A stretch of 64,000 nt of DNA, taken from assembly GCA_949298635.1 (NCBI GenBank), contig CASFXG010000002.1, forward strand, positions 1 through 64,000, read 5' to 3'. Positions 1 through 64,000 of the stretch are shown here, in pieces. Each line of letters opens with the position of its first letter. The first letter of the stretch is position 1. The position numbers and the translations under genes were made by a program. The notes under the pieces are model-generated. The model did not search any database. It had not been told where the DNA came from and worked only from the letters and a program-made list of their open reading frames with translations. Source of the DNA: an uncultured Coriobacteriaceae bacterium. Lineage in GTDB: Bacteria > Actinomycetota > Coriobacteriia > Coriobacteriales > Coriobacteriaceae.

Positions 1-395
1 GAGCGCGCACCGGATGATCGGTGCGCCTCGCGGTATCCGGTTCCCAAGGTACGCGCCGGCGCGGCTCCCCGCCGCGCGGCAAGGAGATATATTGCCAGAA
101 AACATTCCGTGTGCAAGCGTCGATTGAGACGTTCACATTTCCATCACATTCATGTTGCGCATGGGTCTATATACAGTATGTTCGGCCTCTATCGCTTCTA
201 TATGTAGATAAGCATTTCCACACGCTACGTCGTTTCTTTTTGTTCCACCCTGCAGTATGGCAGCGTCGACATTTTCCGACGGTTTTCTTTCTCTATAACA
301 AGAAGCTGGCACAGAAGGTCGACGTCGCGTTCCATACGTATGAGATCTCGCTTACGCAACTGAATTCCGTACGTATAGCCCTCTCCCCTGAAGCG
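1..395. other. Intergenic stretch without a convincing gene
   Basis: No open frame here has family character or a good ribosome binding site. Two things can be seen. Positions 5-26 form a perfect hairpin of 8 bp (gcgcaccg/cggtgcgc) with a gatgat loop. Positions about 264-329 hold a degenerate member of the gtcgacattt inverted-repeat family that recurs near 27943 and 34914. The region is distinctly more AT-rich than the flanking genes. Confidence 0.5.
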
Positions 396-425
396 CAAAA
401 AAGGCGCCGGTGATCCGACGCCTTT
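396..425 (-). terminator. Intrinsic terminator of infC-rpmI-rplT
   Basis: Read on the minus strand, the stem aaggcgtcgg/ccggcgcctt is followed directly by a run of six T. It begins about 40 nt after the rplT stop codon, as expected for a Rho-independent terminator closing the ribosomal protein operon. Confidence 0.85.
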
Positions 426-465
426 CTTCAAAACATAGAATACTATGCAGGGTGTCTCCGAGTCC

Positions 466-825
466 TTACGCCTCGAGCGCCTTCTTGGCGATCGTGGCGA
501 GCTCGTTGAAGCTCTCGATGTCCTCATAGGCCATCTGCGAGAGCACCTTGCGGTCGAGCTCGATGCCGGCGACCTTGAGGCCGTGCATGAACTGCGAGTA
601 GGAGATGCCGTTCAGGCGGGCGGCAGCGTTGATGCGCTGGATCCAGAGGGCGCGAATCTCGCGCTTCTTGTTGCGACGGTCGCGGTACTGGTACTGGAGC
701 GAGTGCTGCACCTGCTCCTTGGCATGCTTGTAGGTACGAGAGGCAGCGCCGTAGTAACCCTTGGCCTGCTTCATGATGGTGCGGTGGTGCTTACGGGCAT
801 TGAGAGCGCGCTTCACACGTGCCAT
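466..825 (-). CDS. rplT: 50S ribosomal protein L20
   Basis: 119-residue basic protein with the normal L20 length and the conserved N-terminus MARVKRALNARKHHR, followed by the long helix rich in Arg and Lys that penetrates the large subunit. It binds 23S rRNA early in assembly. It is the last gene of infC-rpmI-rplT, 49 nt after rpmI, and is preceded by an AGGAG ribosome binding site. In other bacteria L20 represses this operon by binding its leader; a hairpin upstream of infC could serve that role here, but no such binding can be shown from sequence. Confidence 0.98.
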   Translation of the reverse strand: MARVKRALNARKHHRTIMKQAKGYYGAASRTYKHAKEQVQHSLQYQYRDRRNKKREIRALWIQRINAAARLNGISYSQFMHGLKVAGIELDRKVLSQMAYEDIESFNELATIAKKALEA

Positions 826-874
826 ATCTAATCAACTCCTCGTGGTTCGTGAATCAATAGGTAGGTACTCGTCG

Positions 875-1066
875 TTACGCGAGGCGCGAAACGACCGTCT
901 TGCGATCGGCGCTGGAAACCTCGGTCTCCTGGCGGAAGCCGCGCTTGCGCTTCGTGGTCTTCTTGGTGAGGATGTGGCTCTTGTATGCCTTGGCGCGCAT
1001 GAGCTTGCCGGTACCGGTGGTGCGGAAGCGCTTCTTGGTTCCGCTGTGCGACTTCATCTTAGGCAT
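875..1066 (-). CDS. rpmI: 50S ribosomal protein L35
   Basis: 63-residue very basic protein beginning MPKMKSHSGTKKRF, the diagnostic L35 start, with the KRKRGFR segment typical of the family. It is a structural component of the large ribosomal subunit. It lies between infC (29 nt upstream) and rplT (49 nt downstream) in the standard bacterial order and has a strong AAGGAGA site before its ATG. Confidence 0.98.
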   Translation of the reverse strand: MPKMKSHSGTKKRFRTTGTGKLMRAKAYKSHILTKKTTKRKRGFRQETEVSSADRKTVVSRLA

Positions 1067-1095
1067 GACTTCTCCTTATCGCTTATAGGACAAAA

Positions 1096-1659
1096 TTACT
1101 CGTCATCTTTGCTATCGCTCTTCTCGGGCTTCTCATCGAAAGCGCCCTTGATGGGAGCGAGGAGCATCAACATGTTGCGACCCTCGAGCTTGGGCTGCGA
1201 CTCGACCGTAGCATAGGGCTTGAGGTCTTCCGCGAGGCGCTCGAGCACGTTCAGACCCTGCTCGGGATGAGCCATCTCGCGGCCGCGGAACATGATCGTG
1301 ACCTTCACGCGGGCGCCCTTCTTCAGGAAGCGCAGCACATGACCCTTCTTGGTCTCGTAATCGCCCACGTCGATCTTCGGACGGAACTTCATCTCCTTGA
1401 CCTCGACGCGCGACTGGTTCTTGCGCGCCTGCTTCGCCTTCATGGCCTGCTGGTACTTGAACTTACCGTAGTCCATGACGCGGCAGACCGGGGGGTCGGC
1501 GTTCGGCGCGATCTCGACCAGATCGAGACCCTGCTCGTCGGCGACGCGCTGCGCATCACGAATGCCGAAGACGCCCAGCTGGGAACCGTCGACACCGATC
1601 AGGCGGCACCTGGTCGCGGTGATCTCGTCGTTGATGCGCGTGTCATCGTGCTTAGCTAT
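1096..1659 (-). CDS. infC: Translation initiation factor IF-3
   Basis: IF-3 binds the 30S subunit, prevents premature joining of 50S and checks the start codon. The protein has the N-terminal domain (DDTRINDEI near residue 5, RVMDYGKFKYQQ near 58), a charged linker and the C-terminal domain (KEMKFRPKIDVGDYETK). A longer open frame reaches an ATG at 1815, but that would add 52 unrelated residues. The strong AAGGAGGT at 1667-1674 lies 7 nt before an ATA codon at 1659-1657, which I take as the start, giving 187 residues against about 180 in E. coli. infC is known to use non-AUG starts (AUU in E. coli) so that IF-3 can repress its own translation. Confidence 0.93.
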   Translation of the reverse strand: MAKHDDTRINDEITATRCRLIGVDGSQLGVFGIRDAQRVADEQGLDLVEIAPNADPPVCRVMDYGKFKYQQAMKAKQARKNQSRVEVKEMKFRPKIDVGDYETKKGHVLRFLKKGARVKVTIMFRGREMAHPEQGLNVLERLAEDLKPYATVESQPKLEGRNMLMLLAPIKGAFDEKPEKSDSKDDE

Positions 1660-1674
1660 TTTCGGTACCTCCTT
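1657..1674 (-). promoter_or_regulatory. Shine-Dalgarno and rare AUA start of infC
   Basis: A full-strength AAGGAGGT (1667-1674) is followed after 7 nt by ATA, then GCTAAGCAC, coding for the normal IF-3 N-terminus. No ATG, GTG or TTG in frame sits at a usable distance. The arrangement fits the known discrimination of IF-3 against non-canonical starts and therefore feedback control. The assignment rests on spacing and homology, not on protein data. Confidence 0.75.
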
Positions 1675-1683
1675 AAACGAAGA

Positions 1684-1713
1684 GAGCCCGGTGCCAAGAC
1701 AGCAACCGGGCTC
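1684..1713 (-). promoter_or_regulatory. infC leader hairpin
   Basis: A perfect 9-bp stem (gagcccggt/accgggctc) with a 12-nt loop ends 9 nt before the infC Shine-Dalgarno. It could be part of an L20-responsive leader or an attenuator; the following tcttcgttt is only a weak T tract. Function is inferred from position only. Confidence 0.5.
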
Positions 1714-1878
1714 ACAAAGCAAATGAAAGGCGAATACGCCCCTGCATCTTCCGTTGTGACCAGACAGCTGCCATATGGCGCCGAAAGGTGGGAGCCGAAG
1801 CCCCTCTTTGGCCATCGCCTGCGCGATGCGGGTTGCATGATAGCACAGTCGCAGCTACTCCATGACATCGCCATGAAA

Positions 1879-1966
1879 TGGTGCCCGAGGCGAGGGTCGA
1901 ACTCGCACGCTGTTGCCAGCGCCAGATTTTGAGTCTGGTGCGTCTGCCAATTCCGCCACTCGGGCA
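1879..1966 (-). tRNA. tRNA-Leu (CAA)
   Basis: An 88-nt gene with CCA encoded. The acceptor arms TGCCCGA/TCGGGCA pair fully. The anticodon arm ccaga-CTCAAAA-tctgg puts CAA at positions 34-36. There is a long variable arm, as expected for a class II leucine tRNA, and a gttcgac T-loop. It reads UUG codons. It is one of three tRNA-Leu genes on this strand within 1.2 kb. Confidence 0.96.
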
Positions 1967-2060
1967 GCTGTCGTCGGCAACCGCAACGCGGCTATCAAGC
2001 TGAGATATCGTACCACAGATTCCCGTGCCGAAAAACCGGGATTTGACAGCGCGGGCGTGC

Positions 2061-2267
2061 TTAATTCAGCCAGCGATGGTCGTCGTCGCCCTCATCGCGC
2101 ACAACCGAGATCTTGATCTTGCCCATGAGCACGAGCACTACGAGCACGATGAGGACGATGGGGATGAGTCTGAGCGCGCCCACGAAGAGCACGCCCAGAA
2201 ATGACAGGATGATGGAGATGATCGCCGCCGCGATAAGTAGGACGATAACCATGTAGAGACAGGACAT
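2061..2267 (-). CDS. Small hydrophobic membrane protein
   Basis: 68 residues from the ATG at 2267, chosen because AAAGG lies 8 nt upstream; an in-frame ATG 11 codons earlier has no such site. Two hydrophobic stretches (about residues 5-25 and 27-49) are followed by a short charged tail, KIKISVVRDEGDDD. This suggests a small inner-membrane protein with two helices. It matches no family that I recognise. It lies between two tRNA-Leu genes. Confidence 0.6.
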   Translation of the reverse strand: MSCLYMVIVLLIAAAIISIILSFLGVLFVGALRLIPIVLIVLVVLVLMGKIKISVVRDEGDDDHRWLN

Positions 2268-2294
2268 GCCGCATACCTTTCGCTCGTCTGCACC

Positions 2295-2348
2295 TGACAT
2301 TGGGGACAGTCCCCAGTGTCATGACATTGGGGACTGTCCCCAATGTCA
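2295..2348. repeat. Two tandem 27-nt TGGGGAC palindromes
   Basis: Two almost identical palindromes, each of the form tgacaytggggacwgtcccc followed by artgtca, stand back to back (2295-2321 and 2322-2348). They belong to the TGGGGAC repeat family seen at several other intergenic sites in this window. The copies overlap the upstream region of the small membrane protein gene. Confidence 0.85.
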
Positions 2349-2360
2349 GGCCGCATGCCT

Positions 2361-2412
2361 GCCAAAAGGGGCTGTCCCTTTTGGCAAAAAGGCTCCGTTG
2401 CCGGAGCCTTTG
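2361..2412 (-). terminator. Terminator after tRNA-Leu (CAG) plus adjoining palindrome
   Basis: Positions 2388-2411 form aaaggctcc/ggagccttt with a 6-nt loop and, read on the minus strand, a run of T after the stem. This is a good Rho-independent terminator for the tRNA-Leu gene ending at 2421. Directly beyond it, 2361-2385 is a perfect 10-bp palindrome (gccaaaaggg/cccttttggc) of another extragenic repeat type. Confidence 0.8.
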
Positions 2413-2420
2413 CAATTCAA

Positions 2421-2508
2421 TGGTGCGGGCGAAAGGACTTGAACCTTCACGGGGTTGCCCCCATATGGACCTGAACCATACGCGTCTGCCAATTCCGCCA
2501 CGCCCGCA
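2421..2508 (-). tRNA. tRNA-Leu (CAG)
   Basis: An 88-nt class II tRNA with encoded CCA. Acceptor TGCGGGC pairs with GCCCGCA. The anticodon arm tatgg-TTCAGGT-ccata presents CAG. The D-arm (tggcggaattggcagacgc) is nearly identical to those of the neighbouring tRNA-Leu genes. It reads CUG, a common leucine codon in GC-rich genomes. The terminator at 2388-2411 follows. Confidence 0.96.
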
Positions 2509-2617
2509 TGGATTTCGGCATTCACCGAAAGCGCAGTTCATCTTAGCGTAGCTTTCGACGCCGCGCAAGCCCTTGGTTTGAAAAAGGTTTTCGCGGCGCC
2601 GCACGCAAAGCGAGCAC

Positions 2618-2902
2618 TTAGTTGGCGAGCACGTCGAGGAGTGCCTGCTCCGCCGCCGCACGACCCACACCGGTGAGGAATGGGACGCCGCTCACGTATG
2701 GGCAGGCGATTCCCTTCGGCGCAACGGTCGTTGCGACGAGCACGTCCGCATCCGTGCAGGCGTCGAGCGCCTCAGCGATCGAGCATTGCACGATTCTGAA
2801 CTGGCCTTCATAGCCATGCTCGTTGAGCAGCGCGGTGACTTTGCTCGCTACCGCCGTCGACGTGGCGATACCCGAACCACATGCCAGCACGATCTTCTTC
2901 AT
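2618..2902 (-). CDS. Orphan PTS EIIB component, galactitol (GatB) type
   Basis: 94 residues from ATG 2902, with GGGAG upstream. It begins MKKIVLACGSGIATST, the P-loop of lactose/galactitol-type EIIB proteins in which Cys8 is the expected phosphorylated cysteine. A four-strand alpha/beta fold is expected over the whole length, which equals that of stand-alone GatB proteins. EIIB would pass phosphate from EIIA to sugar during uptake. No EIIA or EIIC gene is next to it; tRNA-Leu genes flank it on both sides. It may work with permease parts encoded elsewhere, or be regulatory. Confidence 0.82.
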   Translation of the reverse strand: MKKIVLACGSGIATSTAVASKVTALLNEHGYEGQFRIVQCSIAEALDACTDADVLVATTVAPKGIACPYVSGVPFLTGVGRAAAEQALLDVLAN

Positions 2903-2987
2903 GGTGGGACTCCCCTTTCGAAGCGCATCCCGATATCTCATGACCAAACAGTCTTCGCTGCTCGATACGAGCAGCGTTTGAGGTAGC

Positions 2988-3072
2988 TGGTAGGGGCGGT
3001 GGGACTCGAACCCACAATCCCGAAGGCGAGAGATTTTAAGTCTCCTGCGTATGCCAATTCCGCCACGCCCCC
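2988..3072 (-). tRNA. tRNA-Leu (UAA)
   Basis: An 85-nt class II tRNA with CCA encoded (2988-2990). The acceptor GGGGGCG pairs with CGCCCCT, with one terminal G-U. The anticodon arm ggaga-CTTAAAA-tctct presents TAA. The D-arm matches the two neighbouring leucine tRNAs. It reads UUA/UUG. Confidence 0.95.
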
Positions 3073-3159
3073 GCGCATGTCAGTCTATCAGATTGCGCAG
3101 TTGGCTGTATCGCACGTTCCAAGAGCGCGCCTGGCGCGCGTACACGTCCCCCAGCGATT

Positions 3160-4164
3160 TTATCCGCGCGCGAGCTCAGGCGTCCAGCCCGTGGTGGTCG
3201 ATGCGCCGCGCAGAACCTCGTCCACCGTCGCGACCACACCCGCAAGCAGGCTGCTCTCGCTCACGGTGAGCACATCGTATCCGCCTGCGCGCATGAGCTC
3301 GCGGATGATGATGCTTCCCGCAAGCATCATGGGAGCACGCTCCGGCTGCATGCCCTTGAGTTCGGCGATGTCCGGGATAGCGAGCGGCCGCATGCGCGCA
3401 AGCTGGCGCTCGACCTCATCGAGAGCGAGGTCGTGGAGGTGCACGAAGGCGGAATCGAACGGCACGAGCTCGTGCTCGAGCGCGACGAGCGTGCTGACCG
3501 TGCCTCCCACCGAGATGAGGCGCGCAGGATGCTCGTCGAATGCGCTCCAATAGGACGCGAATTGTTCATATGCCCAGTTAGAAGCCGCCTCGAGCTCTCC
3601 GGTCGCAGGAGGGATCGCCGTGAAGAAGCGATCGGTGAGCCGACGGCAGCCGATATCGAGGGACTGCACGTGCTCAAGATTGAGTGCGGGGACGCCCGGT
3701 AGATAGGAGCCCACGACAATCTCGGTCGAGCCGCCACCGGGGTCGGCGACGGCGATGCGCTCGCCGGGGAAATCGTGTGCGACGCCCAAGAACGTGAGAC
3801 GCGCCTCGACCTCTCCAGGGATGACCTGCGGGATGAACCCCAGGGCAGCAAGTTTGCCGGTAAGCTCGGACGCATTCGCCGCATCGCGCGCGGCGCTTGT
3901 GAGCGTCATGCAGGTCGCCTCTGCGCCGAACGCGCGTGCCTCTTCGGCAAACTGGGAGCAAGCGCGCTCGACACGGTCAATCGCCTCGTTGTTGAAGGCG
4001 CCGGCGGCGTCCACGCCCCTACCCATGTCCGTGATGATCGAGTGCTTGGTGAGCTCGACGATATTCCCGTCACGAACGCGCGCAAGCGCCAAACGCGACG
4101 AAACGGTTCCCAGATCGACGGCAGCGATGCGCGCGCAACCGTCGATATCAGACCTATAGCCCAT
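3160..4164 (-). CDS. Ppx/GppA-family exopolyphosphatase
   Basis: 334 residues. The ASKHA phosphatase fold is visible through AAVDLGT near the N-terminus (phosphate-1 loop), TSAARDA, IPGEVEARL and ADPGGGSTEI (phosphate-2 loop). Family members cleave terminal phosphate from polyphosphate or pppGpp. The length matches the short actinobacterial form without the C-terminal HD domain. The start is the ATG at 4164, with GAGG upstream, because the frame before it has no family similarity. It follows the ftsB-like gene by 10 nt and is likely co-transcribed with eno-ftsB. Whether the substrate is polyphosphate or pppGpp cannot be told from sequence. Confidence 0.88.
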   Translation of the reverse strand: MGYRSDIDGCARIAAVDLGTVSSRLALARVRDGNIVELTKHSIITDMGRGVDAAGAFNNEAIDRVERACSQFAEEARAFGAEATCMTLTSAARDAANASELTGKLAALGFIPQVIPGEVEARLTFLGVAHDFPGERIAVADPGGGSTEIVVGSYLPGVPALNLEHVQSLDIGCRRLTDRFFTAIPPATGELEAASNWAYEQFASYWSAFDEHPARLISVGGTVSTLVALEHELVPFDSAFVHLHDLALDEVERQLARMRPLAIPDIAELKGMQPERAPMMLAGSIIIRELMRAGGYDVLTVSESSLLAGVVATVDEVLRGASTTTGWTPELARG

Positions 4165-4174
4165 ATGTTCCTCG

Positions 4175-4921
4175 CTACTCCTCCGAAGGCGGCTCTTCCG
4201 CCTGGGTCTCCCCCTCTGAGGACGCGCCCGATGTGGCTTCCTCGGATTCGGCCTCTCCCGCCGACGAAACGACCTGTCCTTCAACGCCTCGGTAGAAGAA
4301 GATGGCGTCGAGCACCTTGATGTACCACGGAGCATCGTCAACGACTGCGAGCTCCGCGTTTTCGACCTCGGAAGCCGTGGCGGAATCGTCGGAGGAGGAT
4401 TCATCGGCCTCCACGCCCGTAACCGTGACGACCTGCTCGCCCGGCATGACGAGCCCGAGGTTCTCGCGCGCGATGTCCTCGATGCCCTCCGTCGAGAGCA
4501 GGCGGTTGACCTTGTCTTCGAGCACCTCGTTGTAGTCGTTCCTCACCTCGAGCTGACGCTCGAGGATATCGCCGGTGCGGTAGGCGGTGTAGAGGTCGCG
4601 CACGGGAAAGTACACGCCAATGGCCACCGCGAGCACGACGAGGCCGTAGAAAAGATAGCGTGTGGAACCCGTCGTGAACTGGTAGACAGTCTGAACAATG
4701 CGGTTATCCGCGGCGTAGCGCATGAGGCCGGAGGTGTGATGGCTGCGGCGAGGGTTGCGCCCGGTGCCGCCGCGCCCCGCTGCGGAAGCGCGGCCCGTCT
4801 CGTGGGAGCCGCGCACGGCGCCCGATGCGTCGCCCGCCCGCCCGGCACCGACCTTGCGGGCACGACCCTCGCCCGCCCGCATGCGGGAAACCGACGTTCT
4901 ATCGTTGTAAGAGATGTCCAT
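4175..4921 (-). CDS. FtsB/DivIC-family septum formation initiator
   Basis: 248 residues. A basic, Gly/Arg-rich cytoplasmic N-terminus of about 85 residues precedes one transmembrane helix (LFYGLVVLAVAIGVYF). Then comes a coiled coil containing the family signature (LERQLEVRNDYNEVLEDKVNRL split across 110-135) and the RENLGLVMPGEQVV motif. The C-terminus is acidic, Glu/Ser-rich and probably unstructured. FtsB/DivIC proteins join FtsL and FtsQ/DivIB in the divisome. The position eno-ftsB-ppx is conserved in many Actinobacteria and supports the call. The long charged tails at both ends make the protein about twice the size of E. coli FtsB. Confidence 0.87.
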   Translation of the reverse strand: MDISYNDRTSVSRMRAGEGRARKVGAGRAGDASGAVRGSHETGRASAAGRGGTGRNPRRSHHTSGLMRYAADNRIVQTVYQFTTGSTRYLFYGLVVLAVAIGVYFPVRDLYTAYRTGDILERQLEVRNDYNEVLEDKVNRLLSTEGIEDIARENLGLVMPGEQVVTVTGVEADESSSDDSATASEVENAELAVVDDAPWYIKVLDAIFFYRGVEGQVVSSAGEAESEEATSGASSEGETQAEEPPSEE

Positions 4922-5047
4922 GGTGCGCCTTGTGTGTTTGAAGGATGATTGCGCGTTGCCTTAGGTTATACCACGGACACCGCCCTCAAAGCCTGAGTAT
5001 TTCGCCCGTTCACGCGAACGGCGCAGAGCGATATGGCAAACCGTCTC

Positions 5048-6560
<1,513 letters not shown>

Positions 6561-7430
6561 CTACTCCCCTGCCTTGACCTCATCCCAGAGCCGGTTGAGC
6601 TCTGCGGTGGAAAGCTCCTCGACGCTCGTGTTGCGCACCCGCGCAAGGTGCTCGACCGCCTCCCAGCGTGCGCGAAACTTCATGGTGCTCGCCCGCAGCG
6701 CGCTCTCGGCGTCGATGCCCTCGCGGCGTGCGACGTTCACGAGCGCGAACAGCATGTCGCCGAATTCCATCGCGCGTGCCTCGCTGCCCGGCTCCTCGCA
6801 CTCGAACTCCGCGCGTTCCGAGGCGGCCTGTGCCCACACGTCATCCACCGTGTCCCATTCGAAGCCCACCGCGGCCGCCTTGCGCGAGACCTTCTGCGCC
6901 TGCATAAGCGCTGGAAGCGCACGGGGCACGCTTTCGAGCAGACTCTTTGGCTGCCCCTCGGCCGCTGCGGCCTCGGCGTCGCCCTGCGCCTTTTCGGCCA
7001 GCTTCACCTGATCCCAGATGTCGAGCACCTCGGCGGCATCGTGCGCGCCGCTGCGATCACCGAACACGTGCGGGTGACGGCGGATGAGCTTCTCATCGAG
7101 CCCGCGCACCACGTCGTCGATGGTGAACGAGCCCTCATCGGCCGCGATCTGCGCGTGCAGCATGACCTGCATGAGCACGTCGCCGAGCTCTTCGCACAGG
7201 TGGGTCTCGTCACCCTCCTCGATGCAGTCGACGGCCTCGTACGCCTCTTCCACCATGTTCTTCGCGATGGAGGCGTGCGTCTGTTCGCGATCCCACGGGC
7301 AGCCGTCGGGCTGACGCAGACGCCAGATGGTCTCGGTGAGCGCATCGAACGCCTCGCGTGCGTCGGCGCGGGTCGAGCGGTCACGTTCGCCTGCCCCTTG
7401 GGCAGCGGTCGCGTTTTTCGTCTCTGTCAT
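6561..7430 (-). CDS. mazG: Nucleoside triphosphate pyrophosphohydrolase MazG
   Basis: 289 residues. MazG hydrolyses NTPs to NMP and pyrophosphate and is a house-cleaning enzyme that also influences ppGpp pools. The first MazG domain shows the metal-binding helices EEAYE and EELGDVLMQVMLHAQ; a second, shorter MazG domain (EFGDMLFALVNVARREG) follows, as in the typical two-domain form. The start ATG directly follows the TAG of the upstream phosphodiesterase gene, whose last codons hold a GAGGAGGA ribosome binding site, so the two genes are translationally coupled. Confidence 0.93.
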   Translation of the reverse strand: MTETKNATAAQGAGERDRSTRADAREAFDALTETIWRLRQPDGCPWDREQTHASIAKNMVEEAYEAVDCIEEGDETHLCEELGDVLMQVMLHAQIAADEGSFTIDDVVRGLDEKLIRRHPHVFGDRSGAHDAAEVLDIWDQVKLAEKAQGDAEAAAAEGQPKSLLESVPRALPALMQAQKVSRKAAAVGFEWDTVDDVWAQAASERAEFECEEPGSEARAMEFGDMLFALVNVARREGIDAESALRASTMKFRARWEAVEHLARVRNTSVEELSTAELNRLWDEVKAGE

Positions 7431-8000
7431 CTAGTCCTCCTCGAGGATCACGTGGCGAAACGCCTCCGCGATGGGGTGCCCGCTCTCGTAGATGCCGAAG
7501 CTGTGGCTGCCGTCCTTGGGGATGCCCACGCTACCGGGGTTGAATGCCCAGATATCCGGTGCCGCCGGCACGGGTTCGCTCACCTTGACATGCGTGTGCC
7601 CGTACACGATGGCAGACTCCTTCGGGAGTGCCGGCAGATTGTCGACGCTGTTATGAAAGCCCGCGCCGAAGAGGTGCCCGTGCGTGAAGAACAGCGTGCG
7701 CCCGGCATCGTCCACGAGCTCGCAGTAATCTGCCATGCAGGGGAAATCGAGCACCATCTGGTCGACCTCAGCCTCGCAGTTTCCGCGCACGGCGAGCAGC
7801 GTGCCCGTCTTGGCGAGCTCGTTGAACAGCGGAATGACCTTCTTGGGGGCATACTCACGCGGAAGGTCGTTGCGCGGCCCGTGGTAGAGCACGTCGCCCA
7901 GAAGCACCACGCGGTCAGGCTGTTCAGCCTCTATGGCGCGCATGAGGCGCTCCGCCCAATATGCGGAGCCGTGGATGTCTGAAGCGATGGCGATCTTCAT
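7431..8000 (-). CDS. yfcE: YfcE/MJ0936-type metallophosphoesterase
   Basis: 189 residues. The two-metal phosphoesterase motifs are present in order: SDIHG (residue 7 on), GDVLYHGP, RGNCEAE, FTHGH and YGHTH. Family members hydrolyse phosphodiesters in vitro; the biological substrate is often unknown. The ATG at 8000 follows AAAGAGG; an upstream in-frame extension is not conserved in character. It lies 47 nt after larC and directly before mazG, and is probably in one transcript with both. Confidence 0.9.
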   Translation of the reverse strand: MKIAIASDIHGSAYWAERLMRAIEAEQPDRVVLLGDVLYHGPRNDLPREYAPKKVIPLFNELAKTGTLLAVRGNCEAEVDQMVLDFPCMADYCELVDDAGRTLFFTHGHLFGAGFHNSVDNLPALPKESAIVYGHTHVKVSEPVPAAPDIWAFNPGSVGIPKDGSHSFGIYESGHPIAEAFRHVILEED

Positions 8001-8047
8001 GGCTGTACCTCTTTCTGTGAGTTCGGCGGGCGTTGAGCGGGAGGTCG

Positions 8048-9463
8048 TCACACGCTCCACGAGGAGCGGGCGGCGTTCATGACGGTTTGGAACGGAAGGC
8101 GCTCACGGCGAGCGATGGCGGCGACGTCCTCGTATTCCGGCATGGCTCGGAGCGAGCCGTCCGGAAGCGTGACGACCTTCGTCCGCACCTCCCCCAACGG
8201 GGTCGGTACGGTCGTCCACGTGCGCTCGAGCACCGTCCGGTCGCAGAGCCAGCGACGGATGCCGATGGTGGTCGTCTCGGCAAAGATGATGCCCTCGAGG
8301 CGCTCTGCGTCCTCGATGGCGGCGATCACCTGCAGCTGCCAGGCCGGCCTTCCCTTCTTCGTGAAAATGGGCACCCAGTGCACCTCGCGGGCACCCGCTT
8401 CGCGCAGCCGGTCGGCAGCGTAGGCGAGCACCTCGCCAGAAGCATCGTCGATATCGCATTCGAGGCGGACGATTGGGCCGCGCATCGCCGCGTCGATGGT
8501 GGGGCGCGGCTCGGACTCAGCAGGGTTCGGCTCGCCCAATGGCACAGGGGTTGTCGAGCCCGCGGCGTTCTGGAAACCCGCTGTAGGATCGAGCGCCTCG
8601 CCGGAAAGCTCTTCGATGATGAGCGCGCGCACGAGGCTCGGCCGCTCGTAGGTTCGCTTGCCCGCGCCGAGGCCGACCGCCTTCACGCAGAACCGCGCCG
8701 GGAGCTCGTGCTCTGCCTCGAGTGCGGCGACGATGGCGGCTCCCGTGGGCGTAACGAGCTCGCCTTCGACGTCGCACACGGAGAGCGGCAAGCCGTGGGC
8801 TTCGACGATATTGAGCGTCGCCGGAACCGGTACGGGAATGACGCCGTGCTCGCAGCGAATCGTCCCGCGCCCGTCCTTGAGCACCGGCACGATTACGCGG
8901 TCGATATCCAGGTCATCGATCGCCACGGCCACGGAAACGATGTCGACGACGGAATCGACGGCACCGACCTCATGGAAATGAACCTCGTCCAGGGGTACAC
9001 CGTGCGCCTTCGCCTCGGCATGAGCGAGGATATCGACGATGCGATGCGCCAGGGCGCGTGCGCGAGGCGTCATCTCGCCCGCGTCGATGATGGCGTCGAT
9101 GTCGGCGGGCCCTCGGTGGGCGTGGGCATGATGATGGGGATGGGAACGCCCGCGTGCATGGTCATGAGCGTGCGGATGGGTGTGGAGGTGATCGTGGCCG
9201 TGCGCATGGCCGCCGTCTTGCCCATGCAGGTACGCCATGTCGTGATCGTGATTCTCAAACCCGGGCTCGAGCACGACGTCGAAGTCGCAGCAATCGAGGC
9301 CTGCTTTGAGGACGCGACCGATCTTCACCTCGTATCCTTCGACAGGCAAACTGTCGAGCGTCGCGCGCAGGACCTCTTCCCGTGCACCGAGGTCGAGCAG
9401 GGCGGCGACGGTCATATCGCCGCTGATGCCGCATGTGCAATCCAAATACAGGGTCTTCCCCAT
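8048..9463 (-). CDS. larC: Nickel-pincer cofactor biosynthesis protein LarC
   Basis: 471 residues. LarC inserts nickel into the pyridinium pincer cofactor used by lactate racemase (LarA), using CTP. The N-terminal LarC fold starts YLDCTCGISGDM; residues 72-116 are extraordinarily histidine-rich (18 His), fitting nickel storage or delivery; then come the core segment HFHEVGAVDSVVDIV and the C-terminal domain with LECDIDDASGE. In Lactobacillus plantarum larC is read through a frameshift as larC1-larC2, whereas here it is a single continuous frame. larB lies 48 nt upstream. Neither larA nor larE is in the window, so the client enzyme is unknown. Confidence 0.93.
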   Translation of the reverse strand: MGKTLYLDCTCGISGDMTVAALLDLGAREEVLRATLDSLPVEGYEVKIGRVLKAGLDCCDFDVVLEPGFENHDHDMAYLHGQDGGHAHGHDHLHTHPHAHDHARGRSHPHHHAHAHRGPADIDAIIDAGEMTPRARALAHRIVDILAHAEAKAHGVPLDEVHFHEVGAVDSVVDIVSVAVAIDDLDIDRVIVPVLKDGRGTIRCEHGVIPVPVPATLNIVEAHGLPLSVCDVEGELVTPTGAAIVAALEAEHELPARFCVKAVGLGAGKRTYERPSLVRALIIEELSGEALDPTAGFQNAAGSTTPVPLGEPNPAESEPRPTIDAAMRGPIVRLECDIDDASGEVLAYAADRLREAGAREVHWVPIFTKKGRPAWQLQVIAAIEDAERLEGIIFAETTTIGIRRWLCDRTVLERTWTTVPTPLGEVRTKVVTLPDGSLRAMPEYEDVAAIARRERLPFQTVMNAARSSWSV

Positions 9464-9511
9464 GGTCTCTCCCCCTTGGCGGGACAGCAAGGCGAGGTGC
9501 CGTCCCGACCT

Positions 9512-10276
9512 TTAACCGCGTCTACCTGGCAGATGGTTGATGAGTGACGCCTGGTACGCCGCGCCGAATCCATTATCGATATTCACGACGGACAAGCCGC
9601 TCGCGCAGCTATTTACCATCGCGAGGAGCGCGGTGAGGCCACCGAGGTTCGCGCCGTAGCCCACGCTCGTGGGCACCGCGATGACCGGGCAGGCGGCAAG
9701 ACCCGCCACGACGCTCGGAAGCGCCCCCTCCATGCCTGCGATGGCGATGATCACGTGCGCGCGTGAAATCTTATCGGCATGGCGCAGCAGCCGATGGATC
9801 CCCGCCACGCCGGCATCCTGCACGCACGTGACGCGATTGCCCAAGAAGCGTGCCGTGAGCTCCGCCTCTGCCGCAACGGGGGCGTCACTCGTACCCGCCG
9901 TGACGATGAGAATCTCGCCGTTGCCGTCCGGCTCGGGAAGCTCTCCCGCTACGCCGGCGCGGGCTTCGGCGTGGTACGTAAGCTCGCAACCGAGCCCGAC
10001 GAGCGCGCGGTGCTTCTCCTCGTCGAGACGCGTCACGAGGACGCGCTCCTGGCCGGCATCGCGCATCGCGCCGATGATGCCGACGATCTGCTCGGGAGTC
10101 TTCCCGGCGCCGTAGACGACCTCGGATACGCCCGTGCGCAGGCCGCGCGCCGTATCCACCTGGGCATACCCCACGTCGAAAACGCTTTCAAGGCGAACGC
10201 GCTCCACCAGGTCGCGAGCGGAAAGCTCACCCGCCGCGACGGCGCGCGCCAGCGCCTCCAGATCAGATGCATCCAT
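9512..10276 (-). CDS. larB: Nickel-pincer cofactor biosynthesis protein LarB
   Basis: 254 residues from ATG 10276 (AAGGA upstream). LarB carboxylates and hydrolyses nicotinic acid adenine dinucleotide, the first step of pincer cofactor synthesis. The C-terminal half is PurE-like: IVTAGTSD, NRVTCVQDAGVAG, IAGMEGALPSVVAG and PTSVGYGA. NSCASGLSVVNIDNGFGA holds Cys224, matching the catalytic cysteine of characterised LarB. It is the first gene of larB-larC-yfcE-mazG and is transcribed divergently from the small membrane protein gene at 10391. Confidence 0.94.
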   Translation of the reverse strand: MDASDLEALARAVAAGELSARDLVERVRLESVFDVGYAQVDTARGLRTGVSEVVYGAGKTPEQIVGIIGAMRDAGQERVLVTRLDEEKHRALVGLGCELTYHAEARAGVAGELPEPDGNGEILIVTAGTSDAPVAAEAELTARFLGNRVTCVQDAGVAGIHRLLRHADKISRAHVIIAIAGMEGALPSVVAGLAACPVIAVPTSVGYGANLGGLTALLAMVNSCASGLSVVNIDNGFGAAYQASLINHLPGRRG

Positions 10277-10295
10277 GGTGTTCCTTCCCGAAGCA

Positions 10296-10326
10296 TTGCC
10301 CTCTATGGTAGCAGCTCGCCTATAAT
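10296..10326 (+). promoter_or_regulatory. Candidate promoter of the membrane protein gene
   Basis: A perfect TATAAT (10321-10326) lies 65 nt before the start at 10391; TTGCCC at 10296-10301 could be the -35 box, although the 19-bp spacing is long. It lies in the divergent gap with larB. Confidence 0.5.
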
Positions 10327-10390
10327 CATGTAGCGCGGCGCCACTCGGCGCTGCCCGCATGCACAGCCACCGAGTACGTGAGGAGCCCAC

Positions 10391-10729
10391 ATGAGCACGC
10401 ACGACGAACTCGATACCTTCGATACCGAATTGGACGAACAGCCCGACAAGACGCCCTGGGAACCCGGTCCCGCACTGCCCTTCGCCGCGCTCGCGCTCTG
10501 CGTTGCAGGCGTGGTCATCGGCTACTACCTCATCTGGCTCCTGGGCGCGGCGATGCTCATCGCGAGCATCGTGTGCGGCGTCATCGCGCTCCGTCGCCAT
10601 GCCCCGTACCGCTGGGCGGCGATCATCGCCATCACACTGAGCGTCATCGCCCTCATCTTCGCCGCGGCGGTGATCAGCGTCATCGTCTACCAGGTACAGC
10701 ACGCAGAGGAGCTGCTTGCGGCAATGTAG
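10391..10729 (+). CDS. DUF4190-like small membrane protein
   Basis: 112 residues. A hydrophilic acidic N-terminus of about 28 residues (with TPWEPGPALP) precedes three hydrophobic segments at about 30-48, 50-67 and 75-99, with the short positive loop ALRRHAPYR between the second and third. This alternation resembles the DUF4190 family of actinobacterial membrane proteins; that family link is my inference. A GAGGAG site precedes the ATG. It stands alone between the divergent larB and the convergent spx-like gene. The function is unknown. Confidence 0.75.
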   Translation: MSTHDELDTFDTELDEQPDKTPWEPGPALPFAALALCVAGVVIGYYLIWLLGAAMLIASIVCGVIALRRHAPYRWAAIIAITLSVIALIFAAAVISVIVYQVQHAEELLAAM

Positions 10730-10798
10730 CGCGCGGCAAGGCTTCGAATCGGGGTCCGCTCACATGCGGCATCCGGGCACGAGCGCGGCGTGAGGACG

Positions 10799-11170
10799 TT
10801 ACAGCAGTGCTGCCTCCCATTCCGCAGGCTTGAACCCCACGAGCACGATATCGCCCGCGACGACGATGGGGCGCTTTACGAGCATGCCGTCCGTCGCGAG
10901 GAGCGCTCGGGCGTCTTCGTCCGACATGCCGGCATCGAGCTGCGCCTTCACGCCAAGCTCGCGATACTTCATGCCGCTCGTGTTGAAGAAGCGGCGAAGC
11001 GGCAGGCCGGAGCGCGCCTGCCAGTCCGCGATCTCCTCCGCCCGGGGATTGTCCTCCACAATATGGCGGTCTGTGTGCGCGATGCCGTGGTCGTCGAGCC
11101 AACGCTTGGCTTTCTTGCAGGTGGAACAGGGCGGATACTCGATGAACAGGGCGGGTTCGGAAGCTGCCAT
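10799..11170 (-). CDS. ArsC/Spx-family protein
   Basis: 123 residues. The thioredoxin-like ArsC/Spx fold is indicated by IEYPPCSTCKKAKRWL with C15-x-x-C18, DRHIVEDNP, the LPLRRFFNTSGMKYREL segment and KRPIVV near the C-terminus. The family includes arsenate reductases and the RNA polymerase-binding Spx regulators. The CxxC could support either redox sensing or a reductase role; there are no ars genes nearby, so I favour a general YffB/Spx-like protein. It is divergent from the PHP gene, with a 10-bp operator-like dyad between them. Confidence 0.85.
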   Translation of the reverse strand: MAASEPALFIEYPPCSTCKKAKRWLDDHGIAHTDRHIVEDNPRAEEIADWQARSGLPLRRFFNTSGMKYRELGVKAQLDAGMSDEDARALLATDGMLVKRPIVVAGDIVLVGFKPAEWEAALL

Positions 11171-11185
11171 AGATTCCTCCTCGAA

Positions 11186-11220
11186 CGTGGTACGCTTGCA
11201 GAGAATCTTAGCGTACCACG
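11186..11220. promoter_or_regulatory. Perfect dyad between divergent spx-like and PHP genes
   Basis: Arms cgtggtacgc and gcgtaccacg (10 bp, no mismatch) are separated by 15 bp. The dyad sits in the middle of a 65-bp gap between two divergent starts, where a transcription terminator would make no sense, so an operator for a dimeric regulator is the most likely reading. The regulator is not identified. Confidence 0.55.
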
Positions 11221-11235
11221 GAGCCGGGAGGACCT

Positions 11236-12153
11236 ATGCCCGCTTGGAATCTCAAGCCGTTCGACTGCCATACGCACACCGTATTCTCCGACGGCATCTC
11301 GACCTTCGAGGACAACGTCCGCGCCGCTGCGAGCGTCGGATGTCGGGCTCTCGTTGCGGCCGACCACCTCACGGTTCCCGCAAGCATGGAGCCCGTGAGC
11401 GACGCCTCCACGCCCGAAGAGCAGCTTGATGCGCGGCGCGCAGCGTTCGATGAGGCGCTTGCGCTCGCCGCGCGCATCGCCCCTGGGCTCGAGCTCGTCT
11501 ACGGGTTTGAATGCGATTGGTATGCGGGATGCGAGCCCTTCGTCGAGCGCTGGGCGGCCGGCGCCGTCGTTCGCCTGGGCAGCGTCCATTGGATCGGAGA
11601 CCCGGGCGACATCGCGGCGGGAGCCGCCGTAGCCGGGGAGCCGAAGCGCGTCGCGCGCGCAGATGCCCCCGGTATGGGCGCGGGCTGGATCGATAATCCC
11701 GACGATATGCATATCTGGGAAGAGCTTGGCGCCGATGAGGTCTGGCGACGCTACGTGCGCGCCTGGTGCCGCGCATGCGAGAGCCCACTTGCATTCGACG
11801 TCATGGCGCATCCGGATCTTCCGATGCGCTTCTGCCGCGAGGGTTTCCCGGCATCCATCGACCTCGCTCCGCTCTGGGATGAGATGGTCGCTTGTGCACG
11901 GGATACCGGACGGCGCGTGGAGCTTTCGACTGCGGGACTTCGCAAAGGCATAGGCGATTACTATCCGGCATCCGGCCTGCTCGAGCGCTTTGCGCGCGCC
12001 GGGGTGCCCCTTACCGTGAGCACCGACGCGCACCGCGCGTGCGATATCTGCTGGGGGTTTGACGAAGCCGTAGCCCACGCCTACCGAGCAGGGTTTCGCG
12101 CCGTCGACATGCCGCATGCCGATGGCAGCTGGGAGACCATCGACCTTGCCTGA
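11236..12153 (+). CDS. PHP-domain phosphoesterase, candidate histidinol-phosphatase
   Basis: 305 residues. PHP metal-site motifs are visible: DCHTHTVFSDG (residues 10-20), AADH near 45, FECDW near 95, AHPDLP and STDAHRACD near the C-terminus. PHP proteins of this size include HisK/HisJ-type histidinol-phosphate phosphatases. The neighbouring his operon encodes a HisB with only the dehydratase domain and no HisN, so this gene, converging on hisE, is the natural candidate for the missing step. Context suggests this; the sequence does not prove it. GGGAGGA precedes the ATG. Confidence 0.78.
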   Translation: MPAWNLKPFDCHTHTVFSDGISTFEDNVRAAASVGCRALVAADHLTVPASMEPVSDASTPEEQLDARRAAFDEALALAARIAPGLELVYGFECDWYAGCEPFVERWAAGAVVRLGSVHWIGDPGDIAAGAAVAGEPKRVARADAPGMGAGWIDNPDDMHIWEELGADEVWRRYVRAWCRACESPLAFDVMAHPDLPMRFCREGFPASIDLAPLWDEMVACARDTGRRVELSTAGLRKGIGDYYPASGLLERFARAGVPLTVSTDAHRACDICWGFDEAVAHAYRAGFRAVDMPHADGSWETIDLA

Positions 12154-12196
12154 TGCGTCACTTTGGGTGCGCCGCTTAACGCTTTGGGGACGGGGT

Positions 12197-12288
12197 TGTC
12201 CCAAAAAGGGACAGGTGCATTTTGGGACATGTTTTACCTACAGGCGACAGAAACATGTCCCAAAATGCACCTGTCCCTTTTTGGGACA
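12197..12288. repeat. Perfect 38-bp inverted repeat after hisE
   Basis: Arms 12197-12234 and 12251-12288 are exact complements; the spacer is 16 nt. Each arm itself contains smaller palindromes (tgtcccaaaaagggaca). The right arm ends at the base before the hisE stop codon. Transcribed, it would form a very strong hairpin that could terminate or protect the his mRNA and, from the other side, the PHP mRNA. The flanking tttggggacgggg links it to the TGGGGAC family. Confidence 0.9.
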
Positions 12289-12606
12289 TTAGCGGCGGCG
12301 GGCGTCAAGCTCGCCGGCGAGCTCCTCGAGCGTGATGCCGTAGCGCTCGAGCACCACGAGCAGGTGGTACACAAGGTCTCCCGCCTCGTAGCGAATATGG
12401 TCGTGGTCGCGATCCTTCGCCGCCATCACGACCTCACACGCCTCTTCTACGATCTTCTTGAGGAGTTTGTCCTCATCCCCGGAAAGCAGGCGCGCGGTAT
12501 AGCTTTCCTCGGGCGACGCCGTGACACGGCTGTGGATGACCTCAGCCAGCCCGGTGATCGTCGACCCGATATCCCCGTCGTGTACATTCGCGGTTCTCTC
12601 ACCCAT
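12289..12606 (-). CDS. hisE: Phosphoribosyl-ATP pyrophosphohydrolase
   Basis: 105 residues, the normal size. HisE removes pyrophosphate from PR-ATP, the second step of histidine synthesis. The all-helical MazG-like fold shows KKIVEEACEVVMAAK (metal-binding Glu pair) and YEAGDLVYHLLVVL. It is the last gene of hisD-C-B-H-A-F-I-E and follows hisI by 10 nt, with AGGAG before the ATG. HisI and HisE, fused in many bacteria, are separate here. Confidence 0.96.
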   Translation of the reverse strand: MGERTANVHDGDIGSTITGLAEVIHSRVTASPEESYTARLLSGDEDKLLKKIVEEACEVVMAAKDRDHDHIRYEAGDLVYHLLVVLERYGITLEELAGELDARRR

Positions 12607-12616
12607 ACTTCGGCTC

Positions 12617-12952
12617 CTAACCCAGTTTGTTAAAGAAGCAGCTGCGATTGCCCGTATGGCACGCAGGTCCCGGAGAATCCACCTTCACGAGGAGCGTATC
12701 GCCATCGCAGTCCGCCCAGAGTTCGCGCACCTGCTGCATGTTGCCGCTCGTCGCGCCCTTGTTCCACAGCTCTTGACGGCTACGGCTCCAAAACCACGTG
12801 GTGCCGGTCTTCAAGGTGAGCGCGAGCGACTCCTCGTTCATCCATGCCACCATGAGCACCTCGCCGGTATCCCACTGCTGCACCACGCACGGAATGAGCC
12901 CCCAATCGTCATATTTCAAACTCTCGATATCCACCATCTCAATCTTCTCCAT
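12617..12952 (-). CDS. hisI: Phosphoribosyl-AMP cyclohydrolase
   Basis: 111 residues. It opens the adenine ring of PR-AMP. Signature segments are [23 protein letters not shown] (split), [14 protein letters not shown], and the zinc-ligand cluster DCDGD...[10 protein letters not shown]. Two starts are possible: the ATG at 12952, or the ATG at 12937, which has GGAG nine nt upstream; I list the longer. It follows hisF after a 158-nt gap that holds a large stem-loop and a ccccagggg repeat, the only long gaps in the operon besides the hisB-hisH one. Confidence 0.95.
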
Positions 12953-12966
12953 CCATGCCAGATGTC

Positions 12967-12992
12967 AAATACCCCCAGGGGTTTTTTAACAT
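12967..12992. repeat. Single attaccccagggg-family repeat
   Basis: aatacccccaggggtttttt lies within gatgt...acatc, giving a small imperfect hairpin with six T on the plus strand. It is a solitary half of the element that forms long inverted repeats at 25841, 46034 and 61816. Confidence 0.65.
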
Positions 12993-13002
12993 CTCTCTAC
13001 TT

Positions 13003-13109
13003 GCCGGGTGTTCCAGGTGCCGCAGGTTGCCGTGAAAGCCAAGGGCATAGGCCTTAAGGACCATGCCCGCAGGCTTGAACGGCAAGATGCGGCGCCTGGG
13101 ACGCCCGGC
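13003..13109 (+). ncRNA. Large stem-loop between hisF and hisI, candidate structured RNA
   Basis: Two 38-nt arms (13003-13040 and 13072-13109) pair over nearly their whole length, and an inner gggcat/atgccc hairpin (13043-13068) caps them. Read as plus-strand RNA there are three G-U wobbles and two symmetrical 2x2 internal loops, one of them GA facing GA, the tandem sheared type. Read on the minus strand (the his transcript) the three wobbles become C-A mismatches. So the pairing suits a plus-strand RNA, antisense in orientation to the operon. The right arm ends one base before the hisF stop codon. No homology to a known RNA is claimed. Confidence 0.5.
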
Positions 13110-13110
13110 T

Positions 13111-13893
13111 TTAGAAGTCGAGGCGCACGGGAATACCCTGCGCCGCCATGTATTCCTTCACCTCGCGGATGCTGAACGTTCCGAAATGGAACACGCTCGC
13201 CGCGAGCACCGCGTCGGCCTCGCCCTCGATGATCCCCTCGGCGAAATGCTCGAGCGAGCCCACGCCGCCCGACGCGATGACGGGGATGGGAACCGCGCGC
13301 GCCACAGCCCGGGTGAGCGCAAGGTCGAAGCCTTCCTTCGTGCCGTCACGGTCCATGCTCGTGAGCAGGATCTCGCCGGCGCCGCGCCGCGCGGCCTCCT
13401 CCGCCCACGCCACCGCGTCGATACCTGTGGGCGTGCGGCCTCCAGCAACGTAGACTTCCCAGCGATCCGCCCCTGGAGCGCCGGGCTCGCCCACGCGCTT
13501 CGCATCGATGGCGCAGATCACCGCCTGGCTACCGAATGCCGCCGCTGCGGCCGAGATGAGCGAGGGATCCTTCACCGCCGCGGAGTTGAGCGAGACCTTG
13601 TCCGCCCCCGCGGCGACCATCTGCCGCATGCCCGCAAGGTCGCGGAATCCCCCGCCCACGGTATAGGGGATGGCGAGCTCACTCGCCGCGCGCGCCGCCA
13701 TATCGATGGTCGTGCCCCGGTTGTCGCTCGTCGCCGTAATATCGAGGAAGATGACCTCATCGGCGCCGGCGGCGTCATAGGCAGCCGCAAGCTCGACCGG
13801 GTCGCCCGCGTCGCGGAGAGCCACGAAGTTCACGCCCTTCACGACACGGCCGTCCTTTACATCCAAACAGGGAATCACGCGTTTAGTGAGCAT
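13111..13893 (-). CDS. hisF: Imidazole glycerol phosphate synthase subunit HisF
   Basis: 260 residues forming a TIM barrel. HisF uses ammonia delivered by HisH to cyclise PRFAR into IGP and AICAR. Visible are [16 protein letters not shown] at the N-terminus with catalytic Asp11 region, [42 protein letters not shown] with the second catalytic Asp, and [11 protein letters not shown]. It overlaps the end of hisA by 19 bp, and its GGAGG ribosome binding site lies inside hisA. Confidence 0.98.
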
Positions 13894-14639
13894 ACCGCCT
13901 CCCCTCCACTCGCGGCAGCGAGTGCTTCGCGCAGGGTGAAGGCACCCTCGTAGAGCGCGCGGCCGGTAATCGCCCCTTCGATAACGTCTGCGCCGAGTGC
14001 CGCAAGCGCGCGGATGTCATCGAGCGAGGAAATGCCGCCGGATGCAACCACGGGAAAACCGGCGACCTCGGCGATATGCCGGTACGCTTCCGCGTCGATA
14101 CCCGTCTGCATGCCGTCGCGGGCGATATCGGTGAATACCAGGTGCTTGAAACCCAGGCTCGCGAGCTCGCCCACCACGTCGTCGGCATTGCGGGAGACGC
14201 CCTCGCGCCAGCCGTTCACACGCACCTCGCCGTCACGGGCCGCGACGTCGGCGACGAGCAGATCGCCGAATGCGCGTGCAGCCACCTCGGCGAAGCCCGG
14301 CTCGCGTACGAGCACGGTGCCGAGCGAGATGCGACGGCACCCCAGCCCCGCAAGCTCGTCGATGCGTGCGAGCGAGCGCACACCGCCGCCGATATCGACG
14401 GATATGCCTTCCACCTCGCAGATGGCGCGGATGGCCTCGGTGTTCGCCTCACGCGCCGCTTCGTCCTCTTCGAGGGCGGCGGAAAGATCGACCACATGGA
14501 CCCACGTCGCCCCCGCGTCTACAAACGCACGCGCCTGGGCAGCAGGGTCTTCGGAATACACCTTCATGTGGGCACGGTCACCGTGCTCGAGCCGCACGAC
14601 CTGACCTGCTACAAGATCGATGGCGGGAAAGAGAATCAT
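13875..14639 (-). CDS. hisA: ProFAR isomerase HisA
   Basis: 254 residues. HisA is a TIM-barrel enzyme that opens the ribose of ProFAR by an Amadori rearrangement. Signature parts are [56 protein letters not shown] and [11 protein letters not shown]. In many Actinobacteria this enzyme is bifunctional (PriA, also serving as TrpF); dual use cannot be excluded but is not indicated by sequence here. It overlaps hisH by 4 bp (ATGA type). Confidence 0.97.
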
Positions 14640-15385
14640 GCTCCGCCCTCCTTGTTTTGAGCGACAATCGCGACGAAGTTGCGCAGGATCTCGAGGCCAT
14701 GCGCAGATGATTTCTCGGGATGGAACTGGCAGCCGAAGATGTTGCCGTGCCCCACCACGGAAGCGAAATCGCGCGCGTAGAACGTGCGGGCAGCGACGTC
14801 GTCCGCAGCGACATCGCCGTCGAGCGCGAATGAGTGGGTGAAGTAGAGGTTCGCACCCTCAGCGAAGCCTTCAAGCAACGGGCACGCTCTGCCTGCGGGC
14901 GTGAGGTGCACCTGATCCCAGCCAACATGCGGAATCTTCAGCCGCCCGCTCGGCAGCACGGAGCACGAACCGCCGAGCACGCCAAGACCGCGTACCCAGC
15001 GCCGGCCTTCGGCTTCGAAAACCGTAGCGGGTTCAAGGCCGCCACCTCGCGCGTCGGCCGCGGGGCATGCGGGCACGTCTTCGGGAACGCCCTCGTCCCC
15101 GCGTTCGAAGAGGAGCTGAAGCCCCAGGCAGATGCCCAGAAACGGCGTGCCCTCACCGTGCGCGACAGCATCGATGACCGCCTGATCCTGACCCGTTTCA
15201 TGCATAAAGGCAACGGCATCGAAAAATGAACCCACGCCGGGCAGCACGATACCATCCGCCGCGCGGATGGCAGCGGGATCATCCGTTACGAGTACTTCGG
15301 CGCCTGCACGGGCAAGGCCGCGCGCCACGCTCGAGAGGTTCCCTTTGTGATAATCGATAACCGCGATGGTCGGCATGTTCGCCAT
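14636..15385 (-). CDS. hisH: Imidazole glycerol phosphate synthase subunit HisH
   Basis: 249 residues from ATG 15385, which lies 6 nt after GAAAGG; an ATG six nt further upstream is too close to that site. HisH is the glutaminase that supplies ammonia to HisF. Triad elements are visible: GICLGLQLLF (nucleophilic Cys), and CQFHPEKSS (His and Glu). It is somewhat longer than usual (about 200-215) owing to insertions around residues 120-150, where Gly/Ala-rich residues precede the GLGVLGGS segment. Confidence 0.96.
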   Translation of the reverse strand: MANMPTIAVIDYHKGNLSSVARGLARAGAEVLVTDDPAAIRAADGIVLPGVGSFFDAVAFMHETGQDQAVIDAVAHGEGTPFLGICLGLQLLFERGDEGVPEDVPACPAADARGGGLEPATVFEAEGRRWVRGLGVLGGSCSVLPSGRLKIPHVGWDQVHLTPAGRACPLLEGFAEGANLYFTHSFALDGDVAADDVAARTFYARDFASVVGHGNIFGCQFHPEKSSAHGLEILRNFVAIVAQNKEGGA

Positions 15386-15397
15386 GCACATCCTTTC

Positions 15398-15551
15398 TTA
15401 CCCAAGCCATTGGGGTCGGGTTCGTCTGACTCAACGAGTCGCTGGGGTCGGGTTCGTTTGGCTCAAGCCCGCCCGATCCGTCAACGAAACGGCTCCAACC
15501 CTGCGGCGGCGAGCGGATGACTCAAAACAACCCCGTCCCCAAATGAGTCAC
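15398..15551. repeat. Degenerate TGGGGACGGGG repeats between hisB and hisH
   Basis: Two direct copies of ggggtcgggttcgtytg (about 15412 and 15454) and, on the other side, ccccgtccccaaatgagtca (15524-15543) are remnants of the same palindromic element found perfect at 47269. The region holds no gene. It separates hisB from hisH and ends at the hisB stop codon. Confidence 0.7.
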
Positions 15552-16247
15552 TCAGAGGCTGCCCTTGGTGGAGGGGATGCCACGCACGCGCGCGTCCTGC
15601 TCGCATGCGAAGCGCATCGCACGGCCAACGGCTTTGAACGCCGCCTCGATGATGTGATGCGAGTTCTCGCCGGCGAGCTCGCGCACGTGGAGCGTCACCC
15701 CGGCGTCGCGCGCGAAGGCGTAGAAGAACTCGACGGCGAGCTCCGTGTCGAAATCGCCCACGCGCGGGGTCGGCAGCGGAAGGTCGCAGTACGCCTGTCC
15801 GCGCCCGGAGATATCCACCGCCGCCATGACGAGCGTTTCATCCATGGGGATCGCAACGTCGGCGAAGCGCTTGATGCGCTGCTTGTCGCCGAGCGCCTGC
15901 GCAAACGCCTGGCCGAGCACGATACCCGTATCCTCGACCGTGTGGTGCGCGTCGACCTCGGTATCGCCGAGCGCCTCGATTTTGAGGTCGAACAGGCCAT
16001 GGCGGGCGAACGCGCTCAGCATGTGGTCGAAGAACGGCACGCCAGTCGTGATGTCACAGGTGCCGGTGCCATCGAGCGAAAGCGAGAGCGTGATATCCGT
16101 CTCGCCCGTCACGCGCTGGACGGTCGCGGTGCGCGCGCTCGTCGAAAACAGCTCATCGAGCCCCGCACTCGTGCGCGCGGCGCTTTCCGTCGCCGTCGCG
16201 GCAGACGTCGCCGCCAGATCGCGCGGCTGCTTCTTGTAGATGGTCAT
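15552..16247 (-). CDS. hisB: Imidazoleglycerol-phosphate dehydratase
   Basis: 231 residues. It dehydrates IGP to imidazole acetol phosphate using Mn. Family motifs are RVTGETDI, GVPFFDHML, DAHHTVEDTGI and ENSHHIIEAAFKA, with both His-rich metal sites intact. Only the dehydratase is present; the bifunctional E. coli form also has an N-terminal histidinol-phosphatase domain, absent here. The N-terminal 55 residues before the core are Thr/Ala-rich and longer than usual. ATG 16247 overlaps the hisC stop by 4 bp. Confidence 0.97.
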   Translation of the reverse strand: MTIYKKQPRDLAATSAATATESAARTSAGLDELFSTSARTATVQRVTGETDITLSLSLDGTGTCDITTGVPFFDHMLSAFARHGLFDLKIEALGDTEVDAHHTVEDTGIVLGQAFAQALGDKQRIKRFADVAIPMDETLVMAAVDISGRGQAYCDLPLPTPRVGDFDTELAVEFFYAFARDAGVTLHVRELAGENSHHIIEAAFKAVGRAMRFACEQDARVRGIPSTKGSL

Positions 16248-17353
16248 GACTCGTCCCCCTTCAGAAGCTCGGCAAGCGCCGAGAGCACCGCGTCGTTCTC
16301 CTCGGGCGTTCCCACGGTGATGCGCAGGCACCCGGCAAGCCCCGGCGCGGAGCTGAAATCACGTACCAGGATAGAATACTCGTCACGCAGGCGCTCACGC
16401 ATCCGCGCGGCGTCCGGCAATCGCACGAGCAGGAAATTGCCCTGCCCACGCCATACACGACCAGCCGCAGAAGTGGCGGAAAGCAGCGCCTCGATGCCGG
16501 CGTGCAGGCGCTCGCGTTCCGAACGAATCTGCTCGACGACCGGCGCATAGGCATCGCGCGAACGTACCGCGACGAGCGCCGCCGCCTGCGTGAGCACGTT
16601 CACCGAGTAAATCTGGCGCACGGCGGAGAACACGTCGATCACGTCGGGTGCGGCAAGCACATACCCACAGCGGATCCCCGCCTCGCCGAACGCCTTGGAA
16701 AGCGTGCGCAGCACGACGAGGTTCGCATGACGCCCCACGAGCGGAACCGCGGAGGTTCCCTCGTCGGCAAACTCGCCATAGGCCTCATCGACCATCACGA
16801 TGCCGGGGCATGCGCGGCAGAGGCCTTCAACGAACTCGAGCGGCAGCACGTCGCCCGTGGGGTTATTCGGCGAGGTCACGATCACAAGATTCGCCGAGTG
16901 CGCAGCTTCTAGCGCCTCCGGGATGTTCGGAGCGAACGTCTCGGGGTCGCGCGAGATGCGCACGACATCCGTCTCGAGCAAGCTCGCGAAGAACGCATAC
17001 TCGCTGAAATCCGGCGGGCAGGTGAGGAGCGTACGACCTCGCCCGCCGAACGCGAGCAACAGGTTGAACAAGAGCTCGTCGCCGCCGTTGCCCACGCATA
17101 CCTGCGCGCGCTCAAGGCCATGGCGTGCCGCAAGCGCATCGCGGAGCTCGTTTGCAAGCGGGTCGGGATAGCGATTGAGGGGCGTGGCAGCGAGCGCGTC
17201 GTCGATCGCGGTGCGCACGCTGTCAGGCAGCGGGTAGGTGTTCTCGTTCGCCGAAAGGTTGATGCGGCACGGCGAGAACATGGGGTCATAGGGTTCGATG
17301 GCGGCGAGGTGCGGCTGCACAAGCGCGCGCATGCGGGCGGAAAGCTCAGCCAT
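16244..17353 (-). CDS. hisC: Histidinol-phosphate aminotransferase
   Basis: 369 residues. A class II PLP aminotransferase that converts imidazole acetol phosphate to histidinol phosphate. It shows RINLSANENTYPLP at the substrate-binding start, GNGGDELLFNL, SPNNPTGD, MVDEAYGEF and the PLP lysine in LRTLSKAFGEAG. The ATG at 17353 overlaps the last 8 nt of hisD (ATGGCTGA); the frame continues upstream without family resemblance, so this start is chosen. Confidence 0.96.
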   Translation of the reverse strand: MAELSARMRALVQPHLAAIEPYDPMFSPCRINLSANENTYPLPDSVRTAIDDALAATPLNRYPDPLANELRDALAARHGLERAQVCVGNGGDELLFNLLLAFGGRGRTLLTCPPDFSEYAFFASLLETDVVRISRDPETFAPNIPEALEAAHSANLVIVTSPNNPTGDVLPLEFVEGLCRACPGIVMVDEAYGEFADEGTSAVPLVGRHANLVVLRTLSKAFGEAGIRCGYVLAAPDVIDVFSAVRQIYSVNVLTQAAALVAVRSRDAYAPVVEQIRSERERLHAGIEALLSATSAAGRVWRGQGNFLLVRLPDAARMRERLRDEYSILVRDFSSAPGLAGCLRITVGTPEENDAVLSALAELLKGDES

Positions 17354-18785
17354 GGCGCTCACCCGCTCCCCCGGAAGCGTCGGCGCCGCAGCCATACTCG
17401 ATAATCCGCGGGTCGTCGTTTGGCCATGCGATGCGTGTGAGGTCTTCGGCTGCAAGCGCGGCGGGATCGAGCGCCTGGACGCCCTGCTCGAGCGCACGGC
17501 GCCTGAGCCCCGCCGAAAGCGCGTGCGCCCACAGACCCTCGCCCTGCGCGAGTTCCTGCGTAGCGGGGGCATCGGCAAGAAGTCCTTCCGGCGTGTAGCA
17601 GATGACGGAAGAGCGCTTTTGGAAATCGCTCACGGACAGCGGGCTCGAGAAGCGGGCCGTCCCGCCCGTGGGCAGCGTATGGTTGGGGCCGGCGACGTAA
17701 TCGCCGAGCGGCTCGGAACTCCACGCGCCCACGAAGATGGCGCCTGCGTTCCTAATGGAGCCGAGCAAGCCGAGCGCGTTCTCGCAGTGGAGCTCCAAGT
17801 GTTCGGGAGCGACGGTGTTCACCGCGTCGACGGCGACGGCGAGATCGGGAGCGACCACGATAACGCCCTCGTTGTCGAGCGAGGCGCGCGTGATCTCTTC
17901 GCGCGGGCTCTGCGAGCAGAACAGCTCGAGCGCCTCCTCCACGCGCCGCGCGAACCCAGCATTGCAGGTGATGAGGTAGCACGCGGCAAGCGGATCGTGC
18001 TCCGCCTGCGCCATGAGGTCCGCCGCGACCACGGCGGGTTCGGCAGAGGCATCCGCGAGCACGCAGACCTCGGAGGGGCCGGCTACCATGTCGATGCCCA
18101 CATCGCCCGAAACGAGCTGCTTGGCAGCGGCGACATAGGCGTTACCCGGGCCGGTGACGACATCGACGGGAGCGATGGTTTCCGTGCCATAGGCGAGCGC
18201 GGCGATCGCCTGCGCGCCACCCACCGTGTAGATCTCGTCCACGCCGGCGACGGCTGCCGCGGCAAGCGTGTAGGGCGAGATGCCGCCCGTGATGGCGTCG
18301 GCACCCTTCTGCGGCGGCGTGACCATGACGATGCGCTCGACACCCGCAACCTTCGCCGGAATAGCGTTCATGAGCACCGTCGAAGGGTACTGCGCGCGCC
18401 CGCCGGGGATGTAGATACCCGCCGCCGCGACGGGTGTGACCTTCACGCCAAGAAGCGTGCCGTCCGCGCGGGTGGTGAACCAAGATTGCTCGAGCTCACG
18501 CTCATGGAACGCGCGAATCTGGCGAGCGGCCTTCTCGAGCGCCGCGCGAAAGGGAGCGTCTACAATGTCGAGCGCGCGTTCGAGCACTTCGCGTGGGAGA
18601 CGCAGGCTGTCGAGCTCGACGCCGTCGAAGCGGGCGCTGTGTTCTCGCAGGGCTGCGTCGCCGCGCTCCCGCACGTCCGCTACGATGTCGCGGGCAGAGG
18701 CGACAATGGCTGACGGCAGCACCCCTTTACGGATGAGCTGCGCCGGCCGAAGCCGCTCGCCGGGCTTGAGAACGATAGTTTTCAT
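17346..18785 (-). CDS. hisD: Histidinol dehydrogenase
   Basis: 479 residues. It oxidises histidinol to histidine in two NAD-dependent steps with zinc. Signature segments are AAGIYIPGGRAQYPSTVLM, VGGAQAIAALAYGTETI, GPGNAYVAAAK, the family pattern IDMVAGPSEVCVLAD, and GPNHTLPTGGTARF. It is about 45 residues longer than the usual 430-435, mostly at the C-terminus (EGLWAHALSAG onward). It is the first gene of the his operon. ATG 18785 follows AGGGGAG; the upstream frame is not HisD-like. Confidence 0.97.
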   Translation of the reverse strand: MKTIVLKPGERLRPAQLIRKGVLPSAIVASARDIVADVRERGDAALREHSARFDGVELDSLRLPREVLERALDIVDAPFRAALEKAARQIRAFHERELEQSWFTTRADGTLLGVKVTPVAAAGIYIPGGRAQYPSTVLMNAIPAKVAGVERIVMVTPPQKGADAITGGISPYTLAAAAVAGVDEIYTVGGAQAIAALAYGTETIAPVDVVTGPGNAYVAAAKQLVSGDVGIDMVAGPSEVCVLADASAEPAVVAADLMAQAEHDPLAACYLITCNAGFARRVEEALELFCSQSPREEITRASLDNEGVIVVAPDLAVAVDAVNTVAPEHLELHCENALGLLGSIRNAGAIFVGAWSSEPLGDYVAGPNHTLPTGGTARFSSPLSVSDFQKRSSVICYTPEGLLADAPATQELAQGEGLWAHALSAGLRRRALEQGVQALDPAALAAEDLTRIAWPNDDPRIIEYGCGADASGGAGERHG

Positions 18786-18895
18786 GAGAGAGGTCTCCCC
18801 TCTTGATCCTACGCATGGCAGGGATGCGAAGCTCCCCTTCAGCCTGAAAGGGCGCACAGCGAAACCGTACGCCCCAAGCAGCAATTCTTGGGTAA

Positions 18896-18924
18896 ACTTT
18901 ATCATGGTAAAGCGTTCCGCACAA
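18896..18924 (-). promoter_or_regulatory. Candidate his operon promoter
   Basis: TTGTGC (18919-18924) and TAAAGT (18896-18901) are spaced 17 bp. A small hairpin (cccaag/cttggg, 18873-18892) would form at the very start of the transcript. I found no T-box and no His-rich leader peptide in the 110-nt leader. Confidence 0.35.
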
Positions 18925-18973
18925 ACGCAGCGCGCACCGCACGAAACGCTGTTACCAACCTGCAACGAGCGGT

Positions 18974-19006
18974 GTGAGAATTTCCGTCCAGGACTCAGAT
19001 TCTCAC
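18974..19006 (+). promoter_or_regulatory. Operator-like dyad before the nucleoside hydrolase gene
   Basis: gtgagaat and attctcac are perfect 8-bp arms separated by 17 bp, ending 15 nt before the ATG at 19022. It could be an operator or an mRNA hairpin near the ribosome binding site. Confidence 0.45.
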
Positions 19007-19021
19007 GCAACGGGAGGCGCC

Positions 19022-19984
19022 ATGACGAAGCTCATCCTCGACCTCGATACGGGCATCGACGATACCCTTGCCCTGCTCTATGCGCTCGCCTCGCCAGACG
19101 CCGAGCTCATCGGCATCACGGGCACCTTCGGCAACGTCTCCATGGAGACGGGCGTGGCGAACGACCTCGCGCTCCTTGAGCTCTTCGGTCGGCCAGACAT
19201 CCCCGTCTTCGCCGGCACCGACCACCCGAGCTGGGCGGACTCGTTTTCCGTCATGCCCGAGAGCGGGCGGTTCCACGGACGAAACGGCACAGGCAACGTC
19301 GAGATCCCTGCTTGTGCCCGCGCGAAGGCGCAAGCGCTCCCGGCCGTCGAGTTCCTCGTCGAAGCCCTGCGCACGAACGGCTCAGATGAGCTCATCGTGG
19401 TGCCCACGGGCGCTTCGACAAACATCGCCGCCGCCCTCGAAGCGGCACCAGATATCGTCGAACGCGCGCGCATCGTCATGATGGGCGGCGCGCTCACGCA
19501 ACCGGGTAACGTCACCCCCTTCGCCGAGGCGAACATCATGCAGGATCCGGAAGCATCGGCCAGGCTCTTTACGGCGGGCGCCCAGATCACTATGGTCGGC
19601 CTCGATGTGACCACGCAGGTGAAGCTCACGCGCGAGCAAGCGGAGGCGTACCGCGCGACCGGCACTGCCACAGGCGCCTTCCTCTCCGACATGCTCGCCT
19701 ACTACACCGATGTGACCGAAGAAGCGCACCCCACGGGCGTTCCCGGCTGCAATCTGCACGACCCGCTCGCAGTGGCCTCGGCGCTCGACCCGTCGCTCAT
19801 AGATACCTTCACCTGCGACATCATGGTCGAGACCGAAGGTGCCGGCCGCGGGCGCACCATCGGCGACCCTGCACGCGTCACCTGCCCGAGTGGCCGCACG
19901 CAGGTCGCACTCGCCGTCGACGCGGAACGTTTCGCCGAGCGCTTCATGGAACGCACGCTCGCCTTCGTGCGCCGCTGCCCGTAG
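19022..19984 (+). CDS. Ribonucleoside hydrolase
   Basis: 320 residues. Members of this family cleave the N-glycosidic bond of nucleosides to free base and ribose. The calcium-binding N-terminus is DLDTGIDD (residues 7-14, usually DTDPGIDD), with PTGAS, MMGGAL, NIMQDPEA and the catalytic-loop NLHDPLAVA near 255. GGGAGG precedes the ATG. The substrate (purine, pyrimidine or both) cannot be told. Ribokinase follows after 50 nt, so the pair would turn nucleosides into ribose-5-phosphate, which fits salvage and PRPP supply to the his genes on either side. Confidence 0.93.
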   Translation: MTKLILDLDTGIDDTLALLYALASPDAELIGITGTFGNVSMETGVANDLALLELFGRPDIPVFAGTDHPSWADSFSVMPESGRFHGRNGTGNVEIPACARAKAQALPAVEFLVEALRTNGSDELIVVPTGASTNIAAALEAAPDIVERARIVMMGGALTQPGNVTPFAEANIMQDPEASARLFTAGAQITMVGLDVTTQVKLTREQAEAYRATGTATGAFLSDMLAYYTDVTEEAHPTGVPGCNLHDPLAVASALDPSLIDTFTCDIMVETEGAGRGRTIGDPARVTCPSGRTQVALAVDAERFAERFMERTLAFVRRCP

Positions 19985-20034
19985 GCGCTCGCACCACCGG
20001 CACACAATCGATCAGCACGGGAGAAAGGAACGAC

Positions 20035-20940
20035 ATGCCGCGCGTCATCGTTTTCGGAAGCCTGAACATGGATCTTTCCATCGCCTGCAGTCGCATGCCG
20101 CAAGCCGGTGAGACCATCAGCGGCTCCGGCTTCATCACCAACGCCGGCGGCAAGGGGGCAAACCAAGCGGTCGCCGCCGCGCGCCTGGGAGCGGAAACCT
20201 GCATGATTGGTGCGGTGGGAGCGGATGCCTTCGGCGACGAGCTCCGACGCGGCCTAGAAGCCGCGGGCGTGGACATCGCAGAGCTGGCTACCGTCGAGGA
20301 GACGCCCACCGGTGTCGCCGTCATCATCCGCACCGACGGGGACAACCGGATCGTCCTCGACCCTGGAGCAAACCACGCGCTGCGCATCGCGGATGTTGAA
20401 GCTGCTCTCGAACGGGTAGCGCAGCCGGGCGACATCTTCGTCACGCAGCTCGAATGCGACGTCGAGACAACGTTCTCCGCGCTCGCCGCCGCGCACGAGC
20501 GGCGTCTGTATACCATCTTCAATCCCGCGCCGGCCTGCGAGATTCCACCAGAAACCTGGCACAGCGTCGATCTGCTCTGCCTGAACGAGACGGAATGTGC
20601 CGCGATCTCGGGCATGTTGCCGGTCAACGAGGACACCGCGGCTGCCGCGTTCAAACGCCTCGCTGCGCTGGGTGTGGGGCGTGCGATCATCACGCGCGGC
20701 GAGGACGGCTCGAACGTCTACGACGCCGAGCTATCGGCGCACGTCCCCGCCCTCGCTGTCGAGGCGGTAGATACCACCGCTGCGGGCGATACGTATATCG
20801 GCGCCCTCGCCGCGGCGCTCGTGGCGGAAAAGCCGCTCCTCGATGCGGCGTCGTGGGCATCGGCCGCGGCGGCACTCGCTGTCACGCGCGTGGGCGCCCA
20901 GTGCTCGATTCCTAAGAAATGCGAGGTAGATGCGCTATAG
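20035..20940 (+). CDS. rbsK: Ribokinase
   Basis: 301 residues. A PfkB-family kinase that phosphorylates ribose at O5. It has GSLNMDLS at the start, the NAGGKGANQAVAAARLG signature, GAVGADAFG, and the C-terminal anion hole and base DTTAAGDTYIGALA, in which the usual Gly before Ala-Gly-Asp is Ala. The catalytic Asp is present. It shares a transcript with the nucleoside hydrolase. Its stop codon meets that of hisZG: the two genes converge and overlap by 6 bp. Confidence 0.93.
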   Translation: MPRVIVFGSLNMDLSIACSRMPQAGETISGSGFITNAGGKGANQAVAAARLGAETCMIGAVGADAFGDELRRGLEAAGVDIAELATVEETPTGVAVIIRTDGDNRIVLDPGANHALRIADVEAALERVAQPGDIFVTQLECDVETTFSALAAAHERRLYTIFNPAPACEIPPETWHSVDLLCLNETECAAISGMLPVNEDTAAAAFKRLAALGVGRAIITRGEDGSNVYDAELSAHVPALAVEAVDTTAAGDTYIGALAAALVAEKPLLDAASWASAAAALAVTRVGAQCSIPKKCEVDAL

Positions 20941-22629
20941 CGAGCGTGCCGCATCCAGCCGTGCGGCGAGCGCGTGCAGCCGCGCGTCGAGCCGGGCGCG
21001 GCCGGGGTTCGCGAAGAACCGCGCGGTGCACTCCATGATCTCCCCGGTGATGACGAGGTCGTTCTCGCGGAGCGTCGTGCCCGTCGCCGTGATATCCACA
21101 ATGCGGTCCGTCATGCCCACAATGGGGCCGAGCTCGATGTTGCCGTGGAGCGTCACGATGTCCGCCGTGACGCCACGGCGCTCGTACCAGGCGCGTGCGA
21201 TGCGCGGGTACTTCGTCGCCACGCGAAGCGTTCCGCGGCGGGCATAGGCGCGTTCGGCGAGGCCTTTGCGACCGGCCGGTTCCGCCTCGATAAAGCGGCA
21301 GGCGCCGTAACCCATGTCGATGAGCTCGAGCAGGTTGAGGTTCGCCTCGATGAGGGAGTCGCGACCGCAGAAACCGCAATCCGCACCGCCTGCGGCCACG
21401 AAGGCGGGGGCGTCGGTGGCGCGCACGATCACGAACTCCACGTCGCCCACGAAATCGGCGGCATCGGGCGCGCGCAGGTCGCGTCCGCGCACGATGAGGC
21501 GCCGTCCCGGGTCGACGAGCTCTGAGACATCGAAGCCCGCCGCCGCGAGCGCCTCCACAGTACCGTCCTTGAGCGAACCCTTCGGCACGGCGATGCGAAG
21601 GGCTTCCTCCGCCGCGCGAACGACGGCGTGATCCGCGCTCGCCCCTTGCGCCACCCCACCGGCGTCGAGGGCGTCTTCAAGTCGCTCGAGCGAAAACGCG
21701 AAGCCCGCCGCCGGCACCTGACCTGCTCCCGGAAACGCGCCCTCGAGCGCGGCGTCGTAGCGCCCGCCCGAACCCACGGGATCCGCCATGCCGCTCGCGT
21801 ACGCCTTGAACACGAGCCCGGTATAGTAATCGAACGAATTCATGATTGAGAAGTCGAACGAGAGCGCTCCCTGGGCGCTGTATGCCGCAAAGCGGTCGGC
21901 GAGCGCGCGGAGCTCGTCGGTCTGGGACTCGGCGATACCCGCCGCCGCAAGGAGCGCATCCACGCGGTCAAGCGCGGCGACGCCCCCGTGCAGGCGCGGA
22001 AGCTCGGAAATGGCGCGCTGAAGACTCTCGGCAAGATTCGCCTCGGTGAGCCGGGCGTCGAGGTCCACGAAGTCGTTCGCATGGACGAGCTCGAGCACGT
22101 CGCGGGCGAGCGCCTCGTCCGCCGCACAGGCAAGCAGCTTCATAAACGGACGCACGCTGCCCGCGACGATACGCCACGATGGCAGGTCGAGCGCGCGCAG
22201 GGCATCGATCACGAGCTCGAGCATTTCGGCATCGCCCTCGACGCCGCCGAGGCCGATGAGTTCGAAGCCGAGCTGTGTGAACTGCCGCGCGGCGCCCACG
22301 TTGCGCGGTTGCGAGCGCACGAGTGGCGCCTCGTAGCGCAGGCGCAGCGGAAGCTCGGCATCGCGCAGGCGCGCAGCCACCAACCGAACGATGGGAAGGG
22401 TGTTATCGGAGCGCACCGTAAGCAAACGACCGTCGTCATCGAAGAGTTTGAACGGCGTGTCCACCGCGCGCCCCGCGCCGGCGAGCGCACGCGGATCCTC
22501 GAGCAACGGCGTCTCGACGGGAAGGTAGCCACGGGCTTTGAAGCACGCTCGCACGCCGGCCGCGATCTCCTCGCGCACCTGCGCCTCTTCGGGCAGGATA
22601 TCCCTGAACCCCCACGGTGTCGTGTTCAT
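20935..22629 (-). CDS. hisZG: HisZ-HisG fusion: ATP phosphoribosyltransferase
   Basis: 564 residues in one uninterrupted frame. Residues 1 to about 325 are HisZ, the catalytically inactive histidyl-tRNA synthetase paralogue: WGFRDILPEEA, PLLEDPRAL, TVRSDNTLPIVRL, FTQLGFELIG (117-126), FSIMNSFDYYTGL and VGSGGRYD (285-292). A short linker leads to short-form HisG (about 344-564): LRIAVPKGSL, NIELGPIVGMTDRIVD and the PRPP loop ITATGTTLREND. HisG condenses ATP and PRPP; in other bacteria short HisG needs HisZ as a separate regulatory subunit. Here the two are one chain. It is 2 kb upstream of hisD and not contiguous with the his operon. Confidence 0.95.
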   Translation of the reverse strand: MNTTPWGFRDILPEEAQVREEIAAGVRACFKARGYLPVETPLLEDPRALAGAGRAVDTPFKLFDDDGRLLTVRSDNTLPIVRLVAARLRDAELPLRLRYEAPLVRSQPRNVGAARQFTQLGFELIGLGGVEGDAEMLELVIDALRALDLPSWRIVAGSVRPFMKLLACAADEALARDVLELVHANDFVDLDARLTEANLAESLQRAISELPRLHGGVAALDRVDALLAAAGIAESQTDELRALADRFAAYSAQGALSFDFSIMNSFDYYTGLVFKAYASGMADPVGSGGRYDAALEGAFPGAGQVPAAGFAFSLERLEDALDAGGVAQGASADHAVVRAAEEALRIAVPKGSLKDGTVEALAAAGFDVSELVDPGRRLIVRGRDLRAPDAADFVGDVEFVIVRATDAPAFVAAGGADCGFCGRDSLIEANLNLLELIDMGYGACRFIEAEPAGRKGLAERAYARRGTLRVATKYPRIARAWYERRGVTADIVTLHGNIELGPIVGMTDRIVDITATGTTLRENDLVITGEIMECTARFFANPGRARLDARLHALAARLDAARSL

Positions 22630-22712
22630 GCGCCGTTCCCTTCCGCCAGATGCGCCCGTCCTACATACAGTCGCATTACTTTACCACAGCAAAGTACCAG
22701 CTGCGTAAAGAA

Positions 22713-22740
22713 AGAGCCCCCGGCGCGTACCGAGGGCTCT
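22713..22740 (-). terminator. Terminator of the mannose-type PTS operon
   Basis: Minus-strand stem agagccctcgg/ccgggggctct is followed by tttcttta. It lies 62 nt after the IID stop codon. Confidence 0.82.
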
Positions 22741-22801
22741 TGAGCTGCCGAGGGGCATCGGCGCGGACGCCGCCTCACGGGACACCTGCGCGAAGAGGTC
22801 G

Positions 22802-23635
22802 CTACAGCATCGACCCGATCCAGCATGCGGCGATGCACACCACGATGGTGCCCACGAGCACGTAGGTGGTCTTGATCTTCTTGCCCATGATCCAATACAT
22901 GAAGCCGAACACCGCGAGCTGCGGCAGGCAGGGCATGATCATGTCGAAGTAGTCGGAGACGGGCTGCGCGAAGTCGCCCGTGCCCACGGTGATCATCGAC
23001 AGGTCGAGCGCCACGTAGCTCGCGACCATGCCGCCGATGGCCGCCAGGCCAACGACGCTCACCGCGTACGTGACCTTCTCCATGACACCGCCCTTGGCAG
23101 CATCGGTGATGAACGTGGATCCGTACTGGTAGCCGAGCTTCAGGCCGAACCAGCGGATCAGCAGGCCGGGGATGTTGAAGATGAGCAACAGCAAGATGGC
23201 GCCGATGGGGCTTCCCTGCTGGGCGAAGCCGATAGCGATACCCGTGCCGATCACGCGCAGCGTGCCCGCGATGAGCGAGTCGCCGATGCCTGCCAGAGGA
23301 CCCATGAGCGAGGTCTTGACGGCCGTGATGGCAGAATCGTCGAAGTCGTCGCTCGCGGCGTTCTCTTCCTCCATCGCGGCGTCGATGCCCATGAGCAGCG
23401 TGGAGAGCTGCGGGGTGATGGCCATGAAGTCGAGGGAGCGGGCATAGGCGCGCTTCTGCTTCTCGCTGCCGGGCTCGTAGACCTTCTCGATCACCGGCAC
23501 GATGCCGAACGAGTAGCCGATGTTCTGCTGCCGCTCGTAGTTCCACGAGCTATCGAGCATGCAGGAACGCCAGAACACCCGGCGAAGGTCGCGGTCGGTC
23601 AGCTTGCGCGCGGGCGCGGTCTTGATTTCGGACAT
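22802..23635 (-). CDS. PTS EIID component, mannose family
   Basis: 277 residues. EIID with EIIC forms the membrane channel of mannose-family phosphotransferase systems. The N-terminal cytoplasmic half holds DLRRVFWRSCMLDSSWNYERQQNIGYSF and GIDAAMEE, then TSLMGPLAGIGDSLI, the family signature; several hydrophobic helices follow (about 115-175 and 185-277). AAAGGAGG precedes the ATG. It is the last gene of btpA-IIB-IIC-IID. The sugar is unknown. Confidence 0.94.
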   Translation of the reverse strand: MSEIKTAPARKLTDRDLRRVFWRSCMLDSSWNYERQQNIGYSFGIVPVIEKVYEPGSEKQKRAYARSLDFMAITPQLSTLLMGIDAAMEEENAASDDFDDSAITAVKTSLMGPLAGIGDSLIAGTLRVIGTGIAIGFAQQGSPIGAILLLLIFNIPGLLIRWFGLKLGYQYGSTFITDAAKGGVMEKVTYAVSVVGLAAIGGMVASYVALDLSMITVGTGDFAQPVSDYFDMIMPCLPQLAVFGFMYWIMGKKIKTTYVLVGTIVVCIAACWIGSML

Positions 23636-23672
23636 TGCGAAAACCTCCTTTGCGGTCTTCTGCGGGCGGTGG

Positions 23673-24452
23673 TTAGAACTCGTTGTCGTCTTGCTCGGCC
23701 CCGGCCTGGACGGTCGAGAAGAGGCCGGTGTTGAAGACGAGCACGGCAGCGATCACCGCGGCGACGGCGGTGACGCCCACGACGTTCAGCCCACCGTACG
23801 CCACGAGCAGAAAGCCCATGAACAGGAAGCAGGCGAGCTTCTTCGACATGATCATGCGGGCGAGCATCGCGAAACCGATGGCCGGGATGATGCCCATGGC
23901 GTAGTTCAGGCCGTCGGTGATGAACGCGGGAATCGAGTCGACGATGCCCTGGATGGCCTGGGTGCCCACATAGAAGCCGGCAGCACAGAACGCGGCGGCG
24001 GAGATAACCTGGATGAGCACGAAGCCCCAGTGCATGAGGTCGATGCCGCGACGGTTGCAGTTGAGCGCATACGCATCTGCCTTGGCCGCCATGATGGGGC
24101 CGACGACCGCCATGAGGAAGTTCGACCACATGGACATGAGGAGCGACACCGGCACGGCGATAGCGACGGCCTCGGCGACGTCGGCGCCGGCGGCGATGAC
24201 ATAGGCGGTGCCGATCACGGAGCCGGAGGTCATGTCGGGCGGGTTGCTTGCGCCGATGGCCTGCGCGCCCAGGTACACGAGCTCGAGCGTGGCGCCCACC
24301 TGGCAGCCGATCGCCACATCGCCGAGCGCGACGCCCGTGAGCGTGCCGAGCACGAGCGGACGGTTGAACAGCGCGCTGTTAAAGCAGCTGTTGCAGTAGC
24401 CGAATGCGGACACAAAGAAAATGAATACGGTTTGCATCATCAGGTTGTCCAT
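23673..24452 (-). CDS. PTS EIIC component, mannose family
   Basis: 259 residues with seven or more hydrophobic segments. It shows NRPLVLGTLTGVALGDVAIG, GATLELVYLGAQAIGASNPPDMTSGSVIGTAY and a series of glycine-rich helices, matching mannose-type IIC. It carries the substrate path through the membrane with IID. GGGAGGAG precedes the ATG; it follows IIB by 13 nt. Confidence 0.94.
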   Translation of the reverse strand: MDNLMMQTVFIFFVSAFGYCNSCFNSALFNRPLVLGTLTGVALGDVAIGCQVGATLELVYLGAQAIGASNPPDMTSGSVIGTAYVIAAGADVAEAVAIAVPVSLLMSMWSNFLMAVVGPIMAAKADAYALNCNRRGIDLMHWGFVLIQVISAAAFCAAGFYVGTQAIQGIVDSIPAFITDGLNYAMGIIPAIGFAMLARMIMSKKLACFLFMGFLLVAYGGLNVVGVTAVAAVIAAVLVFNTGLFSTVQAGAEQDDNEF

Positions 24453-24465
24453 GGATTTCTCCTCC

Positions 24466-24945
24466 CTATCCGATGAGTTTCATGGCCTCGTCCGACTCGT
24501 CGGTCGGGGTCATCTGAACGAATACGTGGATGCCGTCATCCACCAGGTCGCGGATCTGGGCGCACTCCTCGTCGGACACGAACACGGCCTTCGAGATCTG
24601 GCGCTTGCCCTCCTCGACCTTCACGCCTCCGATGTTCACCTCGCGGATCGCGGGGACTGCTTTGCACAGGCGCCACACGTCCTCGATGCTCTCGGTGATG
24701 ATGAACAGGTTGTACTTATCGGTCACGCCGCTCGTGAGCGCCTTAATGGAATCGTCGACGCTCTTCATGACGAGTTTCGTGCCTTGCGGCTTCGCCATCT
24801 TGAGCACCGCCATACGGAGCTCGTCCTTCGCAACATCGTCGTTGGCGATGAGGATGCAGTCTGCTCCCACCGCCTTGATCCATGTGAACGCGACCTGGCC
24901 GTGCAAGAGCCGGTGGTCGACACGGGTCATCTTGATCATGCGCAT
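24466..24945 (-). CDS. PTS EIIB component, mannose family
   Basis: 159 residues. The phosphorylation motif RVDHRLLHGQV holds His15, the expected phosphocarrier residue. ILIANDDVAKDELR and REVNIGGVK are family segments. The start overlaps the end of the btpA-like gene by 10 bp. No IIA domain is fused to it or encoded nearby, so phosphate must come from an unlinked IIA protein. Confidence 0.93.
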   Translation of the reverse strand: MRMIKMTRVDHRLLHGQVAFTWIKAVGADCILIANDDVAKDELRMAVLKMAKPQGTKLVMKSVDDSIKALTSGVTDKYNLFIITESIEDVWRLCKAVPAIREVNIGGVKVEEGKRQISKAVFVSDEECAQIRDLVDDGIHVFVQMTPTDESDEAMKLIG

Positions 24946-25691
24946 TCCTCCCTCACCGCGCGCACCGCGTCCATGAACGTCCGCACGTGCTCTGCCGAAA
25001 GCTCGCCATCATCGCGATAGCTGTCTTTGAAATAGCTGCCCACCACGGCACCATCGGCGATGCGGAAACTCTCCTTGAGGTTCTCGGGCGTGACGCCCGC
25101 CGCCACGATGAGCGGGAAGTCGCCGAGACCGGCGCGGAAGGCGCGAATCTTGTCGAGCGACGTCTCCTGTCCGGTCGCATCCTGCGTCACTGCGACGGCG
25201 TCGCAGCGCTCCTTCGCGATCTCGAGGTCTTCCTCGAGCGAGCGCTCGGAAAGCACAGGCTGGTATTTGAAGCGCACGCCGCCAAGGACGCAGCCTGCAT
25301 ATCGGCTGCGGAAGAGCTCGAGGAAGGCCGCGAGCGCTTCCTCGTCGCGCGGCTTCACGTGCCCAACCACGGAGTCGAGCTGCACGAACGCAGCACCGAA
25401 CTCGCCAGCGAGCTCGAAGCCCATGGCGTCGATGTTGAGGCAGTTCACGCCATAGACGATGTCTGGCTTCGTTTGCTCGATATAGGCGAGCGCGCGGCGC
25501 ATGTCGCCGTAGGTACCGAAATAATCCTCGACGATCACCGCATCGACACCCTCGGAGACGTAGATGTCGAGCTCTCGCTTCATGCGCTCCTGGACATCGT
25601 CTGGACTCGTCCCCTTCAGATGGAGCATCGCCATCACGGGCTTTCGCTCGCGGAACATGGAGAGGAACCGACCCTTCCCCGTTTCCGGCAT
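24936..25691 (-). CDS. BtpA/SgcQ-family TIM-barrel protein
   Basis: 251 residues from ATG 25691, eight nt after GGAGG. It has AMLHLKGTS, AVIVEDYFGTY, YGVNCLNIDAMG, LDSVVGHVKPRDEE, GGVRFKYQPV, VTQDATGQETS and AAGVTPENLKE, which belong to the BtpA family. The founding member affects photosystem I assembly; the enterobacterial SgcQ is linked to a sugar PTS. Here co-transcription with a PTS suggests a metabolic enzyme acting on the imported sugar. The reaction is unknown. Confidence 0.88.
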   Translation of the reverse strand: MPETGKGRFLSMFRERKPVMAMLHLKGTSPDDVQERMKRELDIYVSEGVDAVIVEDYFGTYGDMRRALAYIEQTKPDIVYGVNCLNIDAMGFELAGEFGAAFVQLDSVVGHVKPRDEEALAAFLELFRSRYAGCVLGGVRFKYQPVLSERSLEEDLEIAKERCDAVAVTQDATGQETSLDKIRAFRAGLGDFPLIVAAGVTPENLKESFRIADGAVVGSYFKDSYRDDGELSAEHVRTFMDAVRAVREECA

Positions 25692-25728
25692 ACCGACCAC
25701 CTCCGAAACCTCGGCCTGTACCTACACC

Positions 25729-25750
25729 TGTAATAACATAAGTTAATACA
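25729..25750 (-). promoter_or_regulatory. Candidate GntR operator upstream of the PTS operon
   Basis: tgtaataac-ataa-gttaataca is an almost perfect 9-bp dyad 38 nt before the btpA-like start, in an AT-rich spot that may also hold the -10 box. On the other side of the intergenic region a TGTATACA palindrome (25969-25976) lies 49 nt before the gntR start. Both share TGTA...TACA ends, as expected for one dimeric regulator. Confidence 0.5.
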
Positions 25751-25840
25751 AGTTTGGAAGCAGCATGCCTTGTGAAACGGAGTGTATATGATGAACGGGC
25801 GAAAGCGTGCCGTAAACGGCAGGGCCACACGTGTCCTGCC

Positions 25841-25941
25841 ATGTAAAATTACCCCAGGGGTTTTTTAACGTTGCTCGATAGCCGCACCCAACCAATGGCG
25901 GAACCGTCGGGCACTGTTAAAACCCCTGGGTAGTTTTACAT
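25841..25941. repeat. attaccccagggg-family inverted repeat
   Basis: Arms atgtaaaattaccccagggg onward (25841-25869) and gttaaaacccctgggtagtt onward (25916-25941) pair with a few mismatches around a spacer of about 46 nt. It lies between the PTS operon and gntR, in a divergent promoter region rather than behind a stop codon. Confidence 0.75.
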
Positions 25942-26024
25942 GGGCTGGGATGCGCCTCCGGGCTTCCCTGTATACAATATCTCTTACCAAGTATTCATCC
26001 GCGCATGTTCAAAGGAGCCCGTCT

Positions 26025-26756
26025 GTGAGCGAGACCGAAGACCGCTACGCCCTCACCCTGCAGGAGCAGCTACGCGCAGACCTCTTGCAGAAAATCGAGA
26101 ATGGCTCCTATGCACCCGGCGACCAGCTGCCCTCGGAAAGTGAGCTTGTCGAAGCCTATGGGGTGAGCAGGGTTACCGTCCGCGCGGCGCTTCGCATGCT
26201 CGTCGACGAGGGCGTGCTGGTGAAACGGCGTGGCAAGGGGACGTTCGTGCGGCCGACGACGCTCGTCGAATCCGCCCTCACCTCAGGCAGCTTCACCGAG
26301 ACGTGCCTCGAGATGGGCCTCGACCCCGCGACACACGTGTTCCGCACGCGCGAGATTCCCGCAGACCCCGCGATCACCTCGATCCTGGGCTGCGACGACG
26401 AGGCGCTCATCGAAATTCGCCGCCTGCGCATGGCGGGCGCGACGCCGTGCATCGTCGAGCACGACTACTTCCCGCTCCGCTATCGCTTCCTCATGCAGAC
26501 CGAGCTGGAAAACCGCTCGCTCTTCGAGATCCTCAAAGACGAGGGCAGCAGGAGCGTCTGCGGCTTCGAGGATCGCTTCCGCATCGCACGTGCCGATGCC
26601 GAATGCGCCGAGCTGCTCGGCGTCGCCGAGGGCGAGCCCCTGCTTGAAGTACTCGAAACCGTCTACGGCGACGACGCGACCGATATCATCTACGTGAACC
26701 GCCAGCTCATCGCCAGCGAGCGCTACCTCTACGTCGTGCGCTCGCGCAAGAGCTAA
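26025..26756 (+). CDS. GntR-family (HutC/UTRA) regulator
   Basis: 243 residues from a GTG at 26025, seven nt after AAAGGAG. The N-terminal winged helix shows GSYAPGDQLPSESELVEAYGVSRVTVRAALRML (about 23-55) and RRGKGTFVR; the C-terminal UTRA effector domain has EIRRLRMAGATPCIVEHDYFP and YVNRQLIASERY. UTRA domains bind phosphorylated sugars or related ligands. It is divergent from the btpA-PTS operon and is very probably its local regulator. Confidence 0.92.
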   Translation: MSETEDRYALTLQEQLRADLLQKIENGSYAPGDQLPSESELVEAYGVSRVTVRAALRMLVDEGVLVKRRGKGTFVRPTTLVESALTSGSFTETCLEMGLDPATHVFRTREIPADPAITSILGCDDEALIEIRRLRMAGATPCIVEHDYFPLRYRFLMQTELENRSLFEILKDEGSRSVCGFEDRFRIARADAECAELLGVAEGEPLLEVLETVYGDDATDIIYVNRQLIASERYLYVVRSRKS

Positions 26757-26767
26757 ACAACCCAACG

Positions 26768-26805
26768 CTTCGGCAACGCGTCACTTTGGGGACGGGTTGC
26801 CGAAG
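26768..26805. repeat. Palindrome after gntR
   Basis: cttcggcaac and gttgccgaag (10 bp, perfect) enclose gcgtcactttggggacgg, a copy of the TGGGGAC motif. It lies 12 nt after the gntR stop codon and could act as its transcript end, though no T-run follows. Confidence 0.7.
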
Positions 26806-26811
26806 CTCCAC

Positions 26812-26846
26812 AAAAAACGAACCCCCGGCGGATGTGCCGAGGGCTC
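26812..26846 (-). terminator. Terminator of fba
   Basis: Minus-strand stem gagccctcggc/gccgggggttc, with two G-U pairs, is followed by cg and six T. It lies 30 nt after the fba stop codon. Confidence 0.85.
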
Positions 26847-26876
26847 GCTGCTTCATACGATGGTGTGCGCCGTACG

Positions 26877-27743
26877 CTACGCCTTGTTCAAAGAACCGAA
26901 CTGCTCCATGAGCTCCTTCGTGCGCTCGACAATGGCGTCGCGGCCGGGCTTGAGCACCTTGCGCGGGTCATAGCCCTTGCCCTGGGTGTCCTTACCAGCG
27001 GCGAAGTAATCGTGCACCGCCGCGGTAAAGGCGAGCTGAAGATCCGTGTTCACGTTGATCTTGGAGACGCCCATGGAGATGGCCTTCTTGATCTGATCCT
27101 CCGGAATGCCGCTACCGCCGTGGAGCACGAGCGGCAGGTCGCCGACCTCGGCCTTGATCTCGGAAAGGCGGTCGAAAGAAAGGCCAGCCCAGTCCTCGGG
27201 ATACACGCCGTGGATGTTGCCGATGCCGCAGGCGAGGAAGTCGACGCCCAGCTCTGCGATCTGCTTGCACTCGGCGGGATCGGCGAGCTCGCCGTTGGAG
27301 GTCACGCCGTCCTCGGTGCCGCCGATGCCGCCAACCTCGGCCTCAATGGAGAGACCCTTGGCGTGGGCGACCTCGACGAGCTCCTTGGTGCGGTCGAGGT
27401 TGATCTGGAACGTCTCCTCATGGGAACCGTCATACATGATGGAGCTGAAGCCCGCCTCGATGGCCTTGAAGCAGTCCTCGTAGGTGCCGTGGTCGAGGTG
27501 AAGCGCCACGGGAACGGTGATGCCCATGGACTCGACGCACGCCTTCACCATGTCGGCGCAGACCTTGAGGCCGCCCATCCACTTCGCCGCACCGGCGCTG
27601 CACTGGATGATGATCGGCGACTTGGCCTCTTCCGCCGCCTGCAGGACGGCGAGCGTCCACTCGAGGTTGTTCGTGTTGAACGCGCCGAGAGCGTAGTGTC
27701 CCGCCTCGGCCTTCTTGAGCATGTCTGCAGCATTAACGAGCAT
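26877..27743 (-). CDS. fba: Class II fructose-bisphosphate aldolase
   Basis: 288 residues. It splits fructose-1,6-bisphosphate in glycolysis using zinc. It has GAFNTNNLEW, LHLDHGTYEDC (zinc ligand His), the signature around GFSSIMYDGSHE, EAEVGGIGGTEDG and VLHGGSGIPEDQI. The size fits the class II type A/B of Gram-positive bacteria. Some homologues are tagatose-bisphosphate or 6-phospho-5-dehydro-deoxygluconate aldolases; its isolated position and lack of sugar genes next to it favour the glycolytic role. GGGAGG precedes the ATG. Confidence 0.92.
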   Translation of the reverse strand: MLVNAADMLKKAEAGHYALGAFNTNNLEWTLAVLQAAEEAKSPIIIQCSAGAAKWMGGLKVCADMVKACVESMGITVPVALHLDHGTYEDCFKAIEAGFSSIMYDGSHEETFQINLDRTKELVEVAHAKGLSIEAEVGGIGGTEDGVTSNGELADPAECKQIAELGVDFLACGIGNIHGVYPEDWAGLSFDRLSEIKAEVGDLPLVLHGGSGIPEDQIKKAISMGVSKINVNTDLQLAFTAAVHDYFAAGKDTQGKGYDPRKVLKPGRDAIVERTKELMEQFGSLNKA

Positions 27744-27901
27744 GTGAGCCTCCCAAGAAATGGAATGGTCAAAAACACCCCATAGGATACCACGCCCGCG
27801 CGCAGCGAAACGGAACGACGTTGAATATGGCCCTATTCGAAAGAAATCGAAAGCCTAGGTGAGCCTCTTGAGCCCAGCCTGAGATCCACATCTCATGCAC
27901 G

Positions 27902-28092
27902 GTGGGACTCAGAGACCTGGTGTCAGAGTCCCACGAGCTCACGGCGTCGACATTTCTGGACAGAATTTCGAGCTTGAGACTGAAAAGTGGCGAAAAAAGT
28001 CGACGTCGTCAGAGGGGATGGTGGGGGCAGTCCGCTAAAAGGAGCTGTCCCTGTTGGCAGTGGGACTCAGAGACCTGGTGCCAAAGTCCCAC
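27902..28092. repeat. Composite repeat region: two gtgggactc palindromes around a gtcgacattt inverted repeat
   Basis: Copies of gtgggactcagagacctggt, ending in agtcccac, stand at 27902-27934 and 28060-28092; each is itself an 8-bp palindrome, and they differ at two positions. Between them, 27943-28010 is an inverted repeat with arms related to acgacgtcgacatttctg. A ggagctgtcccttttgg-like motif lies at 28040. No gene is found in 27744-28093. Confidence 0.8.
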
Positions 28093-28093
28093 G

Positions 28094-28765
28094 CTACATG
28101 AAGGGGTTGGTGGCGAGCTCGCGAGCAATGGTGGTCGACGGGCCATGGCCGACGTAGCAACGGGTATCCGGCGGAAGAAGCGCGGCCATCTTCGAAAGCG
28201 AAGCGGTGATCTCGGCCTCGCTACCGCCTTCGAGATCGGTGCGGCCGTGACTGCCCGGGAAGAGCGTGTCGCCCACGAACGCGATATCGCAGTCCTCCGT
28301 CGTCGCAAAGAGCACGATGCCGCCCGGCGTGTGCCCCGGCGTCTCGATGACCTGAAGCGATGCATCCCCCACCTGGACGCTATCGCCCTCGCGCAGCAGC
28401 CGATCGGGCGCTCCGGGGTCTTCGACCTCGATGCCCCACATCCGCCTCTGGTAGGCGATGTTCGCGGCAACCATGGGAGCATCCGCCGCCGCGAGCGCAA
28501 AGGGGACATCGCCACCGAGCGCGCGCTTCATGTCCGCGACGCCTCCCACATGGTCGGCGTGCCCATGAGTACAGACGATGGCTTTGATTTGCACGCCCGG
28601 ATGCTGCTCGGCGAACACGCGCGCGAGCCGCCCCCCGTCCCATGCCGGGTCGATCACGACCGCTTCACCATTCGAGATGAGGAAGAACACATTCGTCTCA
28701 AGCGGCCCCGTCACAACCGCCTCGACCCTCACATGCCCCTTCGCTTCCACATCAAGCTTCAACAC
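28094..28765 (-). CDS. Metallo-beta-lactamase-fold hydrolase, glyoxalase II-like
   Basis: 223 residues from the GTG at 28765, six nt after AGAGGGG; a TTG two codons earlier is too close to that site. The fold's metal motif is CTHGHADHVGG; further ligands appear in ETPGHTPGG, FVGDTLFPG and GHGPSTTI. This size and layout match YcbL/GloB-like thioesterases that act on S-lactoylglutathione or similar thioesters. Glutathione is not expected in this group, so the natural substrate is unclear. It follows rel by 186 nt, separated by a structured repeat. Confidence 0.88.
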   Translation of the reverse strand: MLKLDVEAKGHVRVEAVVTGPLETNVFFLISNGEAVVIDPAWDGGRLARVFAEQHPGVQIKAIVCTHGHADHVGGVADMKRALGGDVPFALAAADAPMVAANIAYQRRMWGIEVEDPGAPDRLLREGDSVQVGDASLQVIETPGHTPGGIVLFATTEDCDIAFVGDTLFPGSHGRTDLEGGSEAEITASLSKMAALLPPDTRCYVGHGPSTTIARELATNPFM

Positions 28766-28806
28766 CGTCAACCCCTCTTTTTATCTAACTCAGGAGGCCT
28801 GTGCCA

Positions 28807-28936
28807 CCCCGCAGTCCGCTCGACAGCGTTACCGTCCTGCGGGGCGGGCGCCCGTTCCTCCATCGCGAGTTCCGCAGAATCAAGACGAAAGTCTTGATTC
28901 GAGGACTGTCTGAGCAGTGGAGGAACGGGCACCCGC
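28807..28936. repeat. Branched palindrome downstream of rel
   Basis: Three nested or adjacent stems: 28807-28844 (ccccgcag/ctgcgggg), an outer 19-bp stem (28844-28862 with 28918-28936, one mismatch) and an inner perfect 10-bp stem gaatcaagac/gtcttgattc with a GAAA loop (28877-28900). The single outer mismatch becomes a G-U pair in minus-strand RNA, the strand of rel. It ends 14 nt from the rel stop codon. Confidence 0.75.
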
Positions 28937-28950
28937 CCTCGCCCAAAGAG

Positions 28951-31296
28951 CTACCCGACCGGCCTGCGCGTCGTGGCACCCTCCCCCGGCATGAGCCGCC
29001 GCGCATCGTACACGCTCTCCACGCGGCTGATCTGCGCGAGCAGGGGATCGAGCCCGCTCGCATCCGAGATCTGCACGAGGAAGCGCAGCACCGCGCCGCC
29101 GTTGCGATCGGTCGAGGTCGAGGCCGAGAGGATGTTCGCCCCCGCATCGCCAATCGCGATCGTCACATCTTTCAAGAGCCCCATGCGGTCGAGGCATTCG
29201 ACCACGATCTCCACCTGGAAGAGCGCATCTGCCCCGCGATCCCATTCAACTTCGATCATGCGCTCGGAATGCTCCATGAGCCCCTTCACGTTGGGACAGT
29301 TCGCCCGGTGCACCGAAACCCCGCGGCCGCGCGTGATGAAGCCCACGATATCGTCGCCGGCCACCGGATTGCAGCAGTGAGCCAAGCGCACGAGTAAGTC
29401 GTTGCCCGCGTTGCCCTTCACGATCACACCGGAGTTGTCGTGGCGTTGCCGGCGCGGCTTGCGGTTCGAGCCGCGGAGCGCCTGCGCGAGCACGGCGTCC
29501 TCGCCCGGTTTCGCCTCGGGCTTGGGGTCGAGGATCTGCTGCACGCGGTTGCCCACCATGCGGCAGGCGACCTTCCCCGCGCCGATCGCCGCGAAGAGAT
29601 CTTCCACGCGGATGTAGTTCAGCTGCTCGCACACCGTGGCGAGCGCACGCGTCGTGCGCTGCGTTGAGATGCCGTAGCCACGCTTGCGCAAATCCTTCGC
29701 GAGCGCTTCGCGGCCGGCAGCGGCGTTGTCGTCTTTCGTCGCCGCGGCGAAGTAACGCTTGATCTTCGATTTCGCCGAAGGCGTCCGCACGAGGGCGAGC
29801 CAGTCGCGCGAAGGCTTGGCGCTCTTGTTCGTGAGGATCTCCACCCGATCGCCCATGGCGAGCTCGTGCGCGAGCGGCGTCTGGACACCGTTCACGCGCG
29901 CGCCCACGCAATGATTGCCCACCTCCGTATGGACCGCGTAGGCGAAATCGAGCGGCGTGGCGCCCGCCCGCAAGCGCATGAGCTTGCCTTTCGGCGTGAA
30001 GACGAAGACCTCCTGGTCGTAGAGATCGACCTTAAGCGAATCCAGGAACTCCTTGGGGTCGTCGATCTCGTCGGACGTCACCCAGTCGAGCGAGCGCTTG
30101 AGGCGGTTGATCTGGTCGTCGAGGCGCTGCGCCTCGCTTGTCTTCGCGGCGCTCGACCCGCCGGACTTCTTATAGAGCCAGTGCGCCGCGATGCCGTATT
30201 CGGCCTGTTCGTGCATCTCGTACGTGCGGATCTGAATCTCGAGCGGACGCGCCGTGGGACCGATAACCGTCGTATGGAGCGACTGGTAATTGTTGAGCTT
30301 CGGCGTGGCGATGTAGTCCTTGAAGCGGCCGGGCATGGGGTGCCAGAGCGTGTGCACCGCGCCGAGGGCGGAATAGCAGTCCCCCACCGTCTGGCAAATC
30401 ACACGGAGCGCCACGAGGTCGTAGATCTCGGAGAACTCCTTGCCCTTGCGCTTCATCTTCTGGTAGATGGACCAATAGTGCTTCGAGCGGCCGTTCACTT
30501 GAAAATCCGTGAGTCCGGCGCGCTTAAGCTCGTCGGTCAAGGTCTTGATGCTCTCGGCGAGGTAGCGCTCGCGCACCTCGCGACTCTCGGCCACCATGCG
30601 CGCAATGCGCTGGTAGGCCTCGGGCTCCAAATAGAAGAACGAAAGATCTTCGAGCTCCCACTTGATGGAGCTCATGCCCAGGCGGTCGGCGAGCGGCGCG
30701 TACACGTCCATGGTCTCGCGCGCTTTGAACAGACGGCGATCCTCGCGCAGCGCCGCGAGGGTGCGCATGTTGTGCAGGCGGTCGGCGAGCTTGACGATGA
30801 TCACGCGGATGTCCTGCGACATGGCGAGGAACATCTTGCGCAGGTTCAGCGCCTGCTTCTCGTCGATGCTATCGACCTCGATGTTCGTGAGCTTCGTGAC
30901 ACCGTCCACCAGCACGGCGATCGTCTCGCCGAAGAGCTCGGTCACATCGGCGAGCGAGACCTCGGTGTCCTCGACGGTATCGTGCAAAAGGGCCGCGCAC
31001 ACCACGTCGCAGTCCATGTTGAGCTCCGCCAGAATGATGGCGACCTCGACAGGATGGTTGATGTAGGGCTCACCGGAGCGGCGGCGCTGAGCGGAGTGCT
31101 TCTCCGCCGCAAAGCAGTACGCGTGCTCAACCGTGGCGCAGTCCTCCGGACTCATGTACTTCGAGCACAGCTGCGCGAGGTTGTCGTAGTCGTCCGCACA
31201 GATCTCGGGCGGCAGGTCGTCCGCGCGCGTGTAGTGCATCATCTGCGAAGACGACATGAGCGACGCGTCATGTGCGGCGCGCGTTGCAGCATCCAT
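28951..31296 (-). CDS. rel: Bifunctional (p)ppGpp synthetase/hydrolase
   Basis: 781 residues, normal length. The HD hydrolase domain has HSAQRRRSGEPYINHP and HDTVED (His105-Asp106). The synthetase domain has RSKHYWSIYQKM, IYDLVALRVI, and NNYQSLHTTVIGP; the RFKD variant of the RxKD motif is the one seen in bifunctional Rel proteins rather than in synthetase-only RelA. TGS (VFVFTPKGKLMRL) and the C-terminal ACT region follow. It makes and destroys the stringent-response alarmone on signals from stalled ribosomes. It starts 8 nt after the recJ fusion stop codon, so the two are probably co-transcribed. Confidence 0.97.
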   Translation of the reverse strand: MDAATRAAHDASLMSSSQMMHYTRADDLPPEICADDYDNLAQLCSKYMSPEDCATVEHAYCFAAEKHSAQRRRSGEPYINHPVEVAIILAELNMDCDVVCAALLHDTVEDTEVSLADVTELFGETIAVLVDGVTKLTNIEVDSIDEKQALNLRKMFLAMSQDIRVIIVKLADRLHNMRTLAALREDRRLFKARETMDVYAPLADRLGMSSIKWELEDLSFFYLEPEAYQRIARMVAESREVRERYLAESIKTLTDELKRAGLTDFQVNGRSKHYWSIYQKMKRKGKEFSEIYDLVALRVICQTVGDCYSALGAVHTLWHPMPGRFKDYIATPKLNNYQSLHTTVIGPTARPLEIQIRTYEMHEQAEYGIAAHWLYKKSGGSSAAKTSEAQRLDDQINRLKRSLDWVTSDEIDDPKEFLDSLKVDLYDQEVFVFTPKGKLMRLRAGATPLDFAYAVHTEVGNHCVGARVNGVQTPLAHELAMGDRVEILTNKSAKPSRDWLALVRTPSAKSKIKRYFAAATKDDNAAAGREALAKDLRKRGYGISTQRTTRALATVCEQLNYIRVEDLFAAIGAGKVACRMVGNRVQQILDPKPEAKPGEDAVLAQALRGSNRKPRRQRHDNSGVIVKGNAGNDLLVRLAHCCNPVAGDDIVGFITRGRGVSVHRANCPNVKGLMEHSERMIEVEWDRGADALFQVEIVVECLDRMGLLKDVTIAIGDAGANILSASTSTDRNGGAVLRFLVQISDASGLDPLLAQISRVESVYDARRLMPGEGATTRRPVG

Positions 31297-31304
31297 GGTA
31301 TCCC

Positions 31305-34300
31305 CTAACCCCGAGCCGCAGCGTCCTGCGGCGTGATAGGACGGTTCACACGTGCAAGCATATCACGAGCAGGCGCATCGAGCGCCCACCGACAGAAGGC
31401 GTCGAAGGCCATGCGCGTGCGGAGCCCCTCCAGATAGCGGATGGACGCGGTGAGCTCCATGTGGCCGGGGCTCTCGGCCATCTGGATGCGACGACTGCCG
31501 TCCGCACTGCTCACGTTCGCGAACCCGAGCTCTTCGAAGATTGCGATGCCGCACGCGACCATGCGCTCGTCCACCGGCGTGCGCGCGTCGATGGCGAGGC
31601 ACATGCTCGCGATATCGCAGTCGCTGGCCGTAAAGCTCTGCTCGCCCGTTTGCGAGAGGTTCGAGCGCCACATAGTCTGGAGCGCCCGGTAGAGCGTGAC
31701 GAGCTCGTCGCGTTCCGGAGCAGCGGCGTTGAGCAGGCGCTCGTTGATGCGGGCGTCGCGCGAGGAGTAGAGCAGGTGCACCGTCGCCGGCGCACCGTCG
31801 CGACCGGCGCGGCCGCTCATCTGGTTGAACTCCGTGGCGGAAAACGGCATGTGGTAGAGAACGACGTGGCGGATGTCCGCGAGGTTCACGCCTTCGCCGA
31901 ATGCCGAGGTCGAAACGATGCAGACGAGCGACCCGGTACGGAACGCCTCCTCCACCTGCGCGCGCACGCTCCGCGAGAGGCCGGCATGGTAGAACGCGAT
32001 GCCCCCGGCAAGCTCCGGCACGCGCTTGCGAAGCGTGCGCACGAGCGCCGCGGCCTGGTCGCGCGAATTGACGTACACGACGCACTTCTCGCCCGTCGCG
32101 ACGATCGATACGAGCCGATTCTCGCGGCTCGCAAGGTCGCGATCATCCTCGAGGTCGAGGTTCTCGCGCACCGTGGCGTCGACGACGACGTGCTCAATAT
32201 CCAGCATGTCGCAGATAGCGCGCGCCGTGTCCTCGTCCGCCGTCGCGGTGACGGCGAGCACGCACGGGCGACCGAGCTCCTCGAGTACGCGCGGCAGCTC
32301 GAGGTAGGCGCTCCGCTCGCCAGAGCGCGCACGCGCGATATGGTGCGCCTCGTCGATCACGACGAAGCCTACGCGAGCCGCGCGTGCGAAGCGCGAGCTG
32401 TGTATGGTGAAGAACTCTGGCGTGGTGAGAACGATGTCGAGCGTACCGGCAGCGAGTGCGGAGAACGCACGGTCGCGTGCCGGCGCGAGCGTCTCGCCCG
32501 TGAGCACCGCCGCCCGCACCCCGAGTGCAGCGCAGGCAGATACCAGGTGGAATGCCTGGTCTGCGACGAGCGCGCGCAGCGGGTAGACGAGGATGCTCAC
32601 CCGATGGTTGAGCACGGCCTCGCGGATGGCGTGGACTTGGAAGATGAGCGATTTGCCGCGCCCCGTGCCCATGACAGCGAGCGCGCTCTGCCCCTGCTCG
32701 AGGGCGGCGAGCGCCTCGCTCTGCGCGCGATGCGGCGACGCCGCGCCGATGAACGTGTGCAAAAGCGTGCGAGTGAGCTCGTCGCAAGAAAGCTGCGAGA
32801 GGAGCGCGCGGCGATCCTTGGCGACGGGTACAGCCTCTCCTTCGCACGCCGCCGGGCTAGACTGCCCCGAAGTTCCCGCAGACGACGTGGACTCGGTTGC
32901 ATCGGACGCGTCGAGCACATCGCTTGCCCCGGTATCGCGCCCTTCGTGCCGCAAGATATCACGCACCATGAGCTTCGGCTTGACCCTGCCCTGCCAATGC
33001 TCGGCAACCGCCTCGAACACGAGGTCGACCACCGAATCGCAGGCGCAGACCTCCTCGATATCGGGTACGCGGAACATGATGGCGGGAACGCTCGACACGC
33101 CGTCCGTCGCCGTGAAGCGCATATGGTCTGCCGTCTTGCCCACGCAGAAGCGATCCGCCATCGTCACGCCCGTCGCCGCGAGAAGCGGCACCTTGTTGCC
33201 TTGGCCGAACGGCTCGAGCAGCGAAATCTCCTCGATGGTATCGATGTCGAGTTCCGCAAGGTCGACGGTCGTGGCAATCTCGCCCGTGTCGAGAAACGCC
33301 TCTTCCGGAAGCTCGGAGAGCACGGCGTCGAGGCGCGTACGAAGCTCGGGCAGGCGCTCTGCGGGGAGCGTGACGCCCACCGCGCCCGCATGCCCGCCGA
33401 AGCGCGTGAGCAGATCAGAGCAGCGCTCGACGGCGTCGAACAGGTTCACCGAGCCCACGGAGCGGCCGGAGCCGCGCGCGACGCCGTCTTCGATGGAGAA
33501 GAGCAGCGCCGGCACGTGGTAGCGGTTGACGAGACGGCTCGCGACGATACCCTTCACGCCCTCGTGCCAACCCTCGCCGCCTACCACGATGACGCGACCG
33601 CCCGCAAACGACTCCTCCACGCGGGCGAGCGCGTCCTCGGTGAGCTCGGCTTCGATGGCGCGGCGCTCCTGGTTGACCTCCTCGAGGCGGGCGGCAAGGC
33701 GCGACGCCTCGATCGCATCGCGCTCGAGCAAGAGGTCGAGGGCGAGCGCAGGGTCTGCCATGCGACCGGCGGCGTTGAGGCGCGGGATGAGCGAGAACGA
33801 GAGGGAATCGGCGGTGATGGTCTCGATGTCGACGCGGCTCACGCTGGCGAGCGCGATGAAGCCCGGGCGCGCCGTGGCGCGCATCTGCGCGATGCCCTCG
33901 GCGACAAGCGCGCGGTTCTCGGGCGTGAGCAGCATCATGTCCGAAACCGTGCCGAGCGCCGCGACCTCAAGGTAGTGCCGCCACAGATCCGGCCTGCCGA
34001 AGCGCGCGCCGAGCACTTGGACGAGCTTCAAGGCCACGCCGGCGCCGGCGAGCTCACGCGAGGGCCCTTGTGCCTCGAGCTTGGGATCGGTAAGCGGAAT
34101 ACCCTCTGGCACCGCGTCTGAAGGCTCGTGGTGGTCCGTCACGGCAAGATCGATGCCGCGCTCGCGAAGGTAGGCTACTTCGCTCTTCGCCGCGATGCCG
34201 TTATCGACCGTCACGATGAGCGAAGGAGCACAGGCTGCGACCACCCGGTCGAGTGCCGCCTCGGAGATGCCGTAACCCTCGTCGAAGCGATGTGGGATGA

Positions 34301-34649
34301 ACGGGTACACCGTCGCGCCGAGCGCGCGAAGCCCTTCGGTGAGCAGGCACGTCGACGTGATGCCGTCGACGTCGAAGTCGCCGAAGACCGCGATGGATTC
34401 GCCCGTGCGCACCGCACGCTCAACCCGGTTTGCGACGCCTGCCATGCCGGGGATGATCAGCGGATCCGCCCAGTCGCGCTCGAGCGAGGGCGTGAGGAAG
34501 CGCTCCGCTTCCTCGACCGAAGGGATGCCGTGCGCGACCATGATGCGTGCGACGAGCGGCGCGACCGCGAGCTCGCGCGAGAGCGTGGCGGCAAGCTCCG
34601 CATCTTGGCGCGCGAGCGCCCAGCGGTGGGTGGTCTTAAGCGATGCCAT
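31305..34649 (-). CDS. recJ: RecJ exonuclease fused to a RecQ-like helicase
   Basis: 1114 residues in one frame. Residues 1-565 form RecJ: DHH motif I VFGDFDVDG (88-96), VTVDNGI (147-152), VTDHHEP (170-176), LGTVSDM, and the DHHA1 segment RFGGHAGAVG (417-426), then the OB-like part. A low-complexity linker (about 572-610) leads to a superfamily 2 helicase: GTGRGKSLIF (661-670), VYPLRALVADQ, TTPEF, VIDEAHH (764-770, DEAH), VTATADE, and QMSGRAGRDG (943-952), the RecQ arrangement. No clear zinc-binding RQC or HRDC follows. RecJ degrades single strands 5' to 3' behind RecQ in recombination repair; here both activities are predicted in one chain. Confidence 0.93.
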   Translation of the reverse strand: MASLKTTHRWALARQDAELAATLSRELAVAPLVARIMVAHGIPSVEEAERFLTPSLERDWADPLIIPGMAGVANRVERAVRTGESIAVFGDFDVDGITSTCLLTEGLRALGATVYPFIPHRFDEGYGISEAALDRVVAACAPSLIVTVDNGIAAKSEVAYLRERGIDLAVTDHHEPSDAVPEGIPLTDPKLEAQGPSRELAGAGVALKLVQVLGARFGRPDLWRHYLEVAALGTVSDMMLLTPENRALVAEGIAQMRATARPGFIALASVSRVDIETITADSLSFSLIPRLNAAGRMADPALALDLLLERDAIEASRLAARLEEVNQERRAIEAELTEDALARVEESFAGGRVIVVGGEGWHEGVKGIVASRLVNRYHVPALLFSIEDGVARGSGRSVGSVNLFDAVERCSDLLTRFGGHAGAVGVTLPAERLPELRTRLDAVLSELPEEAFLDTGEIATTVDLAELDIDTIEEISLLEPFGQGNKVPLLAATGVTMADRFCVGKTADHMRFTATDGVSSVPAIMFRVPDIEEVCACDSVVDLVFEAVAEHWQGRVKPKLMVRDILRHEGRDTGASDVLDASDATESTSSAGTSGQSSPAACEGEAVPVAKDRRALLSQLSCDELTRTLLHTFIGAASPHRAQSEALAALEQGQSALAVMGTGRGKSLIFQVHAIREAVLNHRVSILVYPLRALVADQAFHLVSACAALGVRAAVLTGETLAPARDRAFSALAAGTLDIVLTTPEFFTIHSSRFARAARVGFVVIDEAHHIARARSGERSAYLELPRVLEELGRPCVLAVTATADEDTARAICDMLDIEHVVVDATVRENLDLEDDRDLASRENRLVSIVATGEKCVVYVNSRDQAAALVRTLRKRVPELAGGIAFYHAGLSRSVRAQVEEAFRTGSLVCIVSTSAFGEGVNLADIRHVVLYHMPFSATEFNQMSGRAGRDGAPATVHLLYSSRDARINERLLNAAAPERDELVTLYRALQTMWRSNLSQTGEQSFTASDCDIASMCLAIDARTPVDERMVACGIAIFEELGFANVSSADGSRRIQMAESPGHMELTASIRYLEGLRTRMAFDAFCRWALDAPARDMLARVNRPITPQDAAARG

Positions 34650-35044
34650 ACGACATCACCGACCCTGCGACGAAATTCGAGGTACGACGGCATCCGGCAT
34701 CCTTGCCGGCATGCCCGCAAGCACTGCTTAGCATAAGCGAACGTCCCTTTGGAGTGGACCCGCTGCGGCGGGTCGAGCTGTTGTTCGCTATCTAGTATAC
34801 GCGGTGTGCGGACAAATTCGCCGCGCAAACCTGTCAGCGGCGCGTATTGCGTGGGCGAAAAGGCCGCCCCATCTCCAGCACCTATATGCGGCAGCCGTCG
34901 TCCGCTCGACGCACGACGTCGACATTTCTCTCCACGTTTTCGCCTCAAGATGGGAAAAGTGGCGAGAAATGTCGGCGTCGTCGGGCACCATGGGTTTTTA
35001 CGATTCTGAAATCCGGTGCCAGGGTCTCGCACGAGGGGCAGGCT
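34650..35044. repeat. Intergenic gap with a gtcgacattt inverted repeat
   Basis: Arms cgacgtcgacatttctc (34914-34930) and gagaaatgtcggcgtcg (34964-34980) form a stem with one G-T mismatch around a 33-nt spacer; it is the best copy of the family also seen at 264 and 27943. A fragment like the gtgggactc repeat (ggtgccagggtctcgcac, 35015-35032) lies beside it, as at 27902. No gene was found in the 395 bp. Confidence 0.75.
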
Positions 35045-36436
35045 TTAGCACGCGAGCAGGTACCGTGTCTCGTATGGACCGAGCTCCAACGCGCCGGAAA
35101 GCTCGATGACCGGCGCGGTGCCGCAACCGTCCTCGGCGAGCACGTCGACGAAGCGCCCCGCAAGCTCGCCCGCCGCCACCGTCACCGGAGACGCCGCCGC
35201 GTTCACTGCCACGAGCACCCGCGCGCCGTCGCATATCCGCTCGAAGAGCAGCTGCTCGCTCGCGATCTGCACGTTGCGGTATCCGCCGTAGCAGAGTGCG
35301 CGGGCGGCGGGTACAAGCGCGCCGTCCGCCTCGCGCGCCGTGCGCGCCGCAGCGAGCCTGCGGATCCATGCGGTGAGGTCGTTCGGCCGCGGCTCCTCGA
35401 ATGCCGGACGCAGCGGCCAGTCGTCTCCCCCGCCTTTTTGGCCGGGTTCGCCCCACTCGCTGCCGTAATAGAGGCAGGGAATCCCGGGCATCCCGAAGAG
35501 CAGACCATAGGCGGGGCGCACGTGGGCGGGATCGGAAAGGATGCTCGCGACGCGCGTCACGTCATGGTTGTCGACGAACGAGAGCAGGTGCAGTCCCTGG
35601 TAGATGCACCACGGGTCGCCACCGAACTGCCGATGCAGCGAATGGGCGATCTCGAACATGTTGTGGGAATTGAAGCTCGAATAGAGCCCCTTGTAGCACT
35701 CGTAGTTCGTGCACGAATGAAGCATCTCGCCGTTCACGAGCTGGCTATAGTCGCCGTGGAGCATCTCGCCGATGAGCGGAAACGTCGCGTCTGATCCAGG
35801 TGCCCCGGGCACAGGCGCACCCGCAAGCTCGTCCGCAAGCGCCCGCAAACGACGCAGGAACTCGTGATCGAGCAGGTAGGCGACGTCCAAGCGCAGGCCG
35901 TCGATGCCGAATTCACTCCGCCAGAAACGCACGGTGTCGAGCAGGTAGTCCGCGACCTCGGGATTGCGCAGGTTCAGCTTCACGAGGTCGTACGCACCCT
36001 CCCAGCCTTCGTACCAGAAGCCGTCGCCATATGCTGAATCGCCGTCGAAGTTCGTGATGAACCAATCGCGGTATCGGGAATCCCAGCCGTGTTCGCGCAG
36101 GTCGCGAAACGCCCAAAACTCACGACCCACATGGTTGAACACGGCATCGAGCACCACGCGGATACCGTGTTCATGAAGCACGCGCACCACGTAGGCAAGG
36201 TCCTCGTTGCCGCCCAGGCGACAGTCCACGCAGCGCAGGTCGCGCGTGTCGTAGCCGTGGACACTCGATTCGAACACGGGGTTGAGCAGCACCGCGCCCA
36301 CGCCGAGCCCCTCGAGGTAGTCCGCCCACGCGGCGACGCGGCGCAGGCGCGGTACCCGCACGCTGTCGTTCTCATGCGGCGCGCCGCAAAATCCTAACGG
36401 ATAGATCTGGTAGAACGTGCTCTCATCTGCCCACAT
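35045..36436 (-). CDS. GH13 alpha-amylase-family glycosidase
   Basis: 463 residues from ATG 36436, six nt after GGGAAGG. The four conserved GH13 regions are clear: DAVFNH (98-102), GLRLDVAY with nucleophile Asp184, LIGEML with acid/base Glu224, and FVDNHD (287-292) with the third carboxylate. The barrel begins with FYQIYPLGFCGAP; the C-terminal beta domain is short. It has no signal peptide, so it would act on maltodextrin or glycogen-like substrates inside the cell. Neither an export signal nor a starch-binding domain is seen. The precise linkage specificity is unknown. Confidence 0.92.
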   Translation of the reverse strand: MWADESTFYQIYPLGFCGAPHENDSVRVPRLRRVAAWADYLEGLGVGAVLLNPVFESSVHGYDTRDLRCVDCRLGGNEDLAYVVRVLHEHGIRVVLDAVFNHVGREFWAFRDLREHGWDSRYRDWFITNFDGDSAYGDGFWYEGWEGAYDLVKLNLRNPEVADYLLDTVRFWRSEFGIDGLRLDVAYLLDHEFLRRLRALADELAGAPVPGAPGSDATFPLIGEMLHGDYSQLVNGEMLHSCTNYECYKGLYSSFNSHNMFEIAHSLHRQFGGDPWCIYQGLHLLSFVDNHDVTRVASILSDPAHVRPAYGLLFGMPGIPCLYYGSEWGEPGQKGGGDDWPLRPAFEEPRPNDLTAWIRRLAAARTAREADGALVPAARALCYGGYRNVQIASEQLLFERICDGARVLVAVNAAASPVTVAAGELAGRFVDVLAEDGCGTAPVIELSGALELGPYETRYLLAC

Positions 36437-36554
36437 AGCATGCCTTCCCAACATGATACAACCCAGCCTGGCTGGATGGTTGCATTCCGAAAACGCCAGG
36501 CTGCGGCGTACGGCGCAACCCGGCGTTATCGTCTATCGTTGCTACGGGAACGAG

Positions 36555-36698
36555 CTACTCCTCGACCGCCTCAAACTGGTCGGGGCCGACGCCGCACACG
36601 GGGCAGACGAAGTCCTCGGGCAGCTCGGGGGTATCGACCTCGACCTCATACCCGCACACGACGCATACGAACTTGTAGGTCTTCTTCTCGTCGCTCAT
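36555..36698 (-). CDS. Rubredoxin
   Basis: 47 residues: [20 protein letters not shown] begins the protein, and it ends with a second [13 protein letters not shown] block. The two CxxC knuckles (Cys12/15 and Cys32/35) bind one iron, as in all rubredoxins; the protein lies at the small end of the family. AAGGAAG precedes the ATG. It carries single electrons, typically to detoxification enzymes in anaerobes. The gene lies 130 nt after a flavin reductase-like gene on the same strand, which recalls the flavin reductase-rubredoxin fusion Hrb of acetogens. Confidence 0.92.
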
Positions 36699-36828
36699 CT
36701 GGCACTTCCTTTCCATGTAAACCGGCAACCGCCGCCGGTGTCTTCTGAATGGTACCCACAGGCACGGCGCTCATACAAATGATTCCGCACGCGTATCACA
36801 TCATCGCCAATCGGCGATGGCAAAGGCG

Positions 36829-37332
36829 CTATCCCTGGTAGCTCGATGCCTTGGGCGGCGTCTTGCCCTTGAGCACGGCATGGTAGTAGCTGTAGGTAAG
36901 CGGCTCCTCGTCCGAAAGCACCTGGGCGTCAACGACCTCGCCGATGAACAGGAGATGCGTGCCCACATCGACCGTATCCACCAAGCGGCACGCCAGAAGC
37001 GCGCAGACGTGCTCGGGCGAATAAGGGCTTCCCACCGCAGAGGTCTCGCAGCCGTATTTCTCGAACTTATCGTAGGTATCGCTCGAGCGGAATCCGAAGT
37101 TGCCGATGTAGGGCATATCGGCTGTCTTGTCGATCGCTGTCACGGTGAACGCGCCGGCGGCCTTGATGACGCCTGCCGTGACATTCTCTTTGTTCACCGC
37201 CACCGAGACACGCGGCGGCTGGGACGTCACCTGCACCGCCGTGTTGATCACGCAGCCCGCGCGCTGGCCGTCCGCCTCGGCGGAGACGACATACAGCCCG
37301 TAGCTCATCTTGAAGAATGCCGAAAGATCCAT
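36829..37332 (-). CDS. Flavin reductase-like FMN-binding protein
   Basis: 167 residues from ATG 37332 (AAGGAGCT upstream). It belongs to the flavin reductase/flavoredoxin split-barrel family: MSYGLYVVSAEADGQRAGCVINTAVQVTSQPP, VAVNKENVTAGVI, FTVTAIDKT and HLLFIGEVVDAQ mark the FMN-binding barrel. In anaerobes such proteins (often named flavoredoxin or Hrb) transfer electrons between rubredoxin and reductases. Rubredoxin lies downstream on the same strand, which supports this role. Confidence 0.9.
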   Translation of the reverse strand: MDLSAFFKMSYGLYVVSAEADGQRAGCVINTAVQVTSQPPRVSVAVNKENVTAGVIKAAGAFTVTAIDKTADMPYIGNFGFRSSDTYDKFEKYGCETSAVGSPYSPEHVCALLACRLVDTVDVGTHLLFIGEVVDAQVLSDEEPLTYSYYHAVLKGKTPPKASSYQG

Positions 37333-37461
37333 GGGGAGCTCCTTCCTGGGATGCAGGGCATCCGGATTTGGAACCATTGTACCCAGTGCGGAACACGCCT
37401 TCATCGAAAGCCGTGAACGGTCTTTCACTCACTCTGTGTGATGTACCGGAAGCGTTCGACC

Positions 37462-37932
37462 TTAACGGTTGCGCTCCTTGAGCGTGCGCTCGATCTCGCG
37501 CTGCATGTCGCGTTTGGCCATATCGTCGCGCTTGTCGTAGAGCTTCTTGCCGCGGCCGAGACCCAGCAGGAGCTTCACGCGGCCGTCGGTGTTGAAATAG
37601 AGCTCAAGCGGCACGAGAGCGTATCCGCGCGTGCGCAGCTTCACGTCCAAGTGGTTGATCTCCTTGCGGTGGAGCAGGAGGCGCCGGCGACGATCGGGGT
37701 CGCGGTTAAAGATCGAACCGTTGCTATAGGGATGGATGTGCACGCCGATGAGCCAGCACTCTCCCCCGCGGATGACCGCGTAGGTATCGGTAATCTGGCA
37801 GGCACGTTCGCGCAGGCTCCGCACCTCGGTGCCGGAGAGCTCGACGCCGCATTCATACGTCTCCTCGATGAAGTACGCATGGTGCGCCGAGCGGTTCTTC
37901 GCAATGGTTTTGTGTTCCTTGCGGCTAGGCAT
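37462..37932 (-). CDS. smpB: SsrA-binding protein SmpB
   Basis: 156 residues, the usual length. It shows KNRSAHHAYFIEETYECGVELSGTEVRSLRE, SNGSIFNRDPDRRRRLLLHRKEI and the basic C-terminal tail GRGKKLYDKRDDMAKRD, which enters the decoding centre during trans-translation. SmpB brings tmRNA to stalled ribosomes. The ATG overlaps the last 8 nt of the TPR gene. tmRNA itself is not in this window. Confidence 0.98.
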   Translation of the reverse strand: MPSRKEHKTIAKNRSAHHAYFIEETYECGVELSGTEVRSLRERACQITDTYAVIRGGECWLIGVHIHPYSNGSIFNRDPDRRRRLLLHRKEINHLDVKLRTRGYALVPLELYFNTDGRVKLLLGLGRGKKLYDKRDDMAKRDMQREIERTLKERNR

Positions 37933-38800
37933 CGGCGCCCCCTTCGGCTTCAGCGCGCTCGGCCTCGAGCTCGGCGTCGGACTCATGGATGAGCTGGATG
38001 AGCGCGGCGCATGCGTCCTCGCCCACGAGGTCGCGGGCACGCAGTGTATAGCGGGTCGCCTCGTCGCGCTCGCCCGCCTTTGAGGCATCCGTAGCGCACA
38101 TGAGCAGGCAGATGGCAATCTCGGCATTCGGATCGGTCGAGAAACCCTGCGATGCGAGCTCCTGCGCGGCCTCCTCGTCGGAAGCGTTCGCCGCATCCGG
38201 CGCCTCTTGCATGAGGCGCGTGAGCACCTGGCGCGTCGCGCGCTCGCCGGGAGCGAAGGCCGAGGCGCGGCGCGCGAACCCAGCCGCGAGCAGCGGCTCG
38301 TTCTTATTCAGGAAGAACTGGCCGAGCGCCGCGCACGCACGTCCGAAGAGCCTGGCGTCCGCTGCACGCTCGAGCACGGAATAGGCGAGCGCGCCCCACT
38401 CGTCCTCGTTGCCGAGCACGCGGTAGAGCTCCGCCAAATCCAGGCGGTACGCGCAATTCATGGGATTCCAGCGCACGGCCTGCTTGAGCGCGTCGCGCGC
38501 AAGACCGAACTCCCGCTGGTTGATATAGACGAAGGCGAGGTCGGCGTACATGCGGTCGAAGGGAGCCCCCGCCTGCACGAGCGTGCGCGGGTCCTTCTCC
38601 ACGCGCCGGTACGCAAGCCGCTCGAAGCTATCGGCGAAGCAGAAGTACTGCACATCGTCGCCTGCGGGGCACGCCTCCTTCACGTAATCCTCGACGGCGT
38701 CGCGCATCTCGAGCAGCTCCGGCAGAGCGGCGTCGAAATCACCCTGGCTCAGATAGTTCTCGACATGTTGGATTGCCTGTGCGGAGATCGGCAGGTCCAT
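37925..38800 (-). CDS. TPR-like helical repeat protein
   Basis: 291 residues. Helix pairs with the TPR spacing are visible: APFDRMYADLAFVYINQREFGLARDALKQAVRWNP (about 77-111) and following CAYRLDLAELYRVLGNEDEW. The N-terminus (ISAQAIQHVENYLSQGDFDAALPELLEMRD) also has the form of a helix pair. The C-terminus is acidic. TPR proteins mediate protein contacts. Its place between rnr and smpB, with a strong AAGGAGG site and an 8-bp overlap with smpB, links it to RNA decay or ribosome rescue, but its function is unknown. Confidence 0.8.
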   Translation of the reverse strand: MDLPISAQAIQHVENYLSQGDFDAALPELLEMRDAVEDYVKEACPAGDDVQYFCFADSFERLAYRRVEKDPRTLVQAGAPFDRMYADLAFVYINQREFGLARDALKQAVRWNPMNCAYRLDLAELYRVLGNEDEWGALAYSVLERAADARLFGRACAALGQFFLNKNEPLLAAGFARRASAFAPGERATRQVLTRLMQEAPDAANASDEEAAQELASQGFSTDPNAEIAICLLMCATDASKAGERDEATRYTLRARDLVGEDACAALIQLIHESDAELEAERAEAEGGADA

Positions 38801-38889
38801 GGTTTCCTCCTTATGCGGCGCTCGGCGCGCTCGAGCAGCGCTGGACGCGCCGACGTTCGAAGTCGAGCCGTGCGGAATGATCGTTCGGG

Positions 38890-40959
38890 CTACCAGTGTA
38901 GCGCAGCGCGGGTTTCCACGAGCGCGAGATCGAGATGGCCGCGCAGCTCGTCGGTCGTACGGATCTCAACGATTACCCGATCACCCGGTCGGATGCGGCG
39001 GCCCGTCGCCGAACCCGTAAGCGTGAGCGTGCGCTCGTCGAGGTCGAACCATTCATCTCCCAGATCGCGCATATGGATGAGACCTTCGGCCTGCGTCTCG
39101 TCTATGCGGACGAACGCCCCGAGTGCATCGACCCAGCTCACCGTACCCAAAAAGCGCTCTCCCAGATGACTCGCGTAGAAGCGCGCGACCTCCACCTTCT
39201 GCGAGGCGCGCGCCGCGGCGTCGGCAACGCGTTCGCGCTCGTTACAGGTGCGGCAGAGCTGAGGCGCCATCGACAAAAAGCTGCTCGCGCCCGCGCCTAT
39301 GAGCCCGCACGCACGGGCGTGTGCCTCCTTCGCGCCCAAGCGTTCCCGGGCGAGCGCGAGCTTGAGCACCCGGTGCACCATGAGGTCCGGGTACCGGCGG
39401 ATGGGGCTTGTGAAATGACAGTAAGCTTGCGCGGCAAGGGCGTAGTGCCCCATGTTCTGCGGCCGGTACACCGCTCGCTGCATAGCGCGGAGCAAAAGTG
39501 CATTCACGAGCTCGGACGCCGGCGTGCCCTCGGCCTCTGAAAGCGCCGCGCGCATCGCGGCCTGCTCGCCCGCTGCGATGGCGAGCGCCCGCGTGCGGTC
39601 GATGATACCGAGCTCCACGAGCACGGCGGCGGCCGCGTACAGATGATCGGGCGAAGGCTGCTCGTGCACGCGGTACGCCGCCGTGAGGTCGCGGCGGGCG
39701 AGCCATGCGGCTACGCATTCGTTCGCGAGGAGCATCGCCTCTTCCACGAGGCTCGTTGCCGCCGTGCGCTTGCGCACCGTGAGCGCAGAGGGCTCACCGT
39801 CTTCATCGAGCAAGGCGTGGACTTCGACCGTATCGAAATCCACGGCGCCGCGGCGCTCGCGCACGCGGGCGCGCAGGCGCGCGAGCTCGTCGGCGCACCG
39901 CAGGAATTCGGCGAGATCGACGCCTTCCTCCGCCGCCCGCGCTACGTGTTCTGCGACAGCGTCGGGAACACCGTCGAGCAGCGCCTGCGCCTCGTCATAG
40001 GAAAGCCGCACGCGCGAGCGCATGACGCTCGGATAGACCGAGGCTTCTTTGAGCGCGCTATTCGCATCGAGCGTCATATCAACCGTCATGGCAAGACGGT
40101 CTTCACCCGGCCTGAGCGAGCACAGGTCGTTCGAAAGCCGCTCGGGTAGCATGGGAAGCACGCGATCCGCAAGGTAAACGGAGGTGGTGCGCCGCCTCGC
40201 TTCGAGGTCGATCGGGTCATCCCACGTCACGTAGTGGGATACGTCGGCGATATGCACCGAGAGGGCGAAACCGCCGTTCGCGGTTCTCGCGACGCCGATC
40301 GCGTCGTCGAAGTCGCGCGCATCGACCGGGTCGATGGTGAGTGCGAAGCGGTCGCGCACGTCGCGACGAAGGGGGTCGTGGAGGGCTCGCTCCACGTCGA
40401 GCTCGAGCGCCTCAGCCGCACGTACCGCAGCCTCGGGATAGCCGTCTTCAAGGTCATAGCGCGCCATGATGGAACGAATGCCAAGATCGGAAGCTTCGGC
40501 GCTGCCCAGGCGCCGCTCGATGGTCACGACGCCCGATTCAAGGCGCGTCGGGTAGGAGACGATGCGCGCAGAAACCACGTCGCCCTCCTCAACGCCGCAT
40601 CGCGCCGGGGAGCCATCGCTCGGGAGCACAAAGAAGTCTGCCCGCACGCGTGTATCGAGCGGCCGCACGCACCCCAAGGGGCCAGCGAGCGAGAACGTGC
40701 CGACGATCCCCGCATGAGCGCGCTCGAGCACGCTCTCGACTAGCGCGCGCTTGCCACCCTCCGCCCTGCGCTGCACGCTCACCGCAACGACGTCGCCGTT
40801 CATGACCTCGCGCAACGCCCGTCCAGAAAGCCGGAAGGAGCCTTCAGCCGTCTCGACCGTTCCGCCACCCTCCGTGAGCCGCACCGTCCCCGTAAGGTTC
40901 GGCCGCCTCACCGACCGCGTCGGCTTCCTATTGCCACTCGTCCGCCGCTTGTGCCCCAT
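38890..40959 (-). CDS. rnr: Ribonuclease R
   Basis: 689 residues. RNB-family 3'-to-5' exoribonuclease: cold-shock-like N-terminal domains, catalytic DPVDARDFDDAIGV (about 200-214), HIADVSHYV, DRVLPMLPERLSNDLCSLRPGEDRLAMT, TSPIRRYPDLMVHR, and a C-terminal S1 domain. It degrades structured RNA and, with SmpB and tmRNA, faulty mRNAs. The basic tail typical of E. coli RNase R is absent. AGGAGGT precedes the ATG. It is the first gene of rnr-TPR-smpB. Confidence 0.96.
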   Translation of the reverse strand: MGHKRRTSGNRKPTRSVRRPNLTGTVRLTEGGGTVETAEGSFRLSGRALREVMNGDVVAVSVQRRAEGGKRALVESVLERAHAGIVGTFSLAGPLGCVRPLDTRVRADFFVLPSDGSPARCGVEEGDVVSARIVSYPTRLESGVVTIERRLGSAEASDLGIRSIMARYDLEDGYPEAAVRAAEALELDVERALHDPLRRDVRDRFALTIDPVDARDFDDAIGVARTANGGFALSVHIADVSHYVTWDDPIDLEARRRTTSVYLADRVLPMLPERLSNDLCSLRPGEDRLAMTVDMTLDANSALKEASVYPSVMRSRVRLSYDEAQALLDGVPDAVAEHVARAAEEGVDLAEFLRCADELARLRARVRERRGAVDFDTVEVHALLDEDGEPSALTVRKRTAATSLVEEAMLLANECVAAWLARRDLTAAYRVHEQPSPDHLYAAAAVLVELGIIDRTRALAIAAGEQAAMRAALSEAEGTPASELVNALLLRAMQRAVYRPQNMGHYALAAQAYCHFTSPIRRYPDLMVHRVLKLALARERLGAKEAHARACGLIGAGASSFLSMAPQLCRTCNERERVADAAARASQKVEVARFYASHLGERFLGTVSWVDALGAFVRIDETQAEGLIHMRDLGDEWFDLDERTLTLTGSATGRRIRPGDRVIVEIRTTDELRGHLDLALVETRAALHW

Positions 40960-41094
40960 GGAAAACCTCCTCTCTCTCCCCAGTCTTCGAGTCTCGAAGT
41001 TCCCTCGCCGACATCATGTGACCCCCGCAAGGACAAAAGCGCTCGCACGCAACGGCAACCTAGCCGTACCGCGTGGGCATCCGTCCCCCGCCGC

Positions 41095-41323
41095 CCGCGC
41101 GCTGCCGCAGGCAGCCGCGCCCAACACCCTCACGAACCCAACACCGCGTAGCCACGCGCTGCAGCGCGCTGCCGCAGGCAGCCGCGCCCCCCATAAACAG
41201 AGGGTCGGCCGGCTTCCTCCCGAGCGATTCCGCAGGCGCGGCCGTCGGGCAGGATTTTCCGCAGGAAAATCGTGCCCGGCGGCCATGCGCCGAGGACAAG
41301 CGAGGGAGGAAGCCGGCCGACCC
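41095..41323. repeat. Direct and inverted repeats between rnr and ftsX
   Basis: Two direct copies of cgcgctgccgcaggcagccg (about 41098 and 41166) each contain a gctgcc/ggcagc hairpin with gca loop. Beyond them lies a large palindrome: outer arms 41202-41221 and 41304-41323 match perfectly over 20 bp (gggtcggccggcttcctccc), and an inner stem of 21 bp (41240-41260 with 41264-41284) closes on a gca loop. The inner stem has one position that is U-G only on the plus strand. The element starts 21 nt after the ftsX stop codon. No gene was found in 40960-41344. Confidence 0.8.
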
Positions 41324-41344
41324 GGTCAGGTTGAACAGCCCGCG

Positions 41345-42262
41345 CTACACCTTCAGGTAGCGCCGCATCGCGATGGCGGAGCCAAACAGGCCGATCACCA
41401 AACCGACCACGATAAGCGCCGCGTACGTGGTGAGATACACCTCGATGGGGATGTCGAACGGCATCCAGCTCACCATGTTCTGGATGCGCGGCATGAGCAG
41501 GTTCCGCACGAGCTCGAGCACGCCGATCGCGAGCAGCGAACCCAGGAGCGCCTGCAGCACGCCCTCTGTGATGAACGGCCCGCGAATGAAGCCGTTCGAC
41601 GCGCCCACGAGACGCATGATGCCGATCTCGCGGCGACGCGCGGTGATGGAGAGGCGGATGGTGTTGTTGATGAAGATGAACGCGATGAAGGTGAGCAGCG
41701 CCACGAGCACGACGCACGCAATGCGGATGTAGCCGGTAATCTGGAACAGACGCCCCACCATCTCCTGGCTGTAGAGCACGTCGTCATCCGGGTTGCCCGT
41801 ATCGCAGATCGCCTGGAAGTCGGGGTCTTCCTTGATGCGGTCGGCCATGTCCTCGACCTGCGAGGAGTCGTCCATGATGATCTCGTAGGAGCGCGGCAGC
41901 GGATTCTCACCGTCGAGCGCCGCGAGCGTCGAATCCGCGCTGTCGGACATGTTCGCGTACTCCTCGTACGCATCTTCCTTGCTCTTGAAGTTGACGTCGG
42001 CGACGTTCTCCCAGCCCTCGAGCTTCTCCTGGAACGCCTCGACGTCCTCGTCGGACGCCTCGTCCGAGATGAACGCATTGATGGTCACGGTGTCCTCGAT
42101 GGTGCCGATGGCAGACGAGATGAGCGCCGAGCCCACGATGAAGAGGCCGATGATGAACAGCGACAGGAAGATGGTGATGACCGCGCCGAACGACGTCGTC
42201 CAGTTGCGGAAGAAATGGCTGAATGCCTCGCGGAGCGAGTAGCCGATATTAGAAGGCGCCAT
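41345..42262 (-). CDS. ftsX: Cell division protein FtsX
   Basis: 305 residues from ATG 42262. It has an N-terminal transmembrane helix (VITIFLSLFIIGLFIVG, about 25-41), an extracytoplasmic domain of about 130 residues, then three helices with RRREIGIMRLVGAS, the MacB/FtsX signature. FtsX with FtsE activates peptidoglycan hydrolases at the septum. It overlaps the end of ftsE by 14 bp. Confidence 0.95.
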   Translation of the reverse strand: MAPSNIGYSLREAFSHFFRNWTTSFGAVITIFLSLFIIGLFIVGSALISSAIGTIEDTVTINAFISDEASDEDVEAFQEKLEGWENVADVNFKSKEDAYEEYANMSDSADSTLAALDGENPLPRSYEIIMDDSSQVEDMADRIKEDPDFQAICDTGNPDDDVLYSQEMVGRLFQITGYIRIACVVLVALLTFIAFIFINNTIRLSITARRREIGIMRLVGASNGFIRGPFITEGVLQALLGSLLAIGVLELVRNLLMPRIQNMVSWMPFDIPIEVYLTTYAALIVVGLVIGLFGSAIAMRRYLKV

Positions 42263-43430
42263 AGTTGCCGTAGCCTCCCCTCTCCTGGTCGCGGATAACA
42301 TGGCCGGCCTCGAGCGCGATAACGCGACGATGCATGGAGTCGACCATCTCACGGTCGTGCGTGGCAACGATCACAGTGGTGCCGGCACGGTTGATGCGCT
42401 CGAGGAGCTTCATGATGCCGAGCGAGATCGCCGGGTCGAGGTTGCCCGTGGGCTCGTCGCAGATGAGCAGCGGCGGGCGGTTCACCATGGCGCGCGCCAC
42501 GTTCACGCGCTGCTGCTCGCCACCGGAGAGCTGGTCGGGCGTGGAGTTCATCTGATCTGCCAGGCCGACGAGGCGCAGCACCTCGGGCACCTGGGCGCGG
42601 ATGACGCCGCGCGGCTTGCCGATGCACTCGAGCGCGAAGGCGACGTTCTCGTATGCCGTCTTGTTCGGCAGGAGGCGGAAGTCCTGGAACACGATGCCCA
42701 TCTGGCGGCGCAGGAAGGGCACCTTGCGGTTGCGGATGCGCATAAGGTCCTGACCGGCAACGATCACGCGGCCGGACGTCGGCTTCACCTCGCGCATGAT
42801 GGTGCGCAGAAGCGTCGACTTACCCGAGCCGGAATGGCCGACCAAGAAGACGAACTCACCGGGATAGATCTCGATGTTCACGTCCTCGAGCGCCGGCTTG
42901 TTCGGCTGCGCCGGGTAGACCTTCGTGACGTGCTCCATCACGATGACCGGCTCGACGCCCGCCTCGCGCGCCATCTTCTTGCGAGAATCGCCCACCGGCG
43001 CGAAGACCGACGTGAAGTCGCCGCTCTCGAGCGCGTTGTCGAGGGAGGCGACCTCCTGTGCCTGGTCGGCGGTGACCACGGGCTCAAGCGGGTCGGGGAC
43101 GGAGGACGCGAAGCGCTCTCGCGCGGGCTCCGGCGCGGGCATGTAGCCGGCGCTTGCCAGGAAGGCTCCCGTGTCGCTTGGCGAAGATGCGGCGGGAGCC
43201 GGAACGCTGGCGAACAGATCCGCCTGCGACGGCGCCGCGACCTCGGGCTGATAGGCGAACGGGTCGCCTGCGGGCGCGGCCTCGGCGGGCGCATCATATG
43301 CCGTTTGGTTGAACAGGGATGCTTGCGAGTCCTCGGCGGGCGAGGAATACGCGAAGTGGGAAGCGGGATCCGGCACGTTCACCGGTGCCATGTCCTGTCC
43401 CTCTTCGGGTGTACGGAAGTGGTTGCCCAC
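42249..43430 (-). CDS. ftsE: Cell division ATPase FtsE with long N-terminal extension
   Basis: 393 residues against about 225-230 for typical FtsE. The ABC domain spans about 160-393: Walker A GHSGSGKS (198-205), Q-loop VFQDFRLLPNK, signature LSGGEQQRVNVARA, Walker B LLICDEPTGNLDP, H-loop ATHDREMV. The first 160 residues are Ala/Pro/Ser/Asp-rich, low-complexity and probably disordered. The GTG start at 43430 follows TTGGAGGAG; an ATG at codon 14 is also possible but would still leave most of the extension. Confidence 0.93.
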   Translation of the reverse strand: MGNHFRTPEEGQDMAPVNVPDPASHFAYSSPAEDSQASLFNQTAYDAPAEAAPAGDPFAYQPEVAAPSQADLFASVPAPAASSPSDTGAFLASAGYMPAPEPARERFASSVPDPLEPVVTADQAQEVASLDNALESGDFTSVFAPVGDSRKKMAREAGVEPVIVMEHVTKVYPAQPNKPALEDVNIEIYPGEFVFLVGHSGSGKSTLLRTIMREVKPTSGRVIVAGQDLMRIRNRKVPFLRRQMGIVFQDFRLLPNKTAYENVAFALECIGKPRGVIRAQVPEVLRLVGLADQMNSTPDQLSGGEQQRVNVARAMVNRPPLLICDEPTGNLDPAISLGIMKLLERINRAGTTVIVATHDREMVDSMHRRVIALEAGHVIRDQERGGYGNYGAF

Positions 43431-43664
43431 TGCAGCTCCTCCAAGTCGTGCGATTGAAGTACATACGGGGTTATTTTAGCAGGAAGAGCGCGTGTACACA
43501 GAAAAGGCGCAGCGAACAGCCGACTACAACCCCCGGTACATGCCCGACGCACGCGGTTTTCGGCATGGAACGATAATTATGGTTTCCAGAAAAGTGGGTA
43601 GAAGTCGATCCAGAAGTCACTGTAGCTGGAATGAGCACCTATATGCACACGTGGGGAGCCGCTC

Positions 43665-43913
43665 ATGACGACAAGACCCTTTAAGATTCTGCTCGTAATC
43701 GCACTCATGGCGTTTGCCCTCACGCGCATCCTGCCGTGCGGTCCCGTGCTGCAAATGGTATCGGGCATCCTCCTCACGGCGCTCCTGCTCTTCGCACTCT
43801 ATCGCTTCTACATCGACGGCGGCAGGAAGCGCCCGTTTCTCATCGCATTCTGGATTTGCCTGGCACTCGAGGTCATCAGTCTCATCCTATCGATCGCCGA
43901 GCTCGTCGGGTAA
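43665..43913 (+). CDS. Small membrane protein
   Basis: 82 residues, with GGGGAG before the ATG. Three hydrophobic stretches (about 8-22, 28-46 and 58-78) with a basic loop FYIDGGRKRPF between the second and third suggest an integral membrane protein. It lies alone between ftsE and the transketolase genes. I recognise no family. The hydrophobic pattern and ribosome binding site are the only support. Confidence 0.55.
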   Translation: MTTRPFKILLVIALMAFALTRILPCGPVLQMVSGILLTALLLFALYRFYIDGGRKRPFLIAFWICLALEVISLILSIAELVG

Positions 43914-43952
43914 GCGACCGCAGCACGTGATTTTCGGCATGTCGCCTTCAAT

Positions 43953-43996
43953 GAATCGCCTTCATACGACAAAATCGCCCCGCTAGGAGGCGATTC
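43953..43996 (-). repeat. Hairpin downstream of transketolase genes
   Basis: gaatcgcct/aggcgattc, 9-bp perfect arms around a 26-nt loop, lying 54 nt after the transketolase C-subunit stop codon. It could end that transcript, though the T-run is weak. Confidence 0.45.
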
Positions 43997-44049
43997 TGTC
44001 GAAAAAAGGCGCTTCTGTGGAACGGAGTCCTCGGCAGGACGTCGCTCTC

Positions 44050-44976
44050 CTACTTCCCGAGCAGCTCCCTCGCGCGCTCGACGATGCCGGCGGCATCGAG
44101 CTTGTAATATGCGAGCAGCTCGGCGGCGCTGCCGGACTGGCCGAACGTGGTAAGACCCAGACGCGACACCGGCACGGGGTACTTCTCGGAGAGCAGCTCG
44201 GCCACGGCGGAGCCCATGCCGCCGTAGACGCTGTGCTCCTCGACGGTGAGCACGCGACCCGTCTTCGCAGCGGAGGCGATGATCGTCTCCTCATCGAGCG
44301 GCTTCACGCTAAAGACATCGACAACCTCGGCGGAGATACCCTCCTCTGCCAGCAACTCGGCAGCCTTGAGGGCATGCGCAACCTCGACGCCGCATGCCAT
44401 GATCGAGATGTCGGTGCCCTCGCGCGGAACGCCCGCGAACGGGAGGTCGCAGGTGAAGCTCTCGTCATAGACCTCGGGCAGCGGTTCGCGCCCAAGGCGC
44501 ACGTAAACAGGGCCAGGGGTCTTCGCCGCAAAGCGAATCGCCGCCGCGGCGCTCGCATAATCCGCGGGGACGAGCACCCGCATGCCGGGGAGCACACGCA
44601 TGAGCGAGATGTCCTCGAGCATCTGGTGCGTCGCACCGTCGGCACCCACGGTGATGCCGGAGTGCGTGGGGCAGATCTTCACGTTGAGGCCGGAGTCGCA
44701 CACGGTGTTGCGGATCTGCTCCCAGCAACGACCGGTGCCGAAAACGGAGAACGAGCCGGTGAAAACCGTGCGCCCGGTGAGCGCGAGACCCGCTGCGACG
44801 CCGATCATGTTCTGCTCGGCGATGCCCACGTCGACCAACCGATCGGGATAAGCGGCGCCGAGCTTCGCCGTCGTGGTGGAACCGCAGAGGTCCGCGTCCA
44901 CCGCCATGATATCCATGCCTTCTTCGACGAGCTTCACCAGGGTCTCGCCGAAGGCTGCGCGCGTTGCCTTTGCCAT
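44050..44976 (-). CDS. tktB: Transketolase, C-terminal subunit
   Basis: 308 residues. It corresponds to the pyrimidine-binding and C-terminal domains: AVDADLCGSTTTAKLG, RLVDVGIAEQNMIGVAAGLAL (catalytic Glu), PTHSGITVGADGATHQMLEDISLMR and EEHSVYGGMGSAVAEL. Together with the N-terminal subunit it makes the thiamine-diphosphate enzyme of the pentose phosphate pathway. GGAGG precedes the ATG; it follows the N-subunit gene by 3 nt. Confidence 0.95.
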   Translation of the reverse strand: MAKATRAAFGETLVKLVEEGMDIMAVDADLCGSTTTAKLGAAYPDRLVDVGIAEQNMIGVAAGLALTGRTVFTGSFSVFGTGRCWEQIRNTVCDSGLNVKICPTHSGITVGADGATHQMLEDISLMRVLPGMRVLVPADYASAAAAIRFAAKTPGPVYVRLGREPLPEVYDESFTCDLPFAGVPREGTDISIMACGVEVAHALKAAELLAEEGISAEVVDVFSVKPLDEETIIASAAKTGRVLTVEEHSVYGGMGSAVAELLSEKYPVPVSRLGLTTFGQSGSAAELLAYYKLDAAGIVERARELLGK

Positions 44977-44979
44977 CGC

Positions 44980-45882
44980 TTACGCCTCCTTTGCCACGGC
45001 GGCGAGCGCCTCGGCCGCTGCGTCGATTTCCTCCAGCGCACGCGCTGCTTCCTCGGCATTCGGCGCCACGCCATGCCAGTTGGCCTGATCCTCCATGAAG
45101 GAGACGCCCTTGCCCTTGATGGTGGGGCAGATGATGGCGCACGGGGCGCCCTGCGTCGCGACCGCCTCTTCGAGCGCTGCGCGAATGGCCGGGATATCGT
45201 GGCCGCTCTCGAGCACGATGACGTTCCAGCCGAACGCACGGAACTTCTCATCGAGCGGCTGCACGGCGCAGACGTCACTCACATGACCGTCAATCTGCAG
45301 GTTGTTGCTGTCGACAATAGCGACGAGGTTGTCGATCTTGCGGTGGCCAGCGAACATCGCGGCCTCCCAGTTCTGTCCCTCCTGGAGCTCGCCGTCACCC
45401 GTGAGCACGAATACGCGCTGGGGTTCGGAGGCATCGCGGGCGGCGTCGAGCGCAAGACCCATCGCCATACCGCACGCGATCGAAAGCCCCTGGCCGAGCG
45501 AGCCGGAGCAAACCTCTACACCTGGGCAGAGATGACAATCGGGATGACCCTGCAGGCGGCTGCCGAGCTTGCGGAGCGTGATGAGCTCCTCATGCGGGAG
45601 GTAGCCAATCTGCGCGAGGGTGGCATAGAGCACGGGTGCGGCGTGGCCCTTCGAGAGCACGAAGCGGTCGCGCGCGGGATTCTCCGGATCCGCCGGGTCG
45701 TAGCCGAGCACGCCGGAAAAGAAGAGCGTCGCCATGATGTCCGTCGCGGAAAGCGACCCGCCCGGGTGCCCGCTGCCCGCCGCCGCGAGCATCTCGATCT
45801 CGTCGCGGCGCATGCGATTCGCGATGAGAGCGATCTCCGCATCGCTTCGCACGCACGCGCTCCTGAGCTGATCTGTTGCCAT
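44980..45882 (-). CDS. tktA: Transketolase, N-terminal subunit
   Basis: 300 residues from ATG 45882, six nt after GAAGGG (an ATG two codons upstream is too close). It holds the thiamine diphosphate-pyrophosphate domain: AAAGSGHPGGSLSATDI, SKGHAAPVLYA, GSLGQGLSIACGMA, TGDGELQEGQNWEA and IVDSNNLQIDG. Split transketolases are common in anaerobes and in many Actinobacteria and Firmicutes; no frame damage is seen. Confidence 0.95.
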   Translation of the reverse strand: MATDQLRSACVRSDAEIALIANRMRRDEIEMLAAAGSGHPGGSLSATDIMATLFFSGVLGYDPADPENPARDRFVLSKGHAAPVLYATLAQIGYLPHEELITLRKLGSRLQGHPDCHLCPGVEVCSGSLGQGLSIACGMAMGLALDAARDASEPQRVFVLTGDGELQEGQNWEAAMFAGHRKIDNLVAIVDSNNLQIDGHVSDVCAVQPLDEKFRAFGWNVIVLESGHDIPAIRAALEEAVATQGAPCAIICPTIKGKGVSFMEDQANWHGVAPNAEEAARALEEIDAAAEALAAVAKEA

Positions 45883-46033
45883 GTCCATCCCTTCGTATGA
45901 GAGGTCCCCCTATGACGTGACCAATCATACCAGCTGCGAGACGTCACACGGCCAAACGATGCTCCTGCACCATCTTTTCGCAACGCGCACTCACTCTGGC
46001 GGGGGATGCGACGTGAGCCGGGGAGGCGTTATA

Positions 46034-46118
46034 TTACCCCAGGGGTTTTTCGACATTGGCAAATTGACTATTCGACTAAGTGGCCATTCTGCCAATGTCG
46101 AAAAACCCCTGGGGTAAT
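46034..46118. repeat. Perfect 29-bp inverted repeat, attaccccagggg family
   Basis: Arms attaccccaggggtttttc onward (46034-46062) and its exact complement (46090-46118) are separated by 27 nt. It is the best copy of this family in the window and lies between the transketolase genes and the YitT-like gene. Confidence 0.9.
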
Positions 46119-46129
46119 TTAACGTCTCC

Positions 46130-46173
46130 CCGACTCATTCAAACCCGTCCCAAATGAGTCACTGCCAAACGGG
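46130..46173. repeat. Fragment of the TGGGGAC repeat family after the YitT-like gene
   Basis: cgactcattcaaacccgtcc and caaatgagtcac resemble half of the palindrome at 47269. It ends at the stop codon of the gene at 46174. Confidence 0.55.
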
Positions 46174-47088
46174 TCACTGAATGGTGAACTCCTTGAAGCC
46201 ATACCCGATAGCCTCGCTCACATCGGTGAACATGATGATGGCGTTGGGATCGTACTCGTAGACGATGGTCTTCACGAGCGTGACCTCGCTCCTGCTCGTG
46301 ATGAGCAAAATGACCGGACGATCCTTGCCCGTGTAGCCGCCGCGCGCCATGAGCTCGGTGCAGCCGCGATCGAGCTCGTCGAAGATGCCCTGCTTGATGT
46401 CTTCCCACGCGTCGGACACGATGAATGCGGCGCGCTGGCGGTTGCCGCCGTCGACCACGATGTCCACCACGTAACCCATGAGCACCATGGCGAGCGCCGC
46501 GTACAGCGCCTGCTCGAGCGAGAAGACCGGGGCGGAAGCAGCGCACACCGCCACGTCGATCACCATGACGGTTGAGCCTACGGGAAGCGAGGTCTTCCGT
46601 GAGATGATCTGCGCGATGGTGTCCGACCCGCCGGTATTAGCGCCGGCGCGGAACACGAGGCCGTAGCCCACACCCGATATGATGCCGCCCCACAGCGCCG
46701 AGAGCACGAGGTCTCCCGAGACGGCTTTGAACGAGGCGGCGAGCGGCATGAGGGCATCGCAGAAGAAACCGAAGAGCACGAAACCCGTGACCGTCTGAGC
46801 GAGGTAGCGGGCACCGCCCGTGCGCATCACGAAGAGGATGAGCACCGCGTTCATAACGATCGTTTGGAAACCGACGGGCAGGTAGAAGCCCTGGCGCGAG
46901 GCAAGCTCGGAAATGATCGTGGCAAGACCGGTGAGACCGCCTGCCGCAAGGCCGTTCGACACCATGAAGGCGTCGACCGCGAACGCCGCGATGGCACAGC
47001 CGGCGGCGATGAGCGGCACATCGCGCCAGAACCGCGACTTCACCACGCGCTTGACGTCAACATGCCTCAGATTCATACGGGAAGCCAT
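46174..47088 (-). CDS. YitT-family membrane protein
   Basis: 304 residues from ATG 47088 with AAGGGA upstream. About five hydrophobic helices in the first 215 residues include GAGNTGGSDTIAQIISRKT, a hallmark of the family (residues about 150-170, written GANTGGSDTIAQII), followed by a soluble C-terminal DUF2179 domain (YTGKDRPVILLITSR, VYEYDPNAIIMFTDVSEAIG). The family's transport or signalling role is not established. It stands alone, with repeats on both sides. Confidence 0.9.
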   Translation of the reverse strand: MASRMNLRHVDVKRVVKSRFWRDVPLIAAGCAIAAFAVDAFMVSNGLAAGGLTGLATIISELASRQGFYLPVGFQTIVMNAVLILFVMRTGGARYLAQTVTGFVLFGFFCDALMPLAASFKAVSGDLVLSALWGGIISGVGYGLVFRAGANTGGSDTIAQIISRKTSLPVGSTVMVIDVAVCAASAPVFSLEQALYAALAMVLMGYVVDIVVDGGNRQRAAFIVSDAWEDIKQGIFDELDRGCTELMARGGYTGKDRPVILLITSRSEVTLVKTIVYEYDPNAIIMFTDVSEAIGYGFKEFTIQ

Positions 47089-47268
47089 ACGCCCGTCCCT
47101 TCTGCGCACGGTCTCGCAACGCGCGACCGCCGTACCTCAACAGGCGCATGGGTTCCATCATTGCCGGATGGATTGTAGCACGTTTGATAGCATTGGTATA
47201 ACGACTTGATACGTCTTACTGTTCCCTATTTGGAAACATGTGCCAGGCCAGCGCTGACTCATTTGGGT

Positions 47269-47334
47269 GACTCGTTTGGGGACGGGGTCGAAATGAGTCA
47301 AATGACTCATTTCGACCCCGTCCCCAAACGAGTC
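47269..47334. repeat. Perfect 32-bp hairpin, TGGGGACGGGG family
   Basis: Arms 47269-47300 and 47303-47334 are exact complements around a 2-nt aa loop. Each arm reads gactcgtttggggacggggt followed by cgaaatgagtca. It begins 22 nt after the prfB stop codon. Half-copies flank it (actcatttggg at 47257, acgagtcat at 47338), as if insertions had been nested. Confidence 0.93.
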
Positions 47335-47356
47335 AAACGAGTCATTACCAATCCAT

Positions 47357-48483
47357 TTACGCGTTGCCGGTGACCCAGCGGTGGTAGCCGATGACGAACG
47401 GGTCGAGGTCGCCCTCTTCGAGCACGCCGTCGACGTTCGAGGTCTCCACCCCGGTGCGCAGGTCCTTCACCATCTGATACGGATACAGCACATAGCTGCG
47501 AATCTGGTTGCCGAAGCCGATATCGGTCTTGGGTCCGCGGATCTCGTCGAGCTTATCCTCACGCTTCTGCAGCTCGAGCTCGTAGAGGCGCGCCTTCAAG
47601 ATCTGCATGCACGCGGCTTTGTTTTGAATCTGGCTGCGCTCGTTCTGGCATGTCACGACGATACCCGTGGGCAGGTGCGTCACGCGCACGGCGGAGTCGG
47701 TGGTGTTCACGCCCTGGCCGCCCGGGCCGCTCGCGTGGTACACGTCGACGCGGATGTCGTCCGGCGCAATCTCGATGTCGATGTCTTCGGGCAGCACGGG
47801 GATGACCTCCACGCCGGCGAACGTGGTCTGGCGGCGCTTCTTCGCGTCCGTGGGGCTGATGCGCACCAGGCGGTGCACACCGGCCTCCGCACGGAGCATG
47901 CCGAAGGCATCCTTGCCCTCCACAGTGATGGTCGCACGGTCGATGCCGATGACCTCGGCCGCGGGGCAGTCGTTCACCGTGACCTTCCAACCCTTGCGCG
48001 CGCAGTACTTCATGTACATCTTGAAGAGCATGAACGTCCAGTCCTGCGCCTCAAGGCCACCCTGGCCGGGCTTGATGGTAAGGATTGCGTCACCGTGATC
48101 GAACTCGCCGGTAAACCAGCTCGAAAGCTCGAGAGCGTCCACGGAGCGTGCGAGTGCCTCGGCATTCGCGGACGCTTCGGCGACAAAATCCGCCGCCCCC
48201 TCGTCCTCCCCCAGCTCAGAAGCAAGCTCGAGGGCAGCACGCGCATCGGCGAGCTGCGAGCGCGCGCCGTCGACCGCTTCGACATCCCCGCGTGCGGAAG
48301 CAAGCTCCGCCATGAGCCCACGGGCACGATCTGCGTCGTCCCAAAAGCCGGGGGCGGCGCTCATCTGCTCGAGCTCCTCCACACGCCCGCGCTTCTCGTC
48401 AATATGCAGGTACGCCTCGACCTCCGCGAGACGCTGCTCAAGCGCGCCAAGCTCCTCAGGCGTAATGTTCGCGACCTCGGCCA

Positions 48484-48484
<1 letters not shown>
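47357..48484 (-). CDS. prfB: Peptide chain release factor 2
   Basis: 375 residues. RF2 releases proteins at UGA and UAA. The GGQ catalytic motif is at 255-257 (ASGPGGQGVNTTDSAVR). The usual tripeptide for stop-codon recognition, SPF, here reads SPT (210-212, RISPTDAKKRRQTTF). Unlike many bacteria, there is no in-frame UGA frameshift site near codon 25, so the known autoregulation is absent. The start ATG overlaps the secA stop by one base (TAATG). Confidence 0.96.
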
Positions 48485-51291
<2,807 letters not shown>

Positions 51292-51525
51292 GTGCTTCCT
51301 TTTCCACGCGCCGAGAGCACGCGACCGGGCGCGCCCGCGGCAAACGTTTCCAGCGGACCTATTCAATCTGCATAACTGTACCCGTTTGCCGCTCGGACGC
51401 GCGCAGCGGATGCGCAAGCGCACGGAGAAACCACGGCAAACGGGTCAAGGACGCACGATGCGGAAAACGGATCGCGAGAACCCCCGTTTTATGAGGCCGA
51501 CGGCCACGCTAATGCGTTCGAGCGT

Positions 51526-51645
51526 CGAGTATGAGTGAGATTCGCCACATGCCGAGTAGAGACGAGTCGCGGCGTATCGCAACCTGCGGTTTTCACCCAT
51601 CTGCAAGGCGTATACTGGGTGCATTGAAAATCCCACTCATACTCG
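51526..51645 (+). promoter_or_regulatory. Promoter region flanked by an inverted repeat
   Basis: cgagtatgagtgagatt (51526-51542) and aatcccactcatactcg (51629-51645) are inverted copies with one mismatch. Between them, a TATACT -10 box at 51611-51616 could serve the plus-strand gene at 51701. A paired operator on either side of a promoter is one reading; a remnant repeat is another. No clear -35 box. Confidence 0.4.
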
Positions 51646-51700
51646 GCACGCGAATGTGTATCGGCGGCCGAGCAAGAGCCGTAAAGCGAGGGAAGAACCT

Positions 51701-52207
51701 GTGAAACCCGTACGATTGGCCAAGCGCGCGGTCACCGACCCCAATGCGCTGCACGATATTGTCGAGGCGTGCCGGACGGTGCGCCTGGGCACCATGGACG
51801 ACGAGGGCATGTTCATCGTGCCCATGAGCTTCGGGTATGACTGGGAGCTCGACAACGACGGCACCCCGCGGCTCACGCTCTGGCTCCATTCTGCTGGCGA
51901 GGGGCGTAAGGCGGCGGCGTTTCTGGCGGGCGGCGAGGGCGGTGTGCCCGTCGCGATTGAGATGGACTGTGAAGACGGCCTCATCACGGGCAACTTCGCC
52001 TGCGCATATTCCTTCGCCTACCGCAGCATCATGGGGTGGGGCCGCATCTTCCCGGTGACCGCTCGGGACGAAAAGGCCGACGGGCTCGCGCGCATCATGG
52101 AACATCTAGCACCCGGTGCGCCATGCGAGTTTTCCGAAGCGGCGCTCGACCGCGTGGCGGTGTGGCGCGTCGAAGTCGAACGGTTCACGGGAAAGCAGCG
52201 GGCGTAA
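51701..52207 (+). CDS. Pyridoxamine 5'-phosphate oxidase-family protein (NimA-like)
   Basis: 168 residues from a GTG at 51701, seven nt after GAGGGAAG; a 15-codon longer ATG version lacks such a site. It has the split-barrel FMN-binding pattern: CRTVRLGTMDDEGMFIVPMSFGY, TLWLHSAGEGRKAAAF, VPVAIEMDCE, and YSFAYRSIMGWGRIFPV. Proteins of this type include NimA 5-nitroimidazole reductases; resistance cannot be inferred from sequence. It stands alone. Confidence 0.87.
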   Translation: MKPVRLAKRAVTDPNALHDIVEACRTVRLGTMDDEGMFIVPMSFGYDWELDNDGTPRLTLWLHSAGEGRKAAAFLAGGEGGVPVAIEMDCEDGLITGNFACAYSFAYRSIMGWGRIFPVTARDEKADGLARIMEHLAPGAPCEFSEAALDRVAVWRVEVERFTGKQRA

Positions 52208-52300
52208 GACAATTTCAAGGACACAGAGCGGGGCCTTGAAACGCGGCGGCGCCATACGATCACCTCACAGGCCGCACACGACATTCGAATCGATAAGTTT
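52208..52300. other. Gap with a weak hairpin after the oxidase-like gene
   Basis: tttcaagg/ccttgaaa (52213-52241) is an 8-bp stem 6 nt after the stop codon but lacks a T-run. Nothing else is visible. Confidence 0.4.
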
Positions 52301-52310
52301 TGACAATGCA

Positions 52311-52513
52311 AGCCGTTTTGTGGTGGCGCAGTTCAGATATGCACGATTTACCGCTGCGTGAAAGGCACTCTGCTGTATCGTCAGGCGAATGCCGCGCTTT
52401 TAACTGAAGGAAAGCGCAGGATTACACTGAGCATATTCTTGCGCTCCCGTCGTGAAGTCGTGCACATCGGCCGTTAATCGTGCATATCTGAACTGCGCCA
52501 CCACAAAACGGCT
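52311..52513. mobile_element. 203-bp element with perfect 38-bp terminal inverted repeats
   Basis: Arms 52311-52348 (agccgttttgtggtggcgca onward) and 52476-52513 are exact complements around a core of 127 nt that has a small internal hairpin (gcgcttttaac...aggaaagcgc). No gene fits inside, and no clear target-site duplication flanks it (gca on the left, atc on the right). The layout is that of a MITE or a large extragenic palindrome. It lies between two convergent genes. Confidence 0.7.
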
Positions 52514-52520
52514 ATCGAAT

Positions 52521-52557
52521 GGAAAATCCCCGCGCCGGCACTTCGACGCAGGGATTT
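52521..52557 (-). terminator. Terminator of rpmE
   Basis: Minus-strand stem aaatccctgcg/cgcggggattt (11 bp, one G-U) with a run of four T. It begins 34 nt after the rpmE stop codon. Confidence 0.85.
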
Positions 52558-52590
52558 CAATCCGAATACGTGACTCGAGAAGCGAGCTCG

Positions 52591-53031
52591 CTACTCGGCA
52601 GCGGTCTCCTCGGCGGGAGCAGCCTCGACCTCAGCGGCGGCCTCCTCGGCGGGAACCTCCTCAGCCGGAGCCTCGGCGGCCTTCTTGGCGGCCTCAGCCT
52701 CGAACTTCGCGGCACGCTTGGCCTTCTCGGCAGCCTTGGCCTCGCGCTCGGCGGCCTTCTTGGCAGCAGCCTCCTCGGCAGCAGCCTGCTTGGCGGCCTT
52801 CTTGGCGGCCTCGCGCTCGAGGGCGGCCTGGGCGGCGCCACCGAACTTCTGCTCGAAGCGGCCGACGCGTCCGCCGGTGTCGACGAACTTCTGCTGGCCC
52901 GTGTAGAACGGGTGGCACTCGTTGCAGAGCTCGACGCGGATTTCGGGGACGGTGGAGCGGGTCACGAAGGTGTTGCCGCAGGAGCAACGGACCGTGCACT
53001 CCATGTACTCGGGATGGATTCCAGGTTTCAT
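52591..53031 (-). CDS. rpmE: 50S ribosomal protein L31 with long C-terminal extension
   Basis: 146 residues from ATG 53031 against about 70 for ordinary L31. Residues 1-66 are L31 of the zinc-binding type: [41 protein letters not shown], with Cys16, Cys18, Cys36 and Cys39 as ligands. Residues 67-146 are a repetitive Ala/Lys/Glu region, basic first and acidic at the end, probably helical or disordered. AAGGAG precedes the ATG. The two hairpins upstream may be an autoregulatory leader. Confidence 0.94.
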
Positions 53032-53054
53032 GCAGGGACTCCTTACGATCGCGC

Positions 53055-53100
53055 CCTGGTTACCGACCAGGACATAAGGCACCTTGGTTTCCGACCAAGG
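53055..53100 (-). promoter_or_regulatory. Tandem-hairpin leader of rpmE
   Basis: Two similar stem-loops stand in the leader: ccttggtcggaaaccaagg (53082-53100) and cctggtcggtaaccagg (53055-53071). Both have a GGU-CGGW-AACC heart, so they look like two copies of one binding site. The second ends 24 nt before the start. Autogenous leaders are known for rpmE in several phyla; that this is one is my inference. Confidence 0.6.
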
Positions 53101-53196
53101 CAGAACAACCGGATTAGGATACCACACGCCTCACCGCTCGACCAGCCTGCAGAAAGCCTACAGATTTCACGGTAAACAACGCGAATCGGAATCGGC

Positions 53197-53225
53197 CGGT
53201 CGCGTTTCCGGCTACACTGTATAAG
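53197..53225 (+). promoter_or_regulatory. Candidate promoter of the ACT-HAD pair
   Basis: TATAAG at 53220-53225 lies 45 nt before the ATG at 53271. The -35 region is not clear. Confidence 0.35.
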
Positions 53226-53270
53226 AACCTGCACCCGCACGCGCGGGCCGTCGAACGAGAAAGGCTCCCC

Positions 53271-53558
53271 ATGGCAGAAGCTACCCCGAACCGCATCGTC
53301 ATCACCGTCCTCGGCAAGAACCGCCCCGGCATCGTCGCCGCGGTCTCGCGCGTCCTCGGTGAAGAGGGCATCGATATCCGTGACATCACGCAAAGCATCA
53401 TCGAAGACATCTTCACCATGACGATGATTGCCGACATGGCAGCCTCCACTTCGACGTTCGCCGAGCTCCAAGAGCGCCTTGCCGAGACGGGCAAGGAAAT
53501 CGGCGTCAACGTACAGATCCAGCGCGAAGACGTCTTCAACTTCATGTACCGCCTCTAG
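53271..53558 (+). CDS. ACT-domain protein, UPF0237 type
   Basis: 95 residues, almost entirely one ACT domain: NRIVITVLGKNRPGIVAAVSRVLGEEGIDIRDITQ, then ERLAETGKEIGVNVQIQREDVFNFMYRL. ACT domains bind amino acids. This small stand-alone type usually precedes a DUF711/UPF0210 gene; here it precedes a HAD phosphatase by 15 nt, which is unusual. GAGAAAGG precedes the ATG. Confidence 0.9.
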   Translation: MAEATPNRIVITVLGKNRPGIVAAVSRVLGEEGIDIRDITQSIIEDIFTMTMIADMAASTSTFAELQERLAETGKEIGVNVQIQREDVFNFMYRL

Positions 53559-53573
53559 GCGCGGAGGGCTGGC

Positions 53574-54395
53574 ATGATCGTCTTCTCCGACCTCGATGGC
53601 ACGTTTCTCACTTCCGATAAGCGTGTGAGCACCCGGAACCTCGAGGCGCTCGACACGCTTGATGCAGCGGGCGTCCCGTTCGTCCCCTGCAGCGGACGCG
53701 CGCTCAGCGGCATTTTCCCCGAGATACTCGAGCACCCCGCCGCGCGCTATGCCGTGACCTCGAACGGCGCCGCGGTTACGGACCTGCGCAGCAGCGAGGT
53801 CATCTATCGTGTGGATCTGGGCGCGGAGCGTGCGCTCAGGTACTACGAGGTCGCGCGCGATTACGACGTCACGTTCGACATCTTCGCCGACGGCCGCATC
53901 TACACGCATCGCCGCTGGTTCGATCGACTCGACGAATACATCAAAGACCCTGCCGTCCTCGCCTCGGTACGTCGCTCACGCACCGCCTACGACGAGGAGA
54001 CTCCCGCATTCCTCTCCACGCTCGAACACATCGAGCGCGTCGCGATGTACTGGTACGACCCCGCCGATCGCGACGCCATCAAAGCCCGCATCGCGAATGA
54101 CGAAGACGTGAGCGTCGTGCGCTCCGTCCCCAACGACATCGAGATCTCGGACGCGCGAGCCACGAAGGGCATCGCGATGGTGTGGCTCTGCGAGAAGCTC
54201 GGCATCGCGCTCGACGACGTCATAGCGTTCGGCGACAACATCAACGACATCTCGATGCTCGAGGCGGCGGGCACCGGCGTGGCCATGGAAAACGCCGAAC
54301 CCGAAGCGAAGGCGGCAGCGGATGCCGTCACCTCCTCGAACGACACTTCCGGCGTGGGCGAGTACCTCTTGCAGCTGCTCGCAGCGCAGGAGTAA
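53574..54395 (+). CDS. Cof-type HAD-superfamily phosphatase
   Basis: 273 residues. The HAD motifs are FSDLDGTFLTSD (motif I), PCSGRALSG (motif II), the Lys segment ATKGIAMVW, and FGDNINDISML (motif IV), with a C2B cap. Such enzymes dephosphorylate sugar phosphates, pyridoxal phosphate or related molecules. It follows the ACT gene by 15 nt. A second HAD of the same type is at 60971. Confidence 0.9.
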   Translation: MIVFSDLDGTFLTSDKRVSTRNLEALDTLDAAGVPFVPCSGRALSGIFPEILEHPAARYAVTSNGAAVTDLRSSEVIYRVDLGAERALRYYEVARDYDVTFDIFADGRIYTHRRWFDRLDEYIKDPAVLASVRRSRTAYDEETPAFLSTLEHIERVAMYWYDPADRDAIKARIANDEDVSVVRSVPNDIEISDARATKGIAMVWLCEKLGIALDDVIAFGDNINDISMLEAAGTGVAMENAEPEAKAAADAVTSSNDTSGVGEYLLQLLAAQE

Positions 54396-54515
54396 CCACG
54401 TCATTACAACTCACCTAGTATTTCGACCGCTCGTCGTAAAGCCCCTCAAACTGCATAGGTTCGGCAGTAAGCTGAATAGTTGTGTGTAGGAACAACCATA
54501 CAGAGAGGGGCCTGT

Positions 54516-56336
54516 ATGCTGTTTGAAAACGACAGCTCGTATGGCGCACTGGGAGAGATGTGCTCCAATACGAACCGCCGCCTGAGCGCGAACGCCCGCG
54601 GCACCTGCCCGGTCGATATGACGCGCGCACTCGTGGGCGTGGCGCACGCGCAAAGCTGCGGAAAGTGCACACCATGCCGCGTGGGTCTCGGCGCCATGAC
54701 CGACATGCTCGAGCAGATCATCGGCGGCACCGCGAAGCCGGGAACCATCGAGCAGCTCGAAGACCTCGCGGAACAGATCCGCGTGAGCTCGGACTGCGCC
54801 GTGGGCTACCAAGCGGCGGAGCAGGTGCTCATGAGCATCAAGGCGTTCCGCGATGACTTCGAGTACCATGCCGAGACCGGCCGCTGCCTGCGCAGCTCGA
54901 GCCAGGGCGTGCCCTGCGTGGTGAGCTGTCCTGCGCATGTGGACATCCCGGGCTATATCGCCCTCACGGCCGCCGGCCGCTATGAAGAGGCTGTCGAGCT
55001 CATCCGTAAGGACAATCCCTTCCCGAGCGCCTGCGCCTACGTGTGCGAGCACCCCTGCGAGGAGACCTGCCGCCGCACCATGGTGGACGACGCCGTGAAC
55101 ATCCGCGGCATCAAGCGCTACGCCGTCGACCACGCGAGCGCGCCGCGCGCTTGCGACCGCGGACCTGCCACCGGTAAGCGCGTTGCTATCGTAGGCGCCG
55201 GTCCTTCCGGCCTCACCTGCGGCTACTTCCTTGTCCACATGGGACATGAGGTCGTCGCGTTCGAGCAGCGCGAAAAGGCCGGCGGCATGCTGCGCTACGG
55301 CATTCCCAACTACCGCCTGCCGAAGACCATCCTCGATGACGAGATCGCATCCATCGAGGCCGCCGGCGTCGAGATCCGCTGCGGCGTCTCCGTGGGCACG
55401 GATGTGACGCTTGAGGAACTCCAGCGCGACTTCGATGTCGTCTACATCGCTATGGGCGCGCACGGCGACAAGAAGCTCCGCCTGCCCGGTGAGGATGCCG
55501 AGGGCGTGGTGCCCGCAGTGAAGATGCTCCGCGAGATCGGCCTCGGGCACACGCCGGATTACACCGGCCTCGAGGTGTGCGTCGTGGGCGGCGGCAACGT
55601 CGCCATGGACGCGGCACGCTCCGCGGTGCGCTGCGGCGCGAAGCGCGTCACCGTGGTCTACCGTCGCCGCACGGCCGATATGACCGCCCTCGCCGAAGAG
55701 ATCGAGGGCACGATCGCCGACGGTTGCGAGATCGCCGACCTCATGGCACCGCTTGAGATCTTGACGGACGAGCAGGGACACGTGCGCGCGCTCAAGGCGC
55801 AGCCGCAGATCATCGGCCCGGTGAAGCGCGGCCGCCCCGCGCCCGTCGAGGCCGAGCGCCCGGCGCATGAGTTCCCCTGCCAGGTGGTCATCATTGCCAT
55901 TGGCCAGGACATCCAGTCCGAGTACTTCGCCGAACAGGGACTTCCCACGAGTTGGAAGCAGTTCGACGTGGATGAAGCGCTTGCCGTGCCGGAGCATCCC
56001 GGCATCTTCAGCGGCGGCGACTGCATGCGCGGTCCCGCGACGGTGATCCTCGCCATCGCCGACGGCAAGAAGGCGGCGCGCTCGATCGACACGTACCTCG
56101 GCTTCCATCATGCCATCTCCGTCGATATCGACCTGCCGCATCCGCGCCTGGACGACCGCGTGCCGTGCGGCCGCTCCGTGCTGGGCGAACGCCCTGTGGA
56201 AGAACGCGTCCACGATTTCGACCTTGTTGAATACGGCCTCTCCGAGCAGGAGATCCGCCAGGAAACGCTCAGGTGCCTCAACTGCGACCACTTCGGCTGC
56301 GGCATCCTGCATGAGGAGGGACGGATGTCATGGTAA
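54516..56336 (+). CDS. NuoF-like iron-sulfur and GltD-like flavoprotein, hydrogenase partner
   Basis: 606 residues from ATG 54516 with AGAGGGG upstream. Residues about 1-115 resemble the C-terminal iron-sulfur part of NuoF: SCGKCTPCRVG (Cys48, 51, 54) and Cys94. Residues 120-606 resemble GltD (glutamate synthase small subunit): cysteines at PCVVSCPAHVDIPG and CAYVCEHPCEETC, FAD motif AIVGAGPSGLTC (225 on), a second Rossmann fold VVGGGNVAMDAAR, then AIGQDIQSEY and GGDCMRGPATV. It would pass electrons between NAD(P)H and the hydrogenase at 56330, with which it overlaps by 7 bp. The cofactor (NADH or NADPH) is not certain. Confidence 0.9.
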   Translation: MLFENDSSYGALGEMCSNTNRRLSANARGTCPVDMTRALVGVAHAQSCGKCTPCRVGLGAMTDMLEQIIGGTAKPGTIEQLEDLAEQIRVSSDCAVGYQAAEQVLMSIKAFRDDFEYHAETGRCLRSSSQGVPCVVSCPAHVDIPGYIALTAAGRYEEAVELIRKDNPFPSACAYVCEHPCEETCRRTMVDDAVNIRGIKRYAVDHASAPRACDRGPATGKRVAIVGAGPSGLTCGYFLVHMGHEVVAFEQREKAGGMLRYGIPNYRLPKTILDDEIASIEAAGVEIRCGVSVGTDVTLEELQRDFDVVYIAMGAHGDKKLRLPGEDAEGVVPAVKMLREIGLGHTPDYTGLEVCVVGGGNVAMDAARSAVRCGAKRVTVVYRRRTADMTALAEEIEGTIADGCEIADLMAPLEILTDEQGHVRALKAQPQIIGPVKRGRPAPVEAERPAHEFPCQVVIIAIGQDIQSEYFAEQGLPTSWKQFDVDEALAVPEHPGIFSGGDCMRGPATVILAIADGKKAARSIDTYLGFHHAISVDIDLPHPRLDDRVPCGRSVLGERPVEERVHDFDLVEYGLSEQEIRQETLRCLNCDHFGCGILHEEGRMSW

Positions 56337-58072
56337 CCATCACGATTGACGGCACTACCTACGAAGCCCCCGAAGAGGCGACGATTCTCGAAGTCGCCCG
56401 CGAGCACCGCGTGGACATCCCAACGCTCTGCTATCTGCGCGAAATCAACGAGATCGGCGCCTGCCGCGTGTGCCTCGTCGAGGTCGAGGGCATCGACCAC
56501 CTCGTCGCCGCCTGCAACAACAAGGTCGCCGACGGCATGATCGTGCATACGGATACGCCACGCGTGCGTCGTGCCCGCGCCGCGAACCTGCAGCTCATCC
56601 TCTCGCGCCACGACCGCCGCTGCCCCACGTGCTTCCGCAACGGCACCTGCCAGCTCCAGGCGCTCGCCGATCGCATGAACGTGCACGAAGTTCCCTACAC
56701 CACGTTCTTCGAGACGAAACCCATCGACGCACGCTTCCCGCTCGTGCGCGAGCCCGAGAAGTGCATCAACTGCCTGCGCTGCGTGTCTACCTGCCAGAAG
56801 GTGCAGGCGCACGGCGTGTGGGACTTGGTGGATTCCGGCAGCCGCGCGCATGTGGACGCCATCGCAGAGGACGAATGCGCCTACTGCGGCCAGTGCATCG
56901 CGAACTGCCCCACAGGAGCGTTGCACGAGCGCGACGACACCGACCGCGTCTTCGAGGCGATCAACGACCCCGAGAAGGTCGTCATCGCGCAGGTTGCCCC
57001 CGCCGTGCGCTCAAGCTGGGCTGAAATGCTCGACTTGGGCGGCAAGGCGCCGACGACCGGCCGCATGGTCGCGGCGATCCGCCGCCTGGGCTTCGACTAC
57101 GTCTTCGACACGGACTTCGCAGCCGACGTGACCATCATGGAGGAGGCAAGCGAGCTTCTCGAGCATATCACGGAGGGCGTACCCGGTCCCATGTTCACCT
57201 CGTGCTGCCCCGGCTGGGTGCGCTTCGTGAAGACGCGCTATCCCGCACTTGCTGGCAAGCTCTCCACCACGAAGTCGCCGCAGCAGATCTTCGGCGCGCT
57301 CGCCAAGACCTACTACGCGCAGATCCTGGGCGTCGACCCCTCAAAGATCTACGTCGTGTCCTACATGCCGTGCATCGCCAAGAAGATGGAGGCTGCCTAT
57401 CCCGGCATGGACTCCACGGGAAGCGGCCCCGATGTGGACGCCGTCCTCACCGTGCGCGAGCTCACGCGCCAGCTGCGCTCGCGCTTCGTGAACGTCGACC
57501 TGCTCGAGGAAGAGGAGTTCGACCGCCCCTTGGGCGTCGCGACGGGCGCAGGCCACATCTTCGGCGTGACGGGTGGCGTCATGGAAGCGGCGCTCCGCAC
57601 CGCGTACAACTTCGTGACCGGCGAGAATCCCGATGCGGACGCGTTCCAGGAGGTGCGCTTCGAAGGCCCCGAGCGTGGATGGCGCGAGAAGACCTTCGAC
57701 CTGCCCGACCGTCAGCTCAAGGTTGCCATCGCAAGCGGCCTCACCAATGCCGACGCGCTCTGCCGTGCGCTCGAGCGCGGCGAGGTGAGCTATGACTTCG
57801 TCGAGATCATGGCCTGTCCCGGCGGCTGCGTGGGCGGCGGCGGACAGCCCATCATCGAGGGCATCAACCTCTCGGCCGATCGCGGCTGCACCCTGCGCAT
57901 CATCGACGAGCAAAGCGAGCTGCGCTTCAGCCATGAGAACCCCGCTGTGCAGGCGTGCTACAACGACTTCCTGGGCAAACCGCTCTCCGAACGCGCCGAG
58001 GAGCTCCTGCATTCGAACCATGCGGACTGGTCGATGCCCATCCGCGTGACCGCAGACGGAACACAGGCGTAA
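56330..58072 (+). CDS. hydA: [FeFe]-hydrogenase, group A
   Basis: 580 residues, the M3 type. N-terminal [2Fe-2S] ligands Cys34, 45, 48, 62; a His94-Cys98-Cys101-Cys107 cluster; two [4Fe-4S] ferredoxin clusters at 145-155 and 183-193. The H-cluster domain has TSCCPGW (290-296), MPCIAKK (346-352) and MACPGGCVGGGGQP (494-507), and ends with the small-subunit-like part AVQACYNDFLGKPLSERA. All expected ligands are present, so it should be active. The maturases HydE, HydF and HydG are not in this window. It pairs with the flavoprotein upstream. Confidence 0.96.
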   Translation: MVTITIDGTTYEAPEEATILEVAREHRVDIPTLCYLREINEIGACRVCLVEVEGIDHLVAACNNKVADGMIVHTDTPRVRRARAANLQLILSRHDRRCPTCFRNGTCQLQALADRMNVHEVPYTTFFETKPIDARFPLVREPEKCINCLRCVSTCQKVQAHGVWDLVDSGSRAHVDAIAEDECAYCGQCIANCPTGALHERDDTDRVFEAINDPEKVVIAQVAPAVRSSWAEMLDLGGKAPTTGRMVAAIRRLGFDYVFDTDFAADVTIMEEASELLEHITEGVPGPMFTSCCPGWVRFVKTRYPALAGKLSTTKSPQQIFGALAKTYYAQILGVDPSKIYVVSYMPCIAKKMEAAYPGMDSTGSGPDVDAVLTVRELTRQLRSRFVNVDLLEEEEFDRPLGVATGAGHIFGVTGGVMEAALRTAYNFVTGENPDADAFQEVRFEGPERGWREKTFDLPDRQLKVAIASGLTNADALCRALERGEVSYDFVEIMACPGGCVGGGGQPIIEGINLSADRGCTLRIIDEQSELRFSHENPAVQACYNDFLGKPLSERAEELLHSNHADWSMPIRVTADGTQA

Positions 58073-58098
58073 ACCGTTTAGAGACGGAACGCATGCTC

Positions 58099-58133
58099 GA
58101 AGCCCGGGAGTGCCGATTGGCCTCCCGGGCTTC
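58099..58133 (+). terminator. Hairpin after hydA
   Basis: gaagcccgggag/ctcccgggcttc, a perfect 12-bp stem with an 11-nt loop, lies 26 nt after the stop codon. Only aatataac follows, so the T-run is poor, but it is the obvious end of the transcript. Confidence 0.65.
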
Positions 58134-58150
58134 AATATAACGAGCGTCAA

Positions 58151-58286
58151 ATTACCCCAGAGGTTTTCTCCGACCGTTGGGGGCGCCAGCCATTGGGGAC
58201 GGGGCTTATTGGCTGGTCGGAACGACGTTTATCGGCTAACCTTCCGTGGTTCGACCAGCCAATAACCCCGTCCCCAATGGCTGGCG
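58151..58286. repeat. attaccccagagg fragment and TGGGGACGGGG inverted repeat
   Basis: 58151-58168 is a degenerate attacccc repeat. 58184-58219 and 58252-58286 are inverted arms differing by one inserted base, each holding ccattggggacggggttatt-like sequence, with a 32-nt spacer. The region 58073-58362 holds no gene. Confidence 0.8.
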
Positions 58287-58362
58287 GAATGAGCGCCGAC
58301 GCAGAGCGACTAAACGGTTACACTGTTAGCGGTACATTACTTTTCTTGAAAGGAAGCGCACC

Positions 58363-59481
58363 ATGCGTACTCCCCTTACCAAAATGCCCCTGAGCCGCCG
58401 CTCGTTCATCGCCGGAGGCGCCGCCGCGCTTGCGTGTCTCGGGCTCGCTGCCTGCGGAAATGCCGGCGCAGGTGCAGGTAGCGAGCCGGCGGCGGACGAC
58501 GTCGTAACCACCATGCGCGTGGGCGCACTCCAAGGCCCCACCGGCATGGGTCTCGTCGGGCTCATGAATGCCGACGGCATGCTCGAGGACCTCGCCGCAG
58601 CGAACGGCATCGAACTTGCGGAAGACTCCCCCGTGGGCAAGAACCCTGCCGAAATCGGGTACCTTGCCAACAGCTACGAGTTCACGCTCGCCGGTTCCGC
58701 CGACGAGCTCGCGCCGCAACTCATCCAGGGCGACCTCGACGTGCTCTGCGTGCCCGCAAACCTCGCCGCGACGCTCTATCAGAAGACCGAGGGCGAAGTC
58801 CAGGTGCTCTGCGTGAACACGCTCGGCGTGCTCGACATCGTGGAGGCGGGCGATACGGTCCACGTCATCACCGACCTCGCCGGCCGCACCATCTACTCCG
58901 CCGGCCGCGGATCGACCCCGCAGTACGCTCTCGAGTACCTGCTACGCGAAAACGGCGTCGACCCCACGACGGATGTCACGATCCAATGGGCAAGCGAGCA
59001 CGCCGAATGCCTCGCCGCACTCCAGGCGGACCCGAGCATCGTGTGCATGCTGCCGCAGCCCTTCGCCACGAGCGCCCTCGCACAGGTCGAAGGCGCGCGC
59101 ATCGCGCTCGACCTCACCGAGGTGTGGAACGAGACCGCCGAGGCAACCGGCAACAACTCGCAGCTCATCACCGGCGTTGCCGTAGCACGCCGCGAATTCG
59201 TGGAGAACTTCCCCGCCACGGTAACGGAGTTCCTGGACGCCTACGCCGCCTCCGTGGACTTCGTGAATAGCGATCCCGCCGCCGCGGCGCAGCTCATCGA
59301 AGCCGCCGGCATCATCAAGGCTCAGGTCGCCGAAAAGGCCATCCCCTACTGCAACATCGTCTGCCTGACGGGCAACGAGATGCGCGAGGGTCTTGAGGGG
59401 TATCTGGAGACCCTGTTTGAAGCCGATGCGCAGTCCGTCGGAGGCTCCATGCCCGAGAATGACTTCTACTACGAGGCATAA
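58363..59481 (+). CDS. ABC transporter substrate-binding lipoprotein, NMT1/SsuA-like
   Basis: 372 residues. A Tat-type signal SRRSFIAGG (11-19) leads to a lipobox LAAC with Cys31, so the mature protein is lipid-anchored. The rest resembles NitT/TauT-type binding proteins (GALQGPTGMGLVGLMN, GDLDVLCVPANLAATLYQK, DLAGRTIYSAGRGSTPQYALEYLLRENG). This group carries sulfonates, nitrate, thiamine precursors or similar. GAAAGGAAG precedes the ATG. The permease-ATPase fusion follows after 9 nt. The substrate is unknown. Confidence 0.9.
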   Translation: MRTPLTKMPLSRRSFIAGGAAALACLGLAACGNAGAGAGSEPAADDVVTTMRVGALQGPTGMGLVGLMNADGMLEDLAAANGIELAEDSPVGKNPAEIGYLANSYEFTLAGSADELAPQLIQGDLDVLCVPANLAATLYQKTEGEVQVLCVNTLGVLDIVEAGDTVHVITDLAGRTIYSAGRGSTPQYALEYLLRENGVDPTTDVTIQWASEHAECLAALQADPSIVCMLPQPFATSALAQVEGARIALDLTEVWNETAEATGNNSQLITGVAVARREFVENFPATVTEFLDAYAASVDFVNSDPAAAAQLIEAAGIIKAQVAEKAIPYCNIVCLTGNEMREGLEGYLETLFEADAQSVGGSMPENDFYYEA

Positions 59482-59490
59482 GGGAGCGTC

Positions 59491-60939
59491 GTGCGCCGCG
59501 CCTCCTCGCATATCGCTCCCTGGGCAATCGCGGTCTGGCTCGTGCTCTGGCAGGTCGCTGCCATGGCGCTTGCCAGCCCCATCTTGCTTCCCAGCCCCAT
59601 CGCGACCGCGCTTCGCCTGGTCGAGTTGCTTCCCGATCCCGCGTTTTGGGCGCGCATCGCGTTCTCGCTCGCGCGCATCGCGGGCGGGTTCGCCCTGGGT
59701 GCGGTCTTCGGAGCACTCGGGGCGTTGGCCTCTGCGCGCTGGCGCGCCATCGAGGAGCTGCTCGCCCCGGTGATGGCGCTCGCGAAGAGCGTGCCCGTCG
59801 CCTCGATCACCGTACTTGCCCTCATCTGGCTGCGCGCGTCGAACCTCGCGGTACTCGTCGTGTTCCTGGTGGTGCTCCCGCTTGTCTACGAGAACACGTT
59901 GCAGGGGCTGCGCTCGACGAGCCGGCAACTCGACGAGGCGGCGGAGCTGCTCCGCATCCAGGGTCTTCGCCGCCTGCGCTTCTTCGTCATGCCGCAGCTC
60001 TTCCCGTACCTGCACGCCGCGCTCGTCACGGCGCTCGGCATGGGCTGGAAGGCGGGCGTCGCGGCCGAGGTCATCGGCATTCCCGCTGGATCGCTTGGCG
60101 AGGCGCTCTACGACGCGAAGATCTATTTCGACACCGCCGGGCTCTTCGCGGTGACGCTTGCCACGGTGGGCGCGAGTACCGTCACCACCTGGCTCATGCA
60201 AATCGTCCTCGCCGCTCTCGAGCCTGTCGCTTGTGGCGCCGCCGGACATGCAAAGCGCCTCGAATCACACGCTGTCGGATCCTCCCAAGTGCACACACCA
60301 GCAGGACGCGATACCACAGGGAAAGCAGCCGAAGATGGCTCGCTTGCGCTTCGACTGGAGGGCATCTCAAAGTCATTCGGCAACAAGCCGGTGCTCGACA
60401 ACGTCTCCTTTGACGCCAACACCGGAACTCCCGTGTGCCTTATGGCGCCCTCCGGATCGGGCAAAACGACGCTGCTGCGCATCATCGCCGGACTCGAGAC
60501 GCCCGACACCGGCCGCACGCTCATGACGGATGAACCCAAGTGGCTCCCCCGCATCTCGATGGCGTTCCAAGACGATCGCCTCGCCGACCAGGCAAGCGCG
60601 CTTGCAAACGCACGGCTCGCGGTTGCGCCCGGAAGCGCTGCCTGGGATGAGGCACCTGCCCTCCTTGAGCAGCTCGGTTTGGGCGAACGCCTGCTTTCCG
60701 CCGCTGGCACGTGCTCTGGCGGGGAGCGCCGCCGCATCGCGCTCGCCCGCGCCCTGCTCACCCCTCACGAGATCCTGCTCCTCGACGAACCGTTCACCGG
60801 CCTCGATGACGCCGCGCGCGATACATGCGCCCGTATCATTCGGGAACGCGAGCGTCAAAGCATCGTCCTTGTCGCCACGCACGACCGGGAGGATGTCGAA
60901 CGCCTGGGCGCACGCATCATTCACATCACGGCATGCTAG
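59491..60939 (+). CDS. ABC transporter permease-ATPase fusion
   Basis: 482 residues from a GTG. Residues 1 to about 245 are a NitT/TauT-type permease with five or six helices and the EAA loop DEAAELLRIQGLRRLRFFVMPQLFPY (split, about 148-173). A Gly/Ser/Thr linker follows (about 250-283), then the ATPase (about 284-482): Walker A APSGSGKTT (319-327), Q-loop AFQDDRLA, signature CSGGERRRIALAR, Walker B LLLDEPFTGLD, and ATHDRED. Normally these are separate proteins. The binding protein is encoded directly upstream, giving a complete two-gene importer. Confidence 0.93.
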   Translation: MRRASSHIAPWAIAVWLVLWQVAAMALASPILLPSPIATALRLVELLPDPAFWARIAFSLARIAGGFALGAVFGALGALASARWRAIEELLAPVMALAKSVPVASITVLALIWLRASNLAVLVVFLVVLPLVYENTLQGLRSTSRQLDEAAELLRIQGLRRLRFFVMPQLFPYLHAALVTALGMGWKAGVAAEVIGIPAGSLGEALYDAKIYFDTAGLFAVTLATVGASTVTTWLMQIVLAALEPVACGAAGHAKRLESHAVGSSQVHTPAGRDTTGKAAEDGSLALRLEGISKSFGNKPVLDNVSFDANTGTPVCLMAPSGSGKTTLLRIIAGLETPDTGRTLMTDEPKWLPRISMAFQDDRLADQASALANARLAVAPGSAAWDEAPALLEQLGLGERLLSAAGTCSGGERRRIALARALLTPHEILLLDEPFTGLDDAARDTCARIIRERERQSIVLVATHDREDVERLGARIIHITAC

Positions 60940-60970
60940 ATACAGCCCTGCTCGCCGTTATCACACCGCG

Positions 60971-61771
60971 CTATGCGCTCTCGAGCAGCTTGCGCAGCTC
61001 GGCCTGGACAGCCTGATCTTTGTTATAGCCCACCACGCGGTCTGCCACGGCGCGCAACGCCGGGCGCGCGTTTGCCATGGCGCAACCTGTGCCGGCAAAA
61101 CGGATGATCTCGTAATCGTTCATCGAATCGCCGAAGGCCATGACCTCTTCGCGACGGATGCCATAGCGATCCATGACCTGCTGGATGCCCGTCGCCTTCG
61201 ACACGCCGCGCTGAATGGGGTCGACCCACGCGCTGCCAGATGGCGCGAACACGAAGTCGTCGCCCAGCTCGCGCGAGAGCGCGTACGCGTAGTCCATCAC
61301 ATGGCCGTCGTCGCAATAAATCGACGCCTTGATGATGTTCACATCCGGCGTAGGCAGGTACCAGATGCGCTCGATATTCGGCAAGTCCTTGTCACACTCG
61401 CGGACGAATGCGCGCTCGTCGTCGAGGAGAAATGACTTTGTGCGGTCGAAGAGCGCCAAGTGCAGGTGCTCGAATTTGCCGACGGTCTTCGCCAGGCGCT
61501 TGATGCTCTGATGCGAGTACACCTCGCGGTCAATGAGTTCGCCTGCGGCATAGACCTGCGCACCGTTGGCGGCGACGAAATCCATCTTGTCCTTCACGGG
61601 TTCGAAGAACATGCACAGGCGGTCATAGCGACGCCCCGAGGACGCCGCGAAGTGAATGCCCTTCTCGCGGAGTGCCAAGATGAGGTCGAAGGTCTCGGGC
61701 GGCACCTCGCCGTTCTCGTCAAGAAGCGTGCCGTCCATATCGGACGCAACAAGTTTGATCTTCTTTTCCAT
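60971..61771 (-). CDS. Cof-type HAD-superfamily phosphatase
   Basis: 266 residues. ASDMDGTLLDENG (motif I, Asp11 and Asp13), SSGRRYDR (motif II), SKATGIQQVM with the Lys, and AFGDSMNDYEIIRFAGTG (motif IV) are in order, with a C2 cap between. Substrate unknown. GAAAGGA precedes the ATG. It is convergent with the ABC fusion gene, 31 nt away. Confidence 0.92.
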   Translation of the reverse strand: MEKKIKLVASDMDGTLLDENGEVPPETFDLILALREKGIHFAASSGRRYDRLCMFFEPVKDKMDFVAANGAQVYAAGELIDREVYSHQSIKRLAKTVGKFEHLHLALFDRTKSFLLDDERAFVRECDKDLPNIERIWYLPTPDVNIIKASIYCDDGHVMDYAYALSRELGDDFVFAPSGSAWVDPIQRGVSKATGIQQVMDRYGIRREEVMAFGDSMNDYEIIRFAGTGCAMANARPALRAVADRVVGYNKDQAVQAELRKLLESA

Positions 61772-61815
61772 GATGTCCTTTCGCCGAAAAGGGGCTGATT
61801 GGAGGCTGGCCGGTG

Positions 61816-61953
61816 GCGGGATGTGGCTGCCCCCGGGAGACCGCCGCGTAAAATTACCCCAGGGGTTATTTTACATCGACAATCACGCTCGTCTGCATAG
61901 GTGTTGTTGCGGGTATTTTTACGCGGCGGTCTCCCGGGGCAGCTACATCCCGC
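61816..61953. repeat. Large hairpin carrying an attaccccagggg repeat
   Basis: Arms of about 38 nt (61816-61853 and 61916-61953), beginning gcgggatgtggctgcccc, pair with one substitution and one indel. Inside the left end of the loop lies aaaattaccccaggggttat, so the family motif straddles the arm and loop. It ends 19 nt from the adenine deaminase stop codon. Confidence 0.88.
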
Positions 61954-61972
61954 ACCTCCTGACCTGCGCCGA

Positions 61973-63793
61973 TTACGAAACGTAGGTGAACGTCGTCACG
62001 TCGAAAACGCCTTCGGGACGAATGCGCAGCTCGGGGATAACAGGCAGCGGCAGGAAGATCATGCCCATGAGCGGATCGAGCGGGGGCTTGATACCAGCCG
62101 CGCGGCCCGCCGCGATGAACGCATCGTGTTCACGCGCCACCTCGGCTGCAGACTTGTCGCTCATGAGGCCGCCAAGCGGCAGATCGAGGCGCGCCACCAC
62201 GGCGCCGTCGCGCACGAGCACGAAGCCGCCCTGGCCGACGTTCTGCACCGCCTCATACATATCGCGCGGGTTATCGCCCACCACGCACACGTTATGAGAA
62301 TCGTGCCCGATCGTCGACGCGATGGCTCCGCCGGTGATGGTGAACCCGCGCAACCAGCCGCGCCCGATATGCTTCCCCACAAGACCCATGCCCGCAGGGT
62401 CATCACCATCTGCACCCGCCTCTTGCGCGGCGACACCGCGGCCATGACGTTCGATAAGCATGATGCGCCGCAGGCCTTCGTCAGAATCTGGGTGTGCGGT
62501 ACCCGTAATCGCAAAACCGGGAATGACGTCGATCGCGATGCCGCCCGGCGTAAAGGGATAGTCGAACACCTCGGGTGAAAGCTTGGGCAGGCGCACCGAA
62601 CCGCGCAGCAGTGCCTCGAGCTCGTTCACACGCTCCGCGGCCGGTGCCACTTCGCCTATGAACGCGCCGTCCTTCGCAACCAGCGTACCCGCCGCATACA
62701 CCTCATGCGGGGGCTTCTCGAACGTAAGGTCGTCGAGGATGAGCATGTCCGCGCGCTTGCCCGGCGCAATGGCACCGCGGCGCTCGCATGCGGGCATATG
62801 TCCATGGTCGAAGCCGAAGCACTCCGCCGTGGAAAGCGTGCCCATGGCGATGGCGGTAAGCGGGTCGATACCCGCTGCGATCGCGACGCGGCAGGCGTTG
62901 TCAATCATGCCGATCGCGAGCGCGTCCGAGGGTGCGCGGTCATCCGTCGAGAAGCAGCAACGACGCGCGCGGCGCGGGTCGTCCGTCACGACGGAGGCAA
63001 GCGCGGCAAGGTCGTGGCTGCACGTGCCCTCACGCAGCATGATGAACATGCCACGCGAGAGCTTGTCGAGCGCCTCGTCTGGATTCGTGCATTCGTGGTC
63101 TGCGATTACGCCGGTCGCGACGTACGCGTTGAGGTCGTTATCGGCGACGAGCGGGGCATGTCCGTCCACGAGCCCCGATACCGTCCCCCGCACGACGTCG
63201 ATGCGAGCGAGGGTTTCGGCATCCGCCGCCTCGACGCCCGGATAGTTCATCATCTCGCCGAGACCGAAGATCTCGCCCGGATGTTCCGCCATGAATGCCT
63301 GCATATCCTGCGCGCTGATGCTCGCGCCCGCCTGCTCGTCGGGCAGTGCCGGTACGCACGAGGGCATCATGAACTTGATATCGAGCGGAGCACGGCGCGC
63401 GTCTTCCATCATGAATGAGAGGCCGTTAAGGCCGGCGACGTTCGCGATCTCGTGGCTGTCGGCGATGGCCGTGGTGGTGCCGCGCGCGAGCGCCATGCGT
63501 GCATATTCCGAGGGGCGCACGTTCGAGGACTCGATGTGCAGGTGGCCGTCGATGAAGCCGGGCGAGAGGTAGCGCCCGCCGCAGTCGACAACCTGGGCAG
63601 CAGCGGGATCTGGAACATCGGCGTCGCGGGGATCGAAAAGCACGCCCACGATCACGCCGTTTTTCACCGCAACGCGGCCGGGCACGATACGCAGGCCATA
63701 CACGTCGACGACCTGCGCATTCTTGAACAGGACGTCGACCGCCTCGCGCCCCTCCGCCGCATCGACCATACGCTTGAGTTCCTCGGCTGCCAT
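61973..63793 (-). CDS. ade: Adenine deaminase
   Basis: 606 residues from ATG 63793 with AAAGGGG upstream. It converts adenine to hypoxanthine in purine salvage. The amidohydrolase fold shows LSPGFIDGHLHIESS, ADSHEIANVAG, GLVDGHAP, CFSTDDRAPSD, and the ade C-terminal domain GLVGKHIGRGWLRGF and TIGHDSHNVCVVGDN. Length matches the bacterial family (about 580-610). It stands alone, bounded by long palindromes on both sides. Confidence 0.96.
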   Translation of the reverse strand: MAAEELKRMVDAAEGREAVDVLFKNAQVVDVYGLRIVPGRVAVKNGVIVGVLFDPRDADVPDPAAAQVVDCGGRYLSPGFIDGHLHIESSNVRPSEYARMALARGTTTAIADSHEIANVAGLNGLSFMMEDARRAPLDIKFMMPSCVPALPDEQAGASISAQDMQAFMAEHPGEIFGLGEMMNYPGVEAADAETLARIDVVRGTVSGLVDGHAPLVADNDLNAYVATGVIADHECTNPDEALDKLSRGMFIMLREGTCSHDLAALASVVTDDPRRARRCCFSTDDRAPSDALAIGMIDNACRVAIAAGIDPLTAIAMGTLSTAECFGFDHGHMPACERRGAIAPGKRADMLILDDLTFEKPPHEVYAAGTLVAKDGAFIGEVAPAAERVNELEALLRGSVRLPKLSPEVFDYPFTPGGIAIDVIPGFAITGTAHPDSDEGLRRIMLIERHGRGVAAQEAGADGDDPAGMGLVGKHIGRGWLRGFTITGGAIASTIGHDSHNVCVVGDNPRDMYEAVQNVGQGGFVLVRDGAVVARLDLPLGGLMSDKSAAEVAREHDAFIAAGRAAGIKPPLDPLMGMIFLPLPVIPELRIRPEGVFDVTTFTYVS

Positions 63794-63861
63794 GAGCGCC
63801 CCTTTCGAATAGACGGATGCTGCCTGCATGATACCCAGATGGGTTGGTTGGGGACGGGCAC

Positions 63862-63956
63862 GACTCATTTGGGGACGGGGTTTGAATGAGTCATTTTTTT
63901 CTTCATATATCGTCATTTTTAGAATGACTCAAAACGACCCCGTCCCCAAATGAGTC
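63862..63956. repeat. TGGGGACGGGG inverted repeat upstream of ade
   Basis: Arms actcatttggggacggggtt (from 63863) and aacgaccccgtccccaaatg (to 63955) are inverted copies with mismatches in the inner part, around an AT-rich spacer (ttttttcttcatatatcgtc). A further half-copy (ccccaaatgagtcac) follows. Nothing else is seen from 63794 to 64000. Confidence 0.8.
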
Positions 63957-64000
63957 CCCAAATGAGTCACGTGCGGCGTGCTTAGCTTGTGGGATTCGCG

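Follow-up and report, generated by a model that had tools for sequence, protein, structure and literature searches.

In the window analysed here, a 64,000-nucleotide stretch of DNA from an uncultured Coriobacteriaceae bacterium, HisZ and HisG are encoded as one protein by a single gene, hisZG. We put the probability at roughly 0.9 that its product is a single-chain short-form ATP phosphoribosyltransferase, activated by its HisZ half, inhibited by histidine and likely homotetrameric, that arose through a tail-deletion fusion and is probably repressed by HisR. The fusion itself is a real, old and conserved enzyme variant rather than an oddity of one genome. The host is a gut bacterium related to Collinsella and Enorma, and its genome (1.93 Mb) is a fragmented draft of 83 contigs in which hisZG is the sole HisG.

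Domain layout and conserved residues of HisZG

The preliminary description had read HisZ and HisG, with their characteristic motifs, in one 564-codon frame, and we came to the same result. The frame starts with ATG and runs through all 564 codons without a stop, all of the motifs are present, and Pfam and NCBIfam agree on the two domains (Table 1). Pfam places tRNA-synt_His at residues 7–317 (E 3e-69) and HisG at 403–559 (E 9e-40), while NCBIfam places hisZ_biosyn_reg at 9–321 and hisG at 344–539. PF13393 scores 234 bits on the HisZ half against a cut-off of 25, TIGR00070 (HisG) scores 158.7 bits against 75.75, and PF01634 is the sole Pfam match in the 221-residue HisG domain. The top NCBIfam match for the HisZ half is TIGR00443 (hisZ) at 248.7 bits, yet this lies below its cut-off of 271.65, and our search returned no NCBIfam model for a HisZ-HisG fusion; for these two reasons, automatic annotation may name HisG only and miss HisZ. 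The order of HisZ then HisG across a junction of about 20 residues, also part of that description, is borne out by the profile matches and by an AlphaFold2 model with two folded domains and a linker of low confidence. The best PDB match was 3od1, a HisZ, and Foldseek matched the HisZ half to this entry and to L. lactis HisZ (1z7m/1z7n).

Table 1. Features of the window around hisZG.
Feature	Position	Strand	Remarks
hisZG, fused gene, single-chain short-form ATP phosphoribosyltransferase (most likely)	20935..22629	-	Uninterrupted 564-codon frame; profile matches; kept in relatives
HisZ domain, residues 1-322	21664..22629	-	HisRS paralogue; the C-terminal tail of ~99 residues seen in split relatives is absent
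Linker, residues 323-343	21601..21663	-	Poor conservation; low pLDDT at 326-336
HisG (short-form, HisGS) domain, residues 344-564	20938..21600	-	R376 = P. arcticus HisGS Arg56; PRPP loop DITATGTTLREN
HisR (TrpR-family) operator-like 20-bp palindrome TACTTTACCACAGCAAAGTA	22677..22696	.	47 nt upstream of hisZG; consensus from passages of PMC9413887
Second HisR-like palindrome AACTTTATCATGGTAAAGCG	18895..18914	.	~110 nt upstream of hisD
Ribokinase, inserted	20035..20940	+	Convergent; 3' end overlaps hisZG 3' end by 6 bp
Nucleoside hydrolase	19022..19984	+	Inserted between the two his units
hisD	17346..18785	-	Heads the second his unit
hisC	16244..17353	-	Start inferred
hisB	15552..16256	-	Start approximate
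hisH	14636-15391	-	
hisA	13875-14639	-	
hisF	13111-13893	-	

The HisZ half is homologous to histidyl-tRNA synthetase (HisRS) but differs from it in being fused to HisG, in having no anticodon-binding domain and in reading NSFDYYTG where HisRS reads RGLDYYTG. The catalytic Arg is thus replaced with Asn, as expected of a regulatory paralogue without aminoacylation. On the assumption of a one-residue offset between the crystal chain and the numbering in the papers, which underlies both equivalences, R376 of the HisG half aligns with Arg56 of PaHisGS and Ser352 takes the position of its Arg32. R376 and most positions of the PRPP loop do not vary among 26 fused proteins. Arg32 of PaHisGS is positioned with help of HisZ, but its absence here is not due to the fusion, because the split relatives lack it too. 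The HisG half has no C-terminal regulatory domain of the HisGL kind, as the chain ends soon after the catalytic domain.

Both halves are under purifying selection, with dN well below dS in each, while the linker drifts. Such selection on HisZ (dN 0.15–0.25, dS 0.84–1.2) and the invariance of its FDYYTG and GGRYD motifs in the 26 proteins make it very improbable that HisZ is a dead remnant beside a HisG that works alone and without histidine feedback, even though HisZ changes somewhat faster than HisG and the fused proteins of f9, a family outside the order, have lost the HisZ helical insertion as well as the tail. Because of the domain matches, the status of hisZG as sole HisG of the genome, the conserved residues and the selection on both halves, we identify the protein as a short-form ATP phosphoribosyltransferase, and most likely it would have that activity.

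Distribution and origin of the fusion

A scan of bacterial genomes found the fusion in 42/42 related loci of independent genomes (41 cover both halves; L043 is cut by a contig end). These come from Collinsella, Enorma, Slackia, an Atopobiaceae MAG and Limicola, and many are isolates. The preliminary description had called for a check in related genomes, and since all 42 loci are fused, and share the same junction region, the idea that a sequencing, assembly or frameshift artefact joined two separate genes, which the fragmented state of the draft might suggest, is refuted and keeps a negligible probability. The rarity that the same description implied did not hold up. Almost every genus sampled from the order (Coriobacteriaceae, Atopobiaceae, Eggerthellaceae) has the fused form as its normal state, and PMC9413887, from 2022, names hisZ-hisG in one clause as one of the his fusions already known.

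Our class sample comprised 248 genomes, with about one genome per genus fetched for the locus comparison, and 222/248 gave a HisG match. In the Eggerthellaceae-type family (f3) 29/31 genera are fused, one being split and one cut by a contig edge, and every examined genus of the Atopobiaceae-type family (f2) is fused, both family names having been inferred from matching loci. Family f5 and the window's own family are also fused. The exceptions within the order are L063 (f4) and L062 (one f3 genus), both split. In L062 (G221:C16) hisZ and hisG are separate, very divergent and overlapping or abutting, and they are probably a horizontal replacement of the fused gene, acquired elsewhere. Outside the order but within the class, the fused state occurs in families f6, f8 and f9, the other sampled families being split; among the matches listed from 246 genomes across the phylum (~225 outside the class), there was no full-length HisZG outside the class.

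Several side observations were made in these surveys. The 26/248 class genomes with no HisG match suggest repeated loss of histidine synthesis, and several class genomes (e.g., G043, G047, G065 and G099) carry a second HisG-like gene, a frame of ~300 codons, beside short-form hisG. In another class of the phylum, a HisZ match ends a few nt before a HisG match (G389:C13:233554-235115), a near-fusion. A candidate triple fusion in genus g21 (frame of at least 834 aa) was rejected because its extra N-terminus, rich in Arg, was judged by eye to be the upstream gene read out of frame; the Pfam search for this genus covered the trimmed L124 chain only.

In the split relatives the next gene after hisZ is hisG, its HisG domain typically beginning ~35 nt past the hisZ stop codon, and HisZ itself ends in a C-terminal tail with a median of 99 residues. 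Fused proteins are without this tail and have in its place a linker with a median of 19 residues (range 8 to 96). Because this tail is absent from the fused proteins, the fusion probably arose through deletion, the simplest route being that hisZ and hisG lay side by side in an ancestor, which then lost the HisZ tail together with the stop codon and the gap of ~35 nt; the fusion has been retained since. The split L063 has a short HisZ tail of 43 residues and is intermediate-like. A phylogeny built from 97 HisZ-HisG concatenates unites the order's 55 fused members beside L063 and places those of f6, f8 and f9 apart from them. Two state changes are needed on this tree once L062 is omitted; by an AU test, a single clade of fused proteins is not rejected (p 0.25).

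The fused proteins also vary in length. Those of f9 (L109:474-1898 and L110:495-1874), which lack the helical insertion (about residues 158–250 of the window protein), have chains of 460–475 aa, and the fused proteins of L003 and L004 have extra insertions of ~30–45 residues in HisZ and in HisG, the HisG insertion in L004 lying near window residues 383–395. A bolder reading would take single-chain HisZG as a third ATP phosphoribosyltransferase architecture, fixed in the whole order and with more than one origin in the class by HisG replacing the HisZ tail, with f9 also having shed the helical insertion and so changed the allosteric route; we hold this tentatively and consider it rather doubtful as a whole.

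Assembly, feedback and regulation

HisZG would be the first enzyme of histidine synthesis, in which the HisG half would condense ATP and PRPP and HisZ at the N-terminus, related to HisRS but non-catalytic, would activate HisG and bind histidine, giving feedback inhibition. By analogy with the two-chain enzymes, inhibition of HisZG by histidine is expected. Since known short-form complexes are HisZ4HisG4 (PMC10795190, PMC9734150), the fused chain would most likely assemble into a homotetramer that keeps this core. The fusion had been said to fix the stoichiometry of the subunits, and it does fix the ratio, but this ratio is already 1:1 in the known 4:4 complexes (PMC10795190); a putative change in allosteric control by histidine through fusion is speculation. 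Linkers of 8 to 96 residues leave the geometry loosely constrained and HisZ has lost its C-terminal tail, which could favour a fused chain without the HisZ4HisG4 arrangement, such as a dimer with in-cis activation. We regard another oligomer of this kind as unlikely, because the HisZ of L. lactis and T. maritima are also without the C-terminal domain (PMC10795190) and their complexes are hetero-octamers according to the titles of the structure papers cited in PMC9734150. The PDB matches included no solved structure of a fused HisZG chain, and searches of open-access papers found no biochemical study of one.

As previously described, hisZG is split from the rest of the his operon (hisD-hisC-hisB-hisH-hisA-hisF) by the nucleoside hydrolase and ribokinase genes, but this is a local insertion, common to only two related loci (L002 and L003), and a HisR-like operator of its own precedes hisD. 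In L004 another gene is inserted at this position, and in most other loci hisC and hisB lie close after hisZG, with room only for hisD between.

According to PMC9413887, the Coriobacteriales and Eggerthellales have a repressor of the TrpR family, HisR, whose operator is cacTTTAnnnnnnTAAAgtg, and the palindrome upstream of hisZG agrees with this published consensus at 11/14 positions. A score of at least 11 was reached in 77/90 upstream regions of fused genes compared to 15/1800 shuffles, where related loci are not independent. The genome encodes a TrpR-family HisR homologue (G000:C42:7410-7664), and from this and the predicted site we infer that HisR probably represses hisZG transcription. No Rfam match to a T-box or other RNA element was found upstream of hisZG. 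The second palindrome sits between the divergent hisD and nucleoside hydrolase genes and might also regulate the hydrolase; sites of this type recur in the insertion-free relatives L005, L024, L031 and L042.

Relation to known enzymes and significance

Compared to the short-form HisZ-HisGS enzymes of L. lactis (1Z7M/1Z7N), P. arcticus (5M8H) and A. baumannii (8OY0), HisZG has two domains identical in kind, detected by curated profiles, and shares with them the Arg56 equivalent, the PRPP loop and the HisZ core fold; like the L. lactis protein, its HisZ is without the C-terminal domain (PMC10795190). Unlike these two-chain enzymes, whose separate polypeptides define the short form, HisZG is one polypeptide in Z-G order, from one frame that is kept in relatives. 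As in HisGL, a single chain would serve for both catalysis and regulation by histidine, but the regulatory part of HisGL, a hexamer, is a C-terminal domain (PMC10795190), whereas that of HisZG is an N-terminal HisRS-like domain. The fusions in PMC9413887 join the same gene pair, though its available passages hold no fusion map, mechanism, tail loss or biochemistry, and hisZ is not mentioned in PMC1963479, the gene-fusion paper that it cites. HisZG is therefore a conserved, little-studied variant of a known enzyme, and the class-wide mapping, the loss of the tail and the further-shortened variant appear to be new. Among models of allostery between separate proteins, the short-form ATP phosphoribosyltransferase is a standard one. 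Its natural covalent counterpart HisZG, found in Eggerthellaceae and in gut bacteria such as Collinsella, offers a test of whether activation and feedback depend on HisZ associating freely.
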